Source of the DNA: Streptomyces sp. GC420 | GTDB taxonomy: Bacteria; Actinomycetota; Actinomycetes; Streptomycetales; Streptomycetaceae | Direction of reading: 5' to 3' | DNA: 64,000 nucleotides | Assembly: GCF_009916105.1 (NCBI RefSeq) | Contig: NZ_JAAAXQ010000004.1 | Coordinates: 1 to 64,000 of the forward strand | Shown here: positions 1 through 64,000 of the stretch, one piece after another | How positions within the stretch are numbered: the first letter of the stretch is position 1 | Layout of the letters: each line of letters starts with the position of its first letter | The notes under the pieces: model-generated | What the model saw: only the letters and a program-made list of their open reading frames with translations | Databases searched by the model: none | Told to the model about the DNA's origin: nothing | Translations under genes and position numbers: made by a program

Positions 1-1005
1 GATCAGACCGATGGAGCCCTCATTGCCGAGCGCCTCGGCGCAAGCCCCGACGACCGCGGCGTCGAGCCCGTCCGCGGCCGGTCCGCCCGCCTGCCCGGCG
101 GCCGCCGGGACGTCCTCGCCCTCACGGCCGGTGACACCGGCCGTGCCGGATCCGGGGCCGCCCGCGTGCCGGGTGCCGTGTCCCGGGCCCCCGGGCACGG
201 CGGGATCTCCCGCGCGCGGCCCTTCCGCGCCCTGTGCCGGAGCGGACCCGTCCGTACCGCCCGAGCCGGAGCCCGGGAGGCCCGGCCGCCCGGAAGGAGC
301 CGGGGCATCATGGCCCGACGGGCCGCCGCGATCCGGGGCGCCGGGTGGGGCGGAACGCTCGGGCCTGGCATCACGCGGTGGCTTCCTGCCGCTCTCCACG
401 GCTCGTACGGCCGCCAGCAGATCGGCCGCCGTCCCGCTCAGCTTCGCGCCGCTCTCGATGGGGCCCTTCTTCTCGGCCTTGCGGCGCTCGATCCGTTCCC
501 GGACCTCGGCGAGTGCTGCCGCCTCCGCGGCCGCCTCGTCCTCGGCGCCGCCGGTGTCCGCCGCGGCGTTCTCACCGGCCGCCCCGTCCGCACCGGCGGC
601 CCCGTCGTCTCCCGCCTCGGCGGCCCGTCCCTCGCCGGACGCGGTGCCGGACGCTGTAACGGATTCCGCCCCGGACGCCGCGTCTGCGGTGTCGCCGTCG
701 CGGTCCCCGTGGTCGTCGCCGGTCTCGGCGGAGCCGGCCGCGGCCGGGCCCGATTCCGGCTCCGGTGCGCCGGGCGCCCCGTCCGGCCCAGCCTCGGCGG
801 CCCGTCCCTCGCCGGGCTCGGCGCCGCCGGCGTCGAGGTCAGGTGCCTCGTCCTCGTCCACGTCCACCTCACCCGCGCCGGAGACGGACGGCTCCGGCAC
901 CCCCGAACCCCCGTCCGCGCGCGCGTCGCCTGGCGGGGAAGAGGGGCGGGACCCCGGGGCCGTGTCGTCGCCCGGGGTTTCCGCGGGTGCCGGCTCCGTA
1001 CTCAC
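1..1005 (-). CDS. Acidic low-complexity protein, possible helix-hairpin-helix/RecD-like protein (N-terminal part)
   Basis: An open minus-strand frame begins at a GTG whose bases overlap the TGA of the upstream aldo/keto reductase gene and runs about 335 codons without a stop, off the left edge. The first ~175 residues are rich in Ala, Gly, Asp, Glu and Pro and look disordered. A charged helical patch follows (roughly residues 180-225, containing ERIERRKAEKKG and KLSGTAADLLAAVRAVESG), then another Gly/Pro/Ser-rich linker. The helical patch resembles the N-terminus of large streptomycete helix-hairpin-helix, RecD-like ATPase proteins as I remember them, but no catalytic motif lies inside the window, so the function is a guess. 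The stop-overlapping GTG suggests translational coupling to the reductase. Confidence 0.5.
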   Translation of the reverse strand, partial: MSTEPAPAETPGDDTAPGSRPSSPPGDARADGGSGVPEPSVSGAGEVDVDEDEAPDLDAGGAEPGEGRAAEAGPDGAPGAPEPESGPAAAGSAETGDDHGDRDGDTADAASGAESVTASGTASGEGRAAEAGDDGAAGADGAAGENAAADTGGAEDEAAAEAAALAEVRERIERRKAEKKGPIESGAKLSGTAADLLAAVRAVESGRKPPRDARPERSAPPGAPDRGGPSGHDAPAPSGRPGLPGSGSGGTDGSAPAQGAEGPRAGDPAVPGGPGHGTRHAGGPGSGTAGVTGREGEDVPAAAGQAGGPAADGLDAAVVGACAEALGNEGSIGLI

Positions 1006-1985
1006 AGCGTGCTCCAGTCCTGGTCGGGATAGCGGTGCACGGGCGCCGACACGTCGTCGAGCGCCTGGCAGATCTCGTCAGGAAGACTAAGCGCCTCCAC
1101 TGACAACGCCGCCGTGAGCTGCTGCGCATTGCGCGCCCCCACGATCGGGGCGGCCACGCCCGGCCGGTCCCGGATCCAGGCCAGGGCGACATGGAGCGGG
1201 GTGGTGGCGAGGCCGTCGGCGGCGGTGATGACGGCGTCCACGATCCGGGTGGCCGTGTCGTCGAGGTACGGGGCGATGAAGGGGGCCATGTGGTCGGAGG
1301 CACCGCGGGAGTCGGCGGGCGTGGCGTGGCGGTACTTGCCGGTCAGCACGCCCCGGCCGAGCGGCGAGGAGGGCAGCAGGCCGACGCCGAGGTCGAGCGC
1401 GGCGGGCAGCACCTCCCGCTCGACGCCGCGCTGGAGCAGCGAGTATTCCATCTGCGTGCTGGCGAGCCGGGTCCGTGTGCCGGACGCGGCCAGTTGCCAG
1501 GTCGCCGCCTTGGCAAGCTGCCAGCCGCAGAAGTTGGACACCCCGGCGTAGCGGGCGCGTCCGGAGGAGACCGCCAGGTCGAGGGCCTGGAGCGTCTCGT
1601 CCAGCGGGGTCTCGGGATCGAACGCATGCACCTGCCACAGATCGACGTAGTCGGTGCCCAGCCGCTGCAGGGAGGCGTCCAGCGCGGCCAGCAGGTGTCC
1701 GCGCGAGCCGTTGAAGCGCCGGTCCGGGTCCGGCACGCTGCCCGCCTTCGTCGCGATGACCAGGTCACGGCGCGGCACGAGCCCTTCGACCAGCCTGCCG
1801 AGCAGGTACTCGGAGTCCCCGTCGCCGTACACGTCTGCCGTGTCGACCAGGGTGCCGCCCGCCTCCCAGAACACCTTCAACATGTCGGCGGCGTCGTGCT
1901 CGTCGGTGCCCCGGCCCCAGGTGAGAGTGCCGAGTCCGATCCGGGACACGCGCAGGCCGGTGCGGCCGAGATGCCTCTGCTCCAT
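1002..1985 (-). CDS. Aldo/keto reductase
   Basis: 327-residue NAD(P)H-dependent carbonyl reductase of the AKR TIM-barrel superfamily. The catalytic tetrad is readable: Asp48 and Tyr53 (VDTADVYGDGDSE), Lys80 (VIATKAG) and His120 (WQVHAFD). The N-terminus (RHLGRTGLRVSRIGLG) is the usual AKR beginning and the length is normal. The substrate cannot be told from sequence. Its TGA overlaps the GTG of the next minus-strand gene. About 130 bp separates its start from the divergent LLM oxidoreductase gene. Confidence 0.93.
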   Translation of the reverse strand: MEQRHLGRTGLRVSRIGLGTLTWGRGTDEHDAADMLKVFWEAGGTLVDTADVYGDGDSEYLLGRLVEGLVPRRDLVIATKAGSVPDPDRRFNGSRGHLLAALDASLQRLGTDYVDLWQVHAFDPETPLDETLQALDLAVSSGRARYAGVSNFCGWQLAKAATWQLAASGTRTRLASTQMEYSLLQRGVEREVLPAALDLGVGLLPSSPLGRGVLTGKYRHATPADSRGASDHMAPFIAPYLDDTATRIVDAVITAADGLATTPLHVALAWIRDRPGVAAPIVGARNAQQLTAALSVEALSLPDEICQALDDVSAPVHRYPDQDWSTL

Positions 1986-2043
1986 GGGCGCTGAGATTAC
2001 TTTGCCGTACCTCTGTTCAGGGGGCCTGTGGACAAGCGGCTCC

Positions 2044-2072
2044 TGACGGATCGGCCCGCCGCGCGCTAGAGT
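2044..2072 (+). promoter_or_regulatory. Candidate sigma-70-type promoter of the LLM oxidoreductase gene
   Basis: TGACGG (2044-2049), a 17-bp spacer and TAGAGT (2067-2072) match the Streptomyces vegetative pattern. Transcription would start near 2079, about 35 nt before the ATG at 2114. Seen by eye only. Confidence 0.45.
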
Positions 2073-2088
2073 CCCGGCAACAAGGACG

Positions 2089-2102
2089 TTACTGATCAGT
2101 AA
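2089..2102. promoter_or_regulatory. Perfect 14-bp palindrome, candidate operator
   Basis: TTACTGATCAGTAA is an exact inverted repeat just downstream of the predicted transcription start and 11 bp before the LLM oxidoreductase ATG. A site here would block transcription if bound by a repressor. TetR-type proteins often use sites of this size; which protein binds is unknown. Confidence 0.45.
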
Positions 2103-2113
2103 AGGGAGCGGCT

Positions 2114-3169
2114 ATGCGGCTCGGGATCAACCTCGGTTACTGGGGCGCCGGAATGGACGGCGACAACCTGGCCGTCGCCAAGGAGGCGGACCGGCTCGGC
2201 TACTCGGTCTGCTGGGCCGCGGAGGCCTACGGCTCGGACGCTCCCACCGTGCTCGCCTGGGTGGCCGCGCAGACCGAGCGCATCGACGTCGGCTCCGCGA
2301 TCCTGCAGATCCCGGCCCGCCAGCCCGCGATGACCGCGATGACCGCCGCCACCCTGGACTCGCTCTCCGGCGGACGCTTCCGGCTGGGCCTCGGCGTCTC
2401 CGGCCCGCAGGTCTCCGAGGGCTGGTACGGCGTCAAGTTCGACAAGCCGCTCGCCCGTACCCGCGAGTACGTCGAGATCGTCCGCAAGGCGATGTCCCGC
2501 GAGCGGCTGACGTACGAGGGCGAGCACTGGACGCTCCCGCTCCCCGGCGGCCCGGGAAAGCCGCTCAAGCTCACGGTGCACCCCACGCGCGAGCACATCC
2601 CGCTGTACATCGCCGCGATCGGGCCGAAGAACCTGGAGCAGACCGGCGAGATCGCGGACGGCGCGCTGCTGATCTTCCCCTCCGCCGCGCACATCGAGGA
2701 CACCGCGATCCGGCACATCAGGGCGGGCCGTGAGAAGGCGGGCAAGACCATGGAGGGCTTCGACGTCTGCCCGACCGTCCCGCTCGCTCTCGGTGACGAC
2801 AAGAACATCGGTGCGCTCGCCGACATGTTCCGCCCCTACACCGCCCTGTATGTCGGCGGCATGGGCAGCCGCAGGCAGAACTTCTACAACCAGCTCGCCC
2901 AGCGCATGGGATACGAGAAGGAGGCCGCCGAGATCCAGGACAAGTACCTGTCAGGCGACAAGGAGGGCGCGGCCGCCGCGATCCCGGAGCAGCTGATCGA
3001 CTCCACCACGCTGCTCGGTTCCGTGGACCGCATCGCCGAGCGCATGACGGCCTACGCCGAGGCGGGGGTCACCACGCTCACGCTCGCGCCCGCGGGATTC
3101 ACCCTCGACGAGCGCCTGGCCTCCCTGCGGGCCGGCACCGAGGCCCTGGAGCGCGCCGGTCTGGCCTAG
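2114..3169 (+). CDS. LLM-class (luciferase-like) F420-dependent oxidoreductase
   Basis: 351-residue TIM-barrel flavin/F420-dependent oxidoreductase. The N-terminus (MRLGINLGYWGAGMDGDN), the GRFRLGLGVSGPQ segment near residue 90 and the C-terminal region (GVTTLTLAPAGF) are typical of the family, which in actinomycetes usually binds F420 rather than FMN. An AAAGGGAG ribosome site precedes the ATG. The substrate is unknown. It appears to be a single-gene unit: a GC-rich hairpin follows the stop, and a promoter and a palindrome precede the start. Confidence 0.92.
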   Translation: MRLGINLGYWGAGMDGDNLAVAKEADRLGYSVCWAAEAYGSDAPTVLAWVAAQTERIDVGSAILQIPARQPAMTAMTAATLDSLSGGRFRLGLGVSGPQVSEGWYGVKFDKPLARTREYVEIVRKAMSRERLTYEGEHWTLPLPGGPGKPLKLTVHPTREHIPLYIAAIGPKNLEQTGEIADGALLIFPSAAHIEDTAIRHIRAGREKAGKTMEGFDVCPTVPLALGDDKNIGALADMFRPYTALYVGGMGSRRQNFYNQLAQRMGYEKEAAEIQDKYLSGDKEGAAAAIPEQLIDSTTLLGSVDRIAERMTAYAEAGVTTLTLAPAGFTLDERLASLRAGTEALERAGLA

Positions 3170-3181
3170 TTCCCTGGGCGC

Positions 3182-3215
3182 CGCCCGGACCGGCCGACCC
3201 GGCCGGGCCCGGGCG
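3182..3215 (+). terminator. GC hairpin after LLM oxidoreductase gene
   Basis: CGCCCGG (3182-3188) pairs with CCGGGCG (3109-3115 of the 3.1-3.2 kb line, i.e. 3209-3215) around an inner CCGGCC/GGCCGG stem. There is no U-tract, which is common for Streptomyces terminators. It starts 12 bp after the stop codon. Confidence 0.45.
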
Positions 3216-3286
3216 GACGGGAAACGCGGCAGGGAGAGGCGAGGGGAAACGCGAAGCACTCGCCGTGCCCCTGGATGAGAAGCCTG

Positions 3287-3328
3287 CGGCCGTGGTGGGG
3301 GCTCGGGGGGTCTTCCCCGCCACGGCCG
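3287..3328. other. Hairpin in the 313-bp gap before the ferritin-like gene
   Basis: CGGCCGTGG (3287-3295) pairs with CCACGGCCG (3320-3328), with an inner GGGG/CCCC extension. The gap 3170-3482 otherwise holds the upstream terminator and a TTGACT hexamer (3443-3448) with no convincing -10 partner. I see no open frame in it that looks like a gene. Confidence 0.35.
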
Positions 3329-3482
3329 TCATCCGGAACAACGCCCCGGCGCCCCGTGCGGTTACGCACCGGGTCGCTCTCGTCCGTCCTCCGTTCGGCG
3401 GAGTTCTCCGCCCCAGCTGTTGCCTGCCCGTGCGTCCCGCACTTGACTCTTTGTGCGCGGACGTCTCACGGAGGTGGCACTG

Positions 3483-4271
3483 ATGCTGTCGGCCAAGAGC
3501 CTGTTCCAGGAGATCGTGGACAACGACGACTCGTTCCGGCTGTTCTGCTCCATCGCCGCCGGCGGCGAGACCCAGGGAGGCTGGGAGAACGGCAGGATCG
3601 CGGCCCTAGTCCCGGAGAGCATGCGCGCACTCGCCCCGAAAGTGGCGCGGCACGGCGCCGACGAGGACAAGCACGGCCGGATATTCAAGGCCCTGCTGAA
3701 GAGGCGCGGTCTCGAACCCGTTCCGGTCCCCCCGGAGACGGACTACACGGTGCTGCTGGAGAAGAACGGCGTCGGCCTGGCGCACGACAAGCTGCGCCGC
3801 GACGAACCCCTCACCGAACAGGACATCATCACCTACCTGGCCCACAGCCGGGTCACCGAGCAGCGGGCCGCCGACCAGATGGTCATGCTCCGCAGGGACT
3901 TCGCCGACCACCCGGAGATCGGCAAGGCGGTACGGATGATCTCCGCCGACGAGGACAACCACCTCGCCTACTGCCACGAGGAGTTGCTGCGCCTGGCCCG
4001 TGAGGGCCACGGGCGCACCATCCAGCGGATCCTGCGGGAGAGCGCCCTCGCCGAGATCAGGATCTACCGCGACGTCAGCCTCGCCGTGATGGCCCACATG
4101 GGCCGCATCCTCGGCTGGTCCAGGGCCAAGAGCGCCGTCCTCGTGGCCGGCATCCACGCCATGTACGCGTACGAGCGCGCCGGGGGCTGGCGCAAGGCCG
4201 TCAGCCTGACGATGCCCGAGCGGCGCGACGCGCTGGGCGGCCCCGCCACCTCGGCGCCCGAGTTCGCCTGA
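3483..4271 (+). CDS. Ferritin-like diiron-type protein
   Basis: 262-residue all-helical protein. The ATG at 3483 is chosen because a GGAGGT ribosome site sits 6-8 bp before it; a start 30 bp upstream has none. Two E-x-x-H elements (Glu61/His64 in DEDKH, Glu157/His160 in DEDNH) plus acidic residues near 29 (GGET) and 126 (VTEQR) give the spacing of a ferritin-like four-helix diiron site. This suggests iron- or oxygen-linked chemistry, but the substrate is unknown. It converges on the corA-like gene. Confidence 0.78.
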   Translation: MLSAKSLFQEIVDNDDSFRLFCSIAAGGETQGGWENGRIAALVPESMRALAPKVARHGADEDKHGRIFKALLKRRGLEPVPVPPETDYTVLLEKNGVGLAHDKLRRDEPLTEQDIITYLAHSRVTEQRAADQMVMLRRDFADHPEIGKAVRMISADEDNHLAYCHEELLRLAREGHGRTIQRILRESALAEIRIYRDVSLAVMAHMGRILGWSRAKSAVLVAGIHAMYAYERAGGWRKAVSLTMPERRDALGGPATSAPEFA

Positions 4272-4347
4272 CCCGGGTACGCCCCCCGTCCCGAGCCCGG
4301 CCGTCCCCGTCCCGCCCCGGTCCGGCCGGTTGCGACCCAGGCGGCGC

Positions 4348-5334
4348 TCAGAGCCAGCCGCGCCGCTTGAACAGCCGGTACAGGCCGAGGACGGTGCCCG
4401 CCATGAACAGCACCACGGCCGGATAGCCCCACGTCGACCGAAGCTCCGGCATGTACTCGAAGTTCATGCCGTAGATCCCGGCGACCATCGTCGGGACGGC
4501 CGCCATGGCCGCCCACGCGGAGATCTTCCGCATGTCGTCGTTCTGACGCACGCCCGTCTGCGCCAAGTGCGCCGACAGGATGTCCGACAGCAGCCGGTCG
4601 AGTCCTTCCACCGATTCGTTCGCCCGGATCAGGTGGTCGCTGACGTCACGGAAGAACGGCCGCGTCCCCTCGGGCACGAAGGGCACGCCCGCGGCCTCGG
4701 CCAGCCGCTGCACGGGGGCCGCCAGCGGTCCGGTGGCGCGCCGGAACTCCAGCACCTGCCGCTTGAAGGTGTAGATCCGCGCCGCCGTGTTGCGCAGGTC
4801 CCCGCCGGCGGGCGCGAACACCTCGGCCTCCAGTTCCTCCAGGTCGACCTGGAGTTCCGCGGCGACCTCGATGTACTGGTCGACCACGGCGTCGCTCACG
4901 GCGTACAGCACCGAGGCGGGGCCGGACCGCAGTATGTCCGGCTCGTCCTCGAGGCGCCGCCGTACGTCGCCGAGCGGCGCCCCCGGCCCGTGCCGGACCG
5001 TGACGGCGAAGGAGTCGCCGAGGAACAGCATCAGCTCACCGGCGGTCACCGTGTCGCTCTCCGGCTCGTAGAGGACGGGCTTGAGCACCATGAACAGTGA
5101 GTCGTCGAAGATTTCCAGCTTGGGGCGCTGGTGGGCCTTGAGGGCGTCCTCGACGGCGAGCGGATGCAGCCGGAACTCCTCGGTCACGAGGCCGAACTCC
5201 TCCTCGGTCGGCTCGTGCAGCCCGATCCAGAGGAAGGAGTGCCCCGCGGCGCGGGCCTCCGCCAGGGCGTCGGAGAAGTCCCGCGGACTCTCGGTACGCC
5301 GGCCGTTCCGGTAGATGGCACAGTCCACGATCAT
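4348..5334 (-). CDS. CorA-family divalent metal ion transporter
   Basis: 328-residue inner-membrane Mg2+/Co2+-type channel. A long cytoplasmic alpha/beta plus coiled-helix part (residues 1-~265) is followed by two C-terminal membrane segments flanking the diagnostic YGMNF signature (IYGMNFEYMPEL), and ends in a basic tail (FKRRGWL). The start at 5334 (MIVDCAIYRNG) has a GGAAGG ribosome site; a longer N-terminal extension is possible but unsupported. The gap to the convergent ferritin-like gene holds only a weak CCGGCCG/CGGCCGG hairpin (4297-4329). Confidence 0.9.
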   Translation of the reverse strand: MIVDCAIYRNGRRTESPRDFSDALAEARAAGHSFLWIGLHEPTEEEFGLVTEEFRLHPLAVEDALKAHQRPKLEIFDDSLFMVLKPVLYEPESDTVTAGELMLFLGDSFAVTVRHGPGAPLGDVRRRLEDEPDILRSGPASVLYAVSDAVVDQYIEVAAELQVDLEELEAEVFAPAGGDLRNTAARIYTFKRQVLEFRRATGPLAAPVQRLAEAAGVPFVPEGTRPFFRDVSDHLIRANESVEGLDRLLSDILSAHLAQTGVRQNDDMRKISAWAAMAAVPTMVAGIYGMNFEYMPELRSTWGYPAVVLFMAGTVLGLYRLFKRRGWL

Positions 5335-5438
5335 GCCGGGTTTCCTTCCCCGGCCGGCCGCCCCGTGCACCGGGCAGGGGCCTGCCGCGTCCCGGGCGGG
5401 CCGGAGCGGCCTTGCGGGTGTGTCCTAGGGTGGCCCGC

Positions 5439-6164
5439 ATGGCAACCCTCTTCCTTCTCCGGCACGGCCGCTCGACCGCCAACACCGAGGGGCTGCTCGC
5501 CGGCTGGACACCGGGCGTCGCCCTCGACGAGCGCGGCGCGGCGCAGGCCGCCGCGCTGCCCGGGCGGCTCGCGGAACTGCCGCTGGCCGCCGTCGTCTCG
5601 AGTCCGCTCCAGCGCTGCCGGGAGACGGTGGCGCCGCTGCTCGCGACCCGCCCGGAGCTGACACTGCACACCGACGAGCGGATCGGGGAGTGCCACTACG
5701 GGGACTGGTCCGGCCGCAAGCTCGCCGAACTGGCCGAGGAGCCGCTGATGCAGGTCGTGCAGAACCACCCGTCGGCCGTCACGTTCCCCGGCGGCGAGAC
5801 GATGCGGGCGATGCAGGCCAGGGCCGTCGACGCGGTGCGCGAGTGGAACGCGCGGATCGACGCGGAGCACGGCGAGCAGGCCGCGTTCGTCATGTGTTCG
5901 CACGGCGACATCATCAAGTCCCTCGTCGCCGACGCTCTCGGACTCCATCTCGACCTCTTCCAGCGGATCAGTGTCGAGCCATGTTCCCTGACCGTGATCC
6001 GCTACACCCGGACGCGACCCTTCCTCCTCCGGCTCGGCGACACCGGTGACTTCGCCGCGCTGGTGCCCCGCGAGGAGAGCGACGACGCCGCCGGCGGCGC
6101 TGAAGGCCGGGCCGGCGGTGACGGCGGCCAGGCCACGGTCGGTGGTGCGGCGGGCGCACCGTGA
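5439..6164 (+). CDS. Histidine phosphatase (phosphoglycerate-mutase-like, MSMEG_4193 type)
   Basis: 241-residue enzyme of the histidine phosphatase superfamily. It has the phospho-acceptor FLLRHGRST (His9), an arginine in SSPLQRCRET, the acid/base region GECHYGDWSG and the second catalytic histidine in CSHGD. The C-terminal ~35 residues are Gly/Ala-rich and probably disordered. It starts the cluster with the DUF3090 gene, the SCO1662-family gene and mshC. The same grouping is, as I recall, conserved across actinomycetes, so a shared role is likely, but the substrate is unknown. Confidence 0.87.
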   Translation: MATLFLLRHGRSTANTEGLLAGWTPGVALDERGAAQAAALPGRLAELPLAAVVSSPLQRCRETVAPLLATRPELTLHTDERIGECHYGDWSGRKLAELAEEPLMQVVQNHPSAVTFPGGETMRAMQARAVDAVREWNARIDAEHGEQAAFVMCSHGDIIKSLVADALGLHLDLFQRISVEPCSLTVIRYTRTRPFLLRLGDTGDFAALVPREESDDAAGGAEGRAGGDGGQATVGGAAGAP

Positions 6165-6225
6165 TCGCGGCGCAGTAGGGTGGACGGGCCGAAAGTCCGT
6201 ACAGCTCGAAAGGGAGCCAGAGGCC

Positions 6226-6816
6226 GTGTCCCGTCAGGTTTTCCTGTACGACCCGCCGGATCGTTTCGTCGCCGGTACGGTCGGGCTGCCCGGACACCGC
6301 ACATTCTTCCTTCAGGCGGTCGAGGGCACCAGGGTCACCAGCGTCGCCCTGGAGAAGACGCAGGTGGCAGCACTTGCGGAGCGGATGGACGAACTGCTGG
6401 ACGAGGTGGTGCGGCGCAGCGGCGGCAACGCGCCCGTCCCCGCCGTCGCCCCCGCCGAGGTGGCCGACACCGCGCCCCTGGAGAGCCCCGTCGAGGAGGA
6501 GTTCCGGGTCGGCACGATGGCGCTTGCCTGGGACGGCGAGCAGCAGCGCATGATCGTGGAGGCGCAGGCGCTCGTCGAACTCGACGCGGAATCGGAGGAG
6601 GATCTCGCGGAGGCCGAGGAGCGGCTCCTCCAGGACGAGGAGAACGGGCCCCCGATGCTGCGGGTCCGCCTGTCCGGCGCTCAGGCCAGGGCCTTCGCCA
6701 AGCGGGCCCTGGAGGTCGTCAACGCCGGGCGCCCGCCCTGCCCGCTCTGCAGCCTGCCGCTCGACCCGGAGGGACACGTATGCCCGCGCCAGAACGGATA
6801 CCGCCGCGGGGCCTGA
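6226..6816 (+). CDS. DUF3090 family protein
   Basis: 196-residue conserved actinobacterial protein of unknown function. The GTG start at 6226 (VSRQVFLYDPPDRF) has an AAAGGGAG site upstream. The middle is acidic (ESEEDLAEAEERLL). The C-terminus carries a zinc-ribbon-like CPLCSLPLDPEGHVCP motif (three Cys plus His), suggesting metal binding. Its end overlaps the next gene by 37 bp, so the two are very probably translationally coupled. Confidence 0.85.
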   Translation: MSRQVFLYDPPDRFVAGTVGLPGHRTFFLQAVEGTRVTSVALEKTQVAALAERMDELLDEVVRRSGGNAPVPAVAPAEVADTAPLESPVEEEFRVGTMALAWDGEQQRMIVEAQALVELDAESEEDLAEAEERLLQDEENGPPMLRVRLSGAQARAFAKRALEVVNAGRPPCPLCSLPLDPEGHVCPRQNGYRRGA

Positions 6817-7610
6817 CCCCCGGCACGCCCGCGGCCGAGCTGCTCACCGAGGGCGAGCTCACCGTGCGCGGCAGGATCCGGGAGGCCTCCAACGCGGTGC
6901 TCTTCTGCCGGATCTCGTACGACGGCACCGAGGCGGACTGCGTCTACAAGCCGGTCGCGGGGGAGCGCCCGCTGTGGGACTTCCCCGACGGCACGCTCGC
7001 CCGGCGCGAGGTCGCGGCCTACGAGGTGTCGGAGGCGACCGGCTGGGGCCTGGTGCCGCCGACGGTGCTCCGCGACGGGCCCTACGGCGAGGGCATGTGC
7101 CAGCTGTGGGTCGAGGCCGACGCCGAGGCGCGGCTGCTGGCCCTCGTCGAGGCGGAGGAGCCCGGGGAGGGCTGGCGGGCCATCGGCGAGGCCGAGGTCG
7201 GCGAGGGGCGTACGGCGCTGCTCGTGCACGCGGACGACGAGCGGCTGCGGCGCCTGGCGGTTCTCGACGCGGTGATCAACAACGCCGACCGCAAGGGCGG
7301 TCATCTGCTGCCCGCGGCGGACGGCCGGCTCTACGGAATCGACCACGGCGTCACGTTCAACGCGGAGAACAAGCTCAGGACGCTGCTGTGGGGGTGGGCC
7401 GGCGAGCCGCTGCCCGGGGAGGCCCTGGAAGTGCTGCGGCGCCTGGCCGGGGAGCTGGCGCCCGCGGGTCCGCTCGCCACCCGGTTGGCGCAGCTCATCA
7501 CTCCGGTCGAGCTGGACGCCGTACTCGAGCGGGTGGAGGCGCTGCTGAAGAGCGGGCGGCACCCCGAACCCGGCGGGGAATGGCCCTCCATTCCCTGGCC
7601 GCCGGTGTGA
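6780..7610 (+). CDS. SCO1662-family protein with PI3/4-kinase-like fold
   Basis: 276 residues. The ATG at 6780 lies inside the DUF3090 gene and has GGAGGGA 6-8 bp upstream. The sequence has a kinase-like layout: a Lys in a beta strand (DCVYKPVAGERP), a catalytic-loop-like VINNADRKGGH and a metal-binding-like GIDHGVTF. This resembles PI3/4-kinase-like and HipA-like proteins, so phosphotransfer or nucleotidyl transfer is plausible but unproven. It precedes mshC on the same strand. The C-terminus ends in a Pro/Trp-rich tail (WPSIPWPPV). Confidence 0.85.
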   Translation: MPAPERIPPRGLTPGTPAAELLTEGELTVRGRIREASNAVLFCRISYDGTEADCVYKPVAGERPLWDFPDGTLARREVAAYEVSEATGWGLVPPTVLRDGPYGEGMCQLWVEADAEARLLALVEAEEPGEGWRAIGEAEVGEGRTALLVHADDERLRRLAVLDAVINNADRKGGHLLPAADGRLYGIDHGVTFNAENKLRTLLWGWAGEPLPGEALEVLRRLAGELAPAGPLATRLAQLITPVELDAVLERVEALLKSGRHPEPGGEWPSIPWPPV

Positions 7611-7790
7611 GGCGGTCCGGCCGCGGGGCGCGGGCCCGTGCCCGCCCCCCTGTGCCCGCTCCGCGCTGCGGCGCTCCCGGCGGGCCGGGCGTGACCTGCA
7701 CATTCCGTCGCCGGGCGCAAGAGTGCCGGTTCGGACAGGATCGGCCCCTCCGGTTCGTATGCGGAAGGTGCGTCCGGTTACGCTCAAGGC

Positions 7791-9020
7791 ATGTATGCCT
7801 GGCCCGCTTCTGAGGTCCCCGCCCTGCCCGGCAAGGGCCGCGACCTGCAGATCCACGACACCGCGACCGGTGGGCTGATCACCCTCAGCCCCGGCCCCGT
7901 AGCCCGTATCTACGTCTGCGGCATCACGCCGTACGACGCGACCCACATGGGTCACGCGGCGACCTACAACGCGTTCGACCTGGTGCAGCGCGTGTGGCTC
8001 GACACCAAGCGGCAGGTTCACTACGTCCAGAACGTCACCGACGTCGACGACCCACTGCTGGAGCGCGCGGTACGCGACGGGCACGACTGGACGGAGCTGG
8101 CGCAGCGTGAGACCGCCCTGTTCCGGGAGGACATGACGGCGCTGCGGATGCTCCCGCCGGAGCACTACATCGGTGCCGTGGAGGCCATACCGGGGATCAT
8201 CCCGCTCGTCGAGCGGCTCAGGGACGCCGGCGCCGCCTACGAACTCGAGGGCGACATCTACTTCTCCGTCGAGTCCGACCGGCACTTCGGCTCGGTGTCC
8301 CGGCTCGACGCCGAGACCATGCGGCTGCTCTGCGCCGAGCGCGGCGGCGACCCGGACCGGCCCGGCAAGAAGAACCCGCTGGACCCGATGCTGTGGATGG
8401 CCGCCCGCCCGGGCGAGCCCAGCTGGGACGGGGGCTCCCTGGGGCCCGGCCGCCCCGGCTGGCACATCGAGTGCGTGGCCATCGCCCTCGACCACCTCGG
8501 CATGGGCTTCGACGTCCAGGGCGGCGGTTCCGATCTGGCCTTCCCGCACCACGAGATGGGCGCCTCGCACGCCCAGGTGCTCACCGGCGAGTACCCCATG
8601 GCCAAGGCGTACGTGCACGCCGGGATGGTGGCCCTCGACGGCGAGAAGATGTCGAAGTCCAAGGGCAACCTGGTCTTCGTCTCCAGGCTCCGCGGGGACG
8701 GCGTGGATCCGGCGGCCATCAGGCTCACGCTCCTCGCCCACCACTACCACTCCGACTGGGAGTGGACCGACGAGGTGCTCCAGGAGGCCGTCGAAAGGCT
8801 CGGCCGGTGGCGCTCCGCCGTGTCCCGGCCCGACGGACCCCCGGCCGAGGCGCTGGTCGAGGAGATCCGCGCCGCCCTGGCCGCCGACCTGGACGCCCCG
8901 GCCGCGCTGGCCGCGGTCGACCGCTGGGCCGAGCTCCAGGAACGCGAGGGCGGCACGGACGAGGGCGCGCCCGGCGTGGTCTCCCGGGCCGTCGACGCGC
9001 TCCTCGGCGTCGCGCTCTAG
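7791..9020 (+). CDS. mshC: L-cysteine:1D-myo-inositol 2-amino-2-deoxy-alpha-D-glucopyranoside ligase (MshC)
   Basis: 409-residue mycothiol-biosynthesis ligase that joins cysteine to GlcN-inositol with ATP. It derives from class I cysteinyl-tRNA synthetases. The HIGH-type THMGH (51-55), the KMSKS signature (285-289) and probable zinc ligands Cys43, Cys227 and His252/253 are present. It lacks the long tRNA-binding C-terminal domain, as expected at this length. A TTACGCT element 12 bp upstream and the absence of a good ribosome site hint at a very short or absent leader. Confidence 0.95.
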
Positions 9021-9195
9021 GCCCGTCTGACAAATCTCGCCTGCCCCGCGACGCCTGGCACGCGCCCTCGCTGCGTTGTCGGGATCGTCCGAGTAGGCCC
9101 ACTACGAGGACGACCCTCCGCCTTGCGATCGCACGCACCAGACGCCGCGGACCCCGCCTCCGGGCGGACGGCGACCCCTGTCGGACACGGCCTAG
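9021..9195. repeat. Long imperfect palindrome (hairpin element) between convergent genes
   Basis: The ends form imperfect terminal inverted repeats (9025-9041 versus 9170-9186). The interior continues the symmetry: 9046-9070 pairs with 9131-9157, with differences mostly of the kind that keep G-U pairing in RNA. The apex is CGTCC-GA-GTAG (9086-9096), loop GCCCA, then CTAC-GA-GGACG (9102-9112), with facing GA/GA mismatches. It also contains GCGATCGC (9125-9132). I recall similar sequences between genes in other Streptomyces genomes. It may act as a terminator, a structured RNA or a MITE-like element; no coding frame is convincing. Confidence 0.55.
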
Positions 9196-9223
9196 GACCG
9201 CGGGCGGCAGCCGCACGGGCGGC

Positions 9224-9290
9224 GGGACACGGAAGGCGGCGTCGGCCGGACCATGTGGTCCGGCCGGCGCCGCCGGTGTACGCGTGTCCC
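9224..9290. terminator. Large bidirectional hairpin terminator before PAC2 stop
   Basis: A 19-bp stem (9235-9253 with 9256-9274, one G-T pair, apex CCATGTGG) is nested in an outer GGGACACG/CGTGTCCC stem (9224-9231 with 9283-9290). It lies 5 bp from the PAC2 stop and between converging genes, so it probably ends transcription from both sides. Confidence 0.6.
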
Positions 9291-9294
9291 GGGC

Positions 9295-10272
9295 CTACTC
9301 CTCGTCGGAGTCGTCCTGCCGCTCGTCGCGGGGCGGCTTCGGCGGGCGGGTCCGTCCGCCGGAGCTGTCGCGCAGATACGTCGACGAGTCACCGGTCTCG
9401 GTGGCGTGCGGGCCGCCGGCCGGGCCGGGCTGCCCGTCCCGGCGCCGCAGATAGCGTTCGAACTCCCGGGCGATGGCCTCGCCCGACGCCTCCGGCAGCT
9501 CCGCGGTGTCCCTGGCCTCCTCCAGCGTCTGGACGTACTCGGCCACTTCGCTGTCCTCGGCCGCCAACTGGTCGACGCCCAGTTGCCAGGCCCTCGCGTC
9601 CTCCGGCAGCTCGCCCAGCGGGATCCGCAGGTCGATCAGGTCCTCGAGACGGTTCAGGAGGGCCAGCGTGGCCTTGGGGTTGGGCGGCTGGGAGACGTAG
9701 TGCGGGACGGCCGCCCACAGGCTCACCGCCGGCACACCCGCGTGCGTGCACGCCTCCTGGAGGATGCCGACGATGCCGGTGGGCCCCTCGTAGCGGGTCT
9801 CCTCCAGGTTCATCGTGCGCGCCAGTTCGGGATCCGAGGTGACGCCGCTGACGGGGACCGGCCGGGTGTGCGGGGTGTCGCCGAGAAGGGCGCCCAGGAT
9901 GACGACCATCTCGACGCCCAGTTCGTGCGCGAAGCCGAGCAGTTCGTTGCAGAACGAGCGCCAGCGCATGGACGGTTCGATCCCGCGCACCAGGACGAGG
10001 TCGCGTGGCTTGTCGCCGCCGATGCGCACCACCGAGAGGCGGGTGGTGGGCCAGGTGATCTTGCGGACGCCGTTCTCCAGGAACACCGTGGGCCGGTTGA
10101 CCTGGAAGTCGTAGTAGTCCTCGGCGTCGAGCGCCGCGAACACCTCGCCCTTCCATTCCCGGTCCAGGTGCGCGACCGCGGTGGAGGCGGCGTCGCCGGC
10201 GTCGTTCCAGCCCTCGAACGCGGCCACCATGACCGGGTCGATCAGCTCGGGAACCCCCTCGAGCTCGATCAC
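9295..10272 (-). CDS. PAC2-family (proteasome assembly chaperone 2-like) protein
   Basis: 325-residue protein. The GTG start at 10272 (VIELEGVPELIDPVMV) has a GGAAGGAGG site. The core (AAFEGWNDAGDAAS, VVILGALLGDTPHTRPV, EGPTGIVGILQEACTHAG) is the PAC2 family pattern. The C-terminal ~60 residues are charged and disordered (RRRDGQPGPAGG, KPPRDERQDDSDEE). Eukaryotic PAC2 helps build 20S proteasomes; the role of the actinobacterial family is not known to me. It lies about 23 kb from the proteasome genes in this window. Confidence 0.9.
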   Translation of the reverse strand: MIELEGVPELIDPVMVAAFEGWNDAGDAASTAVAHLDREWKGEVFAALDAEDYYDFQVNRPTVFLENGVRKITWPTTRLSVVRIGGDKPRDLVLVRGIEPSMRWRSFCNELLGFAHELGVEMVVILGALLGDTPHTRPVPVSGVTSDPELARTMNLEETRYEGPTGIVGILQEACTHAGVPAVSLWAAVPHYVSQPPNPKATLALLNRLEDLIDLRIPLGELPEDARAWQLGVDQLAAEDSEVAEYVQTLEEARDTAELPEASGEAIAREFERYLRRRDGQPGPAGGPHATETGDSSTYLRDSSGGRTRPPKPPRDERQDDSDEE

Positions 10273-10439
10273 CCAGTGCCTCCTTCCGAAGTTCCATACC
10301 TTGCGCCCCCAGCCTACGGCTTTCGAGGGGGCGGGCCGCAGCCCCTTACGGGGGTGGTCGGGCGTCCGACCACGAGCCGGATCGCCGGCGGACCACCCAC
10401 AGACGGAGAATCCATAGCCCTTCAGGGCGATGGAGGAGG

Positions 10440-11165
10440 TCAATGCTCCACGCTCGCGATGTGCACCGTGGCCCAGGACCTGGCCGCCTCCGCGTCCCGG
10501 TCGCGCAGCGCCGCCAGGATCGCCCGGTGCTCGGTGAGGGTGCGGCTGACCGCGTCCTCCTGCGTCAGCCCACGCCAGATACGGGCCCTGGTGGTCGGCC
10601 CGGACAGCCCGTCGAGCGGCGAGCAGAGCACCGAGTTCCCGGAAGCCCGCACGATGCCCCGGTGGAACTCCAGGTCACAGGCGACGAGTTCCTCCACGGA
10701 CGGATCCGGGCCCGGCGCGTCCAACTGCCCGGACAGCGCGTCCAGTTCCGCCTCCGTGGTCAGGGCGCTCGCCATCGCGGTGGCCGCGGGCTCCAGGATC
10801 CGGCGCACCGCGAGGAACTCCAGCACCGTGTCGTCGCGGTGGAAGTCGACGACGAAACTGAGCGCCTCGAGCAGGAGTTGCGGGTCCAGACTCGTGACGT
10901 ACGTACCGTCGCCCTGCCGTACGTCGAGGATCCTCGTCAGCGACAGCGCCCGCACCGCCTCGCGCAGCGAGTTGCGGGACAGCCCCAGCTCGGCGGCGAG
11001 TTCGCTCTCCTTGGGCAGCCCGTCGCCGGGGCGCAGCTCGCCTGAGACGATCATCCCCTTGATCTTCTCGATCGCCTCGTCGGTGACCGCCGTGACGGAT
11101 CCTTCCCGGGTGCGCAGGCACCTGCGTAGGACGCGGAGACAGACATCCGATGTCTGCCTGCGCAC
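10440..11165 (-). CDS. FadR/GntR-family transcriptional regulator (FCD domain)
   Basis: 241 residues with a winged helix-turn-helix near the N-terminus (LPKESELAAELGLSRNSLREAVRALS, and VRQGDGTYV for the wing), followed by an FCD ligand-binding domain of helices with likely metal ligands (DLEFHRGIVRASGN, TEHRAIL). The start is uncertain. GTG 11165 is the first plausible start after the upstream gene. No ATG, GTG or TTG occurs close to the conserved TDEAIEKIKG start of the domain, although a GGAAGGA ribosome-like site lies right before it. A 17-bp palindrome sits in the 5' end. Confidence 0.87.
   Translation of the reverse strand: MRRQTSDVCLRVLRRCLRTREGSVTAVTDEAIEKIKGMIVSGELRPGDGLPKESELAAELGLSRNSLREAVRALSLTRILDVRQGDGTYVTSLDPQLLLEALSFVVDFHRDDTVLEFLAVRRILEPAATAMASALTTEAELDALSGQLDAPGPDPSVEELVACDLEFHRGIVRASGNSVLCSPLDGLSGPTTRARIWRGLTQEDAVSRTLTEHRAILAALRDRDAEAARSWATVHIASVEH
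11140..11156. promoter_or_regulatory. 17-bp palindrome, candidate GntR operator
   Basis: CAGACATC and GATGTCTG are exact inverted arms around a single central C. Size and symmetry fit FadR/GntR-family sites, and the position at the beginning of the regulator gene suggests autoregulation. It would lie inside the coding region if GTG 11165 is the true start. Confidence 0.45.
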
Positions 11166-11184
11166 ATCATGAGCACACGCGGGG

Positions 11185-11943
11185 TCAGCCGAAGCGTTCG
11201 ATCCTGATCCGCTCCACCGGCCAGCCACCGTCCGCGAGCAGCCGCGAGGCGTGCTCGGCGAAACCGTTGGAGCCGCAGACGTACGCCTCCCAGTCGCCGG
11301 CCGGGGGACGGGGCCGCAGGTACGGGGCGAGGTGGGCGGCCGAGAGTCTGCCCACCGGGATTCCCGCGGGGGCGGTGCGCGTGTAGACCACCCGGGTCTC
11401 CTCGCCGTACTCGCCTGCGTACGGCAGTTCCCGGGGCCCGCGCGTGGAGACGATCAGGTGGAGCGGCACCCGCAGCCCGCGCCTCCGGTGGTGGCGCAAC
11501 ATCGACATCAGCGGCACCACGCCGGAGCCCGCGCCGAGCAGCAGCGCCGGCCGGTCGCCCGGCCAGGCGAAGAATCCGCTGAGCGGCCCCCGCACCTCCA
11601 CCGTGTCCCCGGCCCTGGCGACCGTGTGCAGATGCCCGGAGACCTCGCCGCCCGGCACATGGTCCAGGGTCAGCTCGACATGGCCCGAGTCGTCGGGAGG
11701 CGAGGCGATCGAGTAGTGGCGCTGCGCGGTGTAGCCGTCGGCGGCGGTGAGCCGCAGCATCAGGTGCTGGCCGGGCAGGTGCCCGGCCCAGCCCGGCACG
11801 GCGAGCCGGAAGGTCTTGACGCCCAGGGCCTCGGCCCTGATACCGGTGATCGTCGCGGTCTGCCAGGTGGCCGCGGCCCGCTCGTCGACCGCGATCCGGC
11901 CGGGGACCGCGAAGGGCGTCGGGGGGACGAAGGTCTCAGTCAC
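11185..11943 (-). CDS. Ferredoxin-NADP reductase-like flavin oxidoreductase
   Basis: 252 residues. FAD binding is indicated by QRHYSIASPP (~85) and nicotinamide binding by LLGAGSGVVPLMSML and the C-terminal YVCGSNGF. There is no 2Fe-2S domain, so it is a simple FNR-fold electron-transfer protein. The GTG at 11943 lies 8 bp inside the end of the upstream molybdopterin oxidoreductase gene, so it is probably translationally coupled and may be that enzyme's redox partner. Confidence 0.86.
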   Translation of the reverse strand: MTETFVPPTPFAVPGRIAVDERAAATWQTATITGIRAEALGVKTFRLAVPGWAGHLPGQHLMLRLTAADGYTAQRHYSIASPPDDSGHVELTLDHVPGGEVSGHLHTVARAGDTVEVRGPLSGFFAWPGDRPALLLGAGSGVVPLMSMLRHHRRRGLRVPLHLIVSTRGPRELPYAGEYGEETRVVYTRTAPAGIPVGRLSAAHLAPYLRPRPPAGDWEAYVCGSNGFAEHASRLLADGGWPVERIRIERFG

Positions 11944-12559
11944 CGCGGTAGCGCTCCTCCTGCCACGGGTTGCCCCGGGTGTGGTATCCGTTGCGCTCCC
12001 AGAAGCCGGGCTCGTCGTGGTCGAGCAGGTGCAGACCGGCGACCCACTTGGCGCTCTTCCAGAAGTACAGGTGCGGCACGACCAGCCGGGCCGGCCCGCC
12101 GTGTTCCGGCGCGAGCGGGGCGTCGCCGTACTCCCAGGCGATCCAGGCGCGCCCACCGGTCAGGTCGGCCAGCGGCAGGTTCGCCGTGTAGCCGGTGTGG
12201 GAGTAGGCCACGGCGTGGGTTGCCGTGGGCAGCGGTCCGGCGGCGGCGAGGAAGTCGTCGACGCTCACGCCCGTCAGGCGCACGCCGAACTTGGACCAGC
12301 CGGTGACGCAGTGGATGTCGCCCTCGTAGGAGGAGGGCGGCAGGGTGTGCGCCTCGTCCCAGGTCCAGGTGGTGGGGCGAGCGACCAGGCCGCCGACCCG
12401 GAAGGTCCAGTCCGCGGGGCCCAGCCGCGGGGTGACCTCGGCGGAGAGGACCGGCCAGGTGTCGCGGGCGTCGTACTGGCCGGGGGGCAGCCTCGGATCA
12501 CGGCCGGAGGAGCCGGAGCGGCCGGTGAACCCACGGGTGACGGTGGGCGGACGGGTCAT
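11936..12559 (-). CDS. Sulfite oxidase-like molybdopterin-dependent oxidoreductase
   Basis: 207 residues covering only the molybdopterin domain of the SuoX/YedY-type superfamily. The conserved cysteine that binds Mo is in IHCVTGWSKFG, and other family blocks are SHTGYTANLPL, GGPARLVVPHLYFWKSAKWV and GFWERNGYHTRGNPW. There is no heme or dimerisation domain and no Tat signal, so it is probably cytoplasmic. The start ATG at 12559 removes a longer low-complexity extension that has no family similarity. The substrate is unknown. Confidence 0.88.
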   Translation of the reverse strand: MTRPPTVTRGFTGRSGSSGRDPRLPPGQYDARDTWPVLSAEVTPRLGPADWTFRVGGLVARPTTWTWDEAHTLPPSSYEGDIHCVTGWSKFGVRLTGVSVDDFLAAAGPLPTATHAVAYSHTGYTANLPLADLTGGRAWIAWEYGDAPLAPEHGGPARLVVPHLYFWKSAKWVAGLHLLDHDEPGFWERNGYHTRGNPWQEERYRGD

Positions 12560-12660
12560 GCGGGCGGCCTCCAGCCGGGCGTGCGTAGCCGGACGAAAAT
12601 GGAGGGTAACACCGGTTAGTGCGGGCGGCTCGCCCCGCTCGCCTCCTGGTTCGCGCGGGT

Positions 12661-12791
12661 CCGTGCCGGTCAGTGCCGGTCCGTGCCGGTCCGGTCCGGC
12701 CGGGCTCGTGCCTGCCGGTCGCCCGCGGGCCCTCCGCCGTCCGTGCCGGTCGCCCGCGGGCCCTCCGCCGTCCGTGCCGGTCGCCCGCGGG
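12661..12791. repeat. Tandem repeats in the glpD to molybdo-oxidoreductase gap
   Basis: Three 10-bp units of (CC/CA)GTGCCGGT occupy 12661-12690. A 31-bp unit then repeats 2.5 times (12714-12744, 12745-12775, partial 12776-12791). The two complete copies are identical, implying recent expansion. The 356-bp gap 12560-12915 holds these repeats plus the glp terminator and no credible gene. Confidence 0.75.
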
Positions 12792-12857
12792 TCCGGCGCG
12801 CTCCGCGCCGGTCCGCGTCGTCCGTCCGGCCGGCGGTCCGCTCCCGCCCGCGGACGC

Positions 12858-12894
12858 GAGGGGGCGGCCTCCCGTCGCGGGAGACCGCCCCCTC
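12858..12894 (-). terminator. Hairpin terminator after glpD
   Basis: GAGGGGGCGG (12858-12867) and CCGCCCCCTC (12885-12894) enclose an inner CTCCCG/CGGGAG stem with a short loop. It lies 22 bp beyond the glpD stop on the minus strand and ends the glp operon. No U-run follows. Confidence 0.65.
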
Positions 12895-12915
12895 GGGTGC
12901 TGGACCGTCCGGCCG

Positions 12916-14526
12916 TCAGTTCCTCTTGTCCAGCACGTCCTGCACCCGCGCCCGGACCTCGTCCGTCGCCAGGCCCCTGATGGTCAGGGTGGTGCGCCGC
13001 CGCAGCACGTCGTCGGCGGTCTCCGCCCACTCGTGGTCGCGGGCGTACACGACCTGGGCCCAGATCTCCGGCGCGTCCGGGTGGATCCGCTCGGCCAGTG
13101 CCGCGTCGTCGTTCGCCAGCCGCGCGATGTCGAAGGACAGCGAGCCGTAGTGCGTGGCGAGGTGACGCGCGGTGTCGGCGGCCATCCGCGGTCCGGGCGC
13201 GGGCCCGTCGACCAGCAGTCGGTGGGCGACCGCCCGGGGGTTGGCGATACCGGGCAGCGGGAGCTTCCTGGGCAGCTCGGAGATGGGCTCCATGTCCTCG
13301 CCGAGGGGGTGGCCGGGGAGTTCCGCCAGCTTGTTCATGACCGTGCGGCCGATGTGGCGGAAGGTCGTCCACTTGCCGCCGGCCACGGACAGCATGCCGG
13401 CCCGGCCCTCGGTCACCACCGTCTCGCGCTTGGCCTTCGCGGTGTCGCCGGGGCCACCGGGCAGCACCCGGAGACCCGCGAAGGAGTAGGTGATCAGATC
13501 ACGGGACAGCTGCTGGTCCCTAATGGAGAAGGCGGCCTCGTCCAGGATCTGGTCGATGTCCCCGTCGTTCACGCGGACGTCCGCCGGGTCGCCCTCGAAC
13601 TCCTCGTCCGTCGTGCCGAGGAGCAGCATGTCCTCCCAGGGGAGGGCGAAGGTGATCCGGTACTTGTCTATCGGAGTGGCCAGCGCCGCCCGCCACGGCG
13701 AGGTCCGCCTCAGGACCAGGTGCGCGCCCTTCGACAGCCGGATCGACGGGGCCGCGTTCGGGTCCTCCATGCGGCGGAGGTGGTCGACCCACGGACCGGT
13801 GGCGTTGAGCACCAGCCGCGCGTCGATCCCGAACTCGCTGCCGTCCGTACGGTCCCTCAGCTCGGCGCCGGTGACCCGTCCTCCGGTGAAGCGCAGGTCC
13901 GTGACCTCGGCATGGTTGAGGACCACGGCGCCCGCGTCGACGGCCGCGCGGACCGTCATCAGCGCCATCCGCGCGTCGTTCATCTGGTCGTCGCCGTAGA
14001 CGGCCACGGCCCTCAGGTTCTCCGTGCGCAACTCCGGAACGTCGCGCTGCGCCTTCGCCGGGCTGATGACGTGCCCGACACCGTCGCCGAAGGCGGACAG
14101 CGCGGAGTAGGCGAAGACGCCCGCGCCCAGCTTGGCCGCCCCGTGCGGCCCGCCCTTGTAGACCGGCAGGTAGAAGGTGAGCGGGTTGGACAGGTGCGGG
14201 GCGACCTCGCGGGACACCGCCCGCCGCTCGAAGTGGTTCTCCGCCACCAGCCGCACCGCGCCGGTCTGCAGGTAGCGCAGTCCGCCGTGGAGCAGCTTGG
14301 AGGAGGCGGAGGAGGTGGCGCCGGCGAAGTCGCCGGCGTCCACCAGCGCCACCCGCAGTCCGGACTGCGCGGCGTGCCAGGCCGTCGAGATGCCCAGGAT
14401 GCCGCCGCCGATCACCAGGAGGTCGTACGTCGCCTTGGACAGTCGCTCCCGAGTCTCGGCGCGGCTCGGCAGGGAACCGGCAGCCGGGCGCGTCCCGAGA
14501 GACGGAACGCTCTGCAGGGTGGTCAT
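12916..14526 (-). CDS. glpD: Glycerol-3-phosphate dehydrogenase (FAD)
   Basis: 536-residue flavoprotein oxidising sn-glycerol 3-phosphate to dihydroxyacetone phosphate with transfer of electrons to the respiratory chain. The FAD-binding dinucleotide motif is LLVIGGGILGISTAW (~36-50), followed by ATSSASSKLLHGGLRYL and, later, SVAGGKWTTFRHIG. It starts 2 bp after the glpK stop, so it is the third gene of glpF-glpK-glpD. The length is normal. Confidence 0.96.
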   Translation of the reverse strand: MTTLQSVPSLGTRPAAGSLPSRAETRERLSKATYDLLVIGGGILGISTAWHAAQSGLRVALVDAGDFAGATSSASSKLLHGGLRYLQTGAVRLVAENHFERRAVSREVAPHLSNPLTFYLPVYKGGPHGAAKLGAGVFAYSALSAFGDGVGHVISPAKAQRDVPELRTENLRAVAVYGDDQMNDARMALMTVRAAVDAGAVVLNHAEVTDLRFTGGRVTGAELRDRTDGSEFGIDARLVLNATGPWVDHLRRMEDPNAAPSIRLSKGAHLVLRRTSPWRAALATPIDKYRITFALPWEDMLLLGTTDEEFEGDPADVRVNDGDIDQILDEAAFSIRDQQLSRDLITYSFAGLRVLPGGPGDTAKAKRETVVTEGRAGMLSVAGGKWTTFRHIGRTVMNKLAELPGHPLGEDMEPISELPRKLPLPGIANPRAVAHRLLVDGPAPGPRMAADTARHLATHYGSLSFDIARLANDDAALAERIHPDAPEIWAQVVYARDHEWAETADDVLRRRTTLTIRGLATDEVRARVQDVLDKRN

Positions 14527-14528
14527 GT

Positions 14529-16097
14529 CTACTCCTCGTCAGGGTTCTCTTCGAGCCAGCCCATGGAACGTTCGACGGCCTTGAGCCAGTTCTTGTACTC
14601 GCGGTCCCGCTTGTCCGCGTCCATGCGGGGGGTCCACTCCGCCGCGCGACGCCAGTTGGCGCGCAGCGCATCGGTGTCCGGCCAGAAGCCGACGGCCAGG
14701 CCGGCGGCGTAGGCCGCGCCGAGGCAGGTGGTCTCGGCGACCAGCGGGCGCACGACCGGTGCGTCCAGGAAGTCCGAGAGCGTCTGCATCAGCAGGTTGT
14801 TGGAGGTCATGCCGCCGTCGACCTTGACCGCGGCCAGCTCGACGCCGGAGTCCTTGACCATGGCGTCGGCGATCTCCCGCGTCTGCCAGGCGGTGGCCTC
14901 CAGCACGGCGCGTGCGAGGTGCGCCTTGGTGACGTACCGGGTCAGGCCGGCGATCACACCGCGGGCGTCGGAGCGCCAGTACGGGGCGAACAGGCCGGAG
15001 AAGGCCGGTACGAAGTAGGCGCCGCCGTTGTCCTCGACCGACAGCGCCAGGGTCTCGATCTCGGCGGCGGTGCTGATCAGCCCCATCTGGTCGCGCATCC
15101 ACTGCACCAGGGAGCCGGTGACCGCGATGGAGCCCTCAAGGGCGTAGACCGGCGCCTGGTCGCCGATCTGGTAGCCGACGGTGGTCAGCAGCCCGGAGTA
15201 GGAGTTGATGATCTTGTCACCGGTGTTCATGACCATGAAGGTGCCGGTGCCGTAGGTGGACTTGGCCTCGCCCTCGGAGAAGCAGGTCTGGCCGAACAGG
15301 GCCGCCTGCTGGTCGCCGAGCGCGGAGGCGACCGGGATGCCGCCGAGCAGGTCGCCGAGCGAGCCGCCCCTGACCTCGCCGTACACCTCGGCGGAGGAGC
15401 GGATCTCCGGCAGGACCTGGGCGGGGACCTCCATGGAGTGGAGGATCTTCTCGTCCCACTCCATGGTGTGCAGGTTCATCAGCAGGGTGCGGGAGGCGTT
15501 GGTGACGTCCGTGACGTGGCGGCCGCCGTCGGTGCCGCCGGTCAGGTTCCAGATGACCCAGGAGTCCATGGTCCCGAAGAGGATTTCGCCGCGCTCGGCG
15601 CGCTCGCGCAGGCCCTCGACGTTGTCGAGCAGCCAGCGGATCTTCGGGCCCGCGAAGTAGGAGGCCAGCGGCAGGCCGGTCTCACGGCGGAAGCGGTCCT
15701 GTCCGACGTTGCGACCGAGTTCCCGGCACAGGGCGTCGGTGCGGGTGTCCTGCCAGACGATGGCGTTGTGCACCGGCTCGCCGGTCGCTCTGTCCCACAG
15801 CACGGTGGTCTCGCGCTGGTTGGTGATGCCGATGGCCTTGATGTCGTCACGGGTGATGCCGGCCTTGCGGATGGCCCCGGCGACGACCTCCTGGACGTTG
15901 GTCCAGATCTCGGCGGCGTCGTGTTCGACCCAGCCCGGCTTGGGGAAGATCTGCTCGTGCTCCTTCTGGTCGACGGAGACGATCCGGCCGTCCTTGTCGA
16001 AGACGATGCAGCGGGAGGACGTGGTGCCCTGGTCGATGGCGGCGATGAACGGCCCATGGCCGTGGGAGGCGATGCCGGCGTTGTGCGCGTCGGTCAC
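14529..16097 (-). CDS. glpK: Glycerol kinase
   Basis: 522-residue FGGY-family kinase making sn-glycerol 3-phosphate from glycerol and ATP. Family motifs are [15 protein letters not shown] near the N-terminus, [14 protein letters not shown], and [11 protein letters not shown] with [15 protein letters not shown] at the C-terminal FGGY region. The GTG start has an AGGAG site 6 bp upstream. It lies between glpF (67 bp upstream) and glpD (2 bp downstream). Confidence 0.97.
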
Positions 16098-16164
16098 GGA
16101 GTGCTCCTGAAAAGTCGGTGGGGGAGTGGCGGGGCGTAAGGCGTATCGCGTGCTGGATGCCGGT

Positions 16165-16953
16165 CTAGGCGAAGGCGGCGTTGTAGACGCCCGCGGCTAT
16201 CGCTCCGCCGAGCAGCGGGCCGACGACCGGGACCCAGGCGTAGCCCCAGTCGGAGCCGCCCTTGTTGGGCAGCGGCAGCAGGGCGTGCACGACACGCGGG
16301 CCGAGGTCGCGCGCCGGGTTGATGGCGTATCCGGTGGGCCCGCCGAGGGACAGGCCGATGCCGACCACGACGAGCGCGGTGACCAGCGCGCCGAGGGTGC
16401 CCAGGCCCTTGCCGCTGTCGTTGAGGCCCTGGGTGAGGACCGCCAGGATCAGCACGACGGTGCCGATGACCTCGGTGGCCAGGTTCTGCGCCGCGTTCCG
16501 GATCTCCGGACCGGTGGAGAAGATGCCGAGCACGGGTCCGGCCTGGGTCTCCTGCGCCACGGCGGCCTTGGTGGCCTGCGCGCCGGGGCCGCCGACGATC
16601 TCCCGGTCGGTCAGGTGGGCGACGAACTGTCCGTAGTAGGCGACCCAGACCAGGGCCGCGCCGATCATGGCGCCCAGGATCTGTCCCGACCAGTAGGCGG
16701 GGACGTTGCTCCAGTCGCCGTCCTTGATGGCGATGGCGAGGGTGACGGCCGGGTTCAGATGGGCACCGGAGAGCGGCGCCGAGGTGTAGACGGCGGTGAG
16801 GACCGCGAAGCCCCAACCGAAGGTGATGGCGAGCCAGCCGGCGTTGCGCGCCTTGGAGGCCTTCAGCGTGACGGCGGCACACACGCCGCCGCCGAGGAGG
16901 ATGAGAACGGCGGTACCGATGGTCTCGCCGAGGAAGATGTCGGAGCTGGACAC
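16165..16953 (-). CDS. glpF: Glycerol facilitator (MIP/aquaporin family)
   Basis: 262-residue, six-membrane-segment channel with both aquaporin signatures: LNPAVT (first loop) and the second box INPARDLGP. The Asp in NPARD is the usual mark of aquaglyceroporins, fitting glycerol entry. The GTG start at 16953 follows an AAGGAG site; longer frames upstream lack family similarity. It is the first gene of the glpFKD operon, behind a GylR-type palindrome. Confidence 0.95.
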
Positions 16954-17077
16954 CCGCGACTCCTTTGTCCTTCGTCCAGGAACGGACCACCGGGTCCCTC
17001 CGGTGGTTCGTGCCCTCGGGGGTGAGGGCGATCGCCGGCCCTGCCACGCCGACACCTTGACGCGTTTGTCGTTAGGT

Positions 17078-17094
17078 GTTCGACAATGCCGACC
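17078..17094. promoter_or_regulatory. Candidate GylR operator upstream of glpF
   Basis: GTTCGACAATGCCGACC matches the palindrome before gylR (18021-18037) at 14 of 17 positions. It sits about 125 bp before the glpF start and just upstream of a possible minus-strand -10 (TAACGA, complement of 17069-17074), where a bound regulator would cover the -35 region. Confidence 0.5.
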
Positions 17095-17234
17095 GACGAA
17101 CGGCAGTTTTCACTTGGGCGAACACCTGCGTCAAGGGCTGTGTGGCGAAATTTCGATGGCTTGTACGGACGTACGACAAGTAGGAATGGGCGCAAGTGTC
17201 CCGTTATGTTCCGCAGAAATGCCGGATTCGTGCC

Positions 17235-17999
17235 TCAGAAGCGGCCGGCGCCCAGGTCGCGGGAGACCGCCCGGGCGCAGTCCCGCACCGCCGCGACCAG
17301 CTCCGAACGCAGTTCCCCGTCCTTGCAGACCCGCTCGACGGCGCCCATGACGCCCACCGCGCCCACCGGCATGCGCCGCCGGTCGTGGATCGGCGCGGCC
17401 ACCGAGGCGACGCCGTCCCAGGTCTCCTCGATGTCGTCGGCCCAGCCGCGCGCCCTGGTCAGGTCCAGTACGCCCTCGAACTCGTCCAGGGCCGTCACCG
17501 TCCGCGAGGTGTACGCCTTGCGCGAGCCCTCCGTGGCCTCGCTGTGCGCCACCGGATCGAACGCCGACAGGACCTTGCCCAGGGCCGTGCTGTGCAGCGG
17601 CTGCATGGCGCCGACCTCCAGCACCTGGCGGCTGTCGTCGGGGCGGAACACGTGGTGCACGATCAGCACGCCCTGCTGGTGCAGCACGCCCAGGTAGACG
17701 GCCTCGCCGCTGGAGCGGGCCAGGTCGTCGGTCCACACCAGGGCCCTGGCGCGCAGCTCGTGCACGTCGAGATAGGTGCTGCCGAGCCGCAGCAGTTCCG
17801 CGCCCAGCTGGTAGCGCCCCGAGGCCGGGTCCTGCTCCACGAAGCCCTCGGCCTGGAGGGTGCGCAGGATTCCGTGTGCGGTGCCCTTGGCCAGATCCAG
17901 CGAGGCGGCGATGTCGGACAGTCCGAGGCGACGCTCACCCCCGGCGAGCAGCCGCAGCATCGCAGCCGCCCGCTCGAGCGACTGGATGTTCCGTGCCAT
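17235..17999 (-). CDS. gylR: IclR-family regulator of the glycerol operon
   Basis: 254 residues: winged helix-turn-helix (AAAMLRLLAGGERRLGLSD, then LDLAKGTAHGILRTLQ) followed by the IclR effector domain (QPLHSTALGKVLSAF, VAAPIHDRRRMPVGAVGVMG). Its position directly upstream of glpFKD on the same strand matches the known Streptomyces gylR arrangement, where GylR controls glycerol use in response to glycerol or glycerol 3-phosphate. A GAGGAGG ribosome site precedes the ATG. A palindrome before its own start suggests autoregulation. Confidence 0.93.
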   Translation of the reverse strand: MARNIQSLERAAAMLRLLAGGERRLGLSDIAASLDLAKGTAHGILRTLQAEGFVEQDPASGRYQLGAELLRLGSTYLDVHELRARALVWTDDLARSSGEAVYLGVLHQQGVLIVHHVFRPDDSRQVLEVGAMQPLHSTALGKVLSAFDPVAHSEATEGSRKAYTSRTVTALDEFEGVLDLTRARGWADDIEETWDGVASVAAPIHDRRRMPVGAVGVMGAVERVCKDGELRSELVAAVRDCARAVSRDLGAGRF

Positions 18000-18020
18000 C
18001 GGACAGCCTCCTCATAAGTT

Positions 18021-18037
18021 GTTCGGCAATGCTGAAC
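18021..18037. promoter_or_regulatory. Candidate GylR operator upstream of gylR
   Basis: GTTCGGCAATGCTGAAC is a near-perfect inverted repeat centred on one A (one arm position differs). On the minus strand it directly follows a TACTGT -10-like hexamer, so it would overlap the transcription start of gylR. The near-identical copy before glpF supports a shared regulator. Confidence 0.5.
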
Positions 18038-18143
18038 AGTATCGGTCGATGTCGACCTTGCCGTACAGCCATCAGAGTCTGCCAAGTGCATGACCGCTCG
18101 CGACACCCAGGTGCACCCGGTTCGTCCAGCCCGTGGGACGACC

Positions 18144-18172
18144 TGAGCCGCGCGGCGTCCTGCCGATACCCT
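18144..18172 (+). promoter_or_regulatory. Possible metH promoter and short leader
   Basis: TGAGCC (18144-18149), 17-bp spacer, TACCCT (18167-18172). The expected leader (~18179-18237) holds a small TTCC-TTCG-GGAA hairpin and GTGC/GCAC complementarity (18179-18182 with 18118-18121 of the next line, i.e. 18218-18221). I do not recognise a B12, SAM or SAH riboswitch consensus in it. Confidence 0.35.
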
Positions 18173-18237
18173 GGCGACGTGCTTCCTTCGGGAAAGGGAG
18201 CAAAGCCGACAGCCGTCGCACTCAGGGAGTTACTTCC

Positions 18238-21200
18238 ATGGCCTCGTTGCCGACCACGTCCGGACCGCCCGTACCCCCAGCCGACAGCAGGCGCCGGGCC
18301 GAAGCCCTGCGCGAGGCGCTGGCCACGCGTGTCGTGGTCGCAGATGGTGCCATGGGCACGATGCTCCAGGCGCAGGACCCCACGCTGGAGGACTTCCAGC
18401 AGCTCGAGGGCTGCAACGAGATCCTCAACGTCACCCGGCCCGACATCGTGCGCTCGGTCCACCGCGCCTACTTCGACGTGGGCGTCGACTGCGTGGAGAC
18501 GAACACCTTCGGGGCGAACTTCGCCGCCCTGGGCGAGTACGAGATCGCCGACCGGGTCTTCGAGCTGTCGGAGGCCGGCGCGCGGATCGCCCGGGAGACG
18601 GCCGACGAGTACACCGCCGGGGACGGCAGGACCCGCTGGGTGCTGGGGTCGATGGGGCCGGGCACCAAGCTGCCCACGCTGGGCCACGTCGGCTACACGG
18701 TGCTGCGCGATGCCTATCAGCGCAACGCCGAGGGCATGATCACCGGCGGTGCCGACGCCCTGATCGTCGAGACCACGCAGGACCTGCTGCAGACCAAGGC
18801 GGCCGTCCTCGGCGCCCGCCGGGCTCTGGAGGTCCTCGGCGCCGACCTGCCGGTGATCTGCTCGGTGACGGTGGAGACGACCGGCACGATGCTGCTCGGC
18901 TCCGAGATCGGCGCGGCGCTGACCGCGCTGGAACCGTTGGGCATCGACATGATCGGCCTGAACTGCGCCACCGGCCCGGCCGAGATGAGCGAGCACCTGC
19001 GCTACCTGGCGCGGCACTCGCGCGTACCGCTGTCCTGCATGCCGAACGCGGGCCTGCCGGTCCTGGGCAAGGACGGCGCGCACTACCCCCTGACCGCGCC
19101 GGAGCTGGCCGACGCGCAGGAGACCTTCGTGCGCGAGTACGGGCTGTCCCTGGTCGGCGGCTGCTGCGGGACGACGCCGGAGCACCTGCGCCAGGTGGTC
19201 GAGCGGGTGCGCGGCCTCGCCCCCGCGCCGCGTGACCCGCACCCCGAGCCGGGCGCGGCCTCGCTGTACCAGTCGGTGCCGTTCCGGCAGGACACCTCGT
19301 ACCTCGCGATCGGCGAGCGCACGAACGCCAACGGCTCGAAGAAGTTCCGCACGGCCATGCTCGAGGGCCGCTGGGACGACTGCGTGGAGATGGCGCGCGA
19401 GCAGATCCGCGAGGGCGCGCACCTGCTGGACCTGTGTGTGGACTACGTGGGCCGGGACGGCGTCGCCGACATGGAGGAGCTGGCGGGCCGCTTCGCGACC
19501 GCGTCCACCCTGCCGGTCGTGCTGGACTCCACCGAGCCCGCCGTGATCCGCGCGGGCCTGGAGAAGCTGGGCGGCCGCGCGGTGATCAACTCGGTGAACT
19601 ACGAGGACGGCGACGGGCCCGAGTCCCGCTTCCAGAAGATCACCAAGCTGGCGGTGGAGCACGGTGCGGCACTGATCGCTCTCACCATCGACGAGGAGGG
19701 CCAGGCCCGCACCCCGGAGAAGAAGGTCGAGATCGCCGAGCGGCTGATCGCGGACCTGACCGGGAACTGGGGCGTGCACGAGTCGGACATCCTCATCGAC
19801 TGCCTCACCTTCACCATCTGTACCGGCCAGGAGGAGTCCCGCAAGGACGGCCTGGCCACCATCGAGGCGATCCGTGAACTCAAGCGCCGCCACCCCGAGG
19901 TGCAGACCACGCTGGGCCTGTCGAACATCTCCTTCGGCCTGAACCCGGCCGCCCGGCTGGTCCTCAACTCCGTCTTCCTGGACGAGTGCGTCAAGGCGGG
20001 CCTGGACTCCGCGATCGTCCACGCCTCCAAGATCCTGCCGATCGCCCGGCTGGACGAGGATCAGGTCCAGGTCGCCCTGGACCTGATCCACGACCGCCGC
20101 GCGGAGGGCTACGACCCGCTGCAGCGGCTGCTGGAGCTGTTCGAGGGCGTGGACACCAAGTCCATGAAGGCGGGCAAGGCCGAGGAACTGGCCGCGCTGC
20201 CGCTGGACGAACGCCTCAAGCGGCGGATCATCGACGGTGAGCGCAACGGACTCGAAGCGGACCTGGACGAGGCCCTGGCAGGCCGCCCGGCACTCGACAT
20301 CGTCAACGAGACGCTGCTGGACGGCATGAAGGTCGTCGGGGAACTGTTCGGCTCCGGCCAGATGCAGCTGCCGTTCGTGCTCCAGTCCGCCGAGGTCATG
20401 AAGACGGCGGTGGCCTACCTGGAGCCGCACATGGAGAAGACGGACGACGAGGGCAAGGGCACCATCGTGCTGGCCACCGTCCGCGGCGACGTCCACGACA
20501 TCGGCAAGAACCTCGTCGACATCATCCTGTCCAACAACGGCTACAGCGTGGTCAACCTGGGCATCAAGCAGCCGGTCTCCGCGATCCTGGAAGCCGCCCA
20601 GGAGCACCGCGCCGACGTCATCGGCATGTCGGGACTGCTGGTGAAGTCCACGGTGATCATGAAGGAGAACCTGGAGGAGCTGAACCAGCGGGGACTGGCG
20701 GCCCGGTACCCGGTGATCCTCGGCGGCGCCGCCCTCACCCGCGCCTATGTCGAACAGGACCTGCACGAGATCTACGAGGGCGAGGTCCGCTACGCCCGCG
20801 ACGCCTTCGAGGGGCTGCGCCTGATGGACGCCCTCATCGCCGTCAAGCGCGGCGTGCCCGGCGCCGCCCTTCCCGAGCTCAGGCAGCGCCGCGTCCGTCC
20901 CGCCGCCACCGCGGCCGTCGAGGAACGCGGTCCTTCCCCGGAGGGCGAGGGCGCGGTCCGCTCCGACGTGGCCACCGACAACCCGGTGCCCACCCCGCCG
21001 TTCTGGGGCACCCGCGTCGTCAAGGGCATCCAGCTCAAGGAGTACGCCTCCTGGCTCGACGAGGGCGCCCTCTTCAAGGGGCAGTGGGGCCTCAAGCAGG
21101 CCCGCACCGGCGCAGGACCGGGCTACGAGGAGCTGGTGGAGACCGAGGGCAGGCCGCGGCTGCGCGGCCTCCTCGACCGCCTCCAGCGGGACAACCTCCT

Positions 21201-21780
21201 CGAGGCCGCCGTCGTCTACGGCTACTTCCCCTGTGTGTCCAAGGGCGACGACCTGATCCTGCTGGGCGAGGACGGCTCGGAGCGCACCCGCTTCACCTTC
21301 CCGCGCCAGCGCCGCGGCCGCCGCCTGTGCCTGGCGGACTTCTTCCGCCCCGAGGACTCCGGCGAGACCGACGTCGTCGGTCTCCAGGTCGTCACCGTCG
21401 GCTCGAGGATCGGGGAGGAGACCGCCAGGCTCTTCGCCTCCGACTCCTACCGCGAATACCTGGAGCTGCACGGCCTGTCCGTCCAGCTCGCCGAGGCCCT
21501 CGCCGAGTACTGGCACGCCCGCGTCCGTGCGGAACTCGGCTTCGCCGGGGAGGACCCCGCCGCGGTCGAGGACATGTTCACGCTCAAGTACCGGGGAGCC
21601 CGCTTCTCCCTGGGCTACGGAGCCTGCCCCGACCTGGAGGACCGCGCCAAGATCGCCGAACTCCTCCGGCCCGAGCGCATCGGCGTCGAGCTCTCCGAGG
21701 AGTTCCAGCTGCACCCGGAGCAGTCCACGGACGCCATCGTGGTCCACCACCCCGAGGCGAAGTACTTCAACGCCCGCTGA
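18238..21780 (+). CDS. metH: Cobalamin-dependent methionine synthase
   Basis: 1180-residue four-module enzyme moving a methyl group from 5-methyltetrahydrofolate to homocysteine through methylcobalamin. Order: homocysteine/zinc domain (Cys243 in GLNCATGP, Cys309-Cys310 in VGGCCGTTP), pterin-binding domain (~330-610, beginning YLAIGERTNANGS), cobalamin cap and Rossmann domain with DVHDIGKN (lower-ligand His753), and the C-terminal SAM-dependent reactivation domain (ending RFSLGYGACPDLEDR). The ATG at 18238 has a CAGGGAG site. The end is duplicated as a 10-bp tandem repeat. Confidence 0.97.
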   Translation: MASLPTTSGPPVPPADSRRRAEALREALATRVVVADGAMGTMLQAQDPTLEDFQQLEGCNEILNVTRPDIVRSVHRAYFDVGVDCVETNTFGANFAALGEYEIADRVFELSEAGARIARETADEYTAGDGRTRWVLGSMGPGTKLPTLGHVGYTVLRDAYQRNAEGMITGGADALIVETTQDLLQTKAAVLGARRALEVLGADLPVICSVTVETTGTMLLGSEIGAALTALEPLGIDMIGLNCATGPAEMSEHLRYLARHSRVPLSCMPNAGLPVLGKDGAHYPLTAPELADAQETFVREYGLSLVGGCCGTTPEHLRQVVERVRGLAPAPRDPHPEPGAASLYQSVPFRQDTSYLAIGERTNANGSKKFRTAMLEGRWDDCVEMAREQIREGAHLLDLCVDYVGRDGVADMEELAGRFATASTLPVVLDSTEPAVIRAGLEKLGGRAVINSVNYEDGDGPESRFQKITKLAVEHGAALIALTIDEEGQARTPEKKVEIAERLIADLTGNWGVHESDILIDCLTFTICTGQEESRKDGLATIEAIRELKRRHPEVQTTLGLSNISFGLNPAARLVLNSVFLDECVKAGLDSAIVHASKILPIARLDEDQVQVALDLIHDRRAEGYDPLQRLLELFEGVDTKSMKAGKAEELAALPLDERLKRRIIDGERNGLEADLDEALAGRPALDIVNETLLDGMKVVGELFGSGQMQLPFVLQSAEVMKTAVAYLEPHMEKTDDEGKGTIVLATVRGDVHDIGKNLVDIILSNNGYSVVNLGIKQPVSAILEAAQEHRADVIGMSGLLVKSTVIMKENLEELNQRGLAARYPVILGGAALTRAYVEQDLHEIYEGEVRYARDAFEGLRLMDALIAVKRGVPGAALPELRQRRVRPAATAAVEERGPSPEGEGAVRSDVATDNPVPTPPFWGTRVVKGIQLKEYASWLDEGALFKGQWGLKQARTGAGPGYEELVETEGRPRLRGLLDRLQRDNLLEAAVVYGYFPCVSKGDDLILLGEDGSERTRFTFPRQRRGRRLCLADFFRPEDSGETDVVGLQVVTVGSRIGEETARLFASDSYREYLELHGLSVQLAEALAEYWHARVRAELGFAGEDPAAVEDMFTLKYRGARFSLGYGACPDLEDRAKIAELLRPERIGVELSEEFQLHPEQSTDAIVVHHPEAKYFNAR

Positions 21781-21810
21781 CGCCCGCTGACGCCCGCTGA
21801 CGCCCGCTGA
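21771..21810 (+). repeat. Four 10-bp tandem repeats spanning the metH stop
   Basis: CGCCCGCTGA occurs four times without change. The first copy is the last 10 nt of metH, including its TGA. Because the unit is not a multiple of three, each copy puts a TGA in a different phase. This looks like slippage or duplication of the gene end. Confidence 0.9.
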
Positions 21811-21874
21811 CGCCGGCGGGCGCGGCGCGACGGGCGCCACGGGCGTTCACGACGTACACTTGTCGGTCCAGTGC

Positions 21875-21912
21875 AGGCCGGTCGCCTCCTGAAGTCGGGA
21901 GGTGGCCGGCCT
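21875..21912 (+). terminator. 15-bp hairpin between metH and the HAD gene
   Basis: 21875-21889 pairs with 21898-21912 across 15 positions (two as G-U) around an 8-nt loop, followed by TTCTCGT. It could end metH transcription. A TACACT -10-like hexamer (21855-21860) lies just before it, so it may instead sit in the leader of the HAD gene as an attenuator. Confidence 0.5.
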
Positions 21913-21940
21913 TCTCGTCCCCCAGAGGAGGTGCGCCCGG

Positions 21941-22642
21941 ATGACCGCAACGGTCCCCGCGCTCGGTACCCGTACGGCCGAGGGCTCCGCCCTCCAGGCC
22001 GTGCTCCTGGACATGGACGGAACCCTGGTCGACACCGAGGGCTTCTGGTGGGAGGCCGAGGTCGAGGTCTTCGCCGAGCTGGGGCATCTGCTGGAGGAGA
22101 AGCACCGGGCCGTGGTGGTCGGCGGGCCGATGAGCCGCAGCGCCGGCTACCTCGTCGAGGTCACCGGTGCGGACATCCCGCTGCCCGAGCTGTGCGTGAT
22201 GCTCAACGACCGCTTCGAGGAGCGGATCGGCCGAGAGCTGCCACTGATGCCGGGCGCGGCCCGGCTGCTCGGCGAGCTGGCGGCGCACGAGATCCCCACG
22301 GCGCTCGTCTCCGCCTCGCACCGGCGCATCATCGACCGCGTCCTGAAGTCACTGGGCCCCGAGCACTTCGCGCTGAGCGTCGCGGGCGACGAGGTGCCCC
22401 GCACCAAGCCGCACCCCGACCCCTATCTGCTCGCCGCCGCGGGGCTGGACGCGGACCCCACGCGCTGTGTGGTCGTCGAGGACACCACGACGGGCGTGGC
22501 GGCGGCCGAGGCTGCGGGCTGCCGGGTCGTCGCGGTGCCGTCCCTCACGCCGATCCCGGGGACTGCGGGGCGCACGGTCGTGGGCTCTCTCGAAGAAGTC
22601 GACCTGGCATTTCTGCGCTCGCTGATCACGCTGAACGGCTGA
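21941..22642 (+). CDS. HAD-superfamily phosphatase (beta-phosphoglucomutase-like)
   Basis: 233 residues. HAD motif I is LLDMDGTLVDTE (nucleophile Asp24, Asp26), motif II is the Ser in TALVSASH, and motifs III/IV are the Lys in PRTKPHPDPY and VVEDTTTG. A helical cap between ~40 and 105 places it with phosphoglycolate-phosphatase/beta-phosphoglucomutase-like members. The ATG at 21941 has a GAGGAGGTG site. The substrate is not predictable. Confidence 0.9.
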   Translation: MTATVPALGTRTAEGSALQAVLLDMDGTLVDTEGFWWEAEVEVFAELGHLLEEKHRAVVVGGPMSRSAGYLVEVTGADIPLPELCVMLNDRFEERIGRELPLMPGAARLLGELAAHEIPTALVSASHRRIIDRVLKSLGPEHFALSVAGDEVPRTKPHPDPYLLAAAGLDADPTRCVVVEDTTTGVAAAEAAGCRVVAVPSLTPIPGTAGRTVVGSLEEVDLAFLRSLITLNG

Positions 22643-23133
22643 GCCGTTCACCGAGCGTACAAGGGGAAAGCAGCCGGAAACTCTAGGCGTTTGTCCGTGC
22701 ATTTAGCGTGACTGTTCCGTCCATGAATTCGAAGGACGGGAGAATTTCCCATGCTGTGATGTTTCTCACGCATGTGCCCGTCGACATGAGTGCGGGCGTG
22801 TGGTCCCGCCCGCCCGGCAAAGTGCTCCAGGGGTCCGTTGTGTCCTGGTTGGTGTGCTCCTGTGCGGAACCTTCCGCCAGCCGGCAAACCTCCGCCGCCG
22901 AGCGACCCCAAGTGCCGAAATGAGCCCCGGGTCCGCCCTGTTCAAGCGCTCCCGGCGGGGGCTACTAATCTCGTGCGAGAACTCCGCCGCCAACCTCGTG
23001 CCCACTACACACGACGGAACTGGGTACGCAGGACCGATCGCTCACCACCGGCCCGATCGCGCCACCCCGAACGGGAGGCAGCGGCGAAGTGCGCAACGAC
23101 AGCCAAGTGCCGGACCGAGGGAGATCTCCGAGC
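22643..23133 (+). other. 491-bp intergenic region before the first solute-binding protein
   Basis: No convincing gene. It is less GC-rich than its neighbours around 22680-22770. A hairpin CCGTCC/GGACGG lies at 22717-22739. A promoter-like pair TTCAAG (22941-22946), 16 bp, TACTAA (22963-22968) would drive the downstream lipoprotein gene, leaving a leader of about 160 nt. A GTG at 23089 in frame with the lipoprotein gene could be an alternative start. Confidence 0.45.
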
Positions 23134-24738
23134 ATGGACCGCAAGAAGATGGTGCTGCCGGCCGTGATCGGCCTGCTCGCCCCCGCGCTCGCCGCCTGCG
23201 GCGGCTCGGGCGGGAGCGCCGGCGGTGGCGACGCCATCGTCGTGGGCACCACCGACCGGTTCGTGTCCTCCGAGGAGGCGCCGTACCCGTTCGACCCGGT
23301 CGCCGCGTACGACGTCGGCTCCTGGAACGTCCTGCGGCACACCATGCAGACCCTGATGCGCGTGCCCCGCGGCGGCGGCGAGCCCGTCCCCGAGGCGGCC
23401 GACAAATGCGGCTTCGCCGACCGGCAGAACGAACAGTTCCGGTGCACGCTGCGCAGCGGCATGAAGTTCGCCGACGGCGGCGCGCTGACCGCCGAGGACG
23501 TCAAGTACTCCATCGACCGCGTGCTGCGCATCAAGTACGAGGAGGGCCCCTACGGCCTCCTGTCCAACGTGGACAAGGTCGAGGTGAGCGGGGACCTCGA
23601 GGTGATCTTCCACCTCAAGACGCCCGACGCCACCTTCCCGTACAAGCTGTCCACGCCCGTCGCGGCGATCGTCAGCGAGAAGCACTACGAGAAGAACAAG
23701 ATCCGCGAGGGCTTCGGGGTGGACGGCTCGGGACCGTACACGATGCGGGTCGAGGCTGAGGGCGACGGGGTGAAGAGCGTCGTCTTCACCAAGAACCCCG
23801 AGTACAAGGGCAGCATCGAGACGAGGAACGAGAAGGTCGAGCTGCGCTCCTTCAAGAGCGCCGAGGCCATGGGCTCGGCCATCGAGAACTCCGGCATCGA
23901 CATGATGAGCCGCACCATGACGCCGCAGCAGATCCGCGAACTGGACTCCGGCGCGGAGGACGGCATATCCCTTGTCGAGATGCCCGGCCTGGAGATCCGC
24001 TACCTCGCCTTCAACACCGCGGACCGGACGGTCAGGAACAAGGCCGTCCGCCAGGCCGTGGCCCAGGTCGTCGACCGCAGCGCGCTCACCACCGAGGTGT
24101 ACGGCGATACCGCCGAGCCGCTGTACTCACTGGTCCCCGCCACCGTCAACGGGCACCAGAACTCCTTCTTCGACAAGTACGGCGAGCCCGACCCCGACAA
24201 GGCCGCCGCCCTGCTCGCCGACGCCGGTGTCGAGACCCCGGTCCGCCTGACCCTGAACTACACCACCGACCACTACGGTTCGGCCACCAAGAAGGAGTTC
24301 GAGGCGCTGCAGAAGCAACTGGGCGACTCAGGTCTCTTCGAGGTGGACGTCCACGGCGCCGAGTGGTCCGAGTTCCGCCCCGCCCAGGCCGCCCGCGAAT
24401 ACGCCGTGTACGGCATGGGCTGGTTCCCCGACTTCCCGGACGCCGACAACTATGTCGCGCCCTTCCTCGCCGAGGACAACTTCCTCAACTCGCCCTACGC
24501 GAACCCCACCATCCAGGACACCCTGATACCCCGGACCCGGCGCGAGGCGGAACGCAGCGTCGCCGACAGGGGATTCCAGGAGATCCAGGACATCGTCGCC
24601 GAGGACGTGCCGTACCTCCCGCTGTGGCAGGGCAAGCAGTACGTCGCCGCGCGCGACGACATCACCGGCGTCGAGTGGGCGATCAACTCCTCCTCGGAAC
24701 TCCAGCTCTGGGAACTCGGACGCGGTGTGAGCGGCTGA
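23134..24738 (+). CDS. Solute-binding lipoprotein, oligopeptide-type (SBP family 5)
   Basis: 534 residues. The signal peptide (MDRKKMVLPAVIGLLAPALAAC) ends at an LAAC lipobox, so the protein is anchored outside the membrane. The mature part is SBP family 5 (FRCTLRSGMKFADGGALTAEDVKYS, AVRQAVAQVVDRSALT, EDVPYLPLWQGKQY), the class that feeds peptide or nickel ABC importers. No permease or ATPase gene is adjacent. A sibling gene follows after a terminator-like hairpin. GTG 23089 would add 15 residues before the signal peptide and is less likely. Confidence 0.9.
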   Translation: MDRKKMVLPAVIGLLAPALAACGGSGGSAGGGDAIVVGTTDRFVSSEEAPYPFDPVAAYDVGSWNVLRHTMQTLMRVPRGGGEPVPEAADKCGFADRQNEQFRCTLRSGMKFADGGALTAEDVKYSIDRVLRIKYEEGPYGLLSNVDKVEVSGDLEVIFHLKTPDATFPYKLSTPVAAIVSEKHYEKNKIREGFGVDGSGPYTMRVEAEGDGVKSVVFTKNPEYKGSIETRNEKVELRSFKSAEAMGSAIENSGIDMMSRTMTPQQIRELDSGAEDGISLVEMPGLEIRYLAFNTADRTVRNKAVRQAVAQVVDRSALTTEVYGDTAEPLYSLVPATVNGHQNSFFDKYGEPDPDKAAALLADAGVETPVRLTLNYTTDHYGSATKKEFEALQKQLGDSGLFEVDVHGAEWSEFRPAQAAREYAVYGMGWFPDFPDADNYVAPFLAEDNFLNSPYANPTIQDTLIPRTRREAERSVADRGFQEIQDIVAEDVPYLPLWQGKQYVAARDDITGVEWAINSSSELQLWELGRGVSG

Positions 24739-24766
24739 TGCCGAACGGCGAGAGACCCAGCAGACC

Positions 24767-24791
24767 CCGGACGGCGAGCCGCGCCGTCCGG
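24767..24791 (+). terminator. Hairpin between the two solute-binding protein genes
   Basis: CCGGACGGC (24767-24775) pairs exactly with GCCGTCCGG (24783-24791) around a 7-nt loop. It is followed by a possible promoter for the second gene (TTGCAG 24799-24804, 18 bp, TAGTGG 24823-24828), which would give an almost leaderless transcript. Confidence 0.6.
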
Positions 24792-24831
24792 CAGCCCCTT
24801 GCAGAATCGACGAGAGCTAAGGTAGTGGCAC

Positions 24832-26421
24832 GTGAAAGGTCGTAACCCCTGGCTGGCTGCCCCCATCGTGACGGGGCTGGCCGCGGGCCTGCTCAGCGGT
24901 TGCGGTACGGACAGCGGCAGCGAGGCCGGAACCGGTGGCCCCGTGATCATGGGCATGTCCGACGACGTCCTCTCGGCGGACCCCGCGTCGGGTTACGACC
25001 CGGGCTCCTGGCTGCTGTTCAACAACGTCTTCCAGCCGCTGCTCAGCTTCCCCAAGGGCAGCACCACTCCCGAGCCGGAGGCGGCGGAGAGCTGCGGCTT
25101 CAAGGGGAGCAGCAGCAAGACGTACCAGTGCGTCCTGAAGGACGGGCTGAAGTTCACCAACGGCAACACGATGACCTCCAAGGACGTCAAGTTCTCCTTC
25201 GAACGCGTCCTGAACATCAACGACCCCGACGGTCCCGCGGTTCTGCTGAACACCATCGACACCATCGAGACCCCGGACGAGAAGACCGTCGTCTTCCACC
25301 TCAAGGTGCCCGACGCCACCTTCCCCGGGAAGATCGCCTCCGGTGCCGGGTCCATCGTCGACCACCGCGAGTACGACTTCGACAAGCTGCGCACCGACGG
25401 CAAGGCCGTCGGCTCCGGTGTCTACAAGCTCGACTCGTTCACCGACGACCGGGCCGCCTTCTCCGTCAACGCCGGCTACAAGGGCACGGCGGGCCGGGTC
25501 AAGAACTCCGGCCTCACCCTGAAGTTCTTCCACGGCAACCAGGAGGAGCTGGTCCGCGGGCTGAAGGACGGCGACGTCGACTTCGCCTACCGCGGTCTCG
25601 CCGCCAAGGACATCGCCGAGCTGGAGAACTCGACGGCCAACGAGCGCGACGGCCTCAAGGTCATCGAGGGCACCGGCGCCGAGGTCCAGCATCTGGTCTT
25701 CAACATGGCGCACCCGGTCGTCGGCAAACCCGGTGTCCGCAAGGCCATGGCCTACCTCATCAACCGCGACGCCCTGATCGACGAGGTCTACGAGTCCACG
25801 GCAACCTCGCTGTACTCGATCGTCCCGTCCGGCATCACCGGCCACACCACCGCCTTCTTCGACACCTACGGCGGCAGCCCGAACCGGGCCAGGGCCGAGG
25901 CCGCCCTGCGGGCCGAGGGCATCACCGAGAAGGTCCGGCTGACCCTGTGGGCCACCCCGATCCGCTACGGACCGGGCACCGTGGCCGAGTTCGAGATGAT
26001 CGCCCAGCAGCTCAACGAGAGCGGCCTGTTCGACGCCAGGGTGAAGTCCGTCGAGCTGCCCGAGTACGAGAAGGGCATCGCGGCCGGCAAGTACGCCGTC
26101 TACGTCAAGGGCTGGGTGCCCGACTACCCGGACCCCGACAACTTCACCGCGCCCTTCTTCGGCGAGGGCAACGTCCTCGACAACCGTTACGACGCCGGTG
26201 AGATCGTGGACACGCTGATCCCCGCCATCTCCGCCGAGGCGGACCGCAACGCCACCACGCGGTACTTCACCGAGGTGCAGGACAAGGTGGCCGAGGACCT
26301 GCCGGTGCTGCCGCTGTGGCAGAGCAAGCAGTACGCCGTGGCCAAGAACGAGATCTCCGGCCTGGAGTGGACGCTGGACATCTCCACGATCTTCCGCTTC
26401 TGGGAGATCTCGAAGGGCTGA
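24832..26421 (+). CDS. Second solute-binding lipoprotein, oligopeptide-type (SBP family 5)
   Basis: 529 residues with a GTG start. The signal peptide (VKGRNPWLAAPIVTGLAAG) ends at a lipobox LLSGC. It shares blocks with the preceding protein (DPASGYDPGSW, DATFPGKI, YPDPDNFTAPFF, EDLPVLPLWQSKQYA), so the two are paralogues from a tandem duplication that have diverged clearly. As with its sibling, no transporter partner genes are nearby, and it must use a permease encoded elsewhere or act as a sensor. Confidence 0.9.
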   Translation: MKGRNPWLAAPIVTGLAAGLLSGCGTDSGSEAGTGGPVIMGMSDDVLSADPASGYDPGSWLLFNNVFQPLLSFPKGSTTPEPEAAESCGFKGSSSKTYQCVLKDGLKFTNGNTMTSKDVKFSFERVLNINDPDGPAVLLNTIDTIETPDEKTVVFHLKVPDATFPGKIASGAGSIVDHREYDFDKLRTDGKAVGSGVYKLDSFTDDRAAFSVNAGYKGTAGRVKNSGLTLKFFHGNQEELVRGLKDGDVDFAYRGLAAKDIAELENSTANERDGLKVIEGTGAEVQHLVFNMAHPVVGKPGVRKAMAYLINRDALIDEVYESTATSLYSIVPSGITGHTTAFFDTYGGSPNRARAEAALRAEGITEKVRLTLWATPIRYGPGTVAEFEMIAQQLNESGLFDARVKSVELPEYEKGIAAGKYAVYVKGWVPDYPDPDNFTAPFFGEGNVLDNRYDAGEIVDTLIPAISAEADRNATTRYFTEVQDKVAEDLPVLPLWQSKQYAVAKNEISGLEWTLDISTIFRFWEISKG

Positions 26422-26430
26422 GACACCGCA

Positions 26431-26472
26431 AGAGGGCCGGTGCGCGGCGATCCCGCCGCCCACCGGCCCTCT
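26431..26472. terminator. Bidirectional terminator between SBP gene and response regulator gene
   Basis: AGAGGGCCGGTG (26431-26442) pairs exactly with CACCGGCCCTCT (26461-26472), with an inner GCGGC/GCCGC stem. The flanking genes converge here. Confidence 0.78.
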
Positions 26473-26520
26473 CGTGCCTCCCCGCCGATTTTCCCGGCGG
26501 CCGGGCCCCGCGCGGACCGG

Positions 26521-27192
26521 CTACTGCGCCCCGGGTCTGACCAGCCCGCTCTCGTACGCGTACACCGCCGCCTGCACCCGGTCGCGCAGCCCCAACTTGG
26601 TCAGTACGTGGCCGACATGGGTCTTCACCGTCGTCTCGCTGACGAACAGGTCCGCCGCGATCTCCGCGTTGGACAGCCCCCGGGCCACCAGCTTCAGCAC
26701 CTCGACCTCGCGGTCGGTCAAGGTGTGCAGCGTGTCCGGAACCGGCTCCTCACCGGACGGCAGATGCGTCGCGTACTTGTCGAGCAGCCTGCGCGTGATG
26801 CTGGGCGCCAGCATGGCCTCACCGGCCGCGACCACCCGGATCGCCTGCACCAGTTCATTGGCGGGCGCGTCCTTGAGCAGGAAGCCGCTCGCCCCGGCCC
26901 TGAGCGCCTCCACCACGTACTCGTCGAGGTCGAAGGTGGTCAGTACCAGGACCTTCGCCGGCCCGTCCCGCCCCGGCCCGGTGATCTGCCGGGTCGCCTC
27001 GACACCGTCCATCCGGGGCATCCGGATGTCCATCAGCACCACATCGGGCTGCAGAGCACGCACCTGGTCGATCGCCTGCAGGCCGTCCCCGGCCTCACCG
27101 ACGACGGCGAGGTCCTGCTCGGCCTCCAGGATCATGCGGAAACCGGTACGGAGCAGCGGCTGGTCGTCGACCAGCAGGACGCGGATGGCCAC
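26521..27192 (-). CDS. Orphan NarL/LuxR-family response regulator
   Basis: 223 residues. The receiver domain has the acidic pair DD (~9-10), phospho-acceptor Asp in VVLMDIRMP (~54), Thr in VLVLTTFD and Lys in FLLKDA. The C-terminal LuxR helix-turn-helix is LTDREVEVLKLVARGLSNAEIA then SETTVKTHV. The GTG start has an AAGGAG site. No histidine kinase is adjacent. The upstream gene, 13 bp away, is a RecB-like nuclease, so the two are probably co-transcribed. Confidence 0.94.
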   Translation of the reverse strand: MAIRVLLVDDQPLLRTGFRMILEAEQDLAVVGEAGDGLQAIDQVRALQPDVVLMDIRMPRMDGVEATRQITGPGRDGPAKVLVLTTFDLDEYVVEALRAGASGFLLKDAPANELVQAIRVVAAGEAMLAPSITRRLLDKYATHLPSGEEPVPDTLHTLTDREVEVLKLVARGLSNAEIAADLFVSETTVKTHVGHVLTKLGLRDRVQAAVYAYESGLVRPGAQ

Positions 27193-27205
27193 GGGAACTC
27201 CTTCG

Positions 27206-28105
27206 CTAGACCGGGCCCATTCTGCCCTGCGGGACCCCGCCGGAGTCGGCCGGGCGCTGGGAACCGGGCACCGGCACGGCCAGCGGATACGGCGGGGGAG
27301 TGCCCCCGAACTCGGGGCACAGCGCCCGGTGGTCGCACCAGTCGCACAGCCGGGTCCTGCGCGGCCGCCAGTCCCCGCTCCCGGTGGCCTGCCCGATCGC
27401 CTCCCACAGGGCGAGGAGCTTGCGCTCCACCCGGCGCAGGTCCGCCGCGTCGGGGTCGTACGTCATGACCTCGCCGCTGCCGAGATAGACCAGTTGCAGC
27501 CTGCGCGGGATCACCCGCTTCAGCCGCCACACCACCAGGGCGTAGAACTTCATCTGGAACAGCGCGCCCTCGGCGTACTCCGGGCGCGGGGCCTTGCCCG
27601 TCTTGTAGTCGACGATGCGCACCTCGCCCGTGGGCGCCACGTCGACCCGGTCGATGATCCCGCGCAGCCGCAGCCCGGACTCCAGCTCCGCCTCGACGAA
27701 CAGCTCGCGCTCGGCGGGCTCCAGCCGCGTCGGGTCCTCCAGCGCGAACCACCGCTCGACGAGCCGCTCCGCCTCGCTCAGCCACTCGGCGAGCCTGGCT
27801 CCGTCGGGGTCCCCCGCGAACAGCTCCGCCAGCTGCGGCCTCGACTCCAGCAGCCGCTCCCACTGCCCCGGCACCAGCGCCTTCGCCCGCGGAGCCGTGC
27901 GCCGCTCCGCCGGCTCGTCGAAGAGCCGCTCCAGCACCGCGTGCACCAGCGTGCCCCGGGTCGCCGCCTCGCTCGGCTTCTCGGGCAGCCTGTCGATCAC
28001 CCGGAACCGGTAGAGCAGCGGGCACTGCATGAAATCACCCGCTCGTGAGGGCGACAATGAGTCCGGCGGGCGCGCGGTGCCGGACGACTCGGTGCTGGTG
28101 GTCAT
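27206..28105 (-). CDS. RecB/Cas4-like PD-(D/E)XK nuclease with probable Fe-S cluster
   Basis: 299 residues from ATG 28105. Nuclease motifs: GTLVHAVLERLF (His), LRGIIDRVD (Asp) and VRIVDYKTGK (D-x-K). A lone Cys near the N-terminus (FMQCPLLYRF) and three at the C-terminus (LCDWCDHRALCPEFG) match the 4Cys 4Fe-4S arrangement of Cas4/AddB-type nucleases. No helicase domain is fused. Mycobacteria carry, as I recall, a similar RecB-family gene beside trmI near the proteasome locus, so it is core. A role in DNA repair is inferred. Confidence 0.86.
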   Translation of the reverse strand: MTTSTESSGTARPPDSLSPSRAGDFMQCPLLYRFRVIDRLPEKPSEAATRGTLVHAVLERLFDEPAERRTAPRAKALVPGQWERLLESRPQLAELFAGDPDGARLAEWLSEAERLVERWFALEDPTRLEPAERELFVEAELESGLRLRGIIDRVDVAPTGEVRIVDYKTGKAPRPEYAEGALFQMKFYALVVWRLKRVIPRRLQLVYLGSGEVMTYDPDAADLRRVERKLLALWEAIGQATGSGDWRPRRTRLCDWCDHRALCPEFGGTPPPYPLAVPVPGSQRPADSGGVPQGRMGPV

Positions 28106-28212
28106 GACGCAGACCCTACGGCCCGCCACCGACAGTGGTCCGCATACCATCGACGCAGAGCCTTCCGCACTGCATGATCGTGGGATCGCACAAACTCTGA
28201 CGAGGGGACAGC

Positions 28213-29652
28213 GTGGACGAGAGCGGCAACAGCGGGCAGCCGCGGTCCGACGAGGACCGGGCGGACTCCGGTGCCGCACCGACGGACGGACGGCATCCGG
28301 GCCACGAGCCCACCCGGCCCCGGCACCGGACCGCCGCTCCCCCCGACGGCGAGGACCGGTCCGTGGAGGCACCGGCCCACCGGAACGCGCCCGCCTCGGC
28401 GCCTCCCGCTCCGCCCGTGCCCCCGGAGACCCGGCCCGGGCAGTCCGCGCCCGGCGGCGAGCGGATCGTCCGGGGCAGGCAGCCGGACCGGCCGCGCGAA
28501 CCCGGCGGCGGCATCCTCATGGGGCGCCCCTTCGGCGTCCCCGTGTACGTCGCCCCCAGCTGGTTCCTGGTGGCCGCGCTGATCACCTGGGTCTTCGGCG
28601 GCCAGCTGGAGCGCGTGCTTCCCGAACTGGGAGCCGCCCGCTACCTGGTCTCGCTCTTCTTCGCGGTCGCCTTCTACGCCTCCGTGCTGGTGCACGAACT
28701 GGCACACACGGTCGCCGCGCTCCGCTTCAAGCTCCCGGTGCGCCGCATCCAGCTCCAGTTCTTCGGCGGTGTCTCCGAGATCGAGAAGGAGTCCGAGACA
28801 CCCGGCCGGGAGTTCGTGCTCGCCTTCGTCGGGCCCCTGCTCTCGCTGCTCCTCGCCGGTGTCTTCTACCTCGGCCTGTACCTCGTCGAGCCCGGCACGG
28901 TGCCCGGTGTGCTGCTGGCCGGCCTGATGATCTCCAACCTGATCGTCGCCGTCTTCAACCTGCTGCCCGGCCTCCCGCTGGACGGCGGCCGGATGCTGCG
29001 CGCCGTCGTGTGGAAGATCAGCGGTCGCCCCATGGCCGGCACCGTCGCCGCCGCCTGGGTCGGCCGGGCCCTCGCGGTCTCCGTCCTGGTCGGCCTGCCG
29101 CTGCTCACCCGCTCCGGGGCACTCGGCAACTCCACCGAGGACATCAGCGGCTTCGACACCGTCACCGACGCCCTGCTCGCCGCCATCCTCGCCGCGATCA
29201 TCTGGACCGGCGCCGGCAACAGCCTGCGCATGGCCAGGCTCCGGGAGCACCTCCCCGAGCTGCGCGCCCGCACCCTGACCCGCCGCGCGGTCCCCGTGGA
29301 GTCCGAGACGCCGCTGTCCGAGGCCCTGCGCCGCGCCAACGACGCGGGCGCCCGCGCCCTGGTCGTCGTCGACGGCCGCGGGGACCCGGTCGCCGTGGTC
29401 CGCGAGGCGGCCATCGTGGGCGTCCCCGAGCACCGCCGTCCCTGGGTCGCGGTCAGCGGTCTCGCCCAGGAACTCAAGGACGGCATGCGGGTCTCCGCGG
29501 AGCTGGCGGGCGAGGAACTCCTCGACCACCTGCGCGCCACCCCCGCCACGGAGTACCTGGTCGTCGAGGAGACCGGCGAGATCTACGGCGTGCTGTCCAC
29601 GGCCGACGTGGAGAAGGCCTTCGTCGCCGCGATGGCCCGGCCCGGTTCCTGA
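28213..29652 (+). CDS. Site-2 protease family membrane metalloprotease with CBS domains
   Basis: 479 residues. About 100 disordered Pro/Arg/Glu-rich residues come first, then membrane segments with the zinc motif VHELAH (His161, Glu162, His165) and the third ligand in LPLDGGRM, typical of S2P/SpoIVFB-type intramembrane proteases. A C-terminal pair of CBS domains (~365-475, e.g. RALVVVDGRGDPVAVV and YGVLSTADV) may sense adenine nucleotides. The GTG start has a GAGGGGA site. The target is unknown; S2P enzymes often release anti-sigma factors. The stop codon region is duplicated. Confidence 0.88.
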   Translation: MDESGNSGQPRSDEDRADSGAAPTDGRHPGHEPTRPRHRTAAPPDGEDRSVEAPAHRNAPASAPPAPPVPPETRPGQSAPGGERIVRGRQPDRPREPGGGILMGRPFGVPVYVAPSWFLVAALITWVFGGQLERVLPELGAARYLVSLFFAVAFYASVLVHELAHTVAALRFKLPVRRIQLQFFGGVSEIEKESETPGREFVLAFVGPLLSLLLAGVFYLGLYLVEPGTVPGVLLAGLMISNLIVAVFNLLPGLPLDGGRMLRAVVWKISGRPMAGTVAAAWVGRALAVSVLVGLPLLTRSGALGNSTEDISGFDTVTDALLAAILAAIIWTGAGNSLRMARLREHLPELRARTLTRRAVPVESETPLSEALRRANDAGARALVVVDGRGDPVAVVREAAIVGVPEHRRPWVAVSGLAQELKDGMRVSAELAGEELLDHLRATPATEYLVVEETGEIYGVLSTADVEKAFVAAMARPGS

Positions 29653-29688
29653 GCGCCGGCACCCTTGGCCCGGTTCCTGAGCGCCGGC
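29639..29688 (+). repeat. 22-bp direct repeat spanning the site-2 protease stop
   Basis: The 22-bp block at 29639-29660, containing the TGA stop, is repeated exactly at 29667-29688 (28-bp period). It resembles the duplications at the ends of metH and dop. Confidence 0.8.
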
Positions 29689-29805
29689 GCCCCGGCCCGG
29701 TCCCCGGGACCCGGTTCCGGGGCCCGGCACCCCCGGGACTCCGCCCGCCGGGGTGCGCCGCGCACCGCGGTCACGGCACCGCCCGGGCGCGGGTAACCTG
29801 GTCAC

Positions 29806-30693
29806 ATGTCCGAACCGACCGGTGCCGCCCGCCGACGCGGGCCCTTCAAGGTCGGGGACCAGGTCCAGCTCACCGACCCCAAGGGACGCCACTACACGTT
29901 CACGCTCGAGGCCGGGAAGAATTTCCACACCCACAAGGGTTCCTTCCCGCACGACGAGCTGATCGGCGCTCCCGAGGGCAGTGTTGTCCGTACCACGGGG
30001 AACGTCGCGTACCTCGCGCTGCGTCCCCTGCTCCCCGACTACGTCCTGTCCATGCCCCGCGGCGCCGCCGTGGTCTACCCCAAGGACGCGGGCCAGATCC
30101 TGGCCTTCGCCGACATCTTCGCCGGCGCCCGCGTCGTGGAGGCGGGAGTGGGCTCGGGCTCGCTGAGCGCCTTCCTGCTGCGTGCCATCGGGGACCAGGG
30201 CATGCTGCACAGCTACGAGCGCCGGGCGGACTTCGCCGAGATCGCGCAGGCGAACGTGGAGCGCTACTTCGGCGGCCCGCACCCCGCCTGGCAGCTCACC
30301 GTCGGCGACCTCCAGGACAACCTCTCCGACACCGATGTGGACCGGGTCGTCCTGGACATGCTCGCCCCCTGGGAGTGTCTGGAGGCCGTCTCCAAGGCGC
30401 TCGTACCCGGCGGCATCCTGTGCGCGTACGTCGCCACCACCACCCAGCTCGCCAGGACCGTGGAGTCCATCAGGGAGATCGGCTGCTTCGCCGAGCCCCA
30501 GCCCTGGGAGTCGATGATCCGCAACTGGCACGTCGAGGGCCTGGCCGTGCGCCCCGACCACCGGATGATCGGCCACACCGGCTTCCTCGTCACCGCCCGC
30601 CGCCTCGCGGACGGCGTCGAGCCCCCGATGCGCCGCCGCCGGCCGGCGAAGGGCGCCTACGGCGAGGACTACGAAGGACCCAACAAGGGCTGA
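29806..30693 (+). CDS. trmI: tRNA (adenine-58-N1)-methyltransferase
   Basis: 295-residue class I SAM methyltransferase that makes m1A58 in the T-loop of tRNA. N-terminal beta domain (FKVGDQVQLTDPKGRHYTFTLEAGKNFH region), then SAM motif I VVEAGVGSGSLSAFLL (~110), motif IV LDMLAPWE and a C-terminal NWHVEGLAVRPDHRMIGHTGFL segment, all TrmI-typical. TAACCT (29794-29799) lies 6 bp before the ATG with no ribosome site, so the mRNA is probably leaderless. Strong terminator downstream. Confidence 0.93.
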   Translation: MSEPTGAARRRGPFKVGDQVQLTDPKGRHYTFTLEAGKNFHTHKGSFPHDELIGAPEGSVVRTTGNVAYLALRPLLPDYVLSMPRGAAVVYPKDAGQILAFADIFAGARVVEAGVGSGSLSAFLLRAIGDQGMLHSYERRADFAEIAQANVERYFGGPHPAWQLTVGDLQDNLSDTDVDRVVLDMLAPWECLEAVSKALVPGGILCAYVATTTQLARTVESIREIGCFAEPQPWESMIRNWHVEGLAVRPDHRMIGHTGFLVTARRLADGVEPPMRRRRPAKGAYGEDYEGPNKG

Positions 30694-30721
30694 ATCCAGG
30701 CAGACCGGCACAACACTCCGG

Positions 30722-30773
30722 CGCCGCCGCCGAGTTCCCGCACCGCAGGGGGAACTCGGCGGCGGCGTCTTTT
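30722..30773 (+). terminator. Intrinsic terminator after trmI
   Basis: 30722-30739 pairs exactly with 30750-30767 (18 bp) around a 10-nt loop, followed by TCTTTT. A strong stem plus U-run makes it a textbook Rho-independent terminator, unusual for this genome. Confidence 0.9.
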
Positions 30774-30869
30774 CGTTGAAGACCCGGACCCACTGGTTCC
30801 ACGCCGGAACGCGGTGTGGCAGCATGCGGGACACTCCCACTGGCACTGCTCTCACAGGAGACATCCCGA

Positions 30870-31451
30870 GTGCAGCATTCCGCGCTTCCGGACCTCGCTC
30901 TCGCCCATACGCAGACGCGTCCGGTGCACTGGCTGGCCACCGCCACCGCCCTCGCCGCAGTCGTCGCGCTCTCCGCGCTGATCCAGCCGTCCGGCGCCAC
31001 CGCCAACCAGGTCCGTGCCCAGTCGGGACCTGGGCCCACACCGGTCGCCGCCCCCGACCCCGCGGCGGCGACGTTCCCCATGAAGTGCGGCACGGAGGGA
31101 CCGGAGGTCGTCGAGCACGCCTCCGGCGACCTCGACGGCGACGGCCGGCCGGAGACGGTCGCGGTGGTCCGCTGCGAGGCCGGCTTCGGCACACCGCCAA
31201 GCGGGGTCTACGTCCTGACCCGGGCCGAGGAGGAGGACGCGCCCCGCGTCGTGGCCACCTTCGTCGAACCCGACCAGCGGCTGAGCGTCACGGAGTTCGC
31301 CGTGCGCGACGGCCGTGTCTCCGCGACCCTGCTCGGTTACTCCTCCGACGAGGTGCCACGCTGCTGCCCCGACGTCCAGGAGCGGGTCAACTGGCAGTGG
31401 CTGGAAGGAAAGTTCGTACGTACGCAACAGGCGGGCGCACCCGCCGTGTGA
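30870..31451 (+). CDS. Probable secreted or membrane-anchored protein of unknown function
   Basis: 193 residues from GTG 30870, chosen for the CAGGAG site 8-10 bp upstream. One hydrophobic segment (HWLATATALAAVVALSALIQ, ~20-40) follows a short N-terminus, so the rest is likely outside the membrane. The mature part has an EF-hand/FG-GAP-like DLDGDGRPETVAVV segment and paired cysteines (KCGT, VRCEAG, PRCCPD), consistent with disulfides. I do not recognise a family or partner. Confidence 0.62.
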   Translation: MQHSALPDLALAHTQTRPVHWLATATALAAVVALSALIQPSGATANQVRAQSGPGPTPVAAPDPAAATFPMKCGTEGPEVVEHASGDLDGDGRPETVAVVRCEAGFGTPPSGVYVLTRAEEEDAPRVVATFVEPDQRLSVTEFAVRDGRVSATLLGYSSDEVPRCCPDVQERVNWQWLEGKFVRTQQAGAPAV

Positions 31452-31532
31452 TCATCGTGTGATGTGCGTCACGGTCGGGGGTGTCCGAGACCGTGACGCC
31501 GCACACCGCTCTGGCGGTGCGCAGCCGTCCAA

Positions 31533-31844
31533 CTACTCAGCGTCGGGCCCGTACACCTCGACGCCGTCCGAAGCGCGCCGCACGTGGATGCACTCCCCCG
31601 GGCACTCGCGGGCGGAATCGACCACATCCTGCAGCAGCGGAAGCGGGACCGGCGCCGAGGCGCCCGGCGACTGGAGCAGTTCGTCCTGGGAGCTCTTGAC
31701 ATACGCCAGGCCGTCGATGTCGAGCTCGAAGACCTCGGGCGCGTACTGGGCGCAGATGCCGTCGCCGGTGCAGAGGTCCTGGTCGATCCAGACCTCCAGA
31801 CTGTCGGCGCCGGTCTCGGTCGGGGCCTCGTTCTGCACGGACAT
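31533..31844 (-). CDS. Small ferredoxin (3Fe-4S or 4Fe-4S type)
   Basis: 103 residues. Cysteines at 25 and 31 (CTGDGIC) and 81 (ECPGECI, with Cys85 extra) give the single-cluster ferredoxin pattern; Cys-x5-Cys near the start suggests a 3Fe-4S cluster. A ~14-residue insert (SSQDELLQSPGASAP) separates the cluster halves. It is divergent from arc with a 252-bp shared upstream region. Its redox partner is not evident in the window. Confidence 0.85.
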   Translation of the reverse strand: MSVQNEAPTETGADSLEVWIDQDLCTGDGICAQYAPEVFELDIDGLAYVKSSQDELLQSPGASAPVPLPLLQDVVDSARECPGECIHVRRASDGVEVYGPDAE

Positions 31845-32030
31845 ATCGCCTGCCGTTTCCTGCGCGCGTGATCCAACGTGTATCAAAAGTCACCAGCCCT
31901 GGCGGGTGTTGACCATCCCGACGATACAACCGCCCGCTTTCCGATGCCGTTGGGTGGGTATCCAGCTGACGTGAGGGAGTACGCAAGGGTGAAGATCGGA
32001 CACACCCCGACCGTCTTTGTGATCTAGGGG

Positions 32031-32058
32031 TTTCAATCACCCACCACCCAGGTAGGGT
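32031..32058 (+). promoter_or_regulatory. Candidate arc promoter
   Basis: TTTCAA (32031-32036), 16 bp, TAGGGT (32053-32058), 39 bp before the arc GTG. GTGAT (32019-32023) and ATCAC (32036-32040) form inverted arms over the -35 and could be a regulator site. Confidence 0.4.
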
Positions 32059-32096
32059 CAGGAAGCGTCCAGCTCCCCTTGGAGGAGGTGAGGACC

Positions 32097-33863
32097 GTGG
32101 CAGCCCACGACGACGACATCAACCGCGGCATCCGGCCGGGGCGGGGGTCTGAGGACCCCGCCGGCCAGGTTGCCTATCTCGAGCAGGAGATCGCCGTCCT
32201 GCGACGCAAGCTCGCCGACTCTCCGCGTCACACGAGGATTCTCGAAGAGCGGATCGTCGAGCTGCAGACCAACCTGGCCGGCGTGTCCGCTCAGAACGAG
32301 CGGCTCGCCAACACGCTCCGCGAGGCCCGCGATCAGATCGTGGCCCTCAAGGAGGAGGTCGACCGGCTCGCGCAGCCGCCGGCCGGATTCGGTGTCTTCC
32401 TGCAGGCGAACGAGGACGGCACCGCCGACATCTTCACCGGGGGCCGCAAGCTCCGGGTGAACGTCAGCCCCAGCGTCGAGCTCGACGAGCTCAGGCGCGG
32501 CCAGGAAGTCATGCTCAACGAGGCGCTCAACGTGGTCGAGGCCATGGAGTTCGAGCGCGCCGGGGAGATCGTCACCCTCAAGGAGATCCTCGAGGACGGC
32601 GAGCGCGCCCTGGTGGTGGGGCACACGGACGAGGAACGGGTGGTGCGGCTCGCCGAGCCGCTGCTGGACGTGACCATCCGCTCGGGCGACGCCCTGCTGC
32701 TGGAACCCAGGTCAGGCTACGTCTACGAGGTCATCCCGAAGAGCGAGGTCGAGGAACTCGTCCTCGAAGAGGTCCCCGACATCGACTACGACAAGATCGG
32801 CGGTCTGGGCAACCAGATCGAGATGATCCGCGACGCGGTCGAGCTCCCGTACCTCCACCCCGACCTCTTCAAGGAGCACGAGCTGCGCCCGCCCAAGGGC
32901 GTCCTGCTCTACGGGCCTCCCGGCTGCGGCAAGACGCTGATCGCGAAGGCCGTCGCGAACTCCCTCGCCAAGAAGGTCGCCGAGGTGACCGGCCGGCCCG
33001 CGGGGAAGTCCTACTTCCTGAACATCAAGGGCCCCGAGCTCCTGAACAAGTACGTCGGCGAGACCGAGCGGCACATCCGCCTCGTCTTCCAACGTGCGCG
33101 GGAGAAGGCCAGCGAGGGCACGCCCGTCATCGTCTTCTTCGACGAGATGGAATCCCTCTTCCGCACCCGCGGCTCCGGTGTCAGCTCGGACGTGGAGAAC
33201 ACCATCGTCCCGCAGCTGCTCGCCGAGATCGACGGTGTGGAGGGCCTGGAGAACGTCATCGTCATCGGTGCCTCCAACCGTGAGGACATGATCGACCCGG
33301 CGATCCTGCGCCCCGGCCGTCTCGACGTCAAGATCAAGATCGAGCGCCCGGACGCCGAGGCCGCGCGGGACATCTTCACCAAGTATCTGAAGGACTCCCT
33401 GCCGCTGCACACGGACGACCTCACCGAGCACAACAACGACCCGGCGGCGACCGTCCAGGGCATGATCCAGTCCGTCGTCGAGCAGATGTACGCCGAATCC
33501 GAGGAGAACCGCTTCCTCGAGGTCACATACGCGAACGGCGACAAGGAAGTCCTGTACTTCAAGGACTTCAATTCCGGCGCGATGATCCAGAACATTGTCG
33601 ACCGGGCCAAGAAGATGGCCATCAAGGCCTTCCTCGACCAGAACCAGAAAGGTCTGAGGGTCTCCCACCTGCTCGCCGCCTGCGTGGACGAGTTCAAGGA
33701 GAACGAGGACCTGCCGAACACCACCAACCCCGACGACTGGGCCCGGATCTCCGGAAAGAAGGGCGAGCGGATCGTGTACATCCGCACCCTGGTCACCGGA
33801 AAGCAGGGCGCCGACACAGGACGCTCCATCGACACGGTGGCGAACACCGGTCAGTACCTGTAA
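32097..33863 (+). CDS. arc: Proteasome-activating AAA ATPase ARC (Mpa)
   Basis: 588-residue ring ATPase that unfolds pupylated proteins and feeds them to the 20S proteasome. N-terminal coiled coil (~25-85) that binds Pup, OB domains (~90-225), AAA domain with Walker A GPPGCGKT (273-280), Walker B VFFDE (Glu350) and an arginine-finger region RPGRLD. It ends in GQYL, the tyrosine-containing tail that docks on the proteasome. The GTG start follows a very strong GGAGGAGGTGAGG site. Confidence 0.97.
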
Positions 33864-33873
33864 ATGACAGGGC

Positions 33874-33917
33874 GGCTGCGGATGCCTCCCCGGGGGCATC
33901 CGCAGCCGACTGTTTTT
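33874..33917 (+). terminator. Intrinsic terminator between arc and dop
   Basis: GGCTGCGGATGCC (33874-33886) pairs exactly with GGCATCCGCAGCC (33895-33907), followed by a T5 run (33913-33917). It separates arc from dop. Confidence 0.9.
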
Positions 33918-34099
33918 GCGGGGCGGGACCGGAGCCGACCAATGACGCAAATGATCTCCCCGACGGCGCGGAGGCGTTCTAGGCTCTTTCGTACCGCCGG
34001 TTTGCGCAGCGCGGGGACGGGCACCGCACACGCTCCGGAGAAAAAGCGGTACTTGAGCGTCGACCCCACCGCGGGGCGCCGCCGGGCAAGGAGGGCCGC

Positions 34100-35611
34100 A
34101 TGACCGTACGGCGAGTAATGGGCATCGAGACGGAGTACGGGATCTCCGTGCCCGGCCACCCCAGCGCCAATGCCATGCTCACCTCGTCCCAGATCGTCAA
34201 CGCCTACGCGGCGGCGATGCACCGGGCGCGCCGCGCCCGCTGGGACTTCGAGGAGGAGAATCCACTGCGGGACGCCCGTGGCTTCGACCTCGCCCGCGAG
34301 GCCGCGGACACCAGCCAGCTCACCGACGAGGACATCGGCCTGGCCAATGTCATCCTCACCAATGGCGCGCGGCTCTACGTCGACCACGCCCACCCCGAGT
34401 ACAGCGCTCCCGAGGTGACCAACCCGCGCGACGCGGTCCTGTGGGACAAGGCGGGCGAGCGCATCATGGCGGAGGCCGCGGAACGGGCCGCCCAGCTCCC
34501 GGGCGCACAGCCGATCCACCTGTACAAGAACAACACGGACAACAAGGGCGCCTCCTACGGCACCCACGAGAACTACCTGATGAGGCGGGAGACGCCGTTC
34601 TCGGACATCGTGCGGCACCTGACGCCGTTCTTCGTCTCCCGGCAGGTTGTCACCGGCGCCGGCCGGGTCGGCATCGGCCAGGACGGCCACGAGCACGGCT
34701 TCCAGCTGAGTCAGCGCGCCGACTACTTCGAGGTCGAGGTCGGCCTGGAGACCACCCTCAAGCGCCCGATCATCAACACCCGTGACGAGCCGCACGCCGA
34801 CGCGGAGAAGTACCGCAGGCTCCATGTGATCATCGGCGACGCCAATCTGTCCGAGATCTCGACCTACCTCAAGCTCGGCACGACCAGCCTGGTGCTCTCC
34901 ATGATCGAGGACGGCTTCATCGCCGTCGACCTGGCGGTCGAGCAGCCGGTCCGCACGCTGCACCAGGTCTCCCACGACCCCACACTCAAGCGCCTGGTCA
35001 CGCTGCGCAGCGGCCGGACACTCACCGCCGTGCAGTTGCAGATGGAGTACTACGAGCTCGCCAGGAAGTACGTCGAGGAGCGCTTCGGCGCCGACGCGGA
35101 CGAGCAGACCAAGGACGTCCTGACCCGCTGGGAGGACGTCCTGGGGCGCCTGGAGACCGACCCCATGAGCCTGTCCGGCGAGCTGGACTGGGTGGCGAAG
35201 CGGGAGATCCTCGAGGGCTACCGGCGCCGTGACGGCCTCGAGTGGGACGCGGCGCGGCTGCACCTCGTGGATCTCCAGTACGCCGACGTGCGGCCGGACA
35301 AGGGCCTGTACAACCGCCTGGTGGCCCGCGGCAAGATGAAGCGGTTGCTGGACGAGCCCGAGGTGGAGCGGGCGGAGACCAAGCCCCCCGAGGACACCAG
35401 GGCCTATTTCCGCGGCCGCTGCCTGGAGCAGTACGCCGACGACGTGGCCGCCGCCTCCTGGGACTCCGTGATCTTCGATCTGCCCGGCCGTGACTCTCTG
35501 CAACGGGTTCCCACCCTGGAGCCACTGCGCGGCACCCGCAACCACGTCAAGGAGCTCCTGGACCGCTGTCGTACCGCGGAAGACCTGGTCAGGGTGCTCT
35601 CCGGCCGTTGA
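34100..35611 (+). CDS. dop: Deamidase/depupylase of Pup
   Basis: 503 residues of the carboxylate-amine ligase-like fold shared with PafA. The nucleotide/metal site begins GIETEYG (Glu10) and the catalytic Asp95 lies in [11 protein letters not shown]. Compared with PafA it has the Dop-type insertion after residue ~40 ([15 protein letters not shown]), which marks it as Dop. Because Pup here ends in Glu, the deamidase activity is not needed for ligation and its main job should be removing Pup. Start ATG with GGAGG site. Confidence 0.96.
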
Positions 35612-35640
35612 TCGCGGCCGATCGCGCCGTTGATCGCGGC
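35604..35640 (+). repeat. 15-bp direct repeat spanning the dop stop
   Basis: GCCGTTGATCGCGGC at 35604-35618 contains the dop TGA and recurs exactly at 35626-35640 (22-bp period). Confidence 0.78.
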
Positions 35641-35762
35641 TGAAAAGCCCTCCGAATGGGAATCATGAAGGTGGGTCCCGGACGTTGGAGCAAGTACGGG
35701 GCCCGTGTCGGACCCTGCTTGTAGGGTCTGATCTTGTACGTCAACCGAGCGGGGTGAGGGAA

Positions 35763-35981
35763 ATGGCGACCAAGGACACCGGCGGCGGACAGCAGAAGGC
35801 GACGCGTTCCACCGAGGAGGTCGAGGAGCAGGCGCAGGAGGCGCAGGCCTCCGAGGACCTCAAGGAGCGCCACGAGAAGCTGAGCGACGACGTGGACTCC
35901 GTCCTGGACGAGATCGACGACGTCCTGGAAGAGAATGCCGAGGACTTCGTGAGGTCCTTCGTCCAGAAGGGCGGGGAGTAG
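35763..35981 (+). CDS. pup: Prokaryotic ubiquitin-like protein Pup
   Basis: 72-residue, highly charged, intrinsically disordered tag that becomes isopeptide-linked to lysines of target proteins by PafA. The C-terminal half carries the ARC-binding helical region (LSDDVDSVLDEIDDVLEENA) and ends SFVQKGGE. The terminal Glu means it is made ligation-ready, unlike the mycobacterial GGQ form. The start ATG at 35763 has a GTGAGGG site. The nearest upstream -10-like element is TAGGGT (35722-35727). Confidence 0.97.
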   Translation: MATKDTGGGQQKATRSTEEVEEQAQEAQASEDLKERHEKLSDDVDSVLDEIDDVLEENAEDFVRSFVQKGGE

Positions 35982-36014
35982 ACCCCGACTCCGTCGGGAT
36001 CCGCCGGAGACCTC

Positions 36015-36057
36015 CCGTCCCGGTGCCACCGGACCAAGACCGGTGGCACCGGGACGG
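36015..36057 (+). terminator. 18-bp perfect hairpin between pup and prcB
   Basis: 36015-36032 pairs exactly with 36040-36057 around the 7-nt loop ACCAAGA. There is no U-run. A TATGAT -10-like hexamer (36098-36103) follows, so pup and prcBA could be made from separate transcripts, or the hairpin could protect a processed pup mRNA end. Confidence 0.7.
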
Positions 36058-36148
36058 ATGACCGGCGAAGACCCGGGTAAGGTCCGTGCACAGTTCCTAT
36101 GATCGGCCCCCCTTCGGTGCGGGCCTTCGCCTATCCGGAAGGAAACGC

Positions 36149-36994
36149 GTGGAAGCCAACCCTCGCAGCACCGGGCGTCTGCCTGCTGCCTTCCTGACGC
36201 CCGGCTCGTCCTCGTTCATGGACTTCCTGGCCGAACACCAGCCCGAGCTGCTTCCCGGCAAGCGCGCGCTGCCGCCCATGAAGGGCGTCATCGAGGCGCC
36301 GCACGGCACGACGATCGTCGGGGCCACGTTCCCCGGCGGTGTGGTGCTGGCCGGTGACCGCCGGGCGACGATGGGCAACATGATCGCCCAGCGCGACATC
36401 GAGAAGGTCTTCCCCGCCGACGAGTACTCCGCCGTGGGCATCGCGGGCACCGCGGGCCTCGCCGTCGAGATGGTCAAACTCTTCCAGCTGGAGCTGGAGC
36501 ACTTCGAGAAGGTCGAGGGCGCCACGCTCTCCCTGGAGGGCAAGGCGAACCGGCTCTCCACCATGATCCGCAGCAACCTCGGCATGGCCATGCAGGGCCT
36601 CGCCGTGGTCCCGCTCTTCGCGGGCTACGACCTGGACCGGGAGAAGGGCCGGATCTTCTCGTACGACGTCACCGGCGGCCGGTCGGAGGAGCACGGCTTC
36701 GCTGCCACCGGCTCCGGCTCGATCTTCGCGCGCGGCTCGCTCAAGAAGCTCTACCGCGAGGACCTGACCGAGGACGAGGCCACCATGCTGGTCGTCCAGG
36801 CGCTGTACGACGCCGCGGACGACGACTCGGCGACCGGTGGCCCCGACATGGCCCGCCGGATCTACCCCATCGTCACCGTCATCACCGACGAGGGCTTCAG
36901 GAAGCTCACCGAGGCGGAGTCCTCGCAGATCGCGCGCTCGATCCACGAGCGGCGTCTCGAACAGCCCGACGGCCCCCGGGCCGCCCTCCTCTGA
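36149..36994 (+). CDS. prcB: 20S proteasome beta subunit
   Basis: 281 residues from GTG 36149, which follows a GGAAGGAAA site; a longer frame upstream is not supported. A 53-residue propeptide ends in APHG and is removed to expose the N-terminal nucleophile Thr54 ([11 protein letters not shown]). Further active-site residues lie in [12 protein letters not shown] and the later Lys/Ser region ([15 protein letters not shown]). It forms the two inner, proteolytic rings. Confidence 0.97.
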
Positions 36995-37057
36995 CTCCGC
37001 CGCGTCCGAATCCTCGAGCCTTCGCCAGTGAACCCGACAGAAAGGGACGGATAGCCG

Positions 37058-37825
37058 GTGTCGACGCCGTTCTATGTCTCACCCCAGCAGGCCATGGCCG
37101 ACCGGGCGGAATACGCCCGCAAGGGGATCGCCCGCGGCCGCAGCCTGGTCGTGCTGCAGTACGCCGACGGCATCGTCTTCGTCGGCGAGAACCCGTCCCG
37201 CGCGCTGCACAAGTTCAGCGAGATCTACGACCGGATCGGCTTCGCCGCCGCCGGCAAGTACAACGAGTACGAGAACCTGCGGATCGGTGGCGTCCGCTAC
37301 GCCGACCTGCGCGGATACACCTACGACCGGGACGACGTGACGGCCCGTGGGCTGGCCAACGTCTACGCCCAGACGCTGGGCACGATCTTCTCGAGCGCCG
37401 CGGAGAAGCCGTACGAGGTGGAGCTGGTCGTCGCCGAGGTCGGCGCCTCGCCCGAGGGGGACCAGATCTACCGGCTGCCGCACGACGGCTCCATCGTCGA
37501 CGAGCACGGCTCGGTCGCGGTCGGCGGCAACGCGGAGACCATCAGCAGCTTCCTCGACCAGCGGCACCGCGACGGCATGAGCCTGGCGGAGGCGCTGAAG
37601 CTGGCCGTGCAGGCGCTGTCCCGGGACACCAACGGCACCGAGCGCGAGATCCCCGCCGAGCGGCTCGAGGTCGCCGTGCTCGACCGGACCCGGCCCCAGA
37701 AGAGAAAGTTCAAGCGCATCGTCGGCCGTCAGCTCTCCCGCCTGCTGGAGGCCGAGGCCGACTCCGCCGAGTCCACGGAGTCCGGCTCCTCGGAAGAACC
37801 CCGGGAGTCCTCCGAAGACGAGTGA
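37058..37825 (+). CDS. prcA: 20S proteasome alpha subunit
   Basis: 255 residues from GTG 37058 with an AAAGGGA site, 63 bp after prcB. The N-terminal [20 protein letters not shown] is the gating helix region; PrcA forms the outer rings that control entry and bind the ARC tail. No catalytic threonine is present, as expected. The C-terminus is a Glu/Ser-rich acidic tail ([18 protein letters not shown]). Confidence 0.97.
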
Positions 37826-37883
37826 CGTCGCCGTACCACCTCGCCTCCGCGCCCCTCGCCGCCCCGCGGCCGGGGGCGCGGCG

Positions 37884-37917
37884 CGTTCCGGGCCGCGGTG
37901 GCCCGCGGTCCGGAACG
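37884..37917. terminator. Bidirectional terminator between prcA and the LacI-family gene
   Basis: CGTTCCGG (37884-37891) pairs with CCGGAACG (37910-37917); after one G-T pair, CCGCGG pairs with CCGCGG around loop TGGC. It lies between convergent genes. Confidence 0.75.
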
Positions 37918-37937
37918 ACCGGAGCCGGTGCCGCGCC

Positions 37938-38942
37938 CTACGGGTCGCGCGGCGGGGCCGTGGAGGCGCGCGGGACGAAGGTGACGGGGAGGGTGCCGGT
38001 CTTCGGCGTGCGGCCGTCCAGCAGCGCGAGGAGGGCGGACATGCCGTGCTCGCCGACCTGTTCCGCGGGCAGGCTGACCGTGGTGAGCTCCGGCTCGACG
38101 GCCGTCGCGAGGGACAGATCGGTGAACCCGGTCACCGAGAGGTCCTCGGGGACCCGCAGGCCCAGGCGGCGGGCCGCCTTGCAGGCGCCGGCGGCCAGGA
38201 TGTCGTCGTCGCAGACCAGCGCCGTCGGACGGGGTCCCGGCGCCGTCAGGATCCGCTCGGCGGCGGCTCGGGCCGCGTCCACCGTCAGGTCCGCAGGTGC
38301 GGTGCCCAGCGAGGTGCCGGGTACGGCGCGCAGCGCGCCGGCCAGCGCCTCGGCCCGTACCGTGAAGGTCCAGGAGTCGATGTCCGCCGCCAGGTGCGCG
38401 AACCTACGGTGGCCCAGCGCCAGCAGATGCTCCGCCACCTGCCGCATGCCGTCCGCGATGTCGGGGTTGACGGCCGCCGCGATGCCCGGGCTCGCGGGGT
38501 CGCTGTCCAGCATCACCAGCGGAAGTTCCGTGCCGCGGATCGCGGCGACCGCCTCGGCGGCCATGGAGGAGGCGATGACGCCGTCCAGTGCGGCCTGCGC
38601 CGAGTCGAAGGGGTCGCGGGCCGGTCCCATGCCCTCGGGGGAGGGGTAGAGGACCACACCGAAGCCGTGATCGGCGGCGACCGAGGCGGCGCCCGCGTAG
38701 ACCCGGGCGAAGAACTCGTTGGTGAGCGCCGGCACGACCAGCAGCGCGGTCCTGGTCCGCCCGAGGCGGAGACTGCGCGCCGCGAGGTTGGGCCGGTAGC
38801 CGAGTTCCCGGGCGGCCTCCCTCACCCGCTCGGCGGTCCGCACGGAGACCCGGCCCCGCCACTTCTCTCCCATCACCAGCGACACGGCCGCCTGGGAGAC
38901 GCCGGCCTCCCGTGCCACGTCCCGGCTGGTGGGTGATCTCAC
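37938..38942 (-). CDS. LacI-family transcriptional regulator
   Basis: 334 residues from GTG 38942, the start that places the helix-turn-helix (TSRDVAREAGVSQAAVSLVM) at the usual distance from the N-terminus; an ATG 45 bp upstream is the alternative. The minor-groove hinge is GYRPNLAARSLRLGRT and a periplasmic-binding-protein-like sensor follows (TALLVVPALTNEFFARV, ALVCDDDILAAGACKAARRLG). It is divergent from an MFS gene, with a palindrome between, so it probably controls that transporter and itself. The ligand is unknown, though most of the family sense sugars. Confidence 0.9.
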   Translation of the reverse strand: MRSPTSRDVAREAGVSQAAVSLVMGEKWRGRVSVRTAERVREAARELGYRPNLAARSLRLGRTRTALLVVPALTNEFFARVYAGAASVAADHGFGVVLYPSPEGMGPARDPFDSAQAALDGVIASSMAAEAVAAIRGTELPLVMLDSDPASPGIAAAVNPDIADGMRQVAEHLLALGHRRFAHLAADIDSWTFTVRAEALAGALRAVPGTSLGTAPADLTVDAARAAAERILTAPGPRPTALVCDDDILAAGACKAARRLGLRVPEDLSVTGFTDLSLATAVEPELTTVSLPAEQVGEHGMSALLALLDGRTPKTGTLPVTFVPRASTAPPRDP

Positions 38943-38989
38943 TGCTGTCTCGCCTCGCTCTGCCGGTGGACCGCGGACTGCCGACATGG

Positions 38990-39015
38990 TACGTATGGAA
39001 CGGCAGTTATACGTA
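38990..39015. promoter_or_regulatory. Inverted repeat in the LacI/MFS divergent promoter region
   Basis: TACGTAT (38990-38996) and ATACGTA (39009-39015) are exact arms 12 bp apart, between the divergent starts. The stretch is much richer in A/T than its surroundings and is a good candidate operator or -10 region. Confidence 0.4.
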
Positions 39016-39047
39016 AAACCTCGGCGTGCCGGGGAGAGGAGCAGGAC

Positions 39048-40307
39048 ATGGGCGCGAGCTACGCGGAGCTGCTGAGAGCGCGGCACGCCGCCCGGCTGCT
39101 GGCCGGCACCCTCATAGGGCGGCTGCCGAGCGCCACCGGCCACATCGCGATCGTGCTCTTCGTCCGCGCCGAGGGCGGCAGCTACACGCTCGCCGGGGTC
39201 CTCGCCGCCGTGTACGGACTGGCCACCGCCGTGGGGCAGCCGCTCCTCGGCCGCGCCGTCGACCTGAAGGGCCAGCCCCTGGTCATGCTCCCCGCGGCCG
39301 TCCTGTCGGCGCTCGCGATGGCCGTCTTCGCCCTCGGCGCGCTGGAGTCCCTGGCCGTCTCCTGCGTCGCGGTGGGCCTCGCCGGGCTCTTCACCCCGCC
39401 GCTGGAGGGCGGCCTGCGCGCCCTGTGGCCCAGCGTCCTGGGGCGTGAGGACCAGGTGCACACGGCCTATGCCCTGGACGCGGTCGCCCAGGAGCTGATG
39501 TTCGCCCTCGGACCGCTGCTGGTCACCCTCGGCATCGCCCTGTGGTCGGAGGCGGCCGCCCTGCTGGCCATCAACGCCCTCGGCGTCCTGGGCGCACTGT
39601 CCGTGGTCCTGTCCGAGCCCTCCCGGGCGTGGCGCTCGGCACCCCGGGAGGCGCACTGGCTGGGCGCCCTGCGCTCTCCCGGCCTGCTCACTCTGCTCGG
39701 CGCCTTCTTCTTCGTCGGCGTCGCCCTGGGCTCCATCACCGTCGCCGCCTCCGCGTACGCCGACGACCACGGTGACACCTCCGTCTACGGCTGGCTGATG
39801 GCCGCCAACGGGTTCGGTGCCCTCCTCGGCGGCGTGGCCTACGGGGCCCGGAAGTGGGCCGGCGCCCCGGAGAAGCGGCTGCTCGTCCTCGTCGCCCTGC
39901 TCGCCCTCGGCTACCTGCCGCTCGTCCTCACCCCCGGGGTGCCCGCGATGGCCTCGCTCACCGTGCTCTCCGGCGTCTTCCTGGCCCCCTGCCTCGCCAC
40001 CGTCTTCATCGTCGTCGACCGCGTTGCCCCGGCGGGCACGGTCACCGAGGCCTTCTCGTGGCTGGTGACCGCCTTCGGGGTGGGTGCCGCAGCCGGGACG
40101 GCCTTCGCGGGGCCCGCCGTCGAGATCGGAGGAACGGCCTCCGGCTTCGCCGTCGCCGGCGGCGCGGGCCTGGTCGCGCTGGCGGTGCTGCTGTCCACCC
40201 GGCGGGTACTCGCAGCTCCCGGGCGCCCCGGCCGGATCCGGACAGTCGCCGAAAATGATCCAACGCGGACAGCTGAACCCGGTTTCAGCACCCGGCATCG
40301 GGCGTAG
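39048..40307 (+). CDS. MFS transporter
   Basis: 419 residues with about 12 hydrophobic segments (e.g. [49 protein letters not shown]) and a C-terminal basic tail. The family is major facilitator, drug-efflux-like; no substrate motif is decisive. A GGGAGAGGAG site precedes the ATG. It is paired with the divergent LacI-type gene, and the pair sits between prcA and pafA. The last bases overlap a possible pafA promoter (TTTCAG 40283-40288, 16 bp, TAGTGT 40305-40310). Confidence 0.9.
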
Positions 40308-40408
40308 TGTTCATTCAGGTTCGCCTCGCGATGTCCTGCGGGACGCCTCGGCCGGCCGGCTCGTCGGCCGGGGGTCCGGGGGTTCGCCCCCGGGGAAATG
40401 GAGCACTC

Positions 40409-41770
40409 ATGGACCGCCGCATTTTCGGGCTCGAGAACGAGTACGGAGTCACTTGCACCTTCAGGGGACAGCGCCGACTGTCCCCTGACGAGGTAGCGCG
40501 CTATCTGTTCCGCCGGGTGGTGTCCTGGGGCCGGAGCAGCAATGTCTTCCTGCGCAACGGCGCCCGCCTCTACCTCGATGTCGGCTCGCACCCGGAGTAC
40601 GCGACTCCCGAGTGCGACAACGTGACCGAGCTGGTGACCCACGACAAGGCCGGCGAGCGCATCCTCGAAGGCCTGCTGGTCGACGCCGAGCGCCGCCTGC
40701 ACGAAGAGGGCATCGCGGGCGACGTCTACCTCTTCAAGAACAACACCGACTCGGCCGGCAACTCCTACGGCTGCCACGAGAACTACCTGGTCGCGCGGCA
40801 CGGCGAGTTCTCCCGTCTCGCGGACATCCTCATCCCGTTCCTGGTCACCAGGCAGCTGCTCTGCGGCGCGGGGAAGGTGCTGCAGACCCCGCGCGGCGCG
40901 GTCTACTGCGTCAGCCAGCGCGCCGAGCACATCTGGGAGGGCGTGAGCTCGGCCACCACCCGCTCCCGCCCCATCATCAACACCCGCGACGAACCGCACG
41001 CCGACGCCGAGCGGTACCGCCGGCTGCACGTCATCGTGGGCGACTCCAACATGTCCGAGACGACCATGCTGCTCAAGGTCGGCGCCACCGACCTCGTCCT
41101 GCGCATGATCGAGGCCGGCACCGTGATGCGCGACCTCACCCTGGAGAATCCCATCCGGGCCATCCGCGAGGTCAGCCACGACATCACCGGCCAGCGCAAG
41201 GTGCGGCTGGCCAGCGGCCGGGAGGCCTCCGCCCTCGAGGTCCAGGAGGAGTACTACGAGAAGGCCGTGGACTTCTGCGAGCGGCGGGGTATCCGCACCG
41301 GCATCGTCGAACAGGTCCTGGAGCTGTGGGGCCGCACGCTCGACGCCATCCGCGAGCAGGACCTGGACCGGATCGGTACCGAGATCGACTGGGTCATGAA
41401 GTACAAGCTGATCGAGCGGTACCGCGCCAAGAACAACATGACCATGTCGCACCCGAGAGTCGCGCAGATAGACCTCGCGTACCACGACATCCACCGGCGC
41501 CGGGGGCTGTACTACCTCCTGGAGAAGAAGGGGCAGGCCAAGCGGATCTGCAACGACCTGAAGATCTTCGAGGGCAAGTCGGTGCCTCCGCAGACGACGA
41601 GGGCGCGGCTGCGCGGCGACTTCATCCGCCGCGCCCAGGAACAGCGCAGGGACTTCACCGTCGACTGGGTGCACCTCAAGCTCAATGACCAGGCGCAGCG
41701 CACGGTGCTGTGCAAGGACCCCTTCCGGTCGGTGGACGACCGGGTGGAGAAGCTGATCGCCGGCATGTGA
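40409..41770 (+). CDS. pafA: Pup-protein ligase
   Basis: 453 residues of the same ATP-dependent fold as Dop but without the Dop insertion. It has GLENEYG (Glu9) and the catalytic Asp57 in [15 protein letters not shown]. It phosphorylates the C-terminal Glu of Pup and joins it to substrate lysines. Also present: [19 protein letters not shown] and the [20 protein letters not shown] block shared with Dop. A hairpin follows the gene. Confidence 0.97.
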
Positions 41771-41797
41771 GCCGGCCGCCGGCGCCGCGCCGGACCG

Positions 41798-41836
41798 CAC
41801 CGATGCCCGGAGGGGGACCCCCGCCGGGCATCGGTG
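41798..41836 (+). terminator. Hairpin after pafA
   Basis: CACCGATGCCCGG (41798-41810) pairs exactly with CCGGGCATCGGTG (41824-41836). It has a 13-nt loop and no U-run. It lies 27 bp after the pafA stop. Confidence 0.68.
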
Positions 41837-41955
41837 TGTCCGAAACCCTCCTGACCGGGCGAAACACCTCGGTGGGCCGGGAGAACCCGTCGAACGCCGC
41901 GCGTACGACGTAGAGTGGCGGCCATTGTCCCCGCCCCCGATCCCCAGTTGGACTG

Positions 41956-42942
41956 ATGAACTACAACGTGAAGCGACGTGCCCTCGCCCTGCTGGCCGTG
42001 CCCGCCCTGCTGTTCACCGCCGCGTGCGGATCCGACGGCGACGGGGACGGCAACGGTGACGCGGCGGGCGGCGTCGCGCAGGTCGAGGGAAAGTTCGGGG
42101 ACAAGCCCGAGATCTCCGTTCCGAAGGACGGCGAGCCGTCCGGCACCACCGTGGTCAAGGCCGTGTCGACGGGTGACGGGGCCACGATCAAGGACGCCGA
42201 CTTCGTCCGGCTGGACTGGGCCGTGGAGAAGTGGGACGGCGGTCAGGAACTCGGCGGCACATGGGCCTCGGCCACCGCGGGCGACAAGGCGCCCCGGCGG
42301 CAGTCCGTGGAGCGGATCGGCCAGCAGAGCCAGCAGCTGCCCGCCAAGGTCCTCGGAGCCGTGAAGGGCAAGAAGTCCGGCAGCCGCATCGTGGTGCAGG
42401 GCACCGCGGGCGATCTGGTCGGCGAGAACCTGAACACCGAGTCGGGCATCGCCAAGGACGACGTGCTCATCTGGGTCGTAGACGCCGTCGGCGCCGCGTC
42501 GGTCGACGTGAAGGCCGAGGCGAAGGGCGAGCAGGCGGCCACCGAGGCCGGTCTGCCCGAGGTGAAGGCTCCGTCCGGGAAGGCGGCGGCCATCACCATT
42601 CCCAAGGGCGCCAAGGCACCCAAGGAGCTCGAGGAGCAGGTGCTGATCAAGGGCACCGGCAAGAAGGTCGAGGCGGGCCAGGGCCTCGTCGCCCAGTACA
42701 CCGGGGTCAAGTGGGAGGACGGCAAGAAGTTCGACTCCTCCTGGGACCACGGGGGCGCCACCGCCTTCCAGATCGGCAACGGCTCCGTCGTGGAGGGCTG
42801 GGACAAGGGCCTGGTCGGGAAGAACGTCGGCGACCGGGTGCTGCTGGTGATCCCGCCGTCCCTCGGCTACGGCGCCAACCCGCAGAGCGAGCTCGCCAAG
42901 AACACGCTGGTCTTCGTCGTGGACATCCTCGGCACGGTGTGA
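41956..42942 (+). CDS. FKBP-type peptidyl-prolyl isomerase lipoprotein
   Basis: 328 residues. The signal peptide (VKRRALALLAVPALLF) ends at the lipobox TAAC, then an acidic Gly/Asp linker. Two FKBP-like halves: a degenerate one (~65-165) and a more canonical C-terminal one (~225-328: GLVAQYTGVKWEDGKKFDSSW, VVEGWDKGLVGKNVGDRVLLVIPPSLGYG). It probably acts as a foldase on exported proteins at the membrane outer face. Followed 55 bp later by a cytoplasmic FKBP gene. Confidence 0.92.
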   Translation: MNYNVKRRALALLAVPALLFTAACGSDGDGDGNGDAAGGVAQVEGKFGDKPEISVPKDGEPSGTTVVKAVSTGDGATIKDADFVRLDWAVEKWDGGQELGGTWASATAGDKAPRRQSVERIGQQSQQLPAKVLGAVKGKKSGSRIVVQGTAGDLVGENLNTESGIAKDDVLIWVVDAVGAASVDVKAEAKGEQAATEAGLPEVKAPSGKAAAITIPKGAKAPKELEEQVLIKGTGKKVEAGQGLVAQYTGVKWEDGKKFDSSWDHGGATAFQIGNGSVVEGWDKGLVGKNVGDRVLLVIPPSLGYGANPQSELAKNTLVFVVDILGTV

Positions 42943-42997
42943 TCACAGTGTCTGTGAGAATGTCCGGGTTGCATGCCGCCTACAAGGAGTAAGTGAA

Positions 42998-43372
42998 GTG
43001 AGCATCGAGAAGCCCGAGATCGATTTCCCGGGCGGCGAGCCCCCGGCCGACCTCGAGATCAAGGACATCTGGGAGGGCGACGGCCCGGTCGCCAAGGCGG
43101 GCGACACCGTGTCCGTGCACTACGTGGGCGTGGCCTTCTCCACCGGCGAGGAGTTCGACGCGTCCTGGAACCGCGGCACCCCGCTTCAGTTCCAGCTGGG
43201 CGTCGGCCAGGTCATCGCCGGCTGGGACCAGGGCGTGCAGGGCATGAAGGTCGGCGGCCGCCGCCAGCTGACCATCCCCTCGCACCTCGCGTACGGCGAC
43301 CGCGGCGCCGGCGGCGGCGCCATCAAGCCGGGCGAGACGCTGATCTTCGTCTGTGACCTGGTCGCGGTCTGA
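42998..43372 (+). CDS. FKBP-type peptidyl-prolyl cis-trans isomerase
   Basis: 124-residue single-domain FKBP with no signal peptide, so cytoplasmic. Motifs VHYVGVAFSTGEEFDASW, VIAGWDQGVQGMKVGGRRQLTIP and AYGDRGAG line the proline/FK506 pocket. GTG start with CAAGGAG site. Possibly co-transcribed with the preceding lipoprotein FKBP. Confidence 0.94.
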   Translation: MSIEKPEIDFPGGEPPADLEIKDIWEGDGPVAKAGDTVSVHYVGVAFSTGEEFDASWNRGTPLQFQLGVGQVIAGWDQGVQGMKVGGRRQLTIPSHLAYGDRGAGGGAIKPGETLIFVCDLVAV

Positions 43373-43398
43373 CCGTATTCTTCCGGTCCCAGGCCGGT

Positions 43399-43432
43399 CC
43401 GAGGGCCCATGCCGACCGGCGTGGGCCCTCGG
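43399..43432 (+). terminator. Hairpin after the FKBP gene
   Basis: CCGAGGGCCCA (43399-43409) pairs exactly with TGGGCCCTCGG (43422-43432), followed by CTTTG. It ends the FKBP unit 27 bp after the stop. Confidence 0.68.
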
Positions 43433-43433
43433 C

Positions 43434-43462
43434 TTTGCCACCGCATCCGGGGGCGGTACGGT
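43434..43462 (+). promoter_or_regulatory. Candidate pafBC promoter and AAGC-rich leader
   Basis: TTTGCC (43434-43439), 17 bp, TACGGT (43457-43462). The ~100-nt leader to the pafB ATG at 43570 repeats AAGCG/GAAGC-type motifs at least six times (43470-43550) and holds a perfect TTGACA (43525-43530) without a -10 partner. Its lower GC content stands out. Confidence 0.38.
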
Positions 43463-43569
43463 CAACGCTCAGAAGCGTCATCGCAGACCGAAGAAGCGAA
43501 GCAACGCGGAAAGCATCACGAAGCGTTGACAAGCGCCAAGAAGCAGCGGGGAAGGCGGAACGAGCGTCG

Positions 43570-44529
43570 ATGGCCATTGCCAAGGCCGAGCGGCTGATGA
43601 ATCTGGCCCTGTGCCTGCTCGGCACCCGGCGTCCGCTCAGCAAGCGGGAGCTGCGCGGCTCCATCGAGGCGTACATGGAAGCCGGTTCCGACGACTCCTT
43701 CAACCGGATGTTCGAGCGGGACAAGGACGACCTGCGCGAGCTCGGCCTGGTCATCGAGACCGTCGAGAACCTCGAAGGGGAAACCGGCTACCTGGCCCGC
43801 CGCGACAGCAACCGCCTGCCGCCCATCACCCTCGACGCCGAGGAGGCCGCGGCCCTGGGACTGGCCGCGAAGGTCTGGCAGCAGGCCCGCCTCGCCGGGG
43901 CCGCAAGCGGCGCCCTGCAGAAGCTGCGGGCGGCGGGGATGCCCGAGGCGGCCGAGGAGCCGTACGAGGGCCAGCACAGCGCCCTCGAACCCCGCATCCC
44001 CGTCCACGAGGCCGCCTTCGAGCCGCTGATGCTCGCCTGCCGCGACCGGCGCCCCGTCGTCTTCGAGTACCGCAAGTCCAACGCCGTGCGCCCGGAGACC
44101 CGGCAGGTCGAGCCCTGGGGCCTGGAATGCTGGCGCGGCCACTGGTACCTCGCGGGCTGGGACCGCGACCGTGCTGCCGAGCGGGTCTTCCGGCTCTCCC
44201 GCATCACCGGCCGGGTCCGCTCCCGCGCCGGACGGTTCACCGCCGAGGTGCCCGACGTGGTGACCGTGCGGGAGACGGTCGAGGACTGGGCGGGCGAGAC
44301 CGCCACCCGCACCGCGCTGATCCGGCTGCGCGCCGGGGCGGGCTACCCGCTGCGGGCGCGCGCCGTCGGCACCCGGGAACTCGGCGACGGGTGGGACGAG
44401 TTGGAGATTCCGTACGGGCACGGTCTGGACGCCTGGCTGGTGGAGTTCGGGCCCGACGCGGTCGTCCTGGAGCCCGCCGACCTGAGGGCCGACGTGGTGG
44501 ACCGGCTGCGCGCCGTAGCGAAGGGCTGA
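43570..44529 (+). CDS. pafB: WYL-domain DNA-damage regulator PafB
   Basis: 319 residues: N-terminal helix-turn-helix (LMNLALCLLGTRRPLSKRELR), then a WYL ligand-sensing domain (VVFEYRKSN, ECWRGHWYLAGWDRDRAAERVFRLSRI) and a C-terminal WCX-type extension. PafB and PafC form the SOS-independent DNA-damage activator in mycobacteria, probably with the same role here. The start at 43570 (MAIAKAERLMN) is preferred over an upstream frame made of leader sequence. pafC follows 17 bp later. Confidence 0.92.
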   Translation: MAIAKAERLMNLALCLLGTRRPLSKRELRGSIEAYMEAGSDDSFNRMFERDKDDLRELGLVIETVENLEGETGYLARRDSNRLPPITLDAEEAAALGLAAKVWQQARLAGAASGALQKLRAAGMPEAAEEPYEGQHSALEPRIPVHEAAFEPLMLACRDRRPVVFEYRKSNAVRPETRQVEPWGLECWRGHWYLAGWDRDRAAERVFRLSRITGRVRSRAGRFTAEVPDVVTVRETVEDWAGETATRTALIRLRAGAGYPLRARAVGTRELGDGWDELEIPYGHGLDAWLVEFGPDAVVLEPADLRADVVDRLRAVAKG

Positions 44530-44546
44530 GGGGGAGAAGCACGACC

Positions 44547-45521
44547 ATGGCCGCCAACGCCATCGACCAGACCAGACGGATGCTGTCACTGGTCACCTAC
44601 CTGCGGGAGCGCCCGGGCGCGCACGTCGCCGACGTCGCCCGCGCCTTCGGTATCACCGAGGACGAACTGATCTCCGACCTCGACGTGCTGCCCATGTGCG
44701 GCACCAGCTTCCGGGGCGGGGACCTTCTCGACATCGACACCGACGGCGAACGCATCTGGTGGCACAATCCCGACGACGTCGCGGAGCCGCTGCGGCTGGC
44801 CGCCGACGAGGCGACCGCGCTGCTGGTCGCCGCCCGCGCCGTCGCCACCCTCCCCGGGCTGCGCGAGGGCGATCGGCAGGCGCTGCTGCGCGCCACGGCC
44901 AAACTCGAGGCAGCGGCGGGAGAGGCCGCGGGCGCGAGCGCCAGGCTGTCGGTGACCTTCGAGTCCGAGGGCGGCGTCTTCGCCGACGTCGACCGGGCCA
45001 TCTCGGAGCGCCGCCGCCTGTGGATCCGCTACTACTCACCGGCCCGCGACGAGCTCACCGAGCGGGAGATCGACCCGATCCGGCTGTTCGCGGTCGGCCA
45101 CACCTACGTCGAGGCCTGGTGCCGGCAGTCGGAGGCGCGCCGCACCTTCCGTCTCGACCGGGTGGCCGAGATCCGGCTGCTCGACGCCCCCGCCGACCCG
45201 CCGCCGGTCGAGCTCAGGGACCTTTCCGAGTCACTGGTGCAGCCGGCCGCCGACGACCCCGAGGTGGTCGTCGAGGTGGGACCGGGAGGCCGCTGGGTCG
45301 CCGAGTACTACCCGCACGACAGCGCGGAGGAACTGCCGGACGGCGGCCTGCGGATCGCACTGCGCACCCCCGAGCCCGCCTCGCTGCGCAGACTCGCGCT
45401 GCGGCTGGGCCGGGACGGCCGGATCGTGTCGCCCCCGGAGCTCGCCGAGAGCGCCAGGAACGCGGCACGCGAGGCGCTCGCGGCCTACGACACGGCGTAC
45501 GACACGCACCGTACGCCGTGA
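44547..45521 (+). CDS. pafC: WYL-domain DNA-damage regulator PafC
   Basis: 324 residues with the same layout as PafB: helix-turn-helix (MLSLVTYLRERPGAHVADVA, FGITEDELISDL), WYL core (LWIRYYSPARDELTEREIDPI, GHTYVEAWCRQSEARRTFRLDRV) and a C-terminal WCX domain. GGGGGAG site before the ATG. It pairs with PafB as one operon and one functional heterodimer, as known in mycobacteria. Confidence 0.92.
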   Translation: MAANAIDQTRRMLSLVTYLRERPGAHVADVARAFGITEDELISDLDVLPMCGTSFRGGDLLDIDTDGERIWWHNPDDVAEPLRLAADEATALLVAARAVATLPGLREGDRQALLRATAKLEAAAGEAAGASARLSVTFESEGGVFADVDRAISERRRLWIRYYSPARDELTEREIDPIRLFAVGHTYVEAWCRQSEARRTFRLDRVAEIRLLDAPADPPPVELRDLSESLVQPAADDPEVVVEVGPGGRWVAEYYPHDSAEELPDGGLRIALRTPEPASLRRLALRLGRDGRIVSPPELAESARNAAREALAAYDTAYDTHRTP

Positions 45522-45569
45522 CGCGGCGGCACTGACGGCAGGAATCACGCCAGTGGAGGAGAAGCAGGG

Positions 45570-45863
45570 ATGGTGACTGTGATGCCGGACGAGTCGGAGA
45601 GGTCCGCGTCGCCGGAGCGGTCCGGGCCGGTCGGGCCGATGGTCTTCAAGGCCGCCTGCCCCGAGTGCCGCAGCCGCTTCGAGCTGCACGCGGCGGCCCT
45701 GATGCTGGCCATCGGCGGCAGCCGCAAGACCACCTTCTACTCCTTCACCTGCCCCGAGTGCGGGTCAGCCGTGCGCAAACCGGCCGGAGAGCGCATCGTC
45801 GAACTCCTCACCGGCGGGGGAGTGCGGACCCTGCGTCTCACCTCCGTACCCGGCACCCTCTAG
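45570..45863 (+). CDS. Small zinc-ribbon protein of unknown function
   Basis: 97 residues. Two Cys pairs, CPEC (~29-32) and CPEC (~63-66), 30 residues apart form a probable zinc ribbon; the middle (ALMLAIGGSRKTTFYSFTC) is a short beta/hydrophobic stretch. GGAGGAG ribosome site. It lies 48 bp after pafC on the same strand and may be co-transcribed. I do not recognise a named family. Confidence 0.75.
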   Translation: MVTVMPDESERSASPERSGPVGPMVFKAACPECRSRFELHAAALMLAIGGSRKTTFYSFTCPECGSAVRKPAGERIVELLTGGGVRTLRLTSVPGTL

Positions 45864-45872
45864 GCTCGGCGC

Positions 45873-46070
45873 ATGTTCTGGCCGATGCTTGCAATCGCCC
45901 TCGGGTTCTGTGGTCTCGCCGTTCTGGGCGTCCTCGCGGTCAGGGTCTTCGTCGAGGTGCGCCGACTGGGCACTCAGGTGGCCGAAACCGCCCGTCGGAT
46001 CAACAGCGCCGCGGCGGACCTCGAACGCTCCGCGACGGACATGGTGCGCACCGGCGAAGCGTTGCGCTGA
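45873..46070 (+). CDS. Small single-span membrane protein
   Basis: 65 residues: one N-terminal membrane segment (MLAIALGFCGLAVLGVLAVRVFV), then an amphipathic charged helix (EVRRLGTQVAETARRINSAAADLERS) that could form a coiled coil. There is no ribosome site; TAGGCT (45861-45866) ends 6 bp before the ATG, consistent with a leaderless message although no -35 is clear. DUF948-like by layout; position before tatA is notable but its role is unknown. Confidence 0.62.
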   Translation: MFWPMLAIALGFCGLAVLGVLAVRVFVEVRRLGTQVAETARRINSAAADLERSATDMVRTGEALR

Positions 46071-46278
46071 AGGACCGCTCACAGCTGCCACATTGGTCAG
46101 GGAGGTACGCTCGTGATCGCGGCACCTGAGCGAGGCGTGGGCCGCATCCGAAGTACGCACAGGCATTGCCCCGCGTTTACTCCTGCGGGTTACGATCGCT
46201 GACAGTACGGTGGTGGTCGGATGTATGACCGGCCGGACGTACGGACACCATGTCGCCTCGGTGAAGAAGGTAATAGCT

Positions 46279-46563
46279 ATGGGTAGGCTCGGCCCCACCG
46301 AGATCATTCTGATTCTCGTCGTCATCATCCTGCTGTTCGGTGCCAAGAAGCTTCCCGACATGGCCAGGTCGCTCGGCAAGTCGGCCCGCATCCTCAAGAG
46401 CGAGGCCAAGGCGATGAAGTCGGACGACCAGCAGAACGCCGCGGCCGGTCCGCCGAACGACGCGTCTCAGGGTCAGCCCGCTCCGCGGACCATCCAGGCC
46501 GCACCCGGCGATGTGACGAGCTCCCGCCCGGTCACGGAGCCGACGGACACCGCCAAGCGCTGA
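46279..46563 (+). CDS. tatA: Sec-independent translocase subunit TatA
   Basis: 94 residues. Short N-terminus, one membrane helix ([15 protein letters not shown]), the conserved FG hinge, amphipathic helix ([21 protein letters not shown]) and a disordered polar tail. It forms the twin-arginine translocation pore with TatC. The ATG at 46279 has an AAGAAGG site; upstream in-frame starts encode non-TatA sequence. tatC follows 48 bp later. Confidence 0.95.
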
Positions 46564-46611
46564 CCCCCCCGGGAGGCCTTCGTGGCCTGCCGTACGAGAT
46601 GAGGACGTGGG

Positions 46612-47520
46612 TTGCTCAAGTCTGCCCGCAAACAGGAGAGGGATCCCGAGGGGCGCATGCCGCTCGTGGAGCACCTGCGCGAGCTGCGCAACCGGCTCGG
46701 CAAGGCCGTCATCGCCATTGTGCTGGTGACGATCGCCGCCGTGTTCTACAGCGAACAGCTGATGCAGTTCCTCGCGGACCCGGTGCCGAAGTGTGACGAC
46801 TTCCGTAACAGCGACGGCGGAAACTGCGCCATCGTCTCGTTCAACACCCTGACGTCGCCGTTCACGACGACGATCAAGGTGAGTCTCATGGCGGGCCTCA
46901 TCATTTCCAGTCCGGTCTGGCTGTACCAGCTGTGGGCCTTCATCGCCCCCGGACTGCACAGGCACGAGAAGAAGTACACGTACATCTTCGTCTCGGCGGC
47001 CGTCCCGCTTTTCGCGGGCGGTGCCTACCTGGCCTATGTCATCCTGCCGATCAGTGTGAAGGTGCTGCTGAGCCTGACACCCGGCGGATCGGCCAACATC
47101 CTGTCTCTCGACGAGGTACTCGACTTCACCATCCGGATGGTGCTGATCTTCGGCCTCGCCTTCGAGTTGCCGCTGCTCCTGATCATGCTCAATATGGTGG
47201 GCATCGTTTCCGGGGGCCGGATGGCCGGCTGGTGGCGCGGCGTCGTAATGGGGGTCTTCGTCTTCGGAGCGATCGCGACCCCGACCACCGACCCCGTCGG
47301 CATGCTCGCCCTCTCCGGACCCATTGTCGTCCTGTACTTCTTCGCCGTGGCGTTCTCTCTGCTGAACGACAAAAGGCGAGCCCGCAAGGAGGCCCTGGGT
47401 CCCGGCGACGACGAGGCGTCCGAGCTGGATCTCACGCCCGAGAGCGTGGGCCCGGTCGAGCCCGTCACCGCCGCGAGGGCCCTGCCCGAGCAGGCGCACG
47501 GATACGACGACGTCACCTGA
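46612..47520 (+). CDS. tatC: Sec-independent translocase subunit TatC
   Basis: 302 residues from a TTG start at 46612 with GAGGAC 5-9 bp upstream. Six membrane segments. The N-terminal MPLVEHLRELRNRL is the twin-arginine signal-recognition site, and FIAPGLHRHEKKY plus FGLAFELPLLLIML are further TatC blocks. The cytoplasmic tail is long and acidic. Partner of TatA; tatB is not in this window. Confidence 0.96.
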   Translation: MLKSARKQERDPEGRMPLVEHLRELRNRLGKAVIAIVLVTIAAVFYSEQLMQFLADPVPKCDDFRNSDGGNCAIVSFNTLTSPFTTTIKVSLMAGLIISSPVWLYQLWAFIAPGLHRHEKKYTYIFVSAAVPLFAGGAYLAYVILPISVKVLLSLTPGGSANILSLDEVLDFTIRMVLIFGLAFELPLLLIMLNMVGIVSGGRMAGWWRGVVMGVFVFGAIATPTTDPVGMLALSGPIVVLYFFAVAFSLLNDKRRARKEALGPGDDEASELDLTPESVGPVEPVTAARALPEQAHGYDDVT

Positions 47521-47575
47521 GGGCCGCCGGGGACCTGACCGCCCAGTTGCGGCGCCGTCCGTATAGGGTCCCCGC

Positions 47576-48466
47576 GTGACGAGCGAGATCACCCTCTTCG
47601 TGAACCCCACCGCGGGACGCGGCCGGGGCGCGCACGCCGCGCAGCCGGCCGCAGGCGCGCTGCGGGACGCGGGCTTCTCCGTACGCACGGTCCTCGGGGC
47701 CGACGCGGACGACGCCCTGGCCAGGGCGCGCGCGGCGGTGGAGGGCGGCACCGGCGCACTGATCGCCGTCGGCGGCGACGGCATGGTCTCCCTCGCCCTC
47801 CAGGCCGTCGCCGGGACCCGCACGCCGCTCGGAGTGGTCGCCGTGGGCACCGGCAACGACTTCGCCCGCACGGTGGGGCTGCCGGTACGCGACCCGGCGG
47901 CGGCCGGCCGGCTGGTGGCCGAGGCGCTCAAGTGCGGCCGCGTCCGCGAGTTCGACCTCGGCAGGACGGGGACGCGCTGGTTCGGCACCGTCCTCGCCTC
48001 CGGCTTCGACTCCCGGGTCAACGACCGGGGCAACCGGATGCGGTGGCCCGCCGGGCGGCTCAAGTACGACCTCGCCATGATCGCCGAACTCGCCGCCTTC
48101 CGTCCGCTGCCCTACCGCATCACCCTCGACGACGGTCCCGCCCGGGAGATCGAGGCCACCCTCGTCGCCGTCGGCAACGGATCCTCCTACGGCGGCGGTA
48201 TGCGCATCTGCCCGGGGGCCCGCCTCGACGACGGCCTGTTCGACATCACGGTCGTCGGCGACTGCGGCCGCGCCACCCTGGTGAAGGTCTTCCCCCGGGT
48301 CTACCGGGGCACGCACGTCGAGCACCCCAGGGTCACGGTGTACCGGGCGGCCAGGATCACCCTGGAATCGGCCGGGGTCACCGGCTACGCGGACGGTGAA
48401 CCGCTCGGCGCGCTGCCCCTGACGGCACACTGCGTGTCCGCGGCGATACGGGTCCTCGCCCCCTGA
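47576..48466 (+). CDS. Diacylglycerol kinase-like lipid kinase
   Basis: 296 residues with the DAGK catalytic layout: FVNPTAGRGRG, the nucleotide loop AVGGDGMVSLAL, GVVAVGTGNDFARTVG, and a C-terminal beta domain (AVGNGSSYGGGMRICPGARLDDGLFDI) typical of DgkB/YegS-like soluble lipid kinases. TATAGGGT (47562-47569) ends 6 bp before the GTG and no ribosome site is seen, so the transcript may be leaderless. It separates tatC from the helicase gene. Confidence 0.88.
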   Translation: MTSEITLFVNPTAGRGRGAHAAQPAAGALRDAGFSVRTVLGADADDALARARAAVEGGTGALIAVGGDGMVSLALQAVAGTRTPLGVVAVGTGNDFARTVGLPVRDPAAAGRLVAEALKCGRVREFDLGRTGTRWFGTVLASGFDSRVNDRGNRMRWPAGRLKYDLAMIAELAAFRPLPYRITLDDGPAREIEATLVAVGNGSSYGGGMRICPGARLDDGLFDITVVGDCGRATLVKVFPRVYRGTHVEHPRVTVYRAARITLESAGVTGYADGEPLGALPLTAHCVSAAIRVLAP

Positions 48467-48541
48467 CGCGTTCCGGCCCGTCCCATGGCTCGATAAAGAT
48501 CGCGTCGACTGTCAGACATGGCGGGTAGTCTCGTAGACAAG

Positions 48542-51352
48542 ATGACCGAGGAACTCTCCCCCGCCGAGCGTTACGCCGCTGCCCGGCTCCGAGCCGCCGA
48601 GCAGGCCACCGCGCTCGCGTCGTTCCGCGAGATGTACGACTTCGAACTGGACCCGTTCCAGATCGAGGCCTGCCGCGCCCTCGAGGCCGGCCAGGGCGTA
48701 CTCGTCGCGGCCCCGACCGGCTCGGGCAAGACCATCGTCGGCGAATTCGCCGTCCACCTCGCCCTCGCCCAGGGCCGCAAGTGCTTCTACACCACGCCCA
48801 TCAAGGCACTCTCCAACCAGAAGTACGCCGATCTGGTCAAGCGCTACGGCGCGGACAAGGTCGGCCTGCTGACCGGTGACAACAGTGTCAACTCCGAGGC
48901 GCCCGTGGTCGTTATGACCACCGAGGTGCTGCGCAACATGCTCTACGCGGGCTCGCAGTCGCTGCGCGGCCTCGGCCACGTCGTGATGGACGAGGTGCAC
49001 TACCTCTCCGACCGCTTCCGCGGCGCCGTCTGGGAGGAAGTGATCATCCACCTCCCCGAGTCGGTCACCCTCGTCTCGCTGTCGGCCACGGTGTCCAACG
49101 CCGAGGAGTTCGGCGACTGGCTGGACACCGTGCGCGGCGACACCGCCGTGATCGTCTCCGAGCACCGGCCCGTGCCGCTCTTCCAGCACGTCCTGGCCGG
49201 CCGCCGGATGTACGACCTGTTCGAGGAGGGCGAGGGCAGCAAGCGCGAGGTCAACCCCGACCTGGTGCGGATGGCCCGGATGGAGAACAGCCGGCCCGCC
49301 TACCAGGACCGCAGACGCGGCCGGGCCATGCGCGAGGCCGACCGCGAGCGGGAGCGCCGGCAGCGCTCCCGTGTCTGGGTCCCGGGCAGGCCCGAGGTCA
49401 TCGAGCGGCTGGACGCCGCGGGACTGCTGCCCGCCATCACCTTCATCTTCAGCCGGGCCGGCTGCGAGTCCGCCGTGCAGCAGTGTCTCGCGGCGGGGCT
49501 CCGGCTCAACGACGCCGGCGCCCGGGCCAGGGTCCGCGAGATCGTCGAGGAGCGCACGGCGACCATCCCGGACGAGGATCTGCACGTCCTGGGCTACTTC
49601 GAGTGGCTGGAGGGCCTGGAGCGTGGCATCGCCGCGCACCACGCCGGCATGCTCCCGACCTTCAAGGAGGTCGTCGAGGAGCTGTTCGTGCGCGGCCTGG
49701 TGAAGGCGGTCTTCGCCACCGAGACCCTGGCGCTCGGCATCAACATGCCGGCCAGGTCGGTGGTGCTGGAGAAGCTCGTCAAGTGGAACGGCGAGCAGCA
49801 CGCCGACATCACCCCCGGTGAGTACACGCAGCTGACCGGTCGGGCCGGCCGCCGCGGCATCGACGTCGAGGGCCATGCGGTGGTGCTGTGGCAGCGCGGC
49901 ATGGACCCCGGGCACCTGGCCGGACTGGCCGGCACCCGCACCTATCCGCTGCGGTCCAGCTTCAAGCCCTCGTACAACATGGCCGTCAACCTCGTCGACC
50001 AGTTCGGCCGACACCGGTCGCGGGAGCTGCTCGAGACCTCCTTCGCGCAGTTCCAGGCCGACCGTGCCGTGGTCGGCATCTCCCGGCAGGTGCAGCGCAA
50101 CGAGGAAGGGCTGGAGGGCTATCGCGCCTCCATGACCTGCCACCTCGGTGACTTCGACGAGTACGCCGGGCTGCGCAGGGAGCTGAAGGACCGCGAGACC
50201 GAGCTCGCCAAACAGGGCGCGATACAGAAGAGGGCCGCCGCCGCGACGGCCCTGGAGAAGCTCAAGCCCGGCGACGTCATCCACGTCCCGACGGGCAAGT
50301 TCGCCGGCCTGGCGCTCGTCTTGGACCCGGGCATCCCCGCCGGACGCAGCAACGGCTACCGCGGCCTCGACCAGCACGACGGCCCCCGCCCGCTGGTGCT
50401 CACCGCGGAGCGGCAGGTCAAGCGGCTGGCGTCGATGGACTTCCCGGTGCCCGTCGAGCCCGTCGACCGGATGCGCATCCCCAAGTCCTTCAACCCCCGC
50501 AGCCCCCAGTCGCGCCGGGACCTCGCCTCCGCGCTGCGCACCAAGGCCGGGCACATCGTGCCCGAGCGGCACCGCCGGGGCCGGGCCGCGGCCGCCGACG
50601 ACCAGGAGATCGCCCGGCTGCGTACGGCCATCCGTGCCCACCCCTGCCACGGCTGCGCCGACCGCGAGGACCACGCCCGCTGGGCCGAGCGATTCCACCG
50701 GCTCCAGCGCGACACGCGGCAGCTGGAGCGCCGTATCGAGGGGCGTACGAACACCATCGCCCGCACCTTCGACCGGATCTACGCCCTGCTGACCGAACTG
50801 GACTACCTGCGCGGTGACGAGGTCACCGAGAACGGCAAGCGCCTCGCCAGGCTCTACGGCGAGCTGGACCTGCTGGCCAGCGAATGCCTGCGCGAAGGCG
50901 TCTGGGAAGGGCTCGACCCGGCCGAACTGGCCGCGTGCGTCTCGGCCCTGGTGTTCGAGGCGCGGCAGTCGGACGACGCGGTCGCGCCCAAGCTGCCCTC
51001 GGGACCGGCCCGGGACGCACTGGCCGAGACGGTCAGGATCTGGGGCCGGCTCGACGCCCTGGAGGAGGACTTCAGGATCAACCAGGCGGAGGGCGTCGGA
51101 CAGCGCGAACCCGACCTGGGATTCGCCTGGTCGGCGTACCAGTGGGCCTCGGGCAAGGGCCTGGACGAGGTGCTGCGCGAGAGCGAGATGCCCGCGGGCG
51201 ACTTCGTGCGCTGGTGCAAGCAGGTCATCGACGTGCTGGGGCAGATCGCGGCGGCGGCGCCGGTGGACGGCGACAGCAAGGTGGCCCGCAACGCCCGCAA
51301 GGCCGTGGACGCGCTGCTGAGGGGTGTCGTGGCCTACAGCTCCGTCGGCTGA
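48542..51352 (+). CDS. helY: Superfamily 2 DEAD/DEAH helicase, HelY/Ski2-like
   Basis: 936 residues from ATG 48542 (MTEELSPAERYAAAR); an in-frame ATG at 48518 would add 8 residues, and neither has a ribosome site. Helicase motifs: Q-type DPFQIEAC, Walker A APTGSGKT, Ia TPIKALSNQ, II MDEVHYL, III SLSATVSN, V TLALGINMPAR, VI QLTGRAGRRGID. The C-terminal DSHCT-like region and an arch-like insert place it with Mtr4/Ski2 RNA helicases. It follows tatAC as HelY does in mycobacteria. Confidence 0.92.
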   Translation: MTEELSPAERYAAARLRAAEQATALASFREMYDFELDPFQIEACRALEAGQGVLVAAPTGSGKTIVGEFAVHLALAQGRKCFYTTPIKALSNQKYADLVKRYGADKVGLLTGDNSVNSEAPVVVMTTEVLRNMLYAGSQSLRGLGHVVMDEVHYLSDRFRGAVWEEVIIHLPESVTLVSLSATVSNAEEFGDWLDTVRGDTAVIVSEHRPVPLFQHVLAGRRMYDLFEEGEGSKREVNPDLVRMARMENSRPAYQDRRRGRAMREADRERERRQRSRVWVPGRPEVIERLDAAGLLPAITFIFSRAGCESAVQQCLAAGLRLNDAGARARVREIVEERTATIPDEDLHVLGYFEWLEGLERGIAAHHAGMLPTFKEVVEELFVRGLVKAVFATETLALGINMPARSVVLEKLVKWNGEQHADITPGEYTQLTGRAGRRGIDVEGHAVVLWQRGMDPGHLAGLAGTRTYPLRSSFKPSYNMAVNLVDQFGRHRSRELLETSFAQFQADRAVVGISRQVQRNEEGLEGYRASMTCHLGDFDEYAGLRRELKDRETELAKQGAIQKRAAAATALEKLKPGDVIHVPTGKFAGLALVLDPGIPAGRSNGYRGLDQHDGPRPLVLTAERQVKRLASMDFPVPVEPVDRMRIPKSFNPRSPQSRRDLASALRTKAGHIVPERHRRGRAAAADDQEIARLRTAIRAHPCHGCADREDHARWAERFHRLQRDTRQLERRIEGRTNTIARTFDRIYALLTELDYLRGDEVTENGKRLARLYGELDLLASECLREGVWEGLDPAELAACVSALVFEARQSDDAVAPKLPSGPARDALAETVRIWGRLDALEEDFRINQAEGVGQREPDLGFAWSAYQWASGKGLDEVLRESEMPAGDFVRWCKQVIDVLGQIAAAAPVDGDSKVARNARKAVDALLRGVVAYSSVG

Positions 51353-51375
51353 CGCGCTCCTCCGCGCGTCCCCGC

Positions 51376-51444
51376 CGGCCGGACGCCGCCCGGCCGCATG
51401 CCGACTCCGCCCCGCCGCCGGTCGCGCGTTGACGGTGGCGGGGC
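51376..51444. terminator. Double hairpin between convergent helY and allophanate hydrolase genes
   Basis: CGGCCGG/CCGGCCG (51376-51382 with 51390-51396) and an 11-bp stem with one G-T pair (51409-51419 with 51434-51444). Both lie in the 112-bp convergent gap. Confidence 0.55.
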
Positions 51445-51464
51445 TGTGCGCCGTCCCGGGCCGG

Positions 51465-53111
51465 TCAGCCGCGGGCGTCGAGAGGGGCCCCGGCGCCGAG
51501 ATGGGCGCGCCACCCGCCGTACGACGTGATGTCCACGGCGCCGTCGAGCGCGGACGGCTCGCACAGGAAGCCGGGGACGCGGCTGCCGTCGGCGAGTTCC
51601 ACACTGCCGATCGCCATGGGGCGGGGGAGTGCCGCCACCAGCGCGCCCAGGCCCTCGGTCGGCAGTTCCCACACCTCGGTCTCGATGGCCGCGCCGCCCT
51701 CCGCGACCCGCACCAGGCCCGGCTTGGCGGGCTCCGCCGCCGGCCCGGTGGCGAGGGCGTAGAGGCGGTAGTGCGGCGCCGTTTCGGTGGTACGGGCGTG
51801 GCGGGCACCCAGTGCGAGCAGTTGCGGGTTGAGCGGCAGCCCGGTGAGGTGCGCGCCGACCACGGCGACCCGGGCGGGCGGGGTGAGCAGGGCGGCCATG
51901 CGGGTGAGCCGGTCGTCGGTGTGCGCCGGGCCGATCAGCATCACACCGAACGGGAGGCCGTTCACGGTCCCGGCGGGTGCGGCGACCGCGGCGAGGCCGA
52001 AGAGATTGGTGGAGTTGGTGAACCGGCCCAGCCGCGCGTTCGCCCCCAGCGGGTCGGCGGCGACCGCGGCGAGGGTCGGGTGGCCGGGGGCCGTGGGCAG
52101 CAGCAGGGCGTCCGCGTCACCGAGGGAGGCCAGGGCACGGGCGCGGAGCGCGGCGAGCTTCTCCCGGTCGGCGAAGAGCCGGTGGGCGGGGATGTCGCGG
52201 GCCCGGCGGATGATGCCGGCGACGGTCGGATCCAGGTCGGGTGTCTCCTTGTCGAGGAACTGCCCCACGGCGGCGTAGCGCTCGGCGACGAAGGCGCCGT
52301 CGTAGAGCATCGCGGCCGCCTCGATGAAGGGAGCCGGGTCGACGGGACGGAGCAGGGCACCGGCCTCCTCCAGCCGGGCGGCGGCCCCGGTGAACGCCTC
52401 GGCCCAGCCCTCGTCGAGTTCACCCAGCCCGGCCGGGTCGGGGACGGCGACGCGCCACGGGCCCGGGGCGCGGCGGGGCGCTTCCACGGGACGCGTGATC
52501 ATGTGCGACAGTGCCTGCTCGGCCTCGGGCAGCGTACGCGCGAACACGGTCACGCAGTCGAGGCTCGCGCAGGCCGGGACGACACCTTCGACGGGGACCA
52601 GCCCGCGGGTCGGCTTCAGCCCGAAGATGCCGTTGAAGGCCGCCGGTACGCGCCCCGAGCCCGCCGTGTCGGTTCCCAGGGCGAGGTCGGCGACTCCGAG
52701 GGCCACGGCCACCGCGGAACCGGAGCTCGATCCGCCGCTGACGCGCGCCGGATCGACCGCGTTCCGTACGGCGCCGTGCGGGGATCGCGTCCCGACCAGG
52801 CCCGTCGCGAACTGGTCGAGATTCGTCGTGCCGATGACGACCGCGCCGGCCGCGCGCAGAGCCGCCACGACGGGCGCGTCGCGTTCCGGCCGGTAGGCGT
52901 ACGAGGGGCAGCCGGCGGTGGTCGGCAGCCCGGCCACGTCGATGTTGCCCTTGACGGCGAGCAGCCGCCCGGCGAGGGGGAGCGCGGGGTCGGCCGACTC
53001 CGCCTCGGCCTCGACCTCGGCCCGGGGCCGGAGGTCGATCCAGATCTCGGGCCGGTCGATGCGGTCGATGCGGTCGTAGGCGGCGCGCACGCGGGTGAGG
53101 GCGGCGGACAT
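51465..53111 (-). CDS. atzF: Allophanate hydrolase (AtzF-type amidase)
   Basis: 548 residues. Amidase-signature catalytic triad: Lys54 (LAVKGNIDVAG), cis-Ser in VSGGSSSGSAV (~129) and nucleophile Ser152 (TDTAGSGRVPAAF). The C-terminal ~120 residues (PHYRLYALATG, VWELPTEGLGALVAALPRP) are the extra domain specific to allophanate hydrolases. It splits allophanate (or its carbamoyl product) to ammonium and CO2. It is downstream of the carboxylase on the same strand after 188 bp; no terminator is obvious between them. ATG 53111 is used because longer frames are GC-rich noise. Confidence 0.9.
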   Translation of the reverse strand: MSAALTRVRAAYDRIDRIDRPEIWIDLRPRAEVEAEAESADPALPLAGRLLAVKGNIDVAGLPTTAGCPSYAYRPERDAPVVAALRAAGAVVIGTTNLDQFATGLVGTRSPHGAVRNAVDPARVSGGSSSGSAVAVALGVADLALGTDTAGSGRVPAAFNGIFGLKPTRGLVPVEGVVPACASLDCVTVFARTLPEAEQALSHMITRPVEAPRRAPGPWRVAVPDPAGLGELDEGWAEAFTGAAARLEEAGALLRPVDPAPFIEAAAMLYDGAFVAERYAAVGQFLDKETPDLDPTVAGIIRRARDIPAHRLFADREKLAALRARALASLGDADALLLPTAPGHPTLAAVAADPLGANARLGRFTNSTNLFGLAAVAAPAGTVNGLPFGVMLIGPAHTDDRLTRMAALLTPPARVAVVGAHLTGLPLNPQLLALGARHARTTETAPHYRLYALATGPAAEPAKPGLVRVAEGGAAIETEVWELPTEGLGALVAALPRPMAIGSVELADGSRVPGFLCEPSALDGAVDITSYGGWRAHLGAGAPLDARG

Positions 53112-53207
53112 GGTGTGCCTTTCGGAAGTGGCCGGTTCCTTCCCCCTGCGGCCCGGTCGCCGCGGGGAGATCTTCAGCGGGGCGGACGGCTCGCCCCTGC
53201 GCGATCG

Positions 53208-53231
53208 GACGGCCGGACGGCCGGACAGCCG
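53208..53231. repeat. Three 8-bp tandem units in the carboxylase-hydrolase gap
   Basis: GACGGCCG, GACGGCCG and GACAGCCG in direct succession. The 188-bp gap 53112-53299 otherwise shows no gene or clear terminator. Confidence 0.6.
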
Positions 53232-53299
53232 TTGCGACGCGCTCCGGTGGCCGCCCGGTGGCCGTCCGTGCCCGGTCGGCGGGCGGGACGGCGACGTGG

Positions 53300-56200
53300 T
53301 CAGGCGGACGGTGCGAGCACGAGCAGCGGGGTGCCGGCCGTCACCTGGGCGCCGGGCCGGGTGAGGACGTGGGTGACCCGGGCGTCGGCCGGGGCGTGGA
53401 CGCGGGACTCCATCTTCATGGCCTCCAGGGCGAGGAGCTGCTGACCCGCCGTGACCGTGTCGCCGACCGAGACGGTGATCTGCCAGACGGAGGCGGCGAA
53501 CTCGGCCTCCACGAGGTGACTGCCGGGTGGGACTGTGACCTCCGCCGGTGCGGCCGCCGTGTCCGTTACGGCGTCCGTGTCGGCCCGGGCGAACTCGCCC
53601 GCGGCCTCCCACGCCTCACGCTCCGCGGCGAAGGCGGCCGCCTGCCGCGACCGGAACTCCGCGATGGAGCCGGCGTTGGCCCGAAGGAAGCGATGGTGGT
53701 CGGCGAGGGCGAAGGTGCCGTCCTCGATGCGCGGGGTGAAGCGGCCCGCGGCCATGTCGGCGCGCAGTTCGAGCAGTTCGTCCGCCCCGACCTCGTACCA
53801 CTTGATGCGGTCGAAGAACCGCAGAAGCCAGGGGGAGCCCGGCTCGAACGCGCCCCGCTGCTGCCAGCCCGACCAGACCTGGGTCGTGCGCCCCACGAAC
53901 TGGTAGCCGCCCGGCCCCTCCATCCCGTAGACGCACAGGTAGGCGCCGCCGATGCCGACGGAGTTCTCCGCGGTCCAGGTCCTGGCCGGGTTGTACTTCG
54001 TGGTGACGAGCCGGTGGCGCGGGTCGAGCGGCGTCGCGACGGGCGCGCCCAGGTAGACGTCGCCGAGGCCGAGCACGAGGTACTCCGCGTCGAAGACGGT
54101 GCGGAAGACGTCCTCGACGCCGGCCAGTCCGTTCACCCTGCGGATGAACTCGATGTTCCACGGGCACCAGGGGGCGTCGTCCCGCACCCCCGCCGTGTAC
54201 CGGGCGATCGCCTCGCGTGTCGCGGGGTCGTCCCAGGACAGGGGCAGGTGCACGGTGCGGGAGGGGACGACGAGTTCGCCGGCCGGCGGCAGCGCGGACT
54301 CGATGCGGCGTACGGCCTCCAGGAGCTCCGGCTGGGGGAGGACGTCGGGGTCCGCCTGGATCTGGAGGGAGCGGATACCGGGTGTCAGGTCGGTGACCCC
54401 CGGCAGCCCGGCCGCGGCCACCGCCTCCATCAGCGCGTGTACCCGCATGCGCAGGGCCAGGTCCAGCTCCATCGGCCCGAACTCGACCAGCAGGTTGTCG
54501 TCGCCGCTGCGGCGGTACGTCACGTCCGCACGCCGGGCGAGCACCCCGCCGTCCGTGATCTCCGGACGGTCCGCGACGGGCCGCAGGTGCGGTGTCCGCC
54601 GCAGGGCGGAGGCCGCCTCCACCGTCAGCGGGACGAAGCGCACGGAATCCCCGGGCCGTAGCTGTCCGAGCTTCCAGCGCTGGCCCCTGACGACCGTCGC
54701 GGGGCAGACGAACCCCCCGAGGGAGGGCCCGTCGGGTCCCAGCAGCACCGGCATGTCGCCGGTGTAGTCGACCGCGCCCACCGAGTAGGGCGTGTCGTGG
54801 ATGTTGGACGGGTGCAGCCCCGCCTCGCCGCCGTCCGCGCGCGCCCAGCGCGGCTTCGGGCCGACCAGCCGCACGCCCGTGCGCGCCGAGTTGAAGTGGA
54901 CCTTCCAGTCGGCGGCGTAGAACTCGCGGATGTCGTCCTCGGTGAAGAACTCGGGGGCGGCGTGCGGGCCCTCGACCGCTCCGATCTCCCACACCGTGCC
55001 GAAGGACGGGCGGTCGGCGGGCGGAACGGGGACTCCCGCCCCGGGGGCCGGGGCACCGCCGTGAAGCACGTCGCCCGTGCGCAGCGCCCGGCCCCCGTGC
55101 CCGCCGAAGCGGCCCAGCGTGAAGGTCGACGCGCTGCCGAGGTAACGGGGCACGTCCAGGCCGCCGCCCGCGAAGAGGACGTAGGTGCGCAGTCCGGGGC
55201 CCTCGGGGGCGCCCACGTCCAGGGTGGACCCGGCCGGCACGGTGACGGGCTCCCACTGCGCCACCGGGGCGCCGTCGACGGTCACCGGGGCCGGGGCGCC
55301 GGTGACGCAGACCGCCGTGGGGCGGCTGAACCTCAGGCCCGGCCCCTTGAGGGTGCATTCGAGGCCGGGCGCGCCCTCCGCGTTGCCGAGCGCCCGGTTG
55401 CCGAGGCGGAAGGAGAGGTCGTCCATGGGCCCGCAGGGCGGGACGCCCACCTGCCAGTGACCGGTGCGGCCCGGCCAGTCCTGCACGGTGGTGAGGGTGC
55501 CGCCCGAGACGACCTCGATGCGCGGGGTCGGGTCGCTGACCGTGGCCAGGGTGGCGGTGTGGTGGCGGGCGGACTGGACGCGGGGATCGGCGAGGGCGGC
55601 GCGTACCAGCCCGAGGTTGGTCTCGATGCCGTCGATCCGCGTCGCGGCGAGCGCGGTGTCGAGCCGGCCCAGCGCCTCGTCCCGGTCGGCGCCGTACGCG
55701 ACGACCTTGGCCAGCATCGGGTCGTACGCCGTCGTCACCTCCGTACCGGTCTCCACCCAGGAGTCGACGCGGACGCCGGGCGGGAAGGCGACGCGCGTCA
55801 GCAGCCCGGCGCTCGGGCGGTGGTCCCGGGAGGGGTCCTCGGCGTAGACGCGGGCCTCGACGGCGTGGCCGCGCGGCGGGCCCGGCTCGCGGACCACGTC
55901 CGTGTCCCCCTGGGCGAGACGCAGCATCCACTCCACGAGATCGATCCCGTAGATCTCCTCGGTGACGGGGTGCTCGACCTGCAGACGGGTGTTCACCTCC
56001 AGGAAGTACGCCTCGCGGCGGGCGGCGTCGTACACGAACTCCACCGTGCCGACGGAGCGGTAGCCGACCGAGGCGCACAACTCCCTTGCCGACCTCGCCA
56101 GTTCGGCTCGGACTGCCTCGGGAAGGCCCGGGGCGGGGGCCTCCTCGACGACCTTCTGGTTGCGGCGCTGGAGGGAGCAGTCGCGATCGCCGAGGGTGAC

Positions 56201-56863
56201 CACGCGGCCCCGGCCGTCGCCGAAGACCTGCACCTCGACATGGCGGGCGTCCTCGACGAGCCGCTCGAGGAAGACACCGGCGGAGGAGAAGGACGCGGCG
56301 GCTACGCGCTGCACGCCCTCCCACGCGTCCAGCAGCTCCTCCGGGCCGTGGCAGGCCCGCATGCCGATGCCGCCACCGCCGCCCGTCGCCTTGAGCATCA
56401 CCGGGTAGCCGATGCGCCCGGCGGCGCGCAGCGCGGCCGCGGCGTCGGGGAGGAGCCCGGTGCCGGGGGCCAGCGGCACACCGGCCGCCTCTGCCGCCGC
56501 GCGGGCCGTGTGCTTGGCGCCGAACAGTTCCAGCTGCGAGGGGGCCGGGCCGACGAAGACGATGCCGGCGGCTTCGCAGCGCCGTGCGAACCCGGCGTCC
56601 TCGGAGAGGAACCCGTACCCGGGATGGATGGCCCCGGCGCCGGTCTGCCCGGCGGCTCGGAGCACCCGTTCCGCGTCGAGGTAGGACTCGCCGGCGGGCG
56701 CGGGGCCGAGGCGCACGGCCTCGTCGGCCAGCCGGACGTGCTCGCTCGCCCGGTCCGGGTCGGAGAAGACCGCGACCGTGCGCAGACCCATGCGGCGGGC
56801 GGTGCGGATGACGCGGGCCGCGATCTCGCCGCGGTTGGCGACCAGCAGGGTGTCGAAGGTCAT
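53300..56863 (-). CDS. Biotin-dependent urea/guanidine carboxylase
   Basis: 1187 residues: biotin carboxylase domain (1-~450; VANRGEIAARVIR, ATP-grasp KATGGGGGIGM, EVNTRLQVEHPVTEEIYG), carboxyltransferase AHS2/AHS1 (KipA/KipI-like) domains (~450-1080) and a C-terminal biotin carrier with EAMKMES (biotin Lys1150). This is the urea amidolyase carboxylase without a fused hydrolase. The substrate-pocket block reads HPSNIHDTPYSVGAVDYTGD; Asp699 stands where I recall fungal urea carboxylase having Asn, and Asp is the form linked to guanidine. The ATG overlaps the preceding stop (ATGA). Confidence 0.92.
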   Translation of the reverse strand: MTFDTLLVANRGEIAARVIRTARRMGLRTVAVFSDPDRASEHVRLADEAVRLGPAPAGESYLDAERVLRAAGQTGAGAIHPGYGFLSEDAGFARRCEAAGIVFVGPAPSQLELFGAKHTARAAAEAAGVPLAPGTGLLPDAAAALRAAGRIGYPVMLKATGGGGGIGMRACHGPEELLDAWEGVQRVAAASFSSAGVFLERLVEDARHVEVQVFGDGRGRVVTLGDRDCSLQRRNQKVVEEAPAPGLPEAVRAELARSARELCASVGYRSVGTVEFVYDAARREAYFLEVNTRLQVEHPVTEEIYGIDLVEWMLRLAQGDTDVVREPGPPRGHAVEARVYAEDPSRDHRPSAGLLTRVAFPPGVRVDSWVETGTEVTTAYDPMLAKVVAYGADRDEALGRLDTALAATRIDGIETNLGLVRAALADPRVQSARHHTATLATVSDPTPRIEVVSGGTLTTVQDWPGRTGHWQVGVPPCGPMDDLSFRLGNRALGNAEGAPGLECTLKGPGLRFSRPTAVCVTGAPAPVTVDGAPVAQWEPVTVPAGSTLDVGAPEGPGLRTYVLFAGGGLDVPRYLGSASTFTLGRFGGHGGRALRTGDVLHGGAPAPGAGVPVPPADRPSFGTVWEIGAVEGPHAAPEFFTEDDIREFYAADWKVHFNSARTGVRLVGPKPRWARADGGEAGLHPSNIHDTPYSVGAVDYTGDMPVLLGPDGPSLGGFVCPATVVRGQRWKLGQLRPGDSVRFVPLTVEAASALRRTPHLRPVADRPEITDGGVLARRADVTYRRSGDDNLLVEFGPMELDLALRMRVHALMEAVAAAGLPGVTDLTPGIRSLQIQADPDVLPQPELLEAVRRIESALPPAGELVVPSRTVHLPLSWDDPATREAIARYTAGVRDDAPWCPWNIEFIRRVNGLAGVEDVFRTVFDAEYLVLGLGDVYLGAPVATPLDPRHRLVTTKYNPARTWTAENSVGIGGAYLCVYGMEGPGGYQFVGRTTQVWSGWQQRGAFEPGSPWLLRFFDRIKWYEVGADELLELRADMAAGRFTPRIEDGTFALADHHRFLRANAGSIAEFRSRQAAAFAAEREAWEAAGEFARADTDAVTDTAAAPAEVTVPPGSHLVEAEFAASVWQITVSVGDTVTAGQQLLALEAMKMESRVHAPADARVTHVLTRPGAQVTAGTPLLVLAPSA

Positions 56864-57465
56864 GCGCCCGCCGCTCCGATCGTCATCTCGACCGCCGTCG
56901 GCTCGAAGCCGTTGCAGGGGTTGTTGATCTGCGGGCAGTTGGAGACCAGGACGAGGACATCGGTCTCCGCTCTCAGGACGACCTTCAGCCCGGGCGCGGA
57001 GATGCCGTCGACGATGCCGAGGGTGCCGTCCTTCTCGACGGGCACATTCATGTACCAGTTGATGTTGCTGACGAGATCGCGCTTGCCGAGGCCGTACCGC
57101 GCGCCCTCCGCGAGGAAGTTGTCGACGCAGGCGTGCTGCGACCAGGTGTGGTGGCCGTAGCGCAGGCTGTTGGACTCCTTGGAGCAGGCGCCGCCGACGG
57201 TGTCGTGCCGGCCGCAGGTGTCCTCGACGACGGTCATCAGCGGGGTGTGCTCGTTGGAGAGCAGCACGGACCCGGTGGTGAGGAAGATGCCACCCTGGGC
57301 GTGGACGGTGTCGGGCGCGCTGTAGCGCACGGCGGTGTCGTGGGTGTCGTACACCAGGAAGTCGACCGCCTGGTTGCCGTGCAGGTCGGTGATGGTGAGG
57401 TGCTCGCCCGCGGGTACGACGGCCGACCAGGCGGCACGCGCGGGCACGGTCACGGTCGTCGTCAT
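56860..57465 (-). CDS. DUF1989 urea-carboxylase-associated protein, probable carboxyguanidine deiminase subunit
   Basis: 201 residues. DUF1989 blocks: LTITDLHGNQAVDFLVYDT, LLSNEHTPLMTVVEDTCGRHD, SNINWYMNVPVEKDG and a Cys-rich end SNCPQINNPCNGFEPT. Metal ligands are likely among Cys/His of the EDTCGRHD and NCPQ blocks. The family pair next to a carboxylase has been described as the carboxyguanidine deiminase that turns carboxyguanidine into allophanate; older annotation calls it urea carboxylase-associated protein. ATGA overlaps tie it to both neighbours, so the three genes are one translationally coupled operon. Confidence 0.9.
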   Translation of the reverse strand: MTTTVTVPARAAWSAVVPAGEHLTITDLHGNQAVDFLVYDTHDTAVRYSAPDTVHAQGGIFLTTGSVLLSNEHTPLMTVVEDTCGRHDTVGGACSKESNSLRYGHHTWSQHACVDNFLAEGARYGLGKRDLVSNINWYMNVPVEKDGTLGIVDGISAPGLKVVLRAETDVLVLVSNCPQINNPCNGFEPTAVEMTIGAAGA

Positions 57466-58286
57466 GCGAGCCCCCTGGCGGTGAGGAATCCGGTGGTGTT
57501 GAGGAAGGCGCGGCGGCCCTCGGGTGTGGCGTCCCACAGCGCGTCGCCGGGCGCGGTGGGACGGGCGCGCCACGCCAGGACCTCCAGCGGGCCGCTGACG
57601 TAGTCCGGCCTCGGGTCGGCGGGGTGCGGCACATTGGCGACCAGCACCGTGAGGTCCTGCTCGGCGCGCAGGGTCACCGTGGCGCCTGGGCCCGCGGATC
57701 CGGTGAACTCCAGCGAGCCGTCCTCCCGCACCTCCACACCCTGGAAGAAGGAGACGGACGGCGGCAGGTCGCGCGGCTCCAGACCGTTCTTGAGGGCGGC
57801 AAGCTTGAACAGCTCCCGGCCCGCGGGGGACGCGGACTGCGGGGTGCCGTCGCCGTACCGCTCGGTGTTCCGCACGAGGGTGGAGGTGCCGCACAGCGCG
57901 TCGTGCCGGACCGAGGTGTCCTCCACGACGGAGGCGAGGACGCGCCCCTGGTCGGAGAGCAGCAGCCGCCCTTCTCCCAGGTAGGCGTTCCACTGCACCT
58001 TGACGGTGTCGGCGGCGTTCAGCCGTTCCCAGGGACGGTCCGCGACATACAGCAGCAGATGGGCGCAGGCCTCGCCATGCGGGTCGGTGAGGCGCAGCTC
58101 GGTGCCGCGCGCGAGGACCTTGTGCGTGTAGTTGCCGCCCGCCACGGTCTCCGCCCACACCAGGTGGCCCGCCTCGCAGGGCGGGGCCGGCCAGTCGGTG
58201 GCGGGCACCACCGGCATGGCTTCGGCCCGTGCGCCCTCCTGGGCGCGGGCATGGGCGCGGGCGCCGTCTGTCGTCGCTGTCGCCAT
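57462..58286 (-). CDS. DUF1989 urea-carboxylase-associated protein, second subunit
   Basis: 274 residues, first gene of the operon. It has the same fold as its neighbour (LRLTDPHGEACAHLLLYV, VLASVVEDTSVRHDALCGTST, LPPSVSFFQGVEVREDG) with an extra N-terminal ~50 residues and a C-terminal tail ending LNTTGFLTARGLA. The two paralogues probably form a heteromer. It starts 44 bp from a palindromic operator-like site and is divergent from a TetR gene. No guanidine riboswitch is recognisable in the short leader. Confidence 0.9.
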   Translation of the reverse strand: MATATTDGARAHARAQEGARAEAMPVVPATDWPAPPCEAGHLVWAETVAGGNYTHKVLARGTELRLTDPHGEACAHLLLYVADRPWERLNAADTVKVQWNAYLGEGRLLLSDQGRVLASVVEDTSVRHDALCGTSTLVRNTERYGDGTPQSASPAGRELFKLAALKNGLEPRDLPPSVSFFQGVEVREDGSLEFTGSAGPGATVTLRAEQDLTVLVANVPHPADPRPDYVSGPLEVLAWRARPTAPGDALWDATPEGRRAFLNTTGFLTARGLA

Positions 58287-58329
58287 GGCTCGGCTCGACC
58301 TCCCGGTCCTTCGTCGTCTCCGGCACGCG

Positions 58330-58355
58330 TAATTTCTGTCGCTCGACAGAAATTA
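58330..58355. promoter_or_regulatory. TetR-type operator between carboxylase operon and regulator
   Basis: TAATTTCTGTCG (58330-58341) and CGACAGAAATTA (58344-58355) are exact 12-bp arms. The site is strikingly A/T-rich for this genome. The same AATTYCTGTC-N4-GACAGAAATT architecture recurs before the permease at 61967-61990. Confidence 0.68.
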
Positions 58356-58464
58356 GGCGGGGACGGATTCACGGCCATTGCCCCGTCGTTGCGGGCGGGT
58401 TACCGGGTCCTCACCGGGTTCGCGTCCCGGCCGCGACCACCTGCGCATGTGCGACGATCGGCGG

Positions 58465-59151
58465 ATGGGGACCACGGGAAGACGCGTCGGCCGGCCGCGG
58501 GCGGAGCGGCGCCCGGACAGCGGGCTGTCCGCACGCGACGAACTGCTCGCCGCCGCGGCCGAACTGTTCACCCTGCGCGGGTACGCAGCCACCACGACGC
58601 GGGCCGTGGCCGAGCGGGCGGGCATGCGGCAGGCGACGATGTACCACTACTTCGGCGGCAAGGAGGACATCCTCGCCGAACTCCTGGAAGGCACGGTCAC
58701 ACCCTCCCTGGCGCTGGCCCGCCGCCTCCTCGCCGCGGAGGGCCCGGCGTCGGCGGAGGCGCGCCTGTGGTACCTCTGCCGCTCCGACGTCGGGCTGCTG
58801 TGCGGCGGCACGCACAACCTCGGCGCCCTCTACCTGCTGCCGGAGGTCCGTACCGAACGCTTCGCCGGATTCAGCCGGGTACGCCTCGAACTCAAGGAGG
58901 TGTACGGGCAGTTGCTGGCGGCCACCGAGACCTGCGGCTCACTGGGAAAGGACGGGCTGGCCCTGCGCACCGACCTGGTCTTCGGCCTGATCGAGAGCGT
59001 CATCCTGGTCCATCGTTCCGGCCAGGACCGGCCCCTCGAGGTCTTCGCGGAGGCGACGGCCGACGCGGCGCTCCGGGTCTGCGGGGCCGGCGAGGAGACG
59101 CTGACGGCGGCGCGCGCGGCGGCCGCCGGGCTGAGCGCGTCCCTCGTCTGA
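58465..59151 (+). CDS. TetR-family regulator of the carboxylase operon
   Basis: 228 residues from ATG 58465 (MGTTGRRVGRPRAE); an ATG at 58447 is possible. N-terminal helix-turn-helix AATTTRAVAERAGMRQATMYHYFGGKEDILAELL and an all-helical effector domain. It is divergent from the carboxylase operon and faces the palindrome at 58330-58355, so it is the natural repressor of that operon and, through the copy at 61967, of the permease. The inducer is unknown; guanidine, urea or a carboxylated product is the hypothesis. Confidence 0.88.
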   Translation: MGTTGRRVGRPRAERRPDSGLSARDELLAAAAELFTLRGYAATTTRAVAERAGMRQATMYHYFGGKEDILAELLEGTVTPSLALARRLLAAEGPASAEARLWYLCRSDVGLLCGGTHNLGALYLLPEVRTERFAGFSRVRLELKEVYGQLLAATETCGSLGKDGLALRTDLVFGLIESVILVHRSGQDRPLEVFAEATADAALRVCGAGEETLTAARAAAAGLSASLV

Positions 59152-59285
59152 CGGCCCGCCGCCCGGCAGCGGGGCGCCGCCCGGCCGCGTCTCGCCGCCG
59201 GTGCGGATCCACGGCCGCGCCTCGTCGGCGGCACGCGCCCGCAACCCGTGTCCCGCCGCAGGAGGAGGCGCGTCGTCCGCGCCGG

Positions 59286-60227
59286 TCAGCAGGCGGACTG
59301 CCGGTCGCTCCCCAACGCCCGGGCCAGTCGGAGCAGTTCCGGCAGGCGCAGCACACGGTCCCCGAAGCCCGGCAGGGGCACGTGCAGCGGGTCCGTCCAG
59401 CGCGCGGGGATCGCCCTCAGGCCGTGAACCGCACCGGCGAGGCCGCCCGTCACCGCCGCGACCGTGTCCGTGTCGCCCCCGAGGTCGATCGCGGCGGCCA
59501 GGGCGTCCTCGAAGGACGAGGTCGTGCGCACCGCCCACAGCGCGGAGCCCAGACAGGGCCAGACCGCGCCGTTGAACTCGGAGGCAAGCGCGGGGTGCCA
59601 GTCCGGGGCGAGGACGGCCGACCAGCGTGCCCGGTGCCGGGGGTGGACGGCGGCGAGCGCGTCCGTGACAGACGACAGCGGGTCGCCGCCGTCCAGGGCG
59701 ACCCGCACGAGCTCGTGGAAGACCGCCGTACCCTCCCAGGCCGCGCGGTCCCCGTGGGTGAGCGCGGCGATGCGCCGTGCCGCCTCCATCGTCGCCGTGC
59801 GGCCCTCCGCCGCGAAGTACACCGCGGACGTCGTAGCCCGCATCAGCGACCCGTTGCCCGCCGCCCGGAGGTTGACCTGGAAGTGCAGCGCGGCCGCGCG
59901 GTCCCAGGGCTCACCGCTGGTCAGCACGTCCTCGGTCTGCAGCCCGATGTCCTTGGGTTCGCCGGCCGCCCAGCGACGGAACCTGGCGAAGACGTCCGGC
60001 AGGTCCAGCCCGCCCCGTTCCAGCAGCGACTCGCCCACGAGCACGGCCATCTGGGTGTCGTCCGTGGCCTCGCCCGGGTCCCAGCCACCGCCCCCGCCCA
60101 TCTCGCCGGTGCCGTGGGGGAAGTGCCTGCGGTACATGCCCGGCTCTCCGAACTCGAAGGGGGCTCCCAGCGCGTCACCCACCGCGCTGCCCACGACGGC
60201 CCCGGTCACCCTCTCCTCGCGGCTCAC
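59286..60227 (-). CDS. ADP-ribosylglycohydrolase family protein
   Basis: 313 residues of the DraG/ARH all-helical fold. Metal-binding acids: GDALGAPFEFG with TDDTQM (Thr55-Asp56-Asp57) and GGDTDTVAAVTG (Asp252, Asp254). Such enzymes remove ADP-ribose from protein arginine or other groups with two Mg ions. The GTG start at 60227 is at the conserved N-terminus (SREERVTGAVVGSAVGD). It lies between the TetR gene and the permease, on the permease strand. Whether it belongs to the pathway is not shown. Confidence 0.9.
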   Translation of the reverse strand: MSREERVTGAVVGSAVGDALGAPFEFGEPGMYRRHFPHGTGEMGGGGGWDPGEATDDTQMAVLVGESLLERGGLDLPDVFARFRRWAAGEPKDIGLQTEDVLTSGEPWDRAAALHFQVNLRAAGNGSLMRATTSAVYFAAEGRTATMEAARRIAALTHGDRAAWEGTAVFHELVRVALDGGDPLSSVTDALAAVHPRHRARWSAVLAPDWHPALASEFNGAVWPCLGSALWAVRTTSSFEDALAAAIDLGGDTDTVAAVTGGLAGAVHGLRAIPARWTDPLHVPLPGFGDRVLRLPELLRLARALGSDRQSAC

Positions 60228-60362
60228 GCGGATCAGCGTACGGACACGCCGCCCCGGCGCCGGCGGCGCCCCCGGAGGAGAGCCGTGACCGCGAACCCGG
60301 GTTCCGCGGGCGGGCGGTACTCCGGGTTCGCGACCGGTCGGGCCGGCGTGCCGTGCGCCGTG

Positions 60363-61946
60363 CTACGACACCGTGGACAGCGCGGGCACCTCGGCCGGAA
60401 CGGCCCCGGTGCGCCGCCGCGCCAGGCGGTACGCCGCGCCCAGCACGACCGTCGCGGCGAGGAACAGCACCGTGAACCACTGGAAGTACCAGTGCCCGCC
60501 CGCCGGGTCGTACACGGCGGCCCGCGGCCAGGCCAGGTTGACGGTCATGAACAGGCCGTAGGCCAGGGCGAGCACATTGACCGGCAGGCCCCAACGGCCC
60601 AGCGAGAACAGCGGCTTGCCGGTCTCGTCCGGCCCGTCCTCCCCTTCCGCCGCCGGCCCGGTCGCCCACAGGCCCCGCACCCGCCGCAGCAGCATCGGTC
60701 CGGTCACCATCGCGTACGCCAGGTACAGCATGGCGATGCAGGTGGTGCCGATCGCCAGGAACGCTTCCGGCGAGGCGAGGTTGAGCAGACAGAGCCCGGC
60801 GGCGGCGATCCCCGTCACCAGGGCCGGCCCGCTCGGCATGCCGGTGCGCGGGGACACCTTCGCCAGCGCGCGGGAGGCGGGGAGGACCCCGTCCCGCGCC
60901 ATCGAGAACAGCATCCGGGTTGCCGAGGTCTGGATCGCCAGCGTCGCCACGGCGACGGCGAGCGCCACGTCCACCAGCAGCGCCTTGCCCACCCCCGGGC
61001 CGAGACTGCTGGTGAGGACGTACGACAGGCCCTCGGTGGCCAGCCGTCCGTCGGTCAGGCTCGGAGCGGCGAGCAGCCCGCCGAAGACCATCAGGGTGGC
61101 CAGCACCCCGGCGGAGGCGAGCGCCGTGAGGATGGTGCGGGGCGCGGTCCGCCGCGGATTGTGGGTCTCCTCGCTCATCTCGCCCGCGCTGTCGAAGCCG
61201 ATGAGGACGTACGCGGCGGCGAAGGAGCCCACCAGCAGGGCGCTCAGCGGCCCGCCCGCGCCGCCGGTGTGCAGGGTGACGCCGCCGCCGCGCTCGGAGT
61301 GGGTGAGGAGCAGTACGACGATGAGGACCGCGCCGATGATCTCGGCGGAGACGCCGACGCGGTTCACCGTGGAGAGCACCTTGTTGTCGAGCACGTTGAC
61401 GACGGTGGTGAGCACGAGGAGGACGACGGCGAGGATGGCGGCGTTGGCCGCGCCGGTCGCGGTGGTGGGCGCCGGGTCGCCGCCCACCAGCTGGAAGCCC
61501 GACCAGACCGCGGGAAGCACGACCTGGAGGGCGAGGGCCGCCGCGGCGACCACCACGACCTGCCCGATGACCATGATCCAGCCGGCGAACCAGCCGAAGA
61601 CCGGTGTGCTCAGCCGGGTCGACCACTGGTAGATGGCACCCGAGAGGGGGTAGCGCGCGGCCAGTTCGGCGAAGCAGGCCGCGACCAGCAGCTGCCCGAG
61701 GAGCACCGCGGGCCAGGTCCAGAAGAAGGCGCCTCCACCGAAGGCGTATCCGAAGGCGAAGAACTGGAAGACGGTGGTCAGGACGGAGATGAAGGAGAAC
61801 CCCGCGGCGAAGGAGGCGTAGCGCCCCATGCTGCGGTGGAGTTCCTGGCGGTAGCCGAAGCGGGCGAGCGCGGCCGCGTCGGAGGGGTGTGTGCGGTCCC
61901 GGCCGGGTGGCTCGGGCCGTGCGTCGGTCGGTGCGGTGGCGGTCAT
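60363..61946 (-). CDS. APC-superfamily amino acid/amine permease
   Basis: 527 residues with about 12-14 membrane segments. APC features: ASFAAGFSFISVLTTVFQFF, the proline-rich PLSGAIYQWS, and the Glu in GFDSAGEMSEETHNPRRTAPRTI, typical of amino-acid/GABA/choline-type carriers. An operator copy lies 21 bp before the ATG, so it is likely induced with the carboxylase operon and imports its substrate or a related nitrogen compound. The 135-bp gap to the ADP-ribosylglycohydrolase gene shows no clear terminator. Confidence 0.9.
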   Translation of the reverse strand: MTATAPTDARPEPPGRDRTHPSDAAALARFGYRQELHRSMGRYASFAAGFSFISVLTTVFQFFAFGYAFGGGAFFWTWPAVLLGQLLVAACFAELAARYPLSGAIYQWSTRLSTPVFGWFAGWIMVIGQVVVVAAAALALQVVLPAVWSGFQLVGGDPAPTTATGAANAAILAVVLLVLTTVVNVLDNKVLSTVNRVGVSAEIIGAVLIVVLLLTHSERGGGVTLHTGGAGGPLSALLVGSFAAAYVLIGFDSAGEMSEETHNPRRTAPRTILTALASAGVLATLMVFGGLLAAPSLTDGRLATEGLSYVLTSSLGPGVGKALLVDVALAVAVATLAIQTSATRMLFSMARDGVLPASRALAKVSPRTGMPSGPALVTGIAAAGLCLLNLASPEAFLAIGTTCIAMLYLAYAMVTGPMLLRRVRGLWATGPAAEGEDGPDETGKPLFSLGRWGLPVNVLALAYGLFMTVNLAWPRAAVYDPAGGHWYFQWFTVLFLAATVVLGAAYRLARRRTGAVPAEVPALSTVS

Positions 61947-61966
61947 GGCAGCAGCCCCCAGTCACG

Positions 61967-61990
61967 AATTCCTGTCAGGCGACAGAAATT
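61967..61990. promoter_or_regulatory. TetR-type operator upstream of the permease gene
   Basis: AATTCCTGTC (61967-61976), 4 bp, GACAGAAATT (61981-61990): one mismatch in the palindrome, otherwise identical in arms and spacing to the site at 58331-58354. Confidence 0.68.
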
Positions 61991-62120
61991 AGGGACGGGC
62001 TGTTTCGGTGGCGTGTCGCGTCCGTGTCCGCGCGGCGCCTAAGTCCTCACCCTCGTGCTCGTCGTCGTCCCCGCGCGACCCGGACCCTGTGCCCCGCACC
62101 ACCCCGGCCGGGCCGGCGGA

Positions 62121-63008
62121 TCAGGCCGCCGCGCTGCTCTCCGCGCGCTCCGGCCCCGCGCCGCTCCTGAGCTCCTGCTCGGCCTCGATGCGCTGATTCC
62201 ACTCGCGCTTCGCGGCCTGCCAGCCGTCCTCGTCGTGGCCGAGCCGCCAGTAGCCGGAGACCGACAGCCACTCGCGGGGCACCTCGCGCTCCACCCGCAG
62301 ATAACGCCGCAGCTCCTTCACGAAGCCCGCCTCGCCGTGCACGAAGGCCTGCACCCGGCCGGGCCGGAACTCCAGCGCGCGCACGGCCTCCACCAGCGCC
62401 TCACCGACGGGCCGGCCGCCGCGGTGCAGCCAGGTGACGTCCGCACCGTCGGGGGTGACGATCTTCTGCTCCTCCTCGGGGCCCGCCACCTCCACGAAGG
62501 CGTGCACGACCGCACCGGCCGGCATCCCCTCGAGCGAGGCGGCGATCGCGGGCAGCGCGCTCTCGTCACCGGCCAGCAGGTGCCAGTCCGCCTCGGGGGA
62601 GGGGGCATAGGCCCCTCCGGGACCCAGCATCCGCACCTTCTCGCCCGGCCGCACCCGGGTCGCCCAGGGGCCGGCGAGGCCCTCGTCGCCGTGCACCACG
62701 AAGTCGAGCGTCAGTTCCCGGTGCGCCTCGTCCCAGGCACGCACCGTGTACGTGCGCGTCGCCGGCCACTGCTCACGGGGGAATGCCGCGCGGATCGCCT
62801 CGATGTCCCAGGGCTCGGGGTAGGCCGTTCCGGCGGGCGGGAACAGGAGCTTGACGTAGTGGTCGGTCTTCGCGCCCACGGGAAAGTCCGCGAGGCCCTC
62901 GCCGCCGAGGACCACACGCGTCATGTGCGGGGTGAGCCGCTCCGTGCGTACGACCGAGGCCTCGGTGACCTTCATACGGCGCGCCGGTCGCTCGGCTCGT
63001 TCGGCCAT
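62121..63008 (-). CDS. Siderophore-interacting protein (FAD ferric-siderophore reductase family)
   Basis: 295 residues. FAD-binding TRTYTVRAW, the family blocks DFVVHGDEGLAGPWA, LLAGDESALPAIAASLE and the C-terminal VSGYWRLGHDEDGWQAAKREWN are typical of ViuB/SIP flavoreductases that release iron from imported siderophores. It is cytoplasmic. An iron box lies 28 bp upstream of the ATG, so it should be repressed in iron-replete cells by DmdR-type DtxR proteins. No siderophore transport genes are adjacent. Confidence 0.93.
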   Translation of the reverse strand: MAERAERPARRMKVTEASVVRTERLTPHMTRVVLGGEGLADFPVGAKTDHYVKLLFPPAGTAYPEPWDIEAIRAAFPREQWPATRTYTVRAWDEAHRELTLDFVVHGDEGLAGPWATRVRPGEKVRMLGPGGAYAPSPEADWHLLAGDESALPAIAASLEGMPAGAVVHAFVEVAGPEEEQKIVTPDGADVTWLHRGGRPVGEALVEAVRALEFRPGRVQAFVHGEAGFVKELRRYLRVEREVPREWLSVSGYWRLGHDEDGWQAAKREWNQRIEAEQELRSGAGPERAESSAAA

Positions 63009-63035
63009 GGTGGACTCCCCTGACTCAAGCGTGGT

Positions 63036-63049
63036 TAGGCTTGCCTAAG
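63036..63049. promoter_or_regulatory. Iron box (DmdR/DtxR-type)
   Basis: TTAGGCTTGCCTAA, an exact 6-bp palindrome around TT, matches the core of the actinobacterial iron box. It sits between the siderophore-interacting protein start (63008) and the end of the exonuclease gene (63058). Confidence 0.72.
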
Positions 63050-63057
63050 TAAACAGG

Positions 63058-63981
63058 TTACGCCTTCAATGTGTCCAGCAATCGCCGTAGGGACCCCCCG
63101 AGTCCCCACTGTCCGGCGAGTTCCCCGAGGGCGGCGGGGTCACTCGGCTCCCGCGGCAGCGCCGGCTCGAAGGCCGGCAGGGGCACGTCCCGGGCGACCC
63201 GCACCACCTTCGGTGCCACCGCCAGGTAGTCCCGCGCCTCGTCCAGCCGTTTGCGCTGCGCCGGGGTCAGTTTCGAGGCCGGGTCCGCGACGGCGGCCAG
63301 GATCCCCGCGAGGTCGCCGTACGCGTCCAGCAGCTTCGCCGCCGTCTTCTCCCCGATGCCGGACACGCCGGGCAGACCGTCGCTCGGGTCGCCGCGCAGC
63401 AGTGCCAGATCGGCGTAGCCCGCGCCGCCGACGCCGTACTTCCCGCGCAGCCACACCTCGTCGGCGACCTGCAGCGTGCCGACTCCCTTCAGTGGATACA
63501 GCACCCGCACCCGGCGCGCGTCGTCGATGAGCTGGTACAGGTCACGGTCGCCGGTCACGATGTCCACCGGCCCGGCGGCCCGCGCGGCAAGGGCGCCGAT
63601 CACGTCGTCCGCCTCGTAGCCCGCGACTCCGACCCGCGCGATGCCCAGTGCGTCCAGGACGTCCTCGATGATCGGCACCTGCGGCGAGAGAGTGTCGGGC
63701 ACCTCCTCCTCGTCCGGCCCCTCCGGGGTCTCCACGGCCACCCGGTGCGCCTTGTACGAAGGGATCAGCGCCACCCGCCAGTGCGGCCGCCAGTCGGCGT
63801 CCATACAGGCCACGAGGTCGTCGGGACGGTGGTCCTGGACGAGTCTGGCGATGAAGTCCAGCAGCCCGCGCACCGCGTTGACCGGGGTGCCGTCGGGGGC
63901 CTTCACCGAGTCCGGGACGCCGTAGTAGGCCCGGAAGTAGAGGGAGGCGGTGTCGAGGAGCATCAGGCTTCGGGTCGTCAC
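63058..63981 (-). CDS. 5'-3' exonuclease (PolI N-domain/FEN-like)
   Basis: 307 residues from GTG 63981. PIN/FEN fold: MLLDTASLYFRAYYG, CMDADWRPHWRVALIPSYKAHR, the acidic cluster GYEADDVIGALAA and TGDRDLYQLI, then the helix-hairpin-helix LPGVSGIGEKTAAKLL. It is a stand-alone flap/5' exonuclease like the N-domain of DNA polymerase I, probably in repair or RNA-primer removal. The start lies 20 bp from the right edge of the window, so the upstream promoter is not visible. Confidence 0.9.
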   Translation of the reverse strand: MTTRSLMLLDTASLYFRAYYGVPDSVKAPDGTPVNAVRGLLDFIARLVQDHRPDDLVACMDADWRPHWRVALIPSYKAHRVAVETPEGPDEEEVPDTLSPQVPIIEDVLDALGIARVGVAGYEADDVIGALAARAAGPVDIVTGDRDLYQLIDDARRVRVLYPLKGVGTLQVADEVWLRGKYGVGGAGYADLALLRGDPSDGLPGVSGIGEKTAAKLLDAYGDLAGILAAVADPASKLTPAQRKRLDEARDYLAVAPKVVRVARDVPLPAFEPALPREPSDPAALGELAGQWGLGGSLRRLLDTLKA

Positions 63982-64000
63982 GTCCCGATTCTGCCGCACC

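Follow-up and report, generated by a model that had tools for sequence, protein, structure and literature searches.

The gap between mshC and a PAC2 family gene in Streptomyces sp. GC420 opens with a 179-bp palindrome at 9017-9195 that has CTAG at both termini, contains no transposase and is too small for any gene, and the question raised by this locus is what kind of element it is and what its fold is for. All coordinates given without a locus handle are those of the window, the whole 64,000-base stretch of DNA that was analysed. The reading that we consider probable is that the palindrome is a non-autonomous IS5-type MITE carrying a conserved one-strand-folding core and moved in trans by IS5-family transposases; judged by sequence comparison, the IS5-type MITE identity is well supported for the group of copies and likely for the 9017-9195 copy itself. 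The initial annotation had described an imperfect palindrome with terminal inverted repeats at the opening of the gap, and this description stands. Of the extent that it gave, 9021-9195, the palindrome holds but the left border does not, as the left CTAG at 9017-9020 was omitted, and the transposon-type character of the element, its CTAG target sites and its IS5-type ends were missed. The locus is built as follows.

7791-9020, plus strand: mshC (TIGR03447)
9017-9195, no strand: whole element with both CTAG borders, from the sequence, the own-genome copies and the delimitation of relatives
9017-9020, no strand: left CTAG target copy, in which TAG (9018-9020) is the mshC stop codon
9021-9039, plus strand: left terminal inverted repeat GCCCGTCTGACAAATCTCG, which pairs with the right repeat in the folds of both strands
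9046-9149, minus strand: conserved RNA-like core hairpin, a full-length match to model R1
9057-9065, minus strand: core 3' arm GCGCGUGCC (GCGUGCGUGCC in many relatives), from fold and alignment
9073-9080, minus strand: internal loop, 3' side, reading GA-CAA-CGC on the minus strand, with CAA invariant in the 31 rows of alignment A3
9081-9116, minus strand: apical stem-loop, GUAG/CUAC in this copy and GUAC/GUAC in others
9131-9139, minus strand: core 5' arm GGUGCGUGC, some of whose pairs with the opposite arm are U·G/G·U wobbles
9154-9168, minus strand: side hairpin on one arm only, with single compensatory changes in relatives
9174-9191, minus strand: right terminal inverted repeat GCCGTGTCCGACAGGGGT (minus-strand reading), from sequence and fold
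9192-9195, no strand: right CTAG target copy; CTAGGCCGTGTCCGACA lies at C444:9179-9195 on the minus strand
9235-9274, no strand: separate near-perfect hairpin with a 19 bp inverted repeat, outside the element, between it and the PAC2 gene
9295-10443, minus strand: PAC2 family gene (PF09754)

Against model R1 the element scores 118.7 bits when read on the minus strand and 28.7 bits on the plus strand (9047-9150). Across 31 aligned rows the apical pair 96-102 is CG in 18, GC in 11 and a gap in 2, and in the side hairpin the pairs 29-43, 30-42 and 31-41 show one double change apiece among relatives. Inside the element there is no Rfam match at E ≤ 1, and a weak match to a microRNA family at 9221-9284 falls outside it and far under the cut-off. 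Neither a sigma-70-like promoter nor an intrinsic terminator (hairpin with U-tract) was found in 8900-9400. The separate hairpin at 9235-9274 has comparable counterparts, judged by eye, in the same gap of some element-free relatives and is perhaps an older two-way terminator of the mshC-PAC2 gap. At another locus, L297, this gap holds a different long inverted repeat, of the GGGGACGTGTCGGGGGGTGTCCG type, without the core.

The suggestion in the initial annotation that the palindrome is a dispersed element proved correct. In its own genome, blastn returned 42 matches at E ≤ 10, including 9017-9195 itself and split pieces, and among the 150 candidates scored out of 17059 the core covariance model found at least 33 places at E ≤ 0.01; the own-genome copies examined have ends of the kinds CTAGGCCGTGTCCGACA, CTAGTGCCGCGTCAG and CTAGGGCGTGTTTCGAA around a related interior. 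Matches are present in 11 of 21 genomes when the own genome is taken with 20 relatives. Across the order, 28 of 41 genomes, among them the own genome, contain model matches, with up to 53 in a single genome. By genus, these comprise 23 of 26 same-genus genomes (own included) and 5 of 15 others, with a model match in 0 of 10 genomes of one other genus of the order; phylum-wide, 5 of 119 genomes match the model. The element occurs in 48 plasmid records, all of them Streptomyces, while phage records gave no match and viral contigs gave 0 for one exact core pattern. The records in the exact-pattern scan, among the matches listed, belong to Streptomyces and Actinacidiphila.

Two distant hairpins in other families of the phylum, L354 365-467 (genome G347) and L355 1501-1607 (genome G338), match model R1 at 49.2 and 40.1 bits, respectively. 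Their outer stems differ, and the inner GAUCGCAAGGCG (GAGCGCAAGGCG in L355) and CAACGCnGCGA are kept. The L355 hairpin begins at the stop codon that closes a 494-codon open reading frame and has a short terminal repeat of its own. No second convincing copy was found in the 400 kb sampled of the 4.78 Mb of G338, where the next match (L390, 30.2 bits) is a short plain hairpin, and L355 had no match among plasmids. No Rfam family was found for L354, L355, L361 or L386.

The borders of the copies carry the case for mobility. The fetched loci held 197 core hits, 3 of them without delimitation, and 154 distinct elements remained after filters. CTAG stands on the left in 105 of these 154 and on the right in 106, under a delimiting score that favoured CTAG, and 67 of the 154 are 181 bp long. 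Where TA is present at both ends (n=100), C precedes and G follows in 86, and each of the remaining 14 departs from this at just one of its ends, in keeping with a two-base TA duplication. The mshC-PAC2 gap could be compared through the PAC2 gene, for which a search matched in 61 of 61 genomes and 30 loci were fetched. The gap is readable in 9 of these, own included, with 13 uninformative as they have no mshC in the stretch and 8 as mshC is arranged differently; the 8 other readable gaps are without the core (by pattern). One of the relatives, G064 (L286), provides the one empty site that was read, in which mshC ends in the same CTCTAG with a different sequence behind it. Genomes G303 and G304 contributed seven fetched copies of 68-73 bp that have full ends and no core and stand at separate CTAG sites. 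These core-less copies from two genomes suggest that an element can be mobile without the core, and we infer that they moved as such rather than losing the core in place each time.

Several arrangements of copies deserve mention in their own right. L161 contains two identical 181-base copies, at 898-1078 and 1296-1476, whose starts are 398 bases apart. At 5701-7357 of L172, a segment of about 1.3 kb is flanked on each side by a core-bearing element, the two having the same outer ends, and the whole is a possible composite unit. Many copies of family B (L014, L016-L019, L021-L030) contain one or two small hairpins of the GGGGG(C/T)ACCTCC...GGGGGAG type within their cores, as does L321, and these look like a second tiny mobile hairpin living inside the first.

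CTAG also borders IS elements with IS5-family transposases in these genomes. The transposase frames of L041 (in the own genome), L225 and L227 all score above the cut-off of NCBIfam NF033580 IS5_3, and the ends of these IS elements are CTAGGGTCCGTCTTCAAA for L041, CTAGGCCGTGTCCGTAAAGTC for L225 and CTAGGGCGTGTCCGCAAAGT at the left of L227; the ends of L231, L238 and L240 are in the same style. Over 20 bases, the left end of L227, CTAGGGCGTGTCCGCAAAGT, is identical to a single end each of L091 and L105 and to both ends of L093, three copies found in records other than that of the IS; four of the 20 common bases are the CTAG, and the right end of L227 differs from its left. The end of the 9017-9195 copy is of a kind exemplified by CTAGGCCGTGTCTGACAAAT, and the end CTAGGCCGTGTCCGTAAAGTC of IS L225 is similar to it. 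Among 295 genus genomes, no IS with the exact end of the 9017-9195 copy was found, and its 17-base end occurs in 5 of the 295 (own included), in a single place each and never paired. At the 13 own-genome DDE_Tnp_1 loci, the end matches amount to two with three mismatches, both inside the stretch that matches the transposase. A different kind of end, CTAAGGGCTGTCCCGCAAT, bounds the core-bearing element in L241 and resembles the CTAAGGGYTGTCCCGTAA ends of L273, whose transposase scores 122.1 against NF033581 IS5_4, below the cut-off of 140.

The core model matches in 5 of 73 transposase loci, at 4 distinct places, and the core as part of an autonomous IS was considered and rejected: in L041 and its second copy L230, in L225 and in L241, the core belongs to a separate abutting or adjacent element. 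The transposase locus L051 is the locus beside copy L007. In L041 (1470-2613) and L225 (1442-2529), an IS5-type IS and a core-bearing element abut at a common CTAG, one of the two having inserted at the other's border. In the mechanism that we propose, IS5-family transposases (NCBIfam IS5_3 type, DUF4096 plus DDE_Tnp_1) would recognise the terminal repeats in trans, and insertion at CTAG would leave TA, seen as CTAG, at both ends; at mshC, the element would have inserted into the CTAG of the stop codon with TAG retained.

Folded as RNA, the element reaches -95.5 kcal/mol (z -6.1) on the plus strand and -115.5 kcal/mol (z -7.2) on the minus strand, in each case with 0 of 200 shuffles as good. 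The minus, or core, strand gives the better fold in 120 of 121 stringent copies, with a mean gain of 21.4 kcal/mol, and DNA folding parameters return the same preference in 120 of 121; this folding count excludes the 9017-9195 copy, which was added for the 122-copy and 38-copy counts on the arms. Consensus folding of the core yields -56.9 kcal/mol on the core strand versus -13.7 on the other. The initial annotation had noticed C/T and A/G differences between the arms that keep wobble pairs, and such differences are indeed present, but the G·U pairs form on the minus strand and not on the strand as written. In a strand-neutral alignment, the arms of the 9017-9195 copy hold 10 G·U versus 6 A·C on the minus strand, and those of 122 copies hold 1047 versus 521 on the core strand, with G·U exceeding A·C in 115 copies and falling below it in 5. 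Inside the arms of 38 less redundant copies, G·U is the more frequent in 34, the less frequent in 3 and equal in 1. Both arms read GUGCGUGC in many copies, where the opposite strand would show A·C, and the arms thus pair mutually through U·G/G·U steps, a tandem arrangement typical of RNA helices. A confinement of this asymmetry to the core was not clearly upheld, as the outer positions of the arms are biased too: the outer 24 positions of the 38 thinned copies hold 37 G·U versus 19 A·C, the outer and inner ratios in this set are alike (Fisher p 1.0), and across all 122 copies the outer ratio is even above the inner (p 0.025).

Two alignments bear on selection for this fold. A3, the core alignment, contains 31 sequences, namely 30 of the 34 listed rows together with the 9017-9195 copy, and leaves out L121, L147, L153 and L172 (arm gaps, likeness or insert); A1 contains 31 of 75 rows of one length class after removal of near-identical sequences, with L153 and L198 excluded for their different build. 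In A3, 95.2% of cells are paired, 19 of 38 pairs have changed on both sides, and all five measures of covariation were reached by 0 of 500 shuffles, which control for relatedness only in part. Sliding the partner by 1-3 columns lowers the A3 score from 0.236 to at most 0.087. In A1, both-side changes occur in 24 of 67 predicted pairs on the core strand (energy -120.2) and in 23 of 63 on the other strand (energy -96.3), which also shows double changes because covariation of the end repeats and the apex does not depend on the strand read. Change in step within the end repeats would be demanded by transposase recognition alone, so the argument for RNA rests on the core. In the internal stem of A1, 27 cells depart from the commonest pair into G·U and 7 into A·C; the end-repeat stem is about even, with 9 and 7.

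The way in which the copies were gathered shapes how these figures are to be read. Most of the aligned relatives come from a scan with an exact 21-base core piece plus TACTCG, and model R1 was built mostly on them, so the invariance of those bases is partly by construction. The remaining relatives come from blastn with the 9017-9195 copy, which likewise favoured shared interiors, and the copies are kin to one another, such that covariation and G·U counts are not independent events. Among 12 copies found by blastn, pairs whose 20-base ends are 0.32-0.79 identical have cores that are 0.57-0.81 identical; six of those pairs are reversed, with ends 0.74-0.79 and core 0.59-0.63 identical.

The facing GA/GA reported for the apex is present on the minus strand of the 9017-9195 copy, as GCG-GA-GGG opposite CCC-GA-CAA-CGC (TC at 9117-9118 and 9079-9080 on the plus strand), but its reading as a tertiary-contact motif fell away: L004, L054, L057 and L090 have other bases at this position, and the GA/GA is therefore not conserved across families. 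The CAA next to the GA is invariant in 31 rows and the following CGC nearly so, in a stretch that the loose search pattern covered. A kink-turn reading of GA/CAA was set aside, as the bulge lies 3' of the GA, opposite to the usual kink-turn order, and the GA is not conserved. With respect to selection, the initial annotation had set a folding RNA against a single-copy sequence or homologues free of covariation; the repeat is multicopy, and its homologues covary, in agreement with selection on RNA folding. The substitutions in the core preserve a one-strand fold, which suggests that the core is probably under selection as a single-stranded nucleic acid, for which we infer RNA as most likely over single-stranded DNA. 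Selection on the one-strand structure is thus supported by the alignments, with relatedness and the choice of copies as caveats.

The placement of copies relative to genes was read with a simple codon-position caller, which reproduces mshC exactly and calls a later start for the PAC2 gene. Of 118 copies placed, 41 have convergent neighbours and 12 divergent ones, tandem neighbours account for 29 in one orientation and 24 in the other, 2 overlap a call and 10 have a missing neighbour; 33 of 70 and 39 of 65 start within 10 bases of a neighbour's stop. The target word itself is scarce: the window contains 12 CTAG (the two of the element included) versus about 165 expected from base composition, a depletion strong enough that a CTAG-targeting element would rarely hit genes, and 882,701 bases hold 137 free CTAG sites, 19 in coding sequence and 30 at stops. 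Among the 98 free non-coding sites with both neighbours, 18 are convergent and 29 divergent. Measured against them, the copies over-use convergent and under-use divergent gaps (106 vs 98; Fisher p about 0.002 each), a contrast that is weak evidence on preference because the free sites, which may include borders of undelimited copies, are those that insertion left over. The tandem copies are unbiased in their orientation to genes (29 vs 24, p 0.58), which leaves a one-way cis role without support and favours a function that serves the element itself or operates in trans over one exerted on its neighbours; a fixed-orientation, one-way terminator or 3' UTR element was rejected as the main reading on this count. 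An orientation linked to replication was likewise rejected: in G012, none of the five positions assumed for the origin gave a bias, with counts of 22 vs 17 (n=39) for an origin at 4.2-4.5 Mb and 20 vs 19 or 19 vs 20 for one at 4.8-5.0 Mb.

These observations can be set against explanations in which the core does other work, or none. The position directly behind mshC might invite comparison with a fixed, riboswitch-like cis-regulatory RNA of mshC or the PAC2 gene, yet this is extremely improbable, with the core absent (by pattern) from the readable mshC-PAC2 gaps of 8 relatives and the element itself free of Rfam matches at E ≤ 1. An element useful to the host at 3' ends, such as a terminator or mRNA processing site kept after stops and between convergent genes, would account for the excess of convergent copies (41 of 106, with 12 divergent, versus 18 and 29 of 98 free sites) and for the 33 of 70 and 39 of 65 copies that start within 10 bases of a stop. 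We regard it as unlikely, as CTAG is itself rare and mostly non-coding (19 of 137 coding, 30 at stops), the same distribution would follow if insertions into promoters were selected against, the free sites used for comparison are the leftovers of insertion, the copies show no orientation preference (29 vs 24), and the separate hairpin at 9235-9274 already precedes the PAC2 gene. The selected strand could instead be DNA, in the form of a structured single-stranded site acting as a replication, conjugation or transposition signal, for which the same strand preference under DNA folding parameters (120 of 121) and the elements in 48 Streptomyces plasmid records can be cited; the absence of a replication-direction bias in G012 (22 vs 17; 20 vs 19 or 19 vs 20) and the tandem U·G/G·U pairs typical of RNA helices make it very unlikely. 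The core may finally have no RNA function, the palindrome and its G·U pairs having been fixed in an ancestor and then inherited or arm-converted, with a mutational strand bias. Close relatedness among the copies, the long stem-loop transcripts of other bacterial MITEs (described in the accessible text of PMC2229807), the apparent mobility of core-less copies and the about even departures of the end-repeat stem (9 G·U vs 7 A·C) are all in keeping with this account. It is nonetheless quite unlikely in view of the 19 core pairs, out of 38, that have changed on both sides (a level reached by 0 of 500 shuffles), the 27 versus 7 cells into G·U and A·C in the internal stem, the 7 cells in which G to A turns G·U into A-U, unlike a one-way C to T bias, and the persistence of the inner motif with a different outer stem in L354 and L355.

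We return to the IS5-type MITE with a conserved core as the preferred reading. The core on the minus strand would form a long rod that contains wobble pairs and internal loops and is capped by an apex that varies, and its RNA would most likely come from read-through of neighbouring genes. As a tentative extension, transcripts across the core may fold and then be cut by RNase III or protected there, which would make insertions near gene ends tolerable; this extension is preferred by analogy with Correia and ERIC elements as presented in the accessible text of PMC10969869 and PMC2229807. It is also conceivable, if rather doubtful, that the core is a portable, strand-specific RNA module, kept while ends swap between IS subfamilies and acting in trans as cargo. 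The end types involved would be the CTAG-type IS5_3, the CTAAG-type (L241) and other hairpin frames (L354, L355), and the target of such a core would be, for example, a ribonuclease or a transposase and not the neighbouring genes.

Comparison with known systems places the element close to IS5-derived MITEs, with which it shares small size, absence of coding sequence, terminal inverted repeats, a short target duplication and ends equal to those of transposase-bearing IS elements in related genomes. Unlike them, the Streptomyces element has an interior common to copies with differing ends, its core covaries, and in the loci examined the core is found next to the IS and not within it. What usually identifies a MITE is its conserved ends, with an interior of minor importance; the Streptomyces element shows the opposite, with several IS5-type end kinds around one interior that covaries as a one-strand structure. 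It resembles REP/BIME sequences as a set of dispersed, extragenic, imperfect palindromes, but its terminal repeats and TA duplication point to a DDE transposase rather than to the RAYT type.

The ERIC/IRU/RU-1 repeats of enterobacteria are, in the accessible text of PMC2229807, about 127 bp long with TA termini, a long stem-loop and effects on mRNA; by description, the likeness lies in the termini and the stem-loop, whereas ERIC effects are orientation-dependent in that text, the orientation of the Streptomyces element is unbiased, and host, CTAG target and many end types differ. The Correia/NEMIS element of Neisseria is a MITE whose transcripts can be cleaved by RNase III, according to the accessible text of PMC10969869 and PMC2229807, and the likeness, again by description, is that of a MITE; cutting by RNase III is a Correia feature and conjectural for the Streptomyces core. 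QMITE2 of Coxiella burnetii is likewise a MITE with a core (113-145 bp) and a folding transcript (about -113 in a figure legend), and differs in its host and in its direct repeats of 7-9 bp, within the accessible text of PMC10969869. We found no published name for the repeat in a literature search that lay outside most subscription journals, and it is not named in the accessible text of PMC1590033, PMC10969869, PMC2267715, PMC2229807, PMC6798073 or PMC9208149.

If this picture is real, Streptomyces and related genera would harbour an abundant, apparently unnamed RNA-like repeat that is put near gene ends by a rare target word. Such a repeat would be of relevance for annotation and terminator prediction in these genomes, and would provide a natural case in which to test what a transposon gains from a structured RNA.
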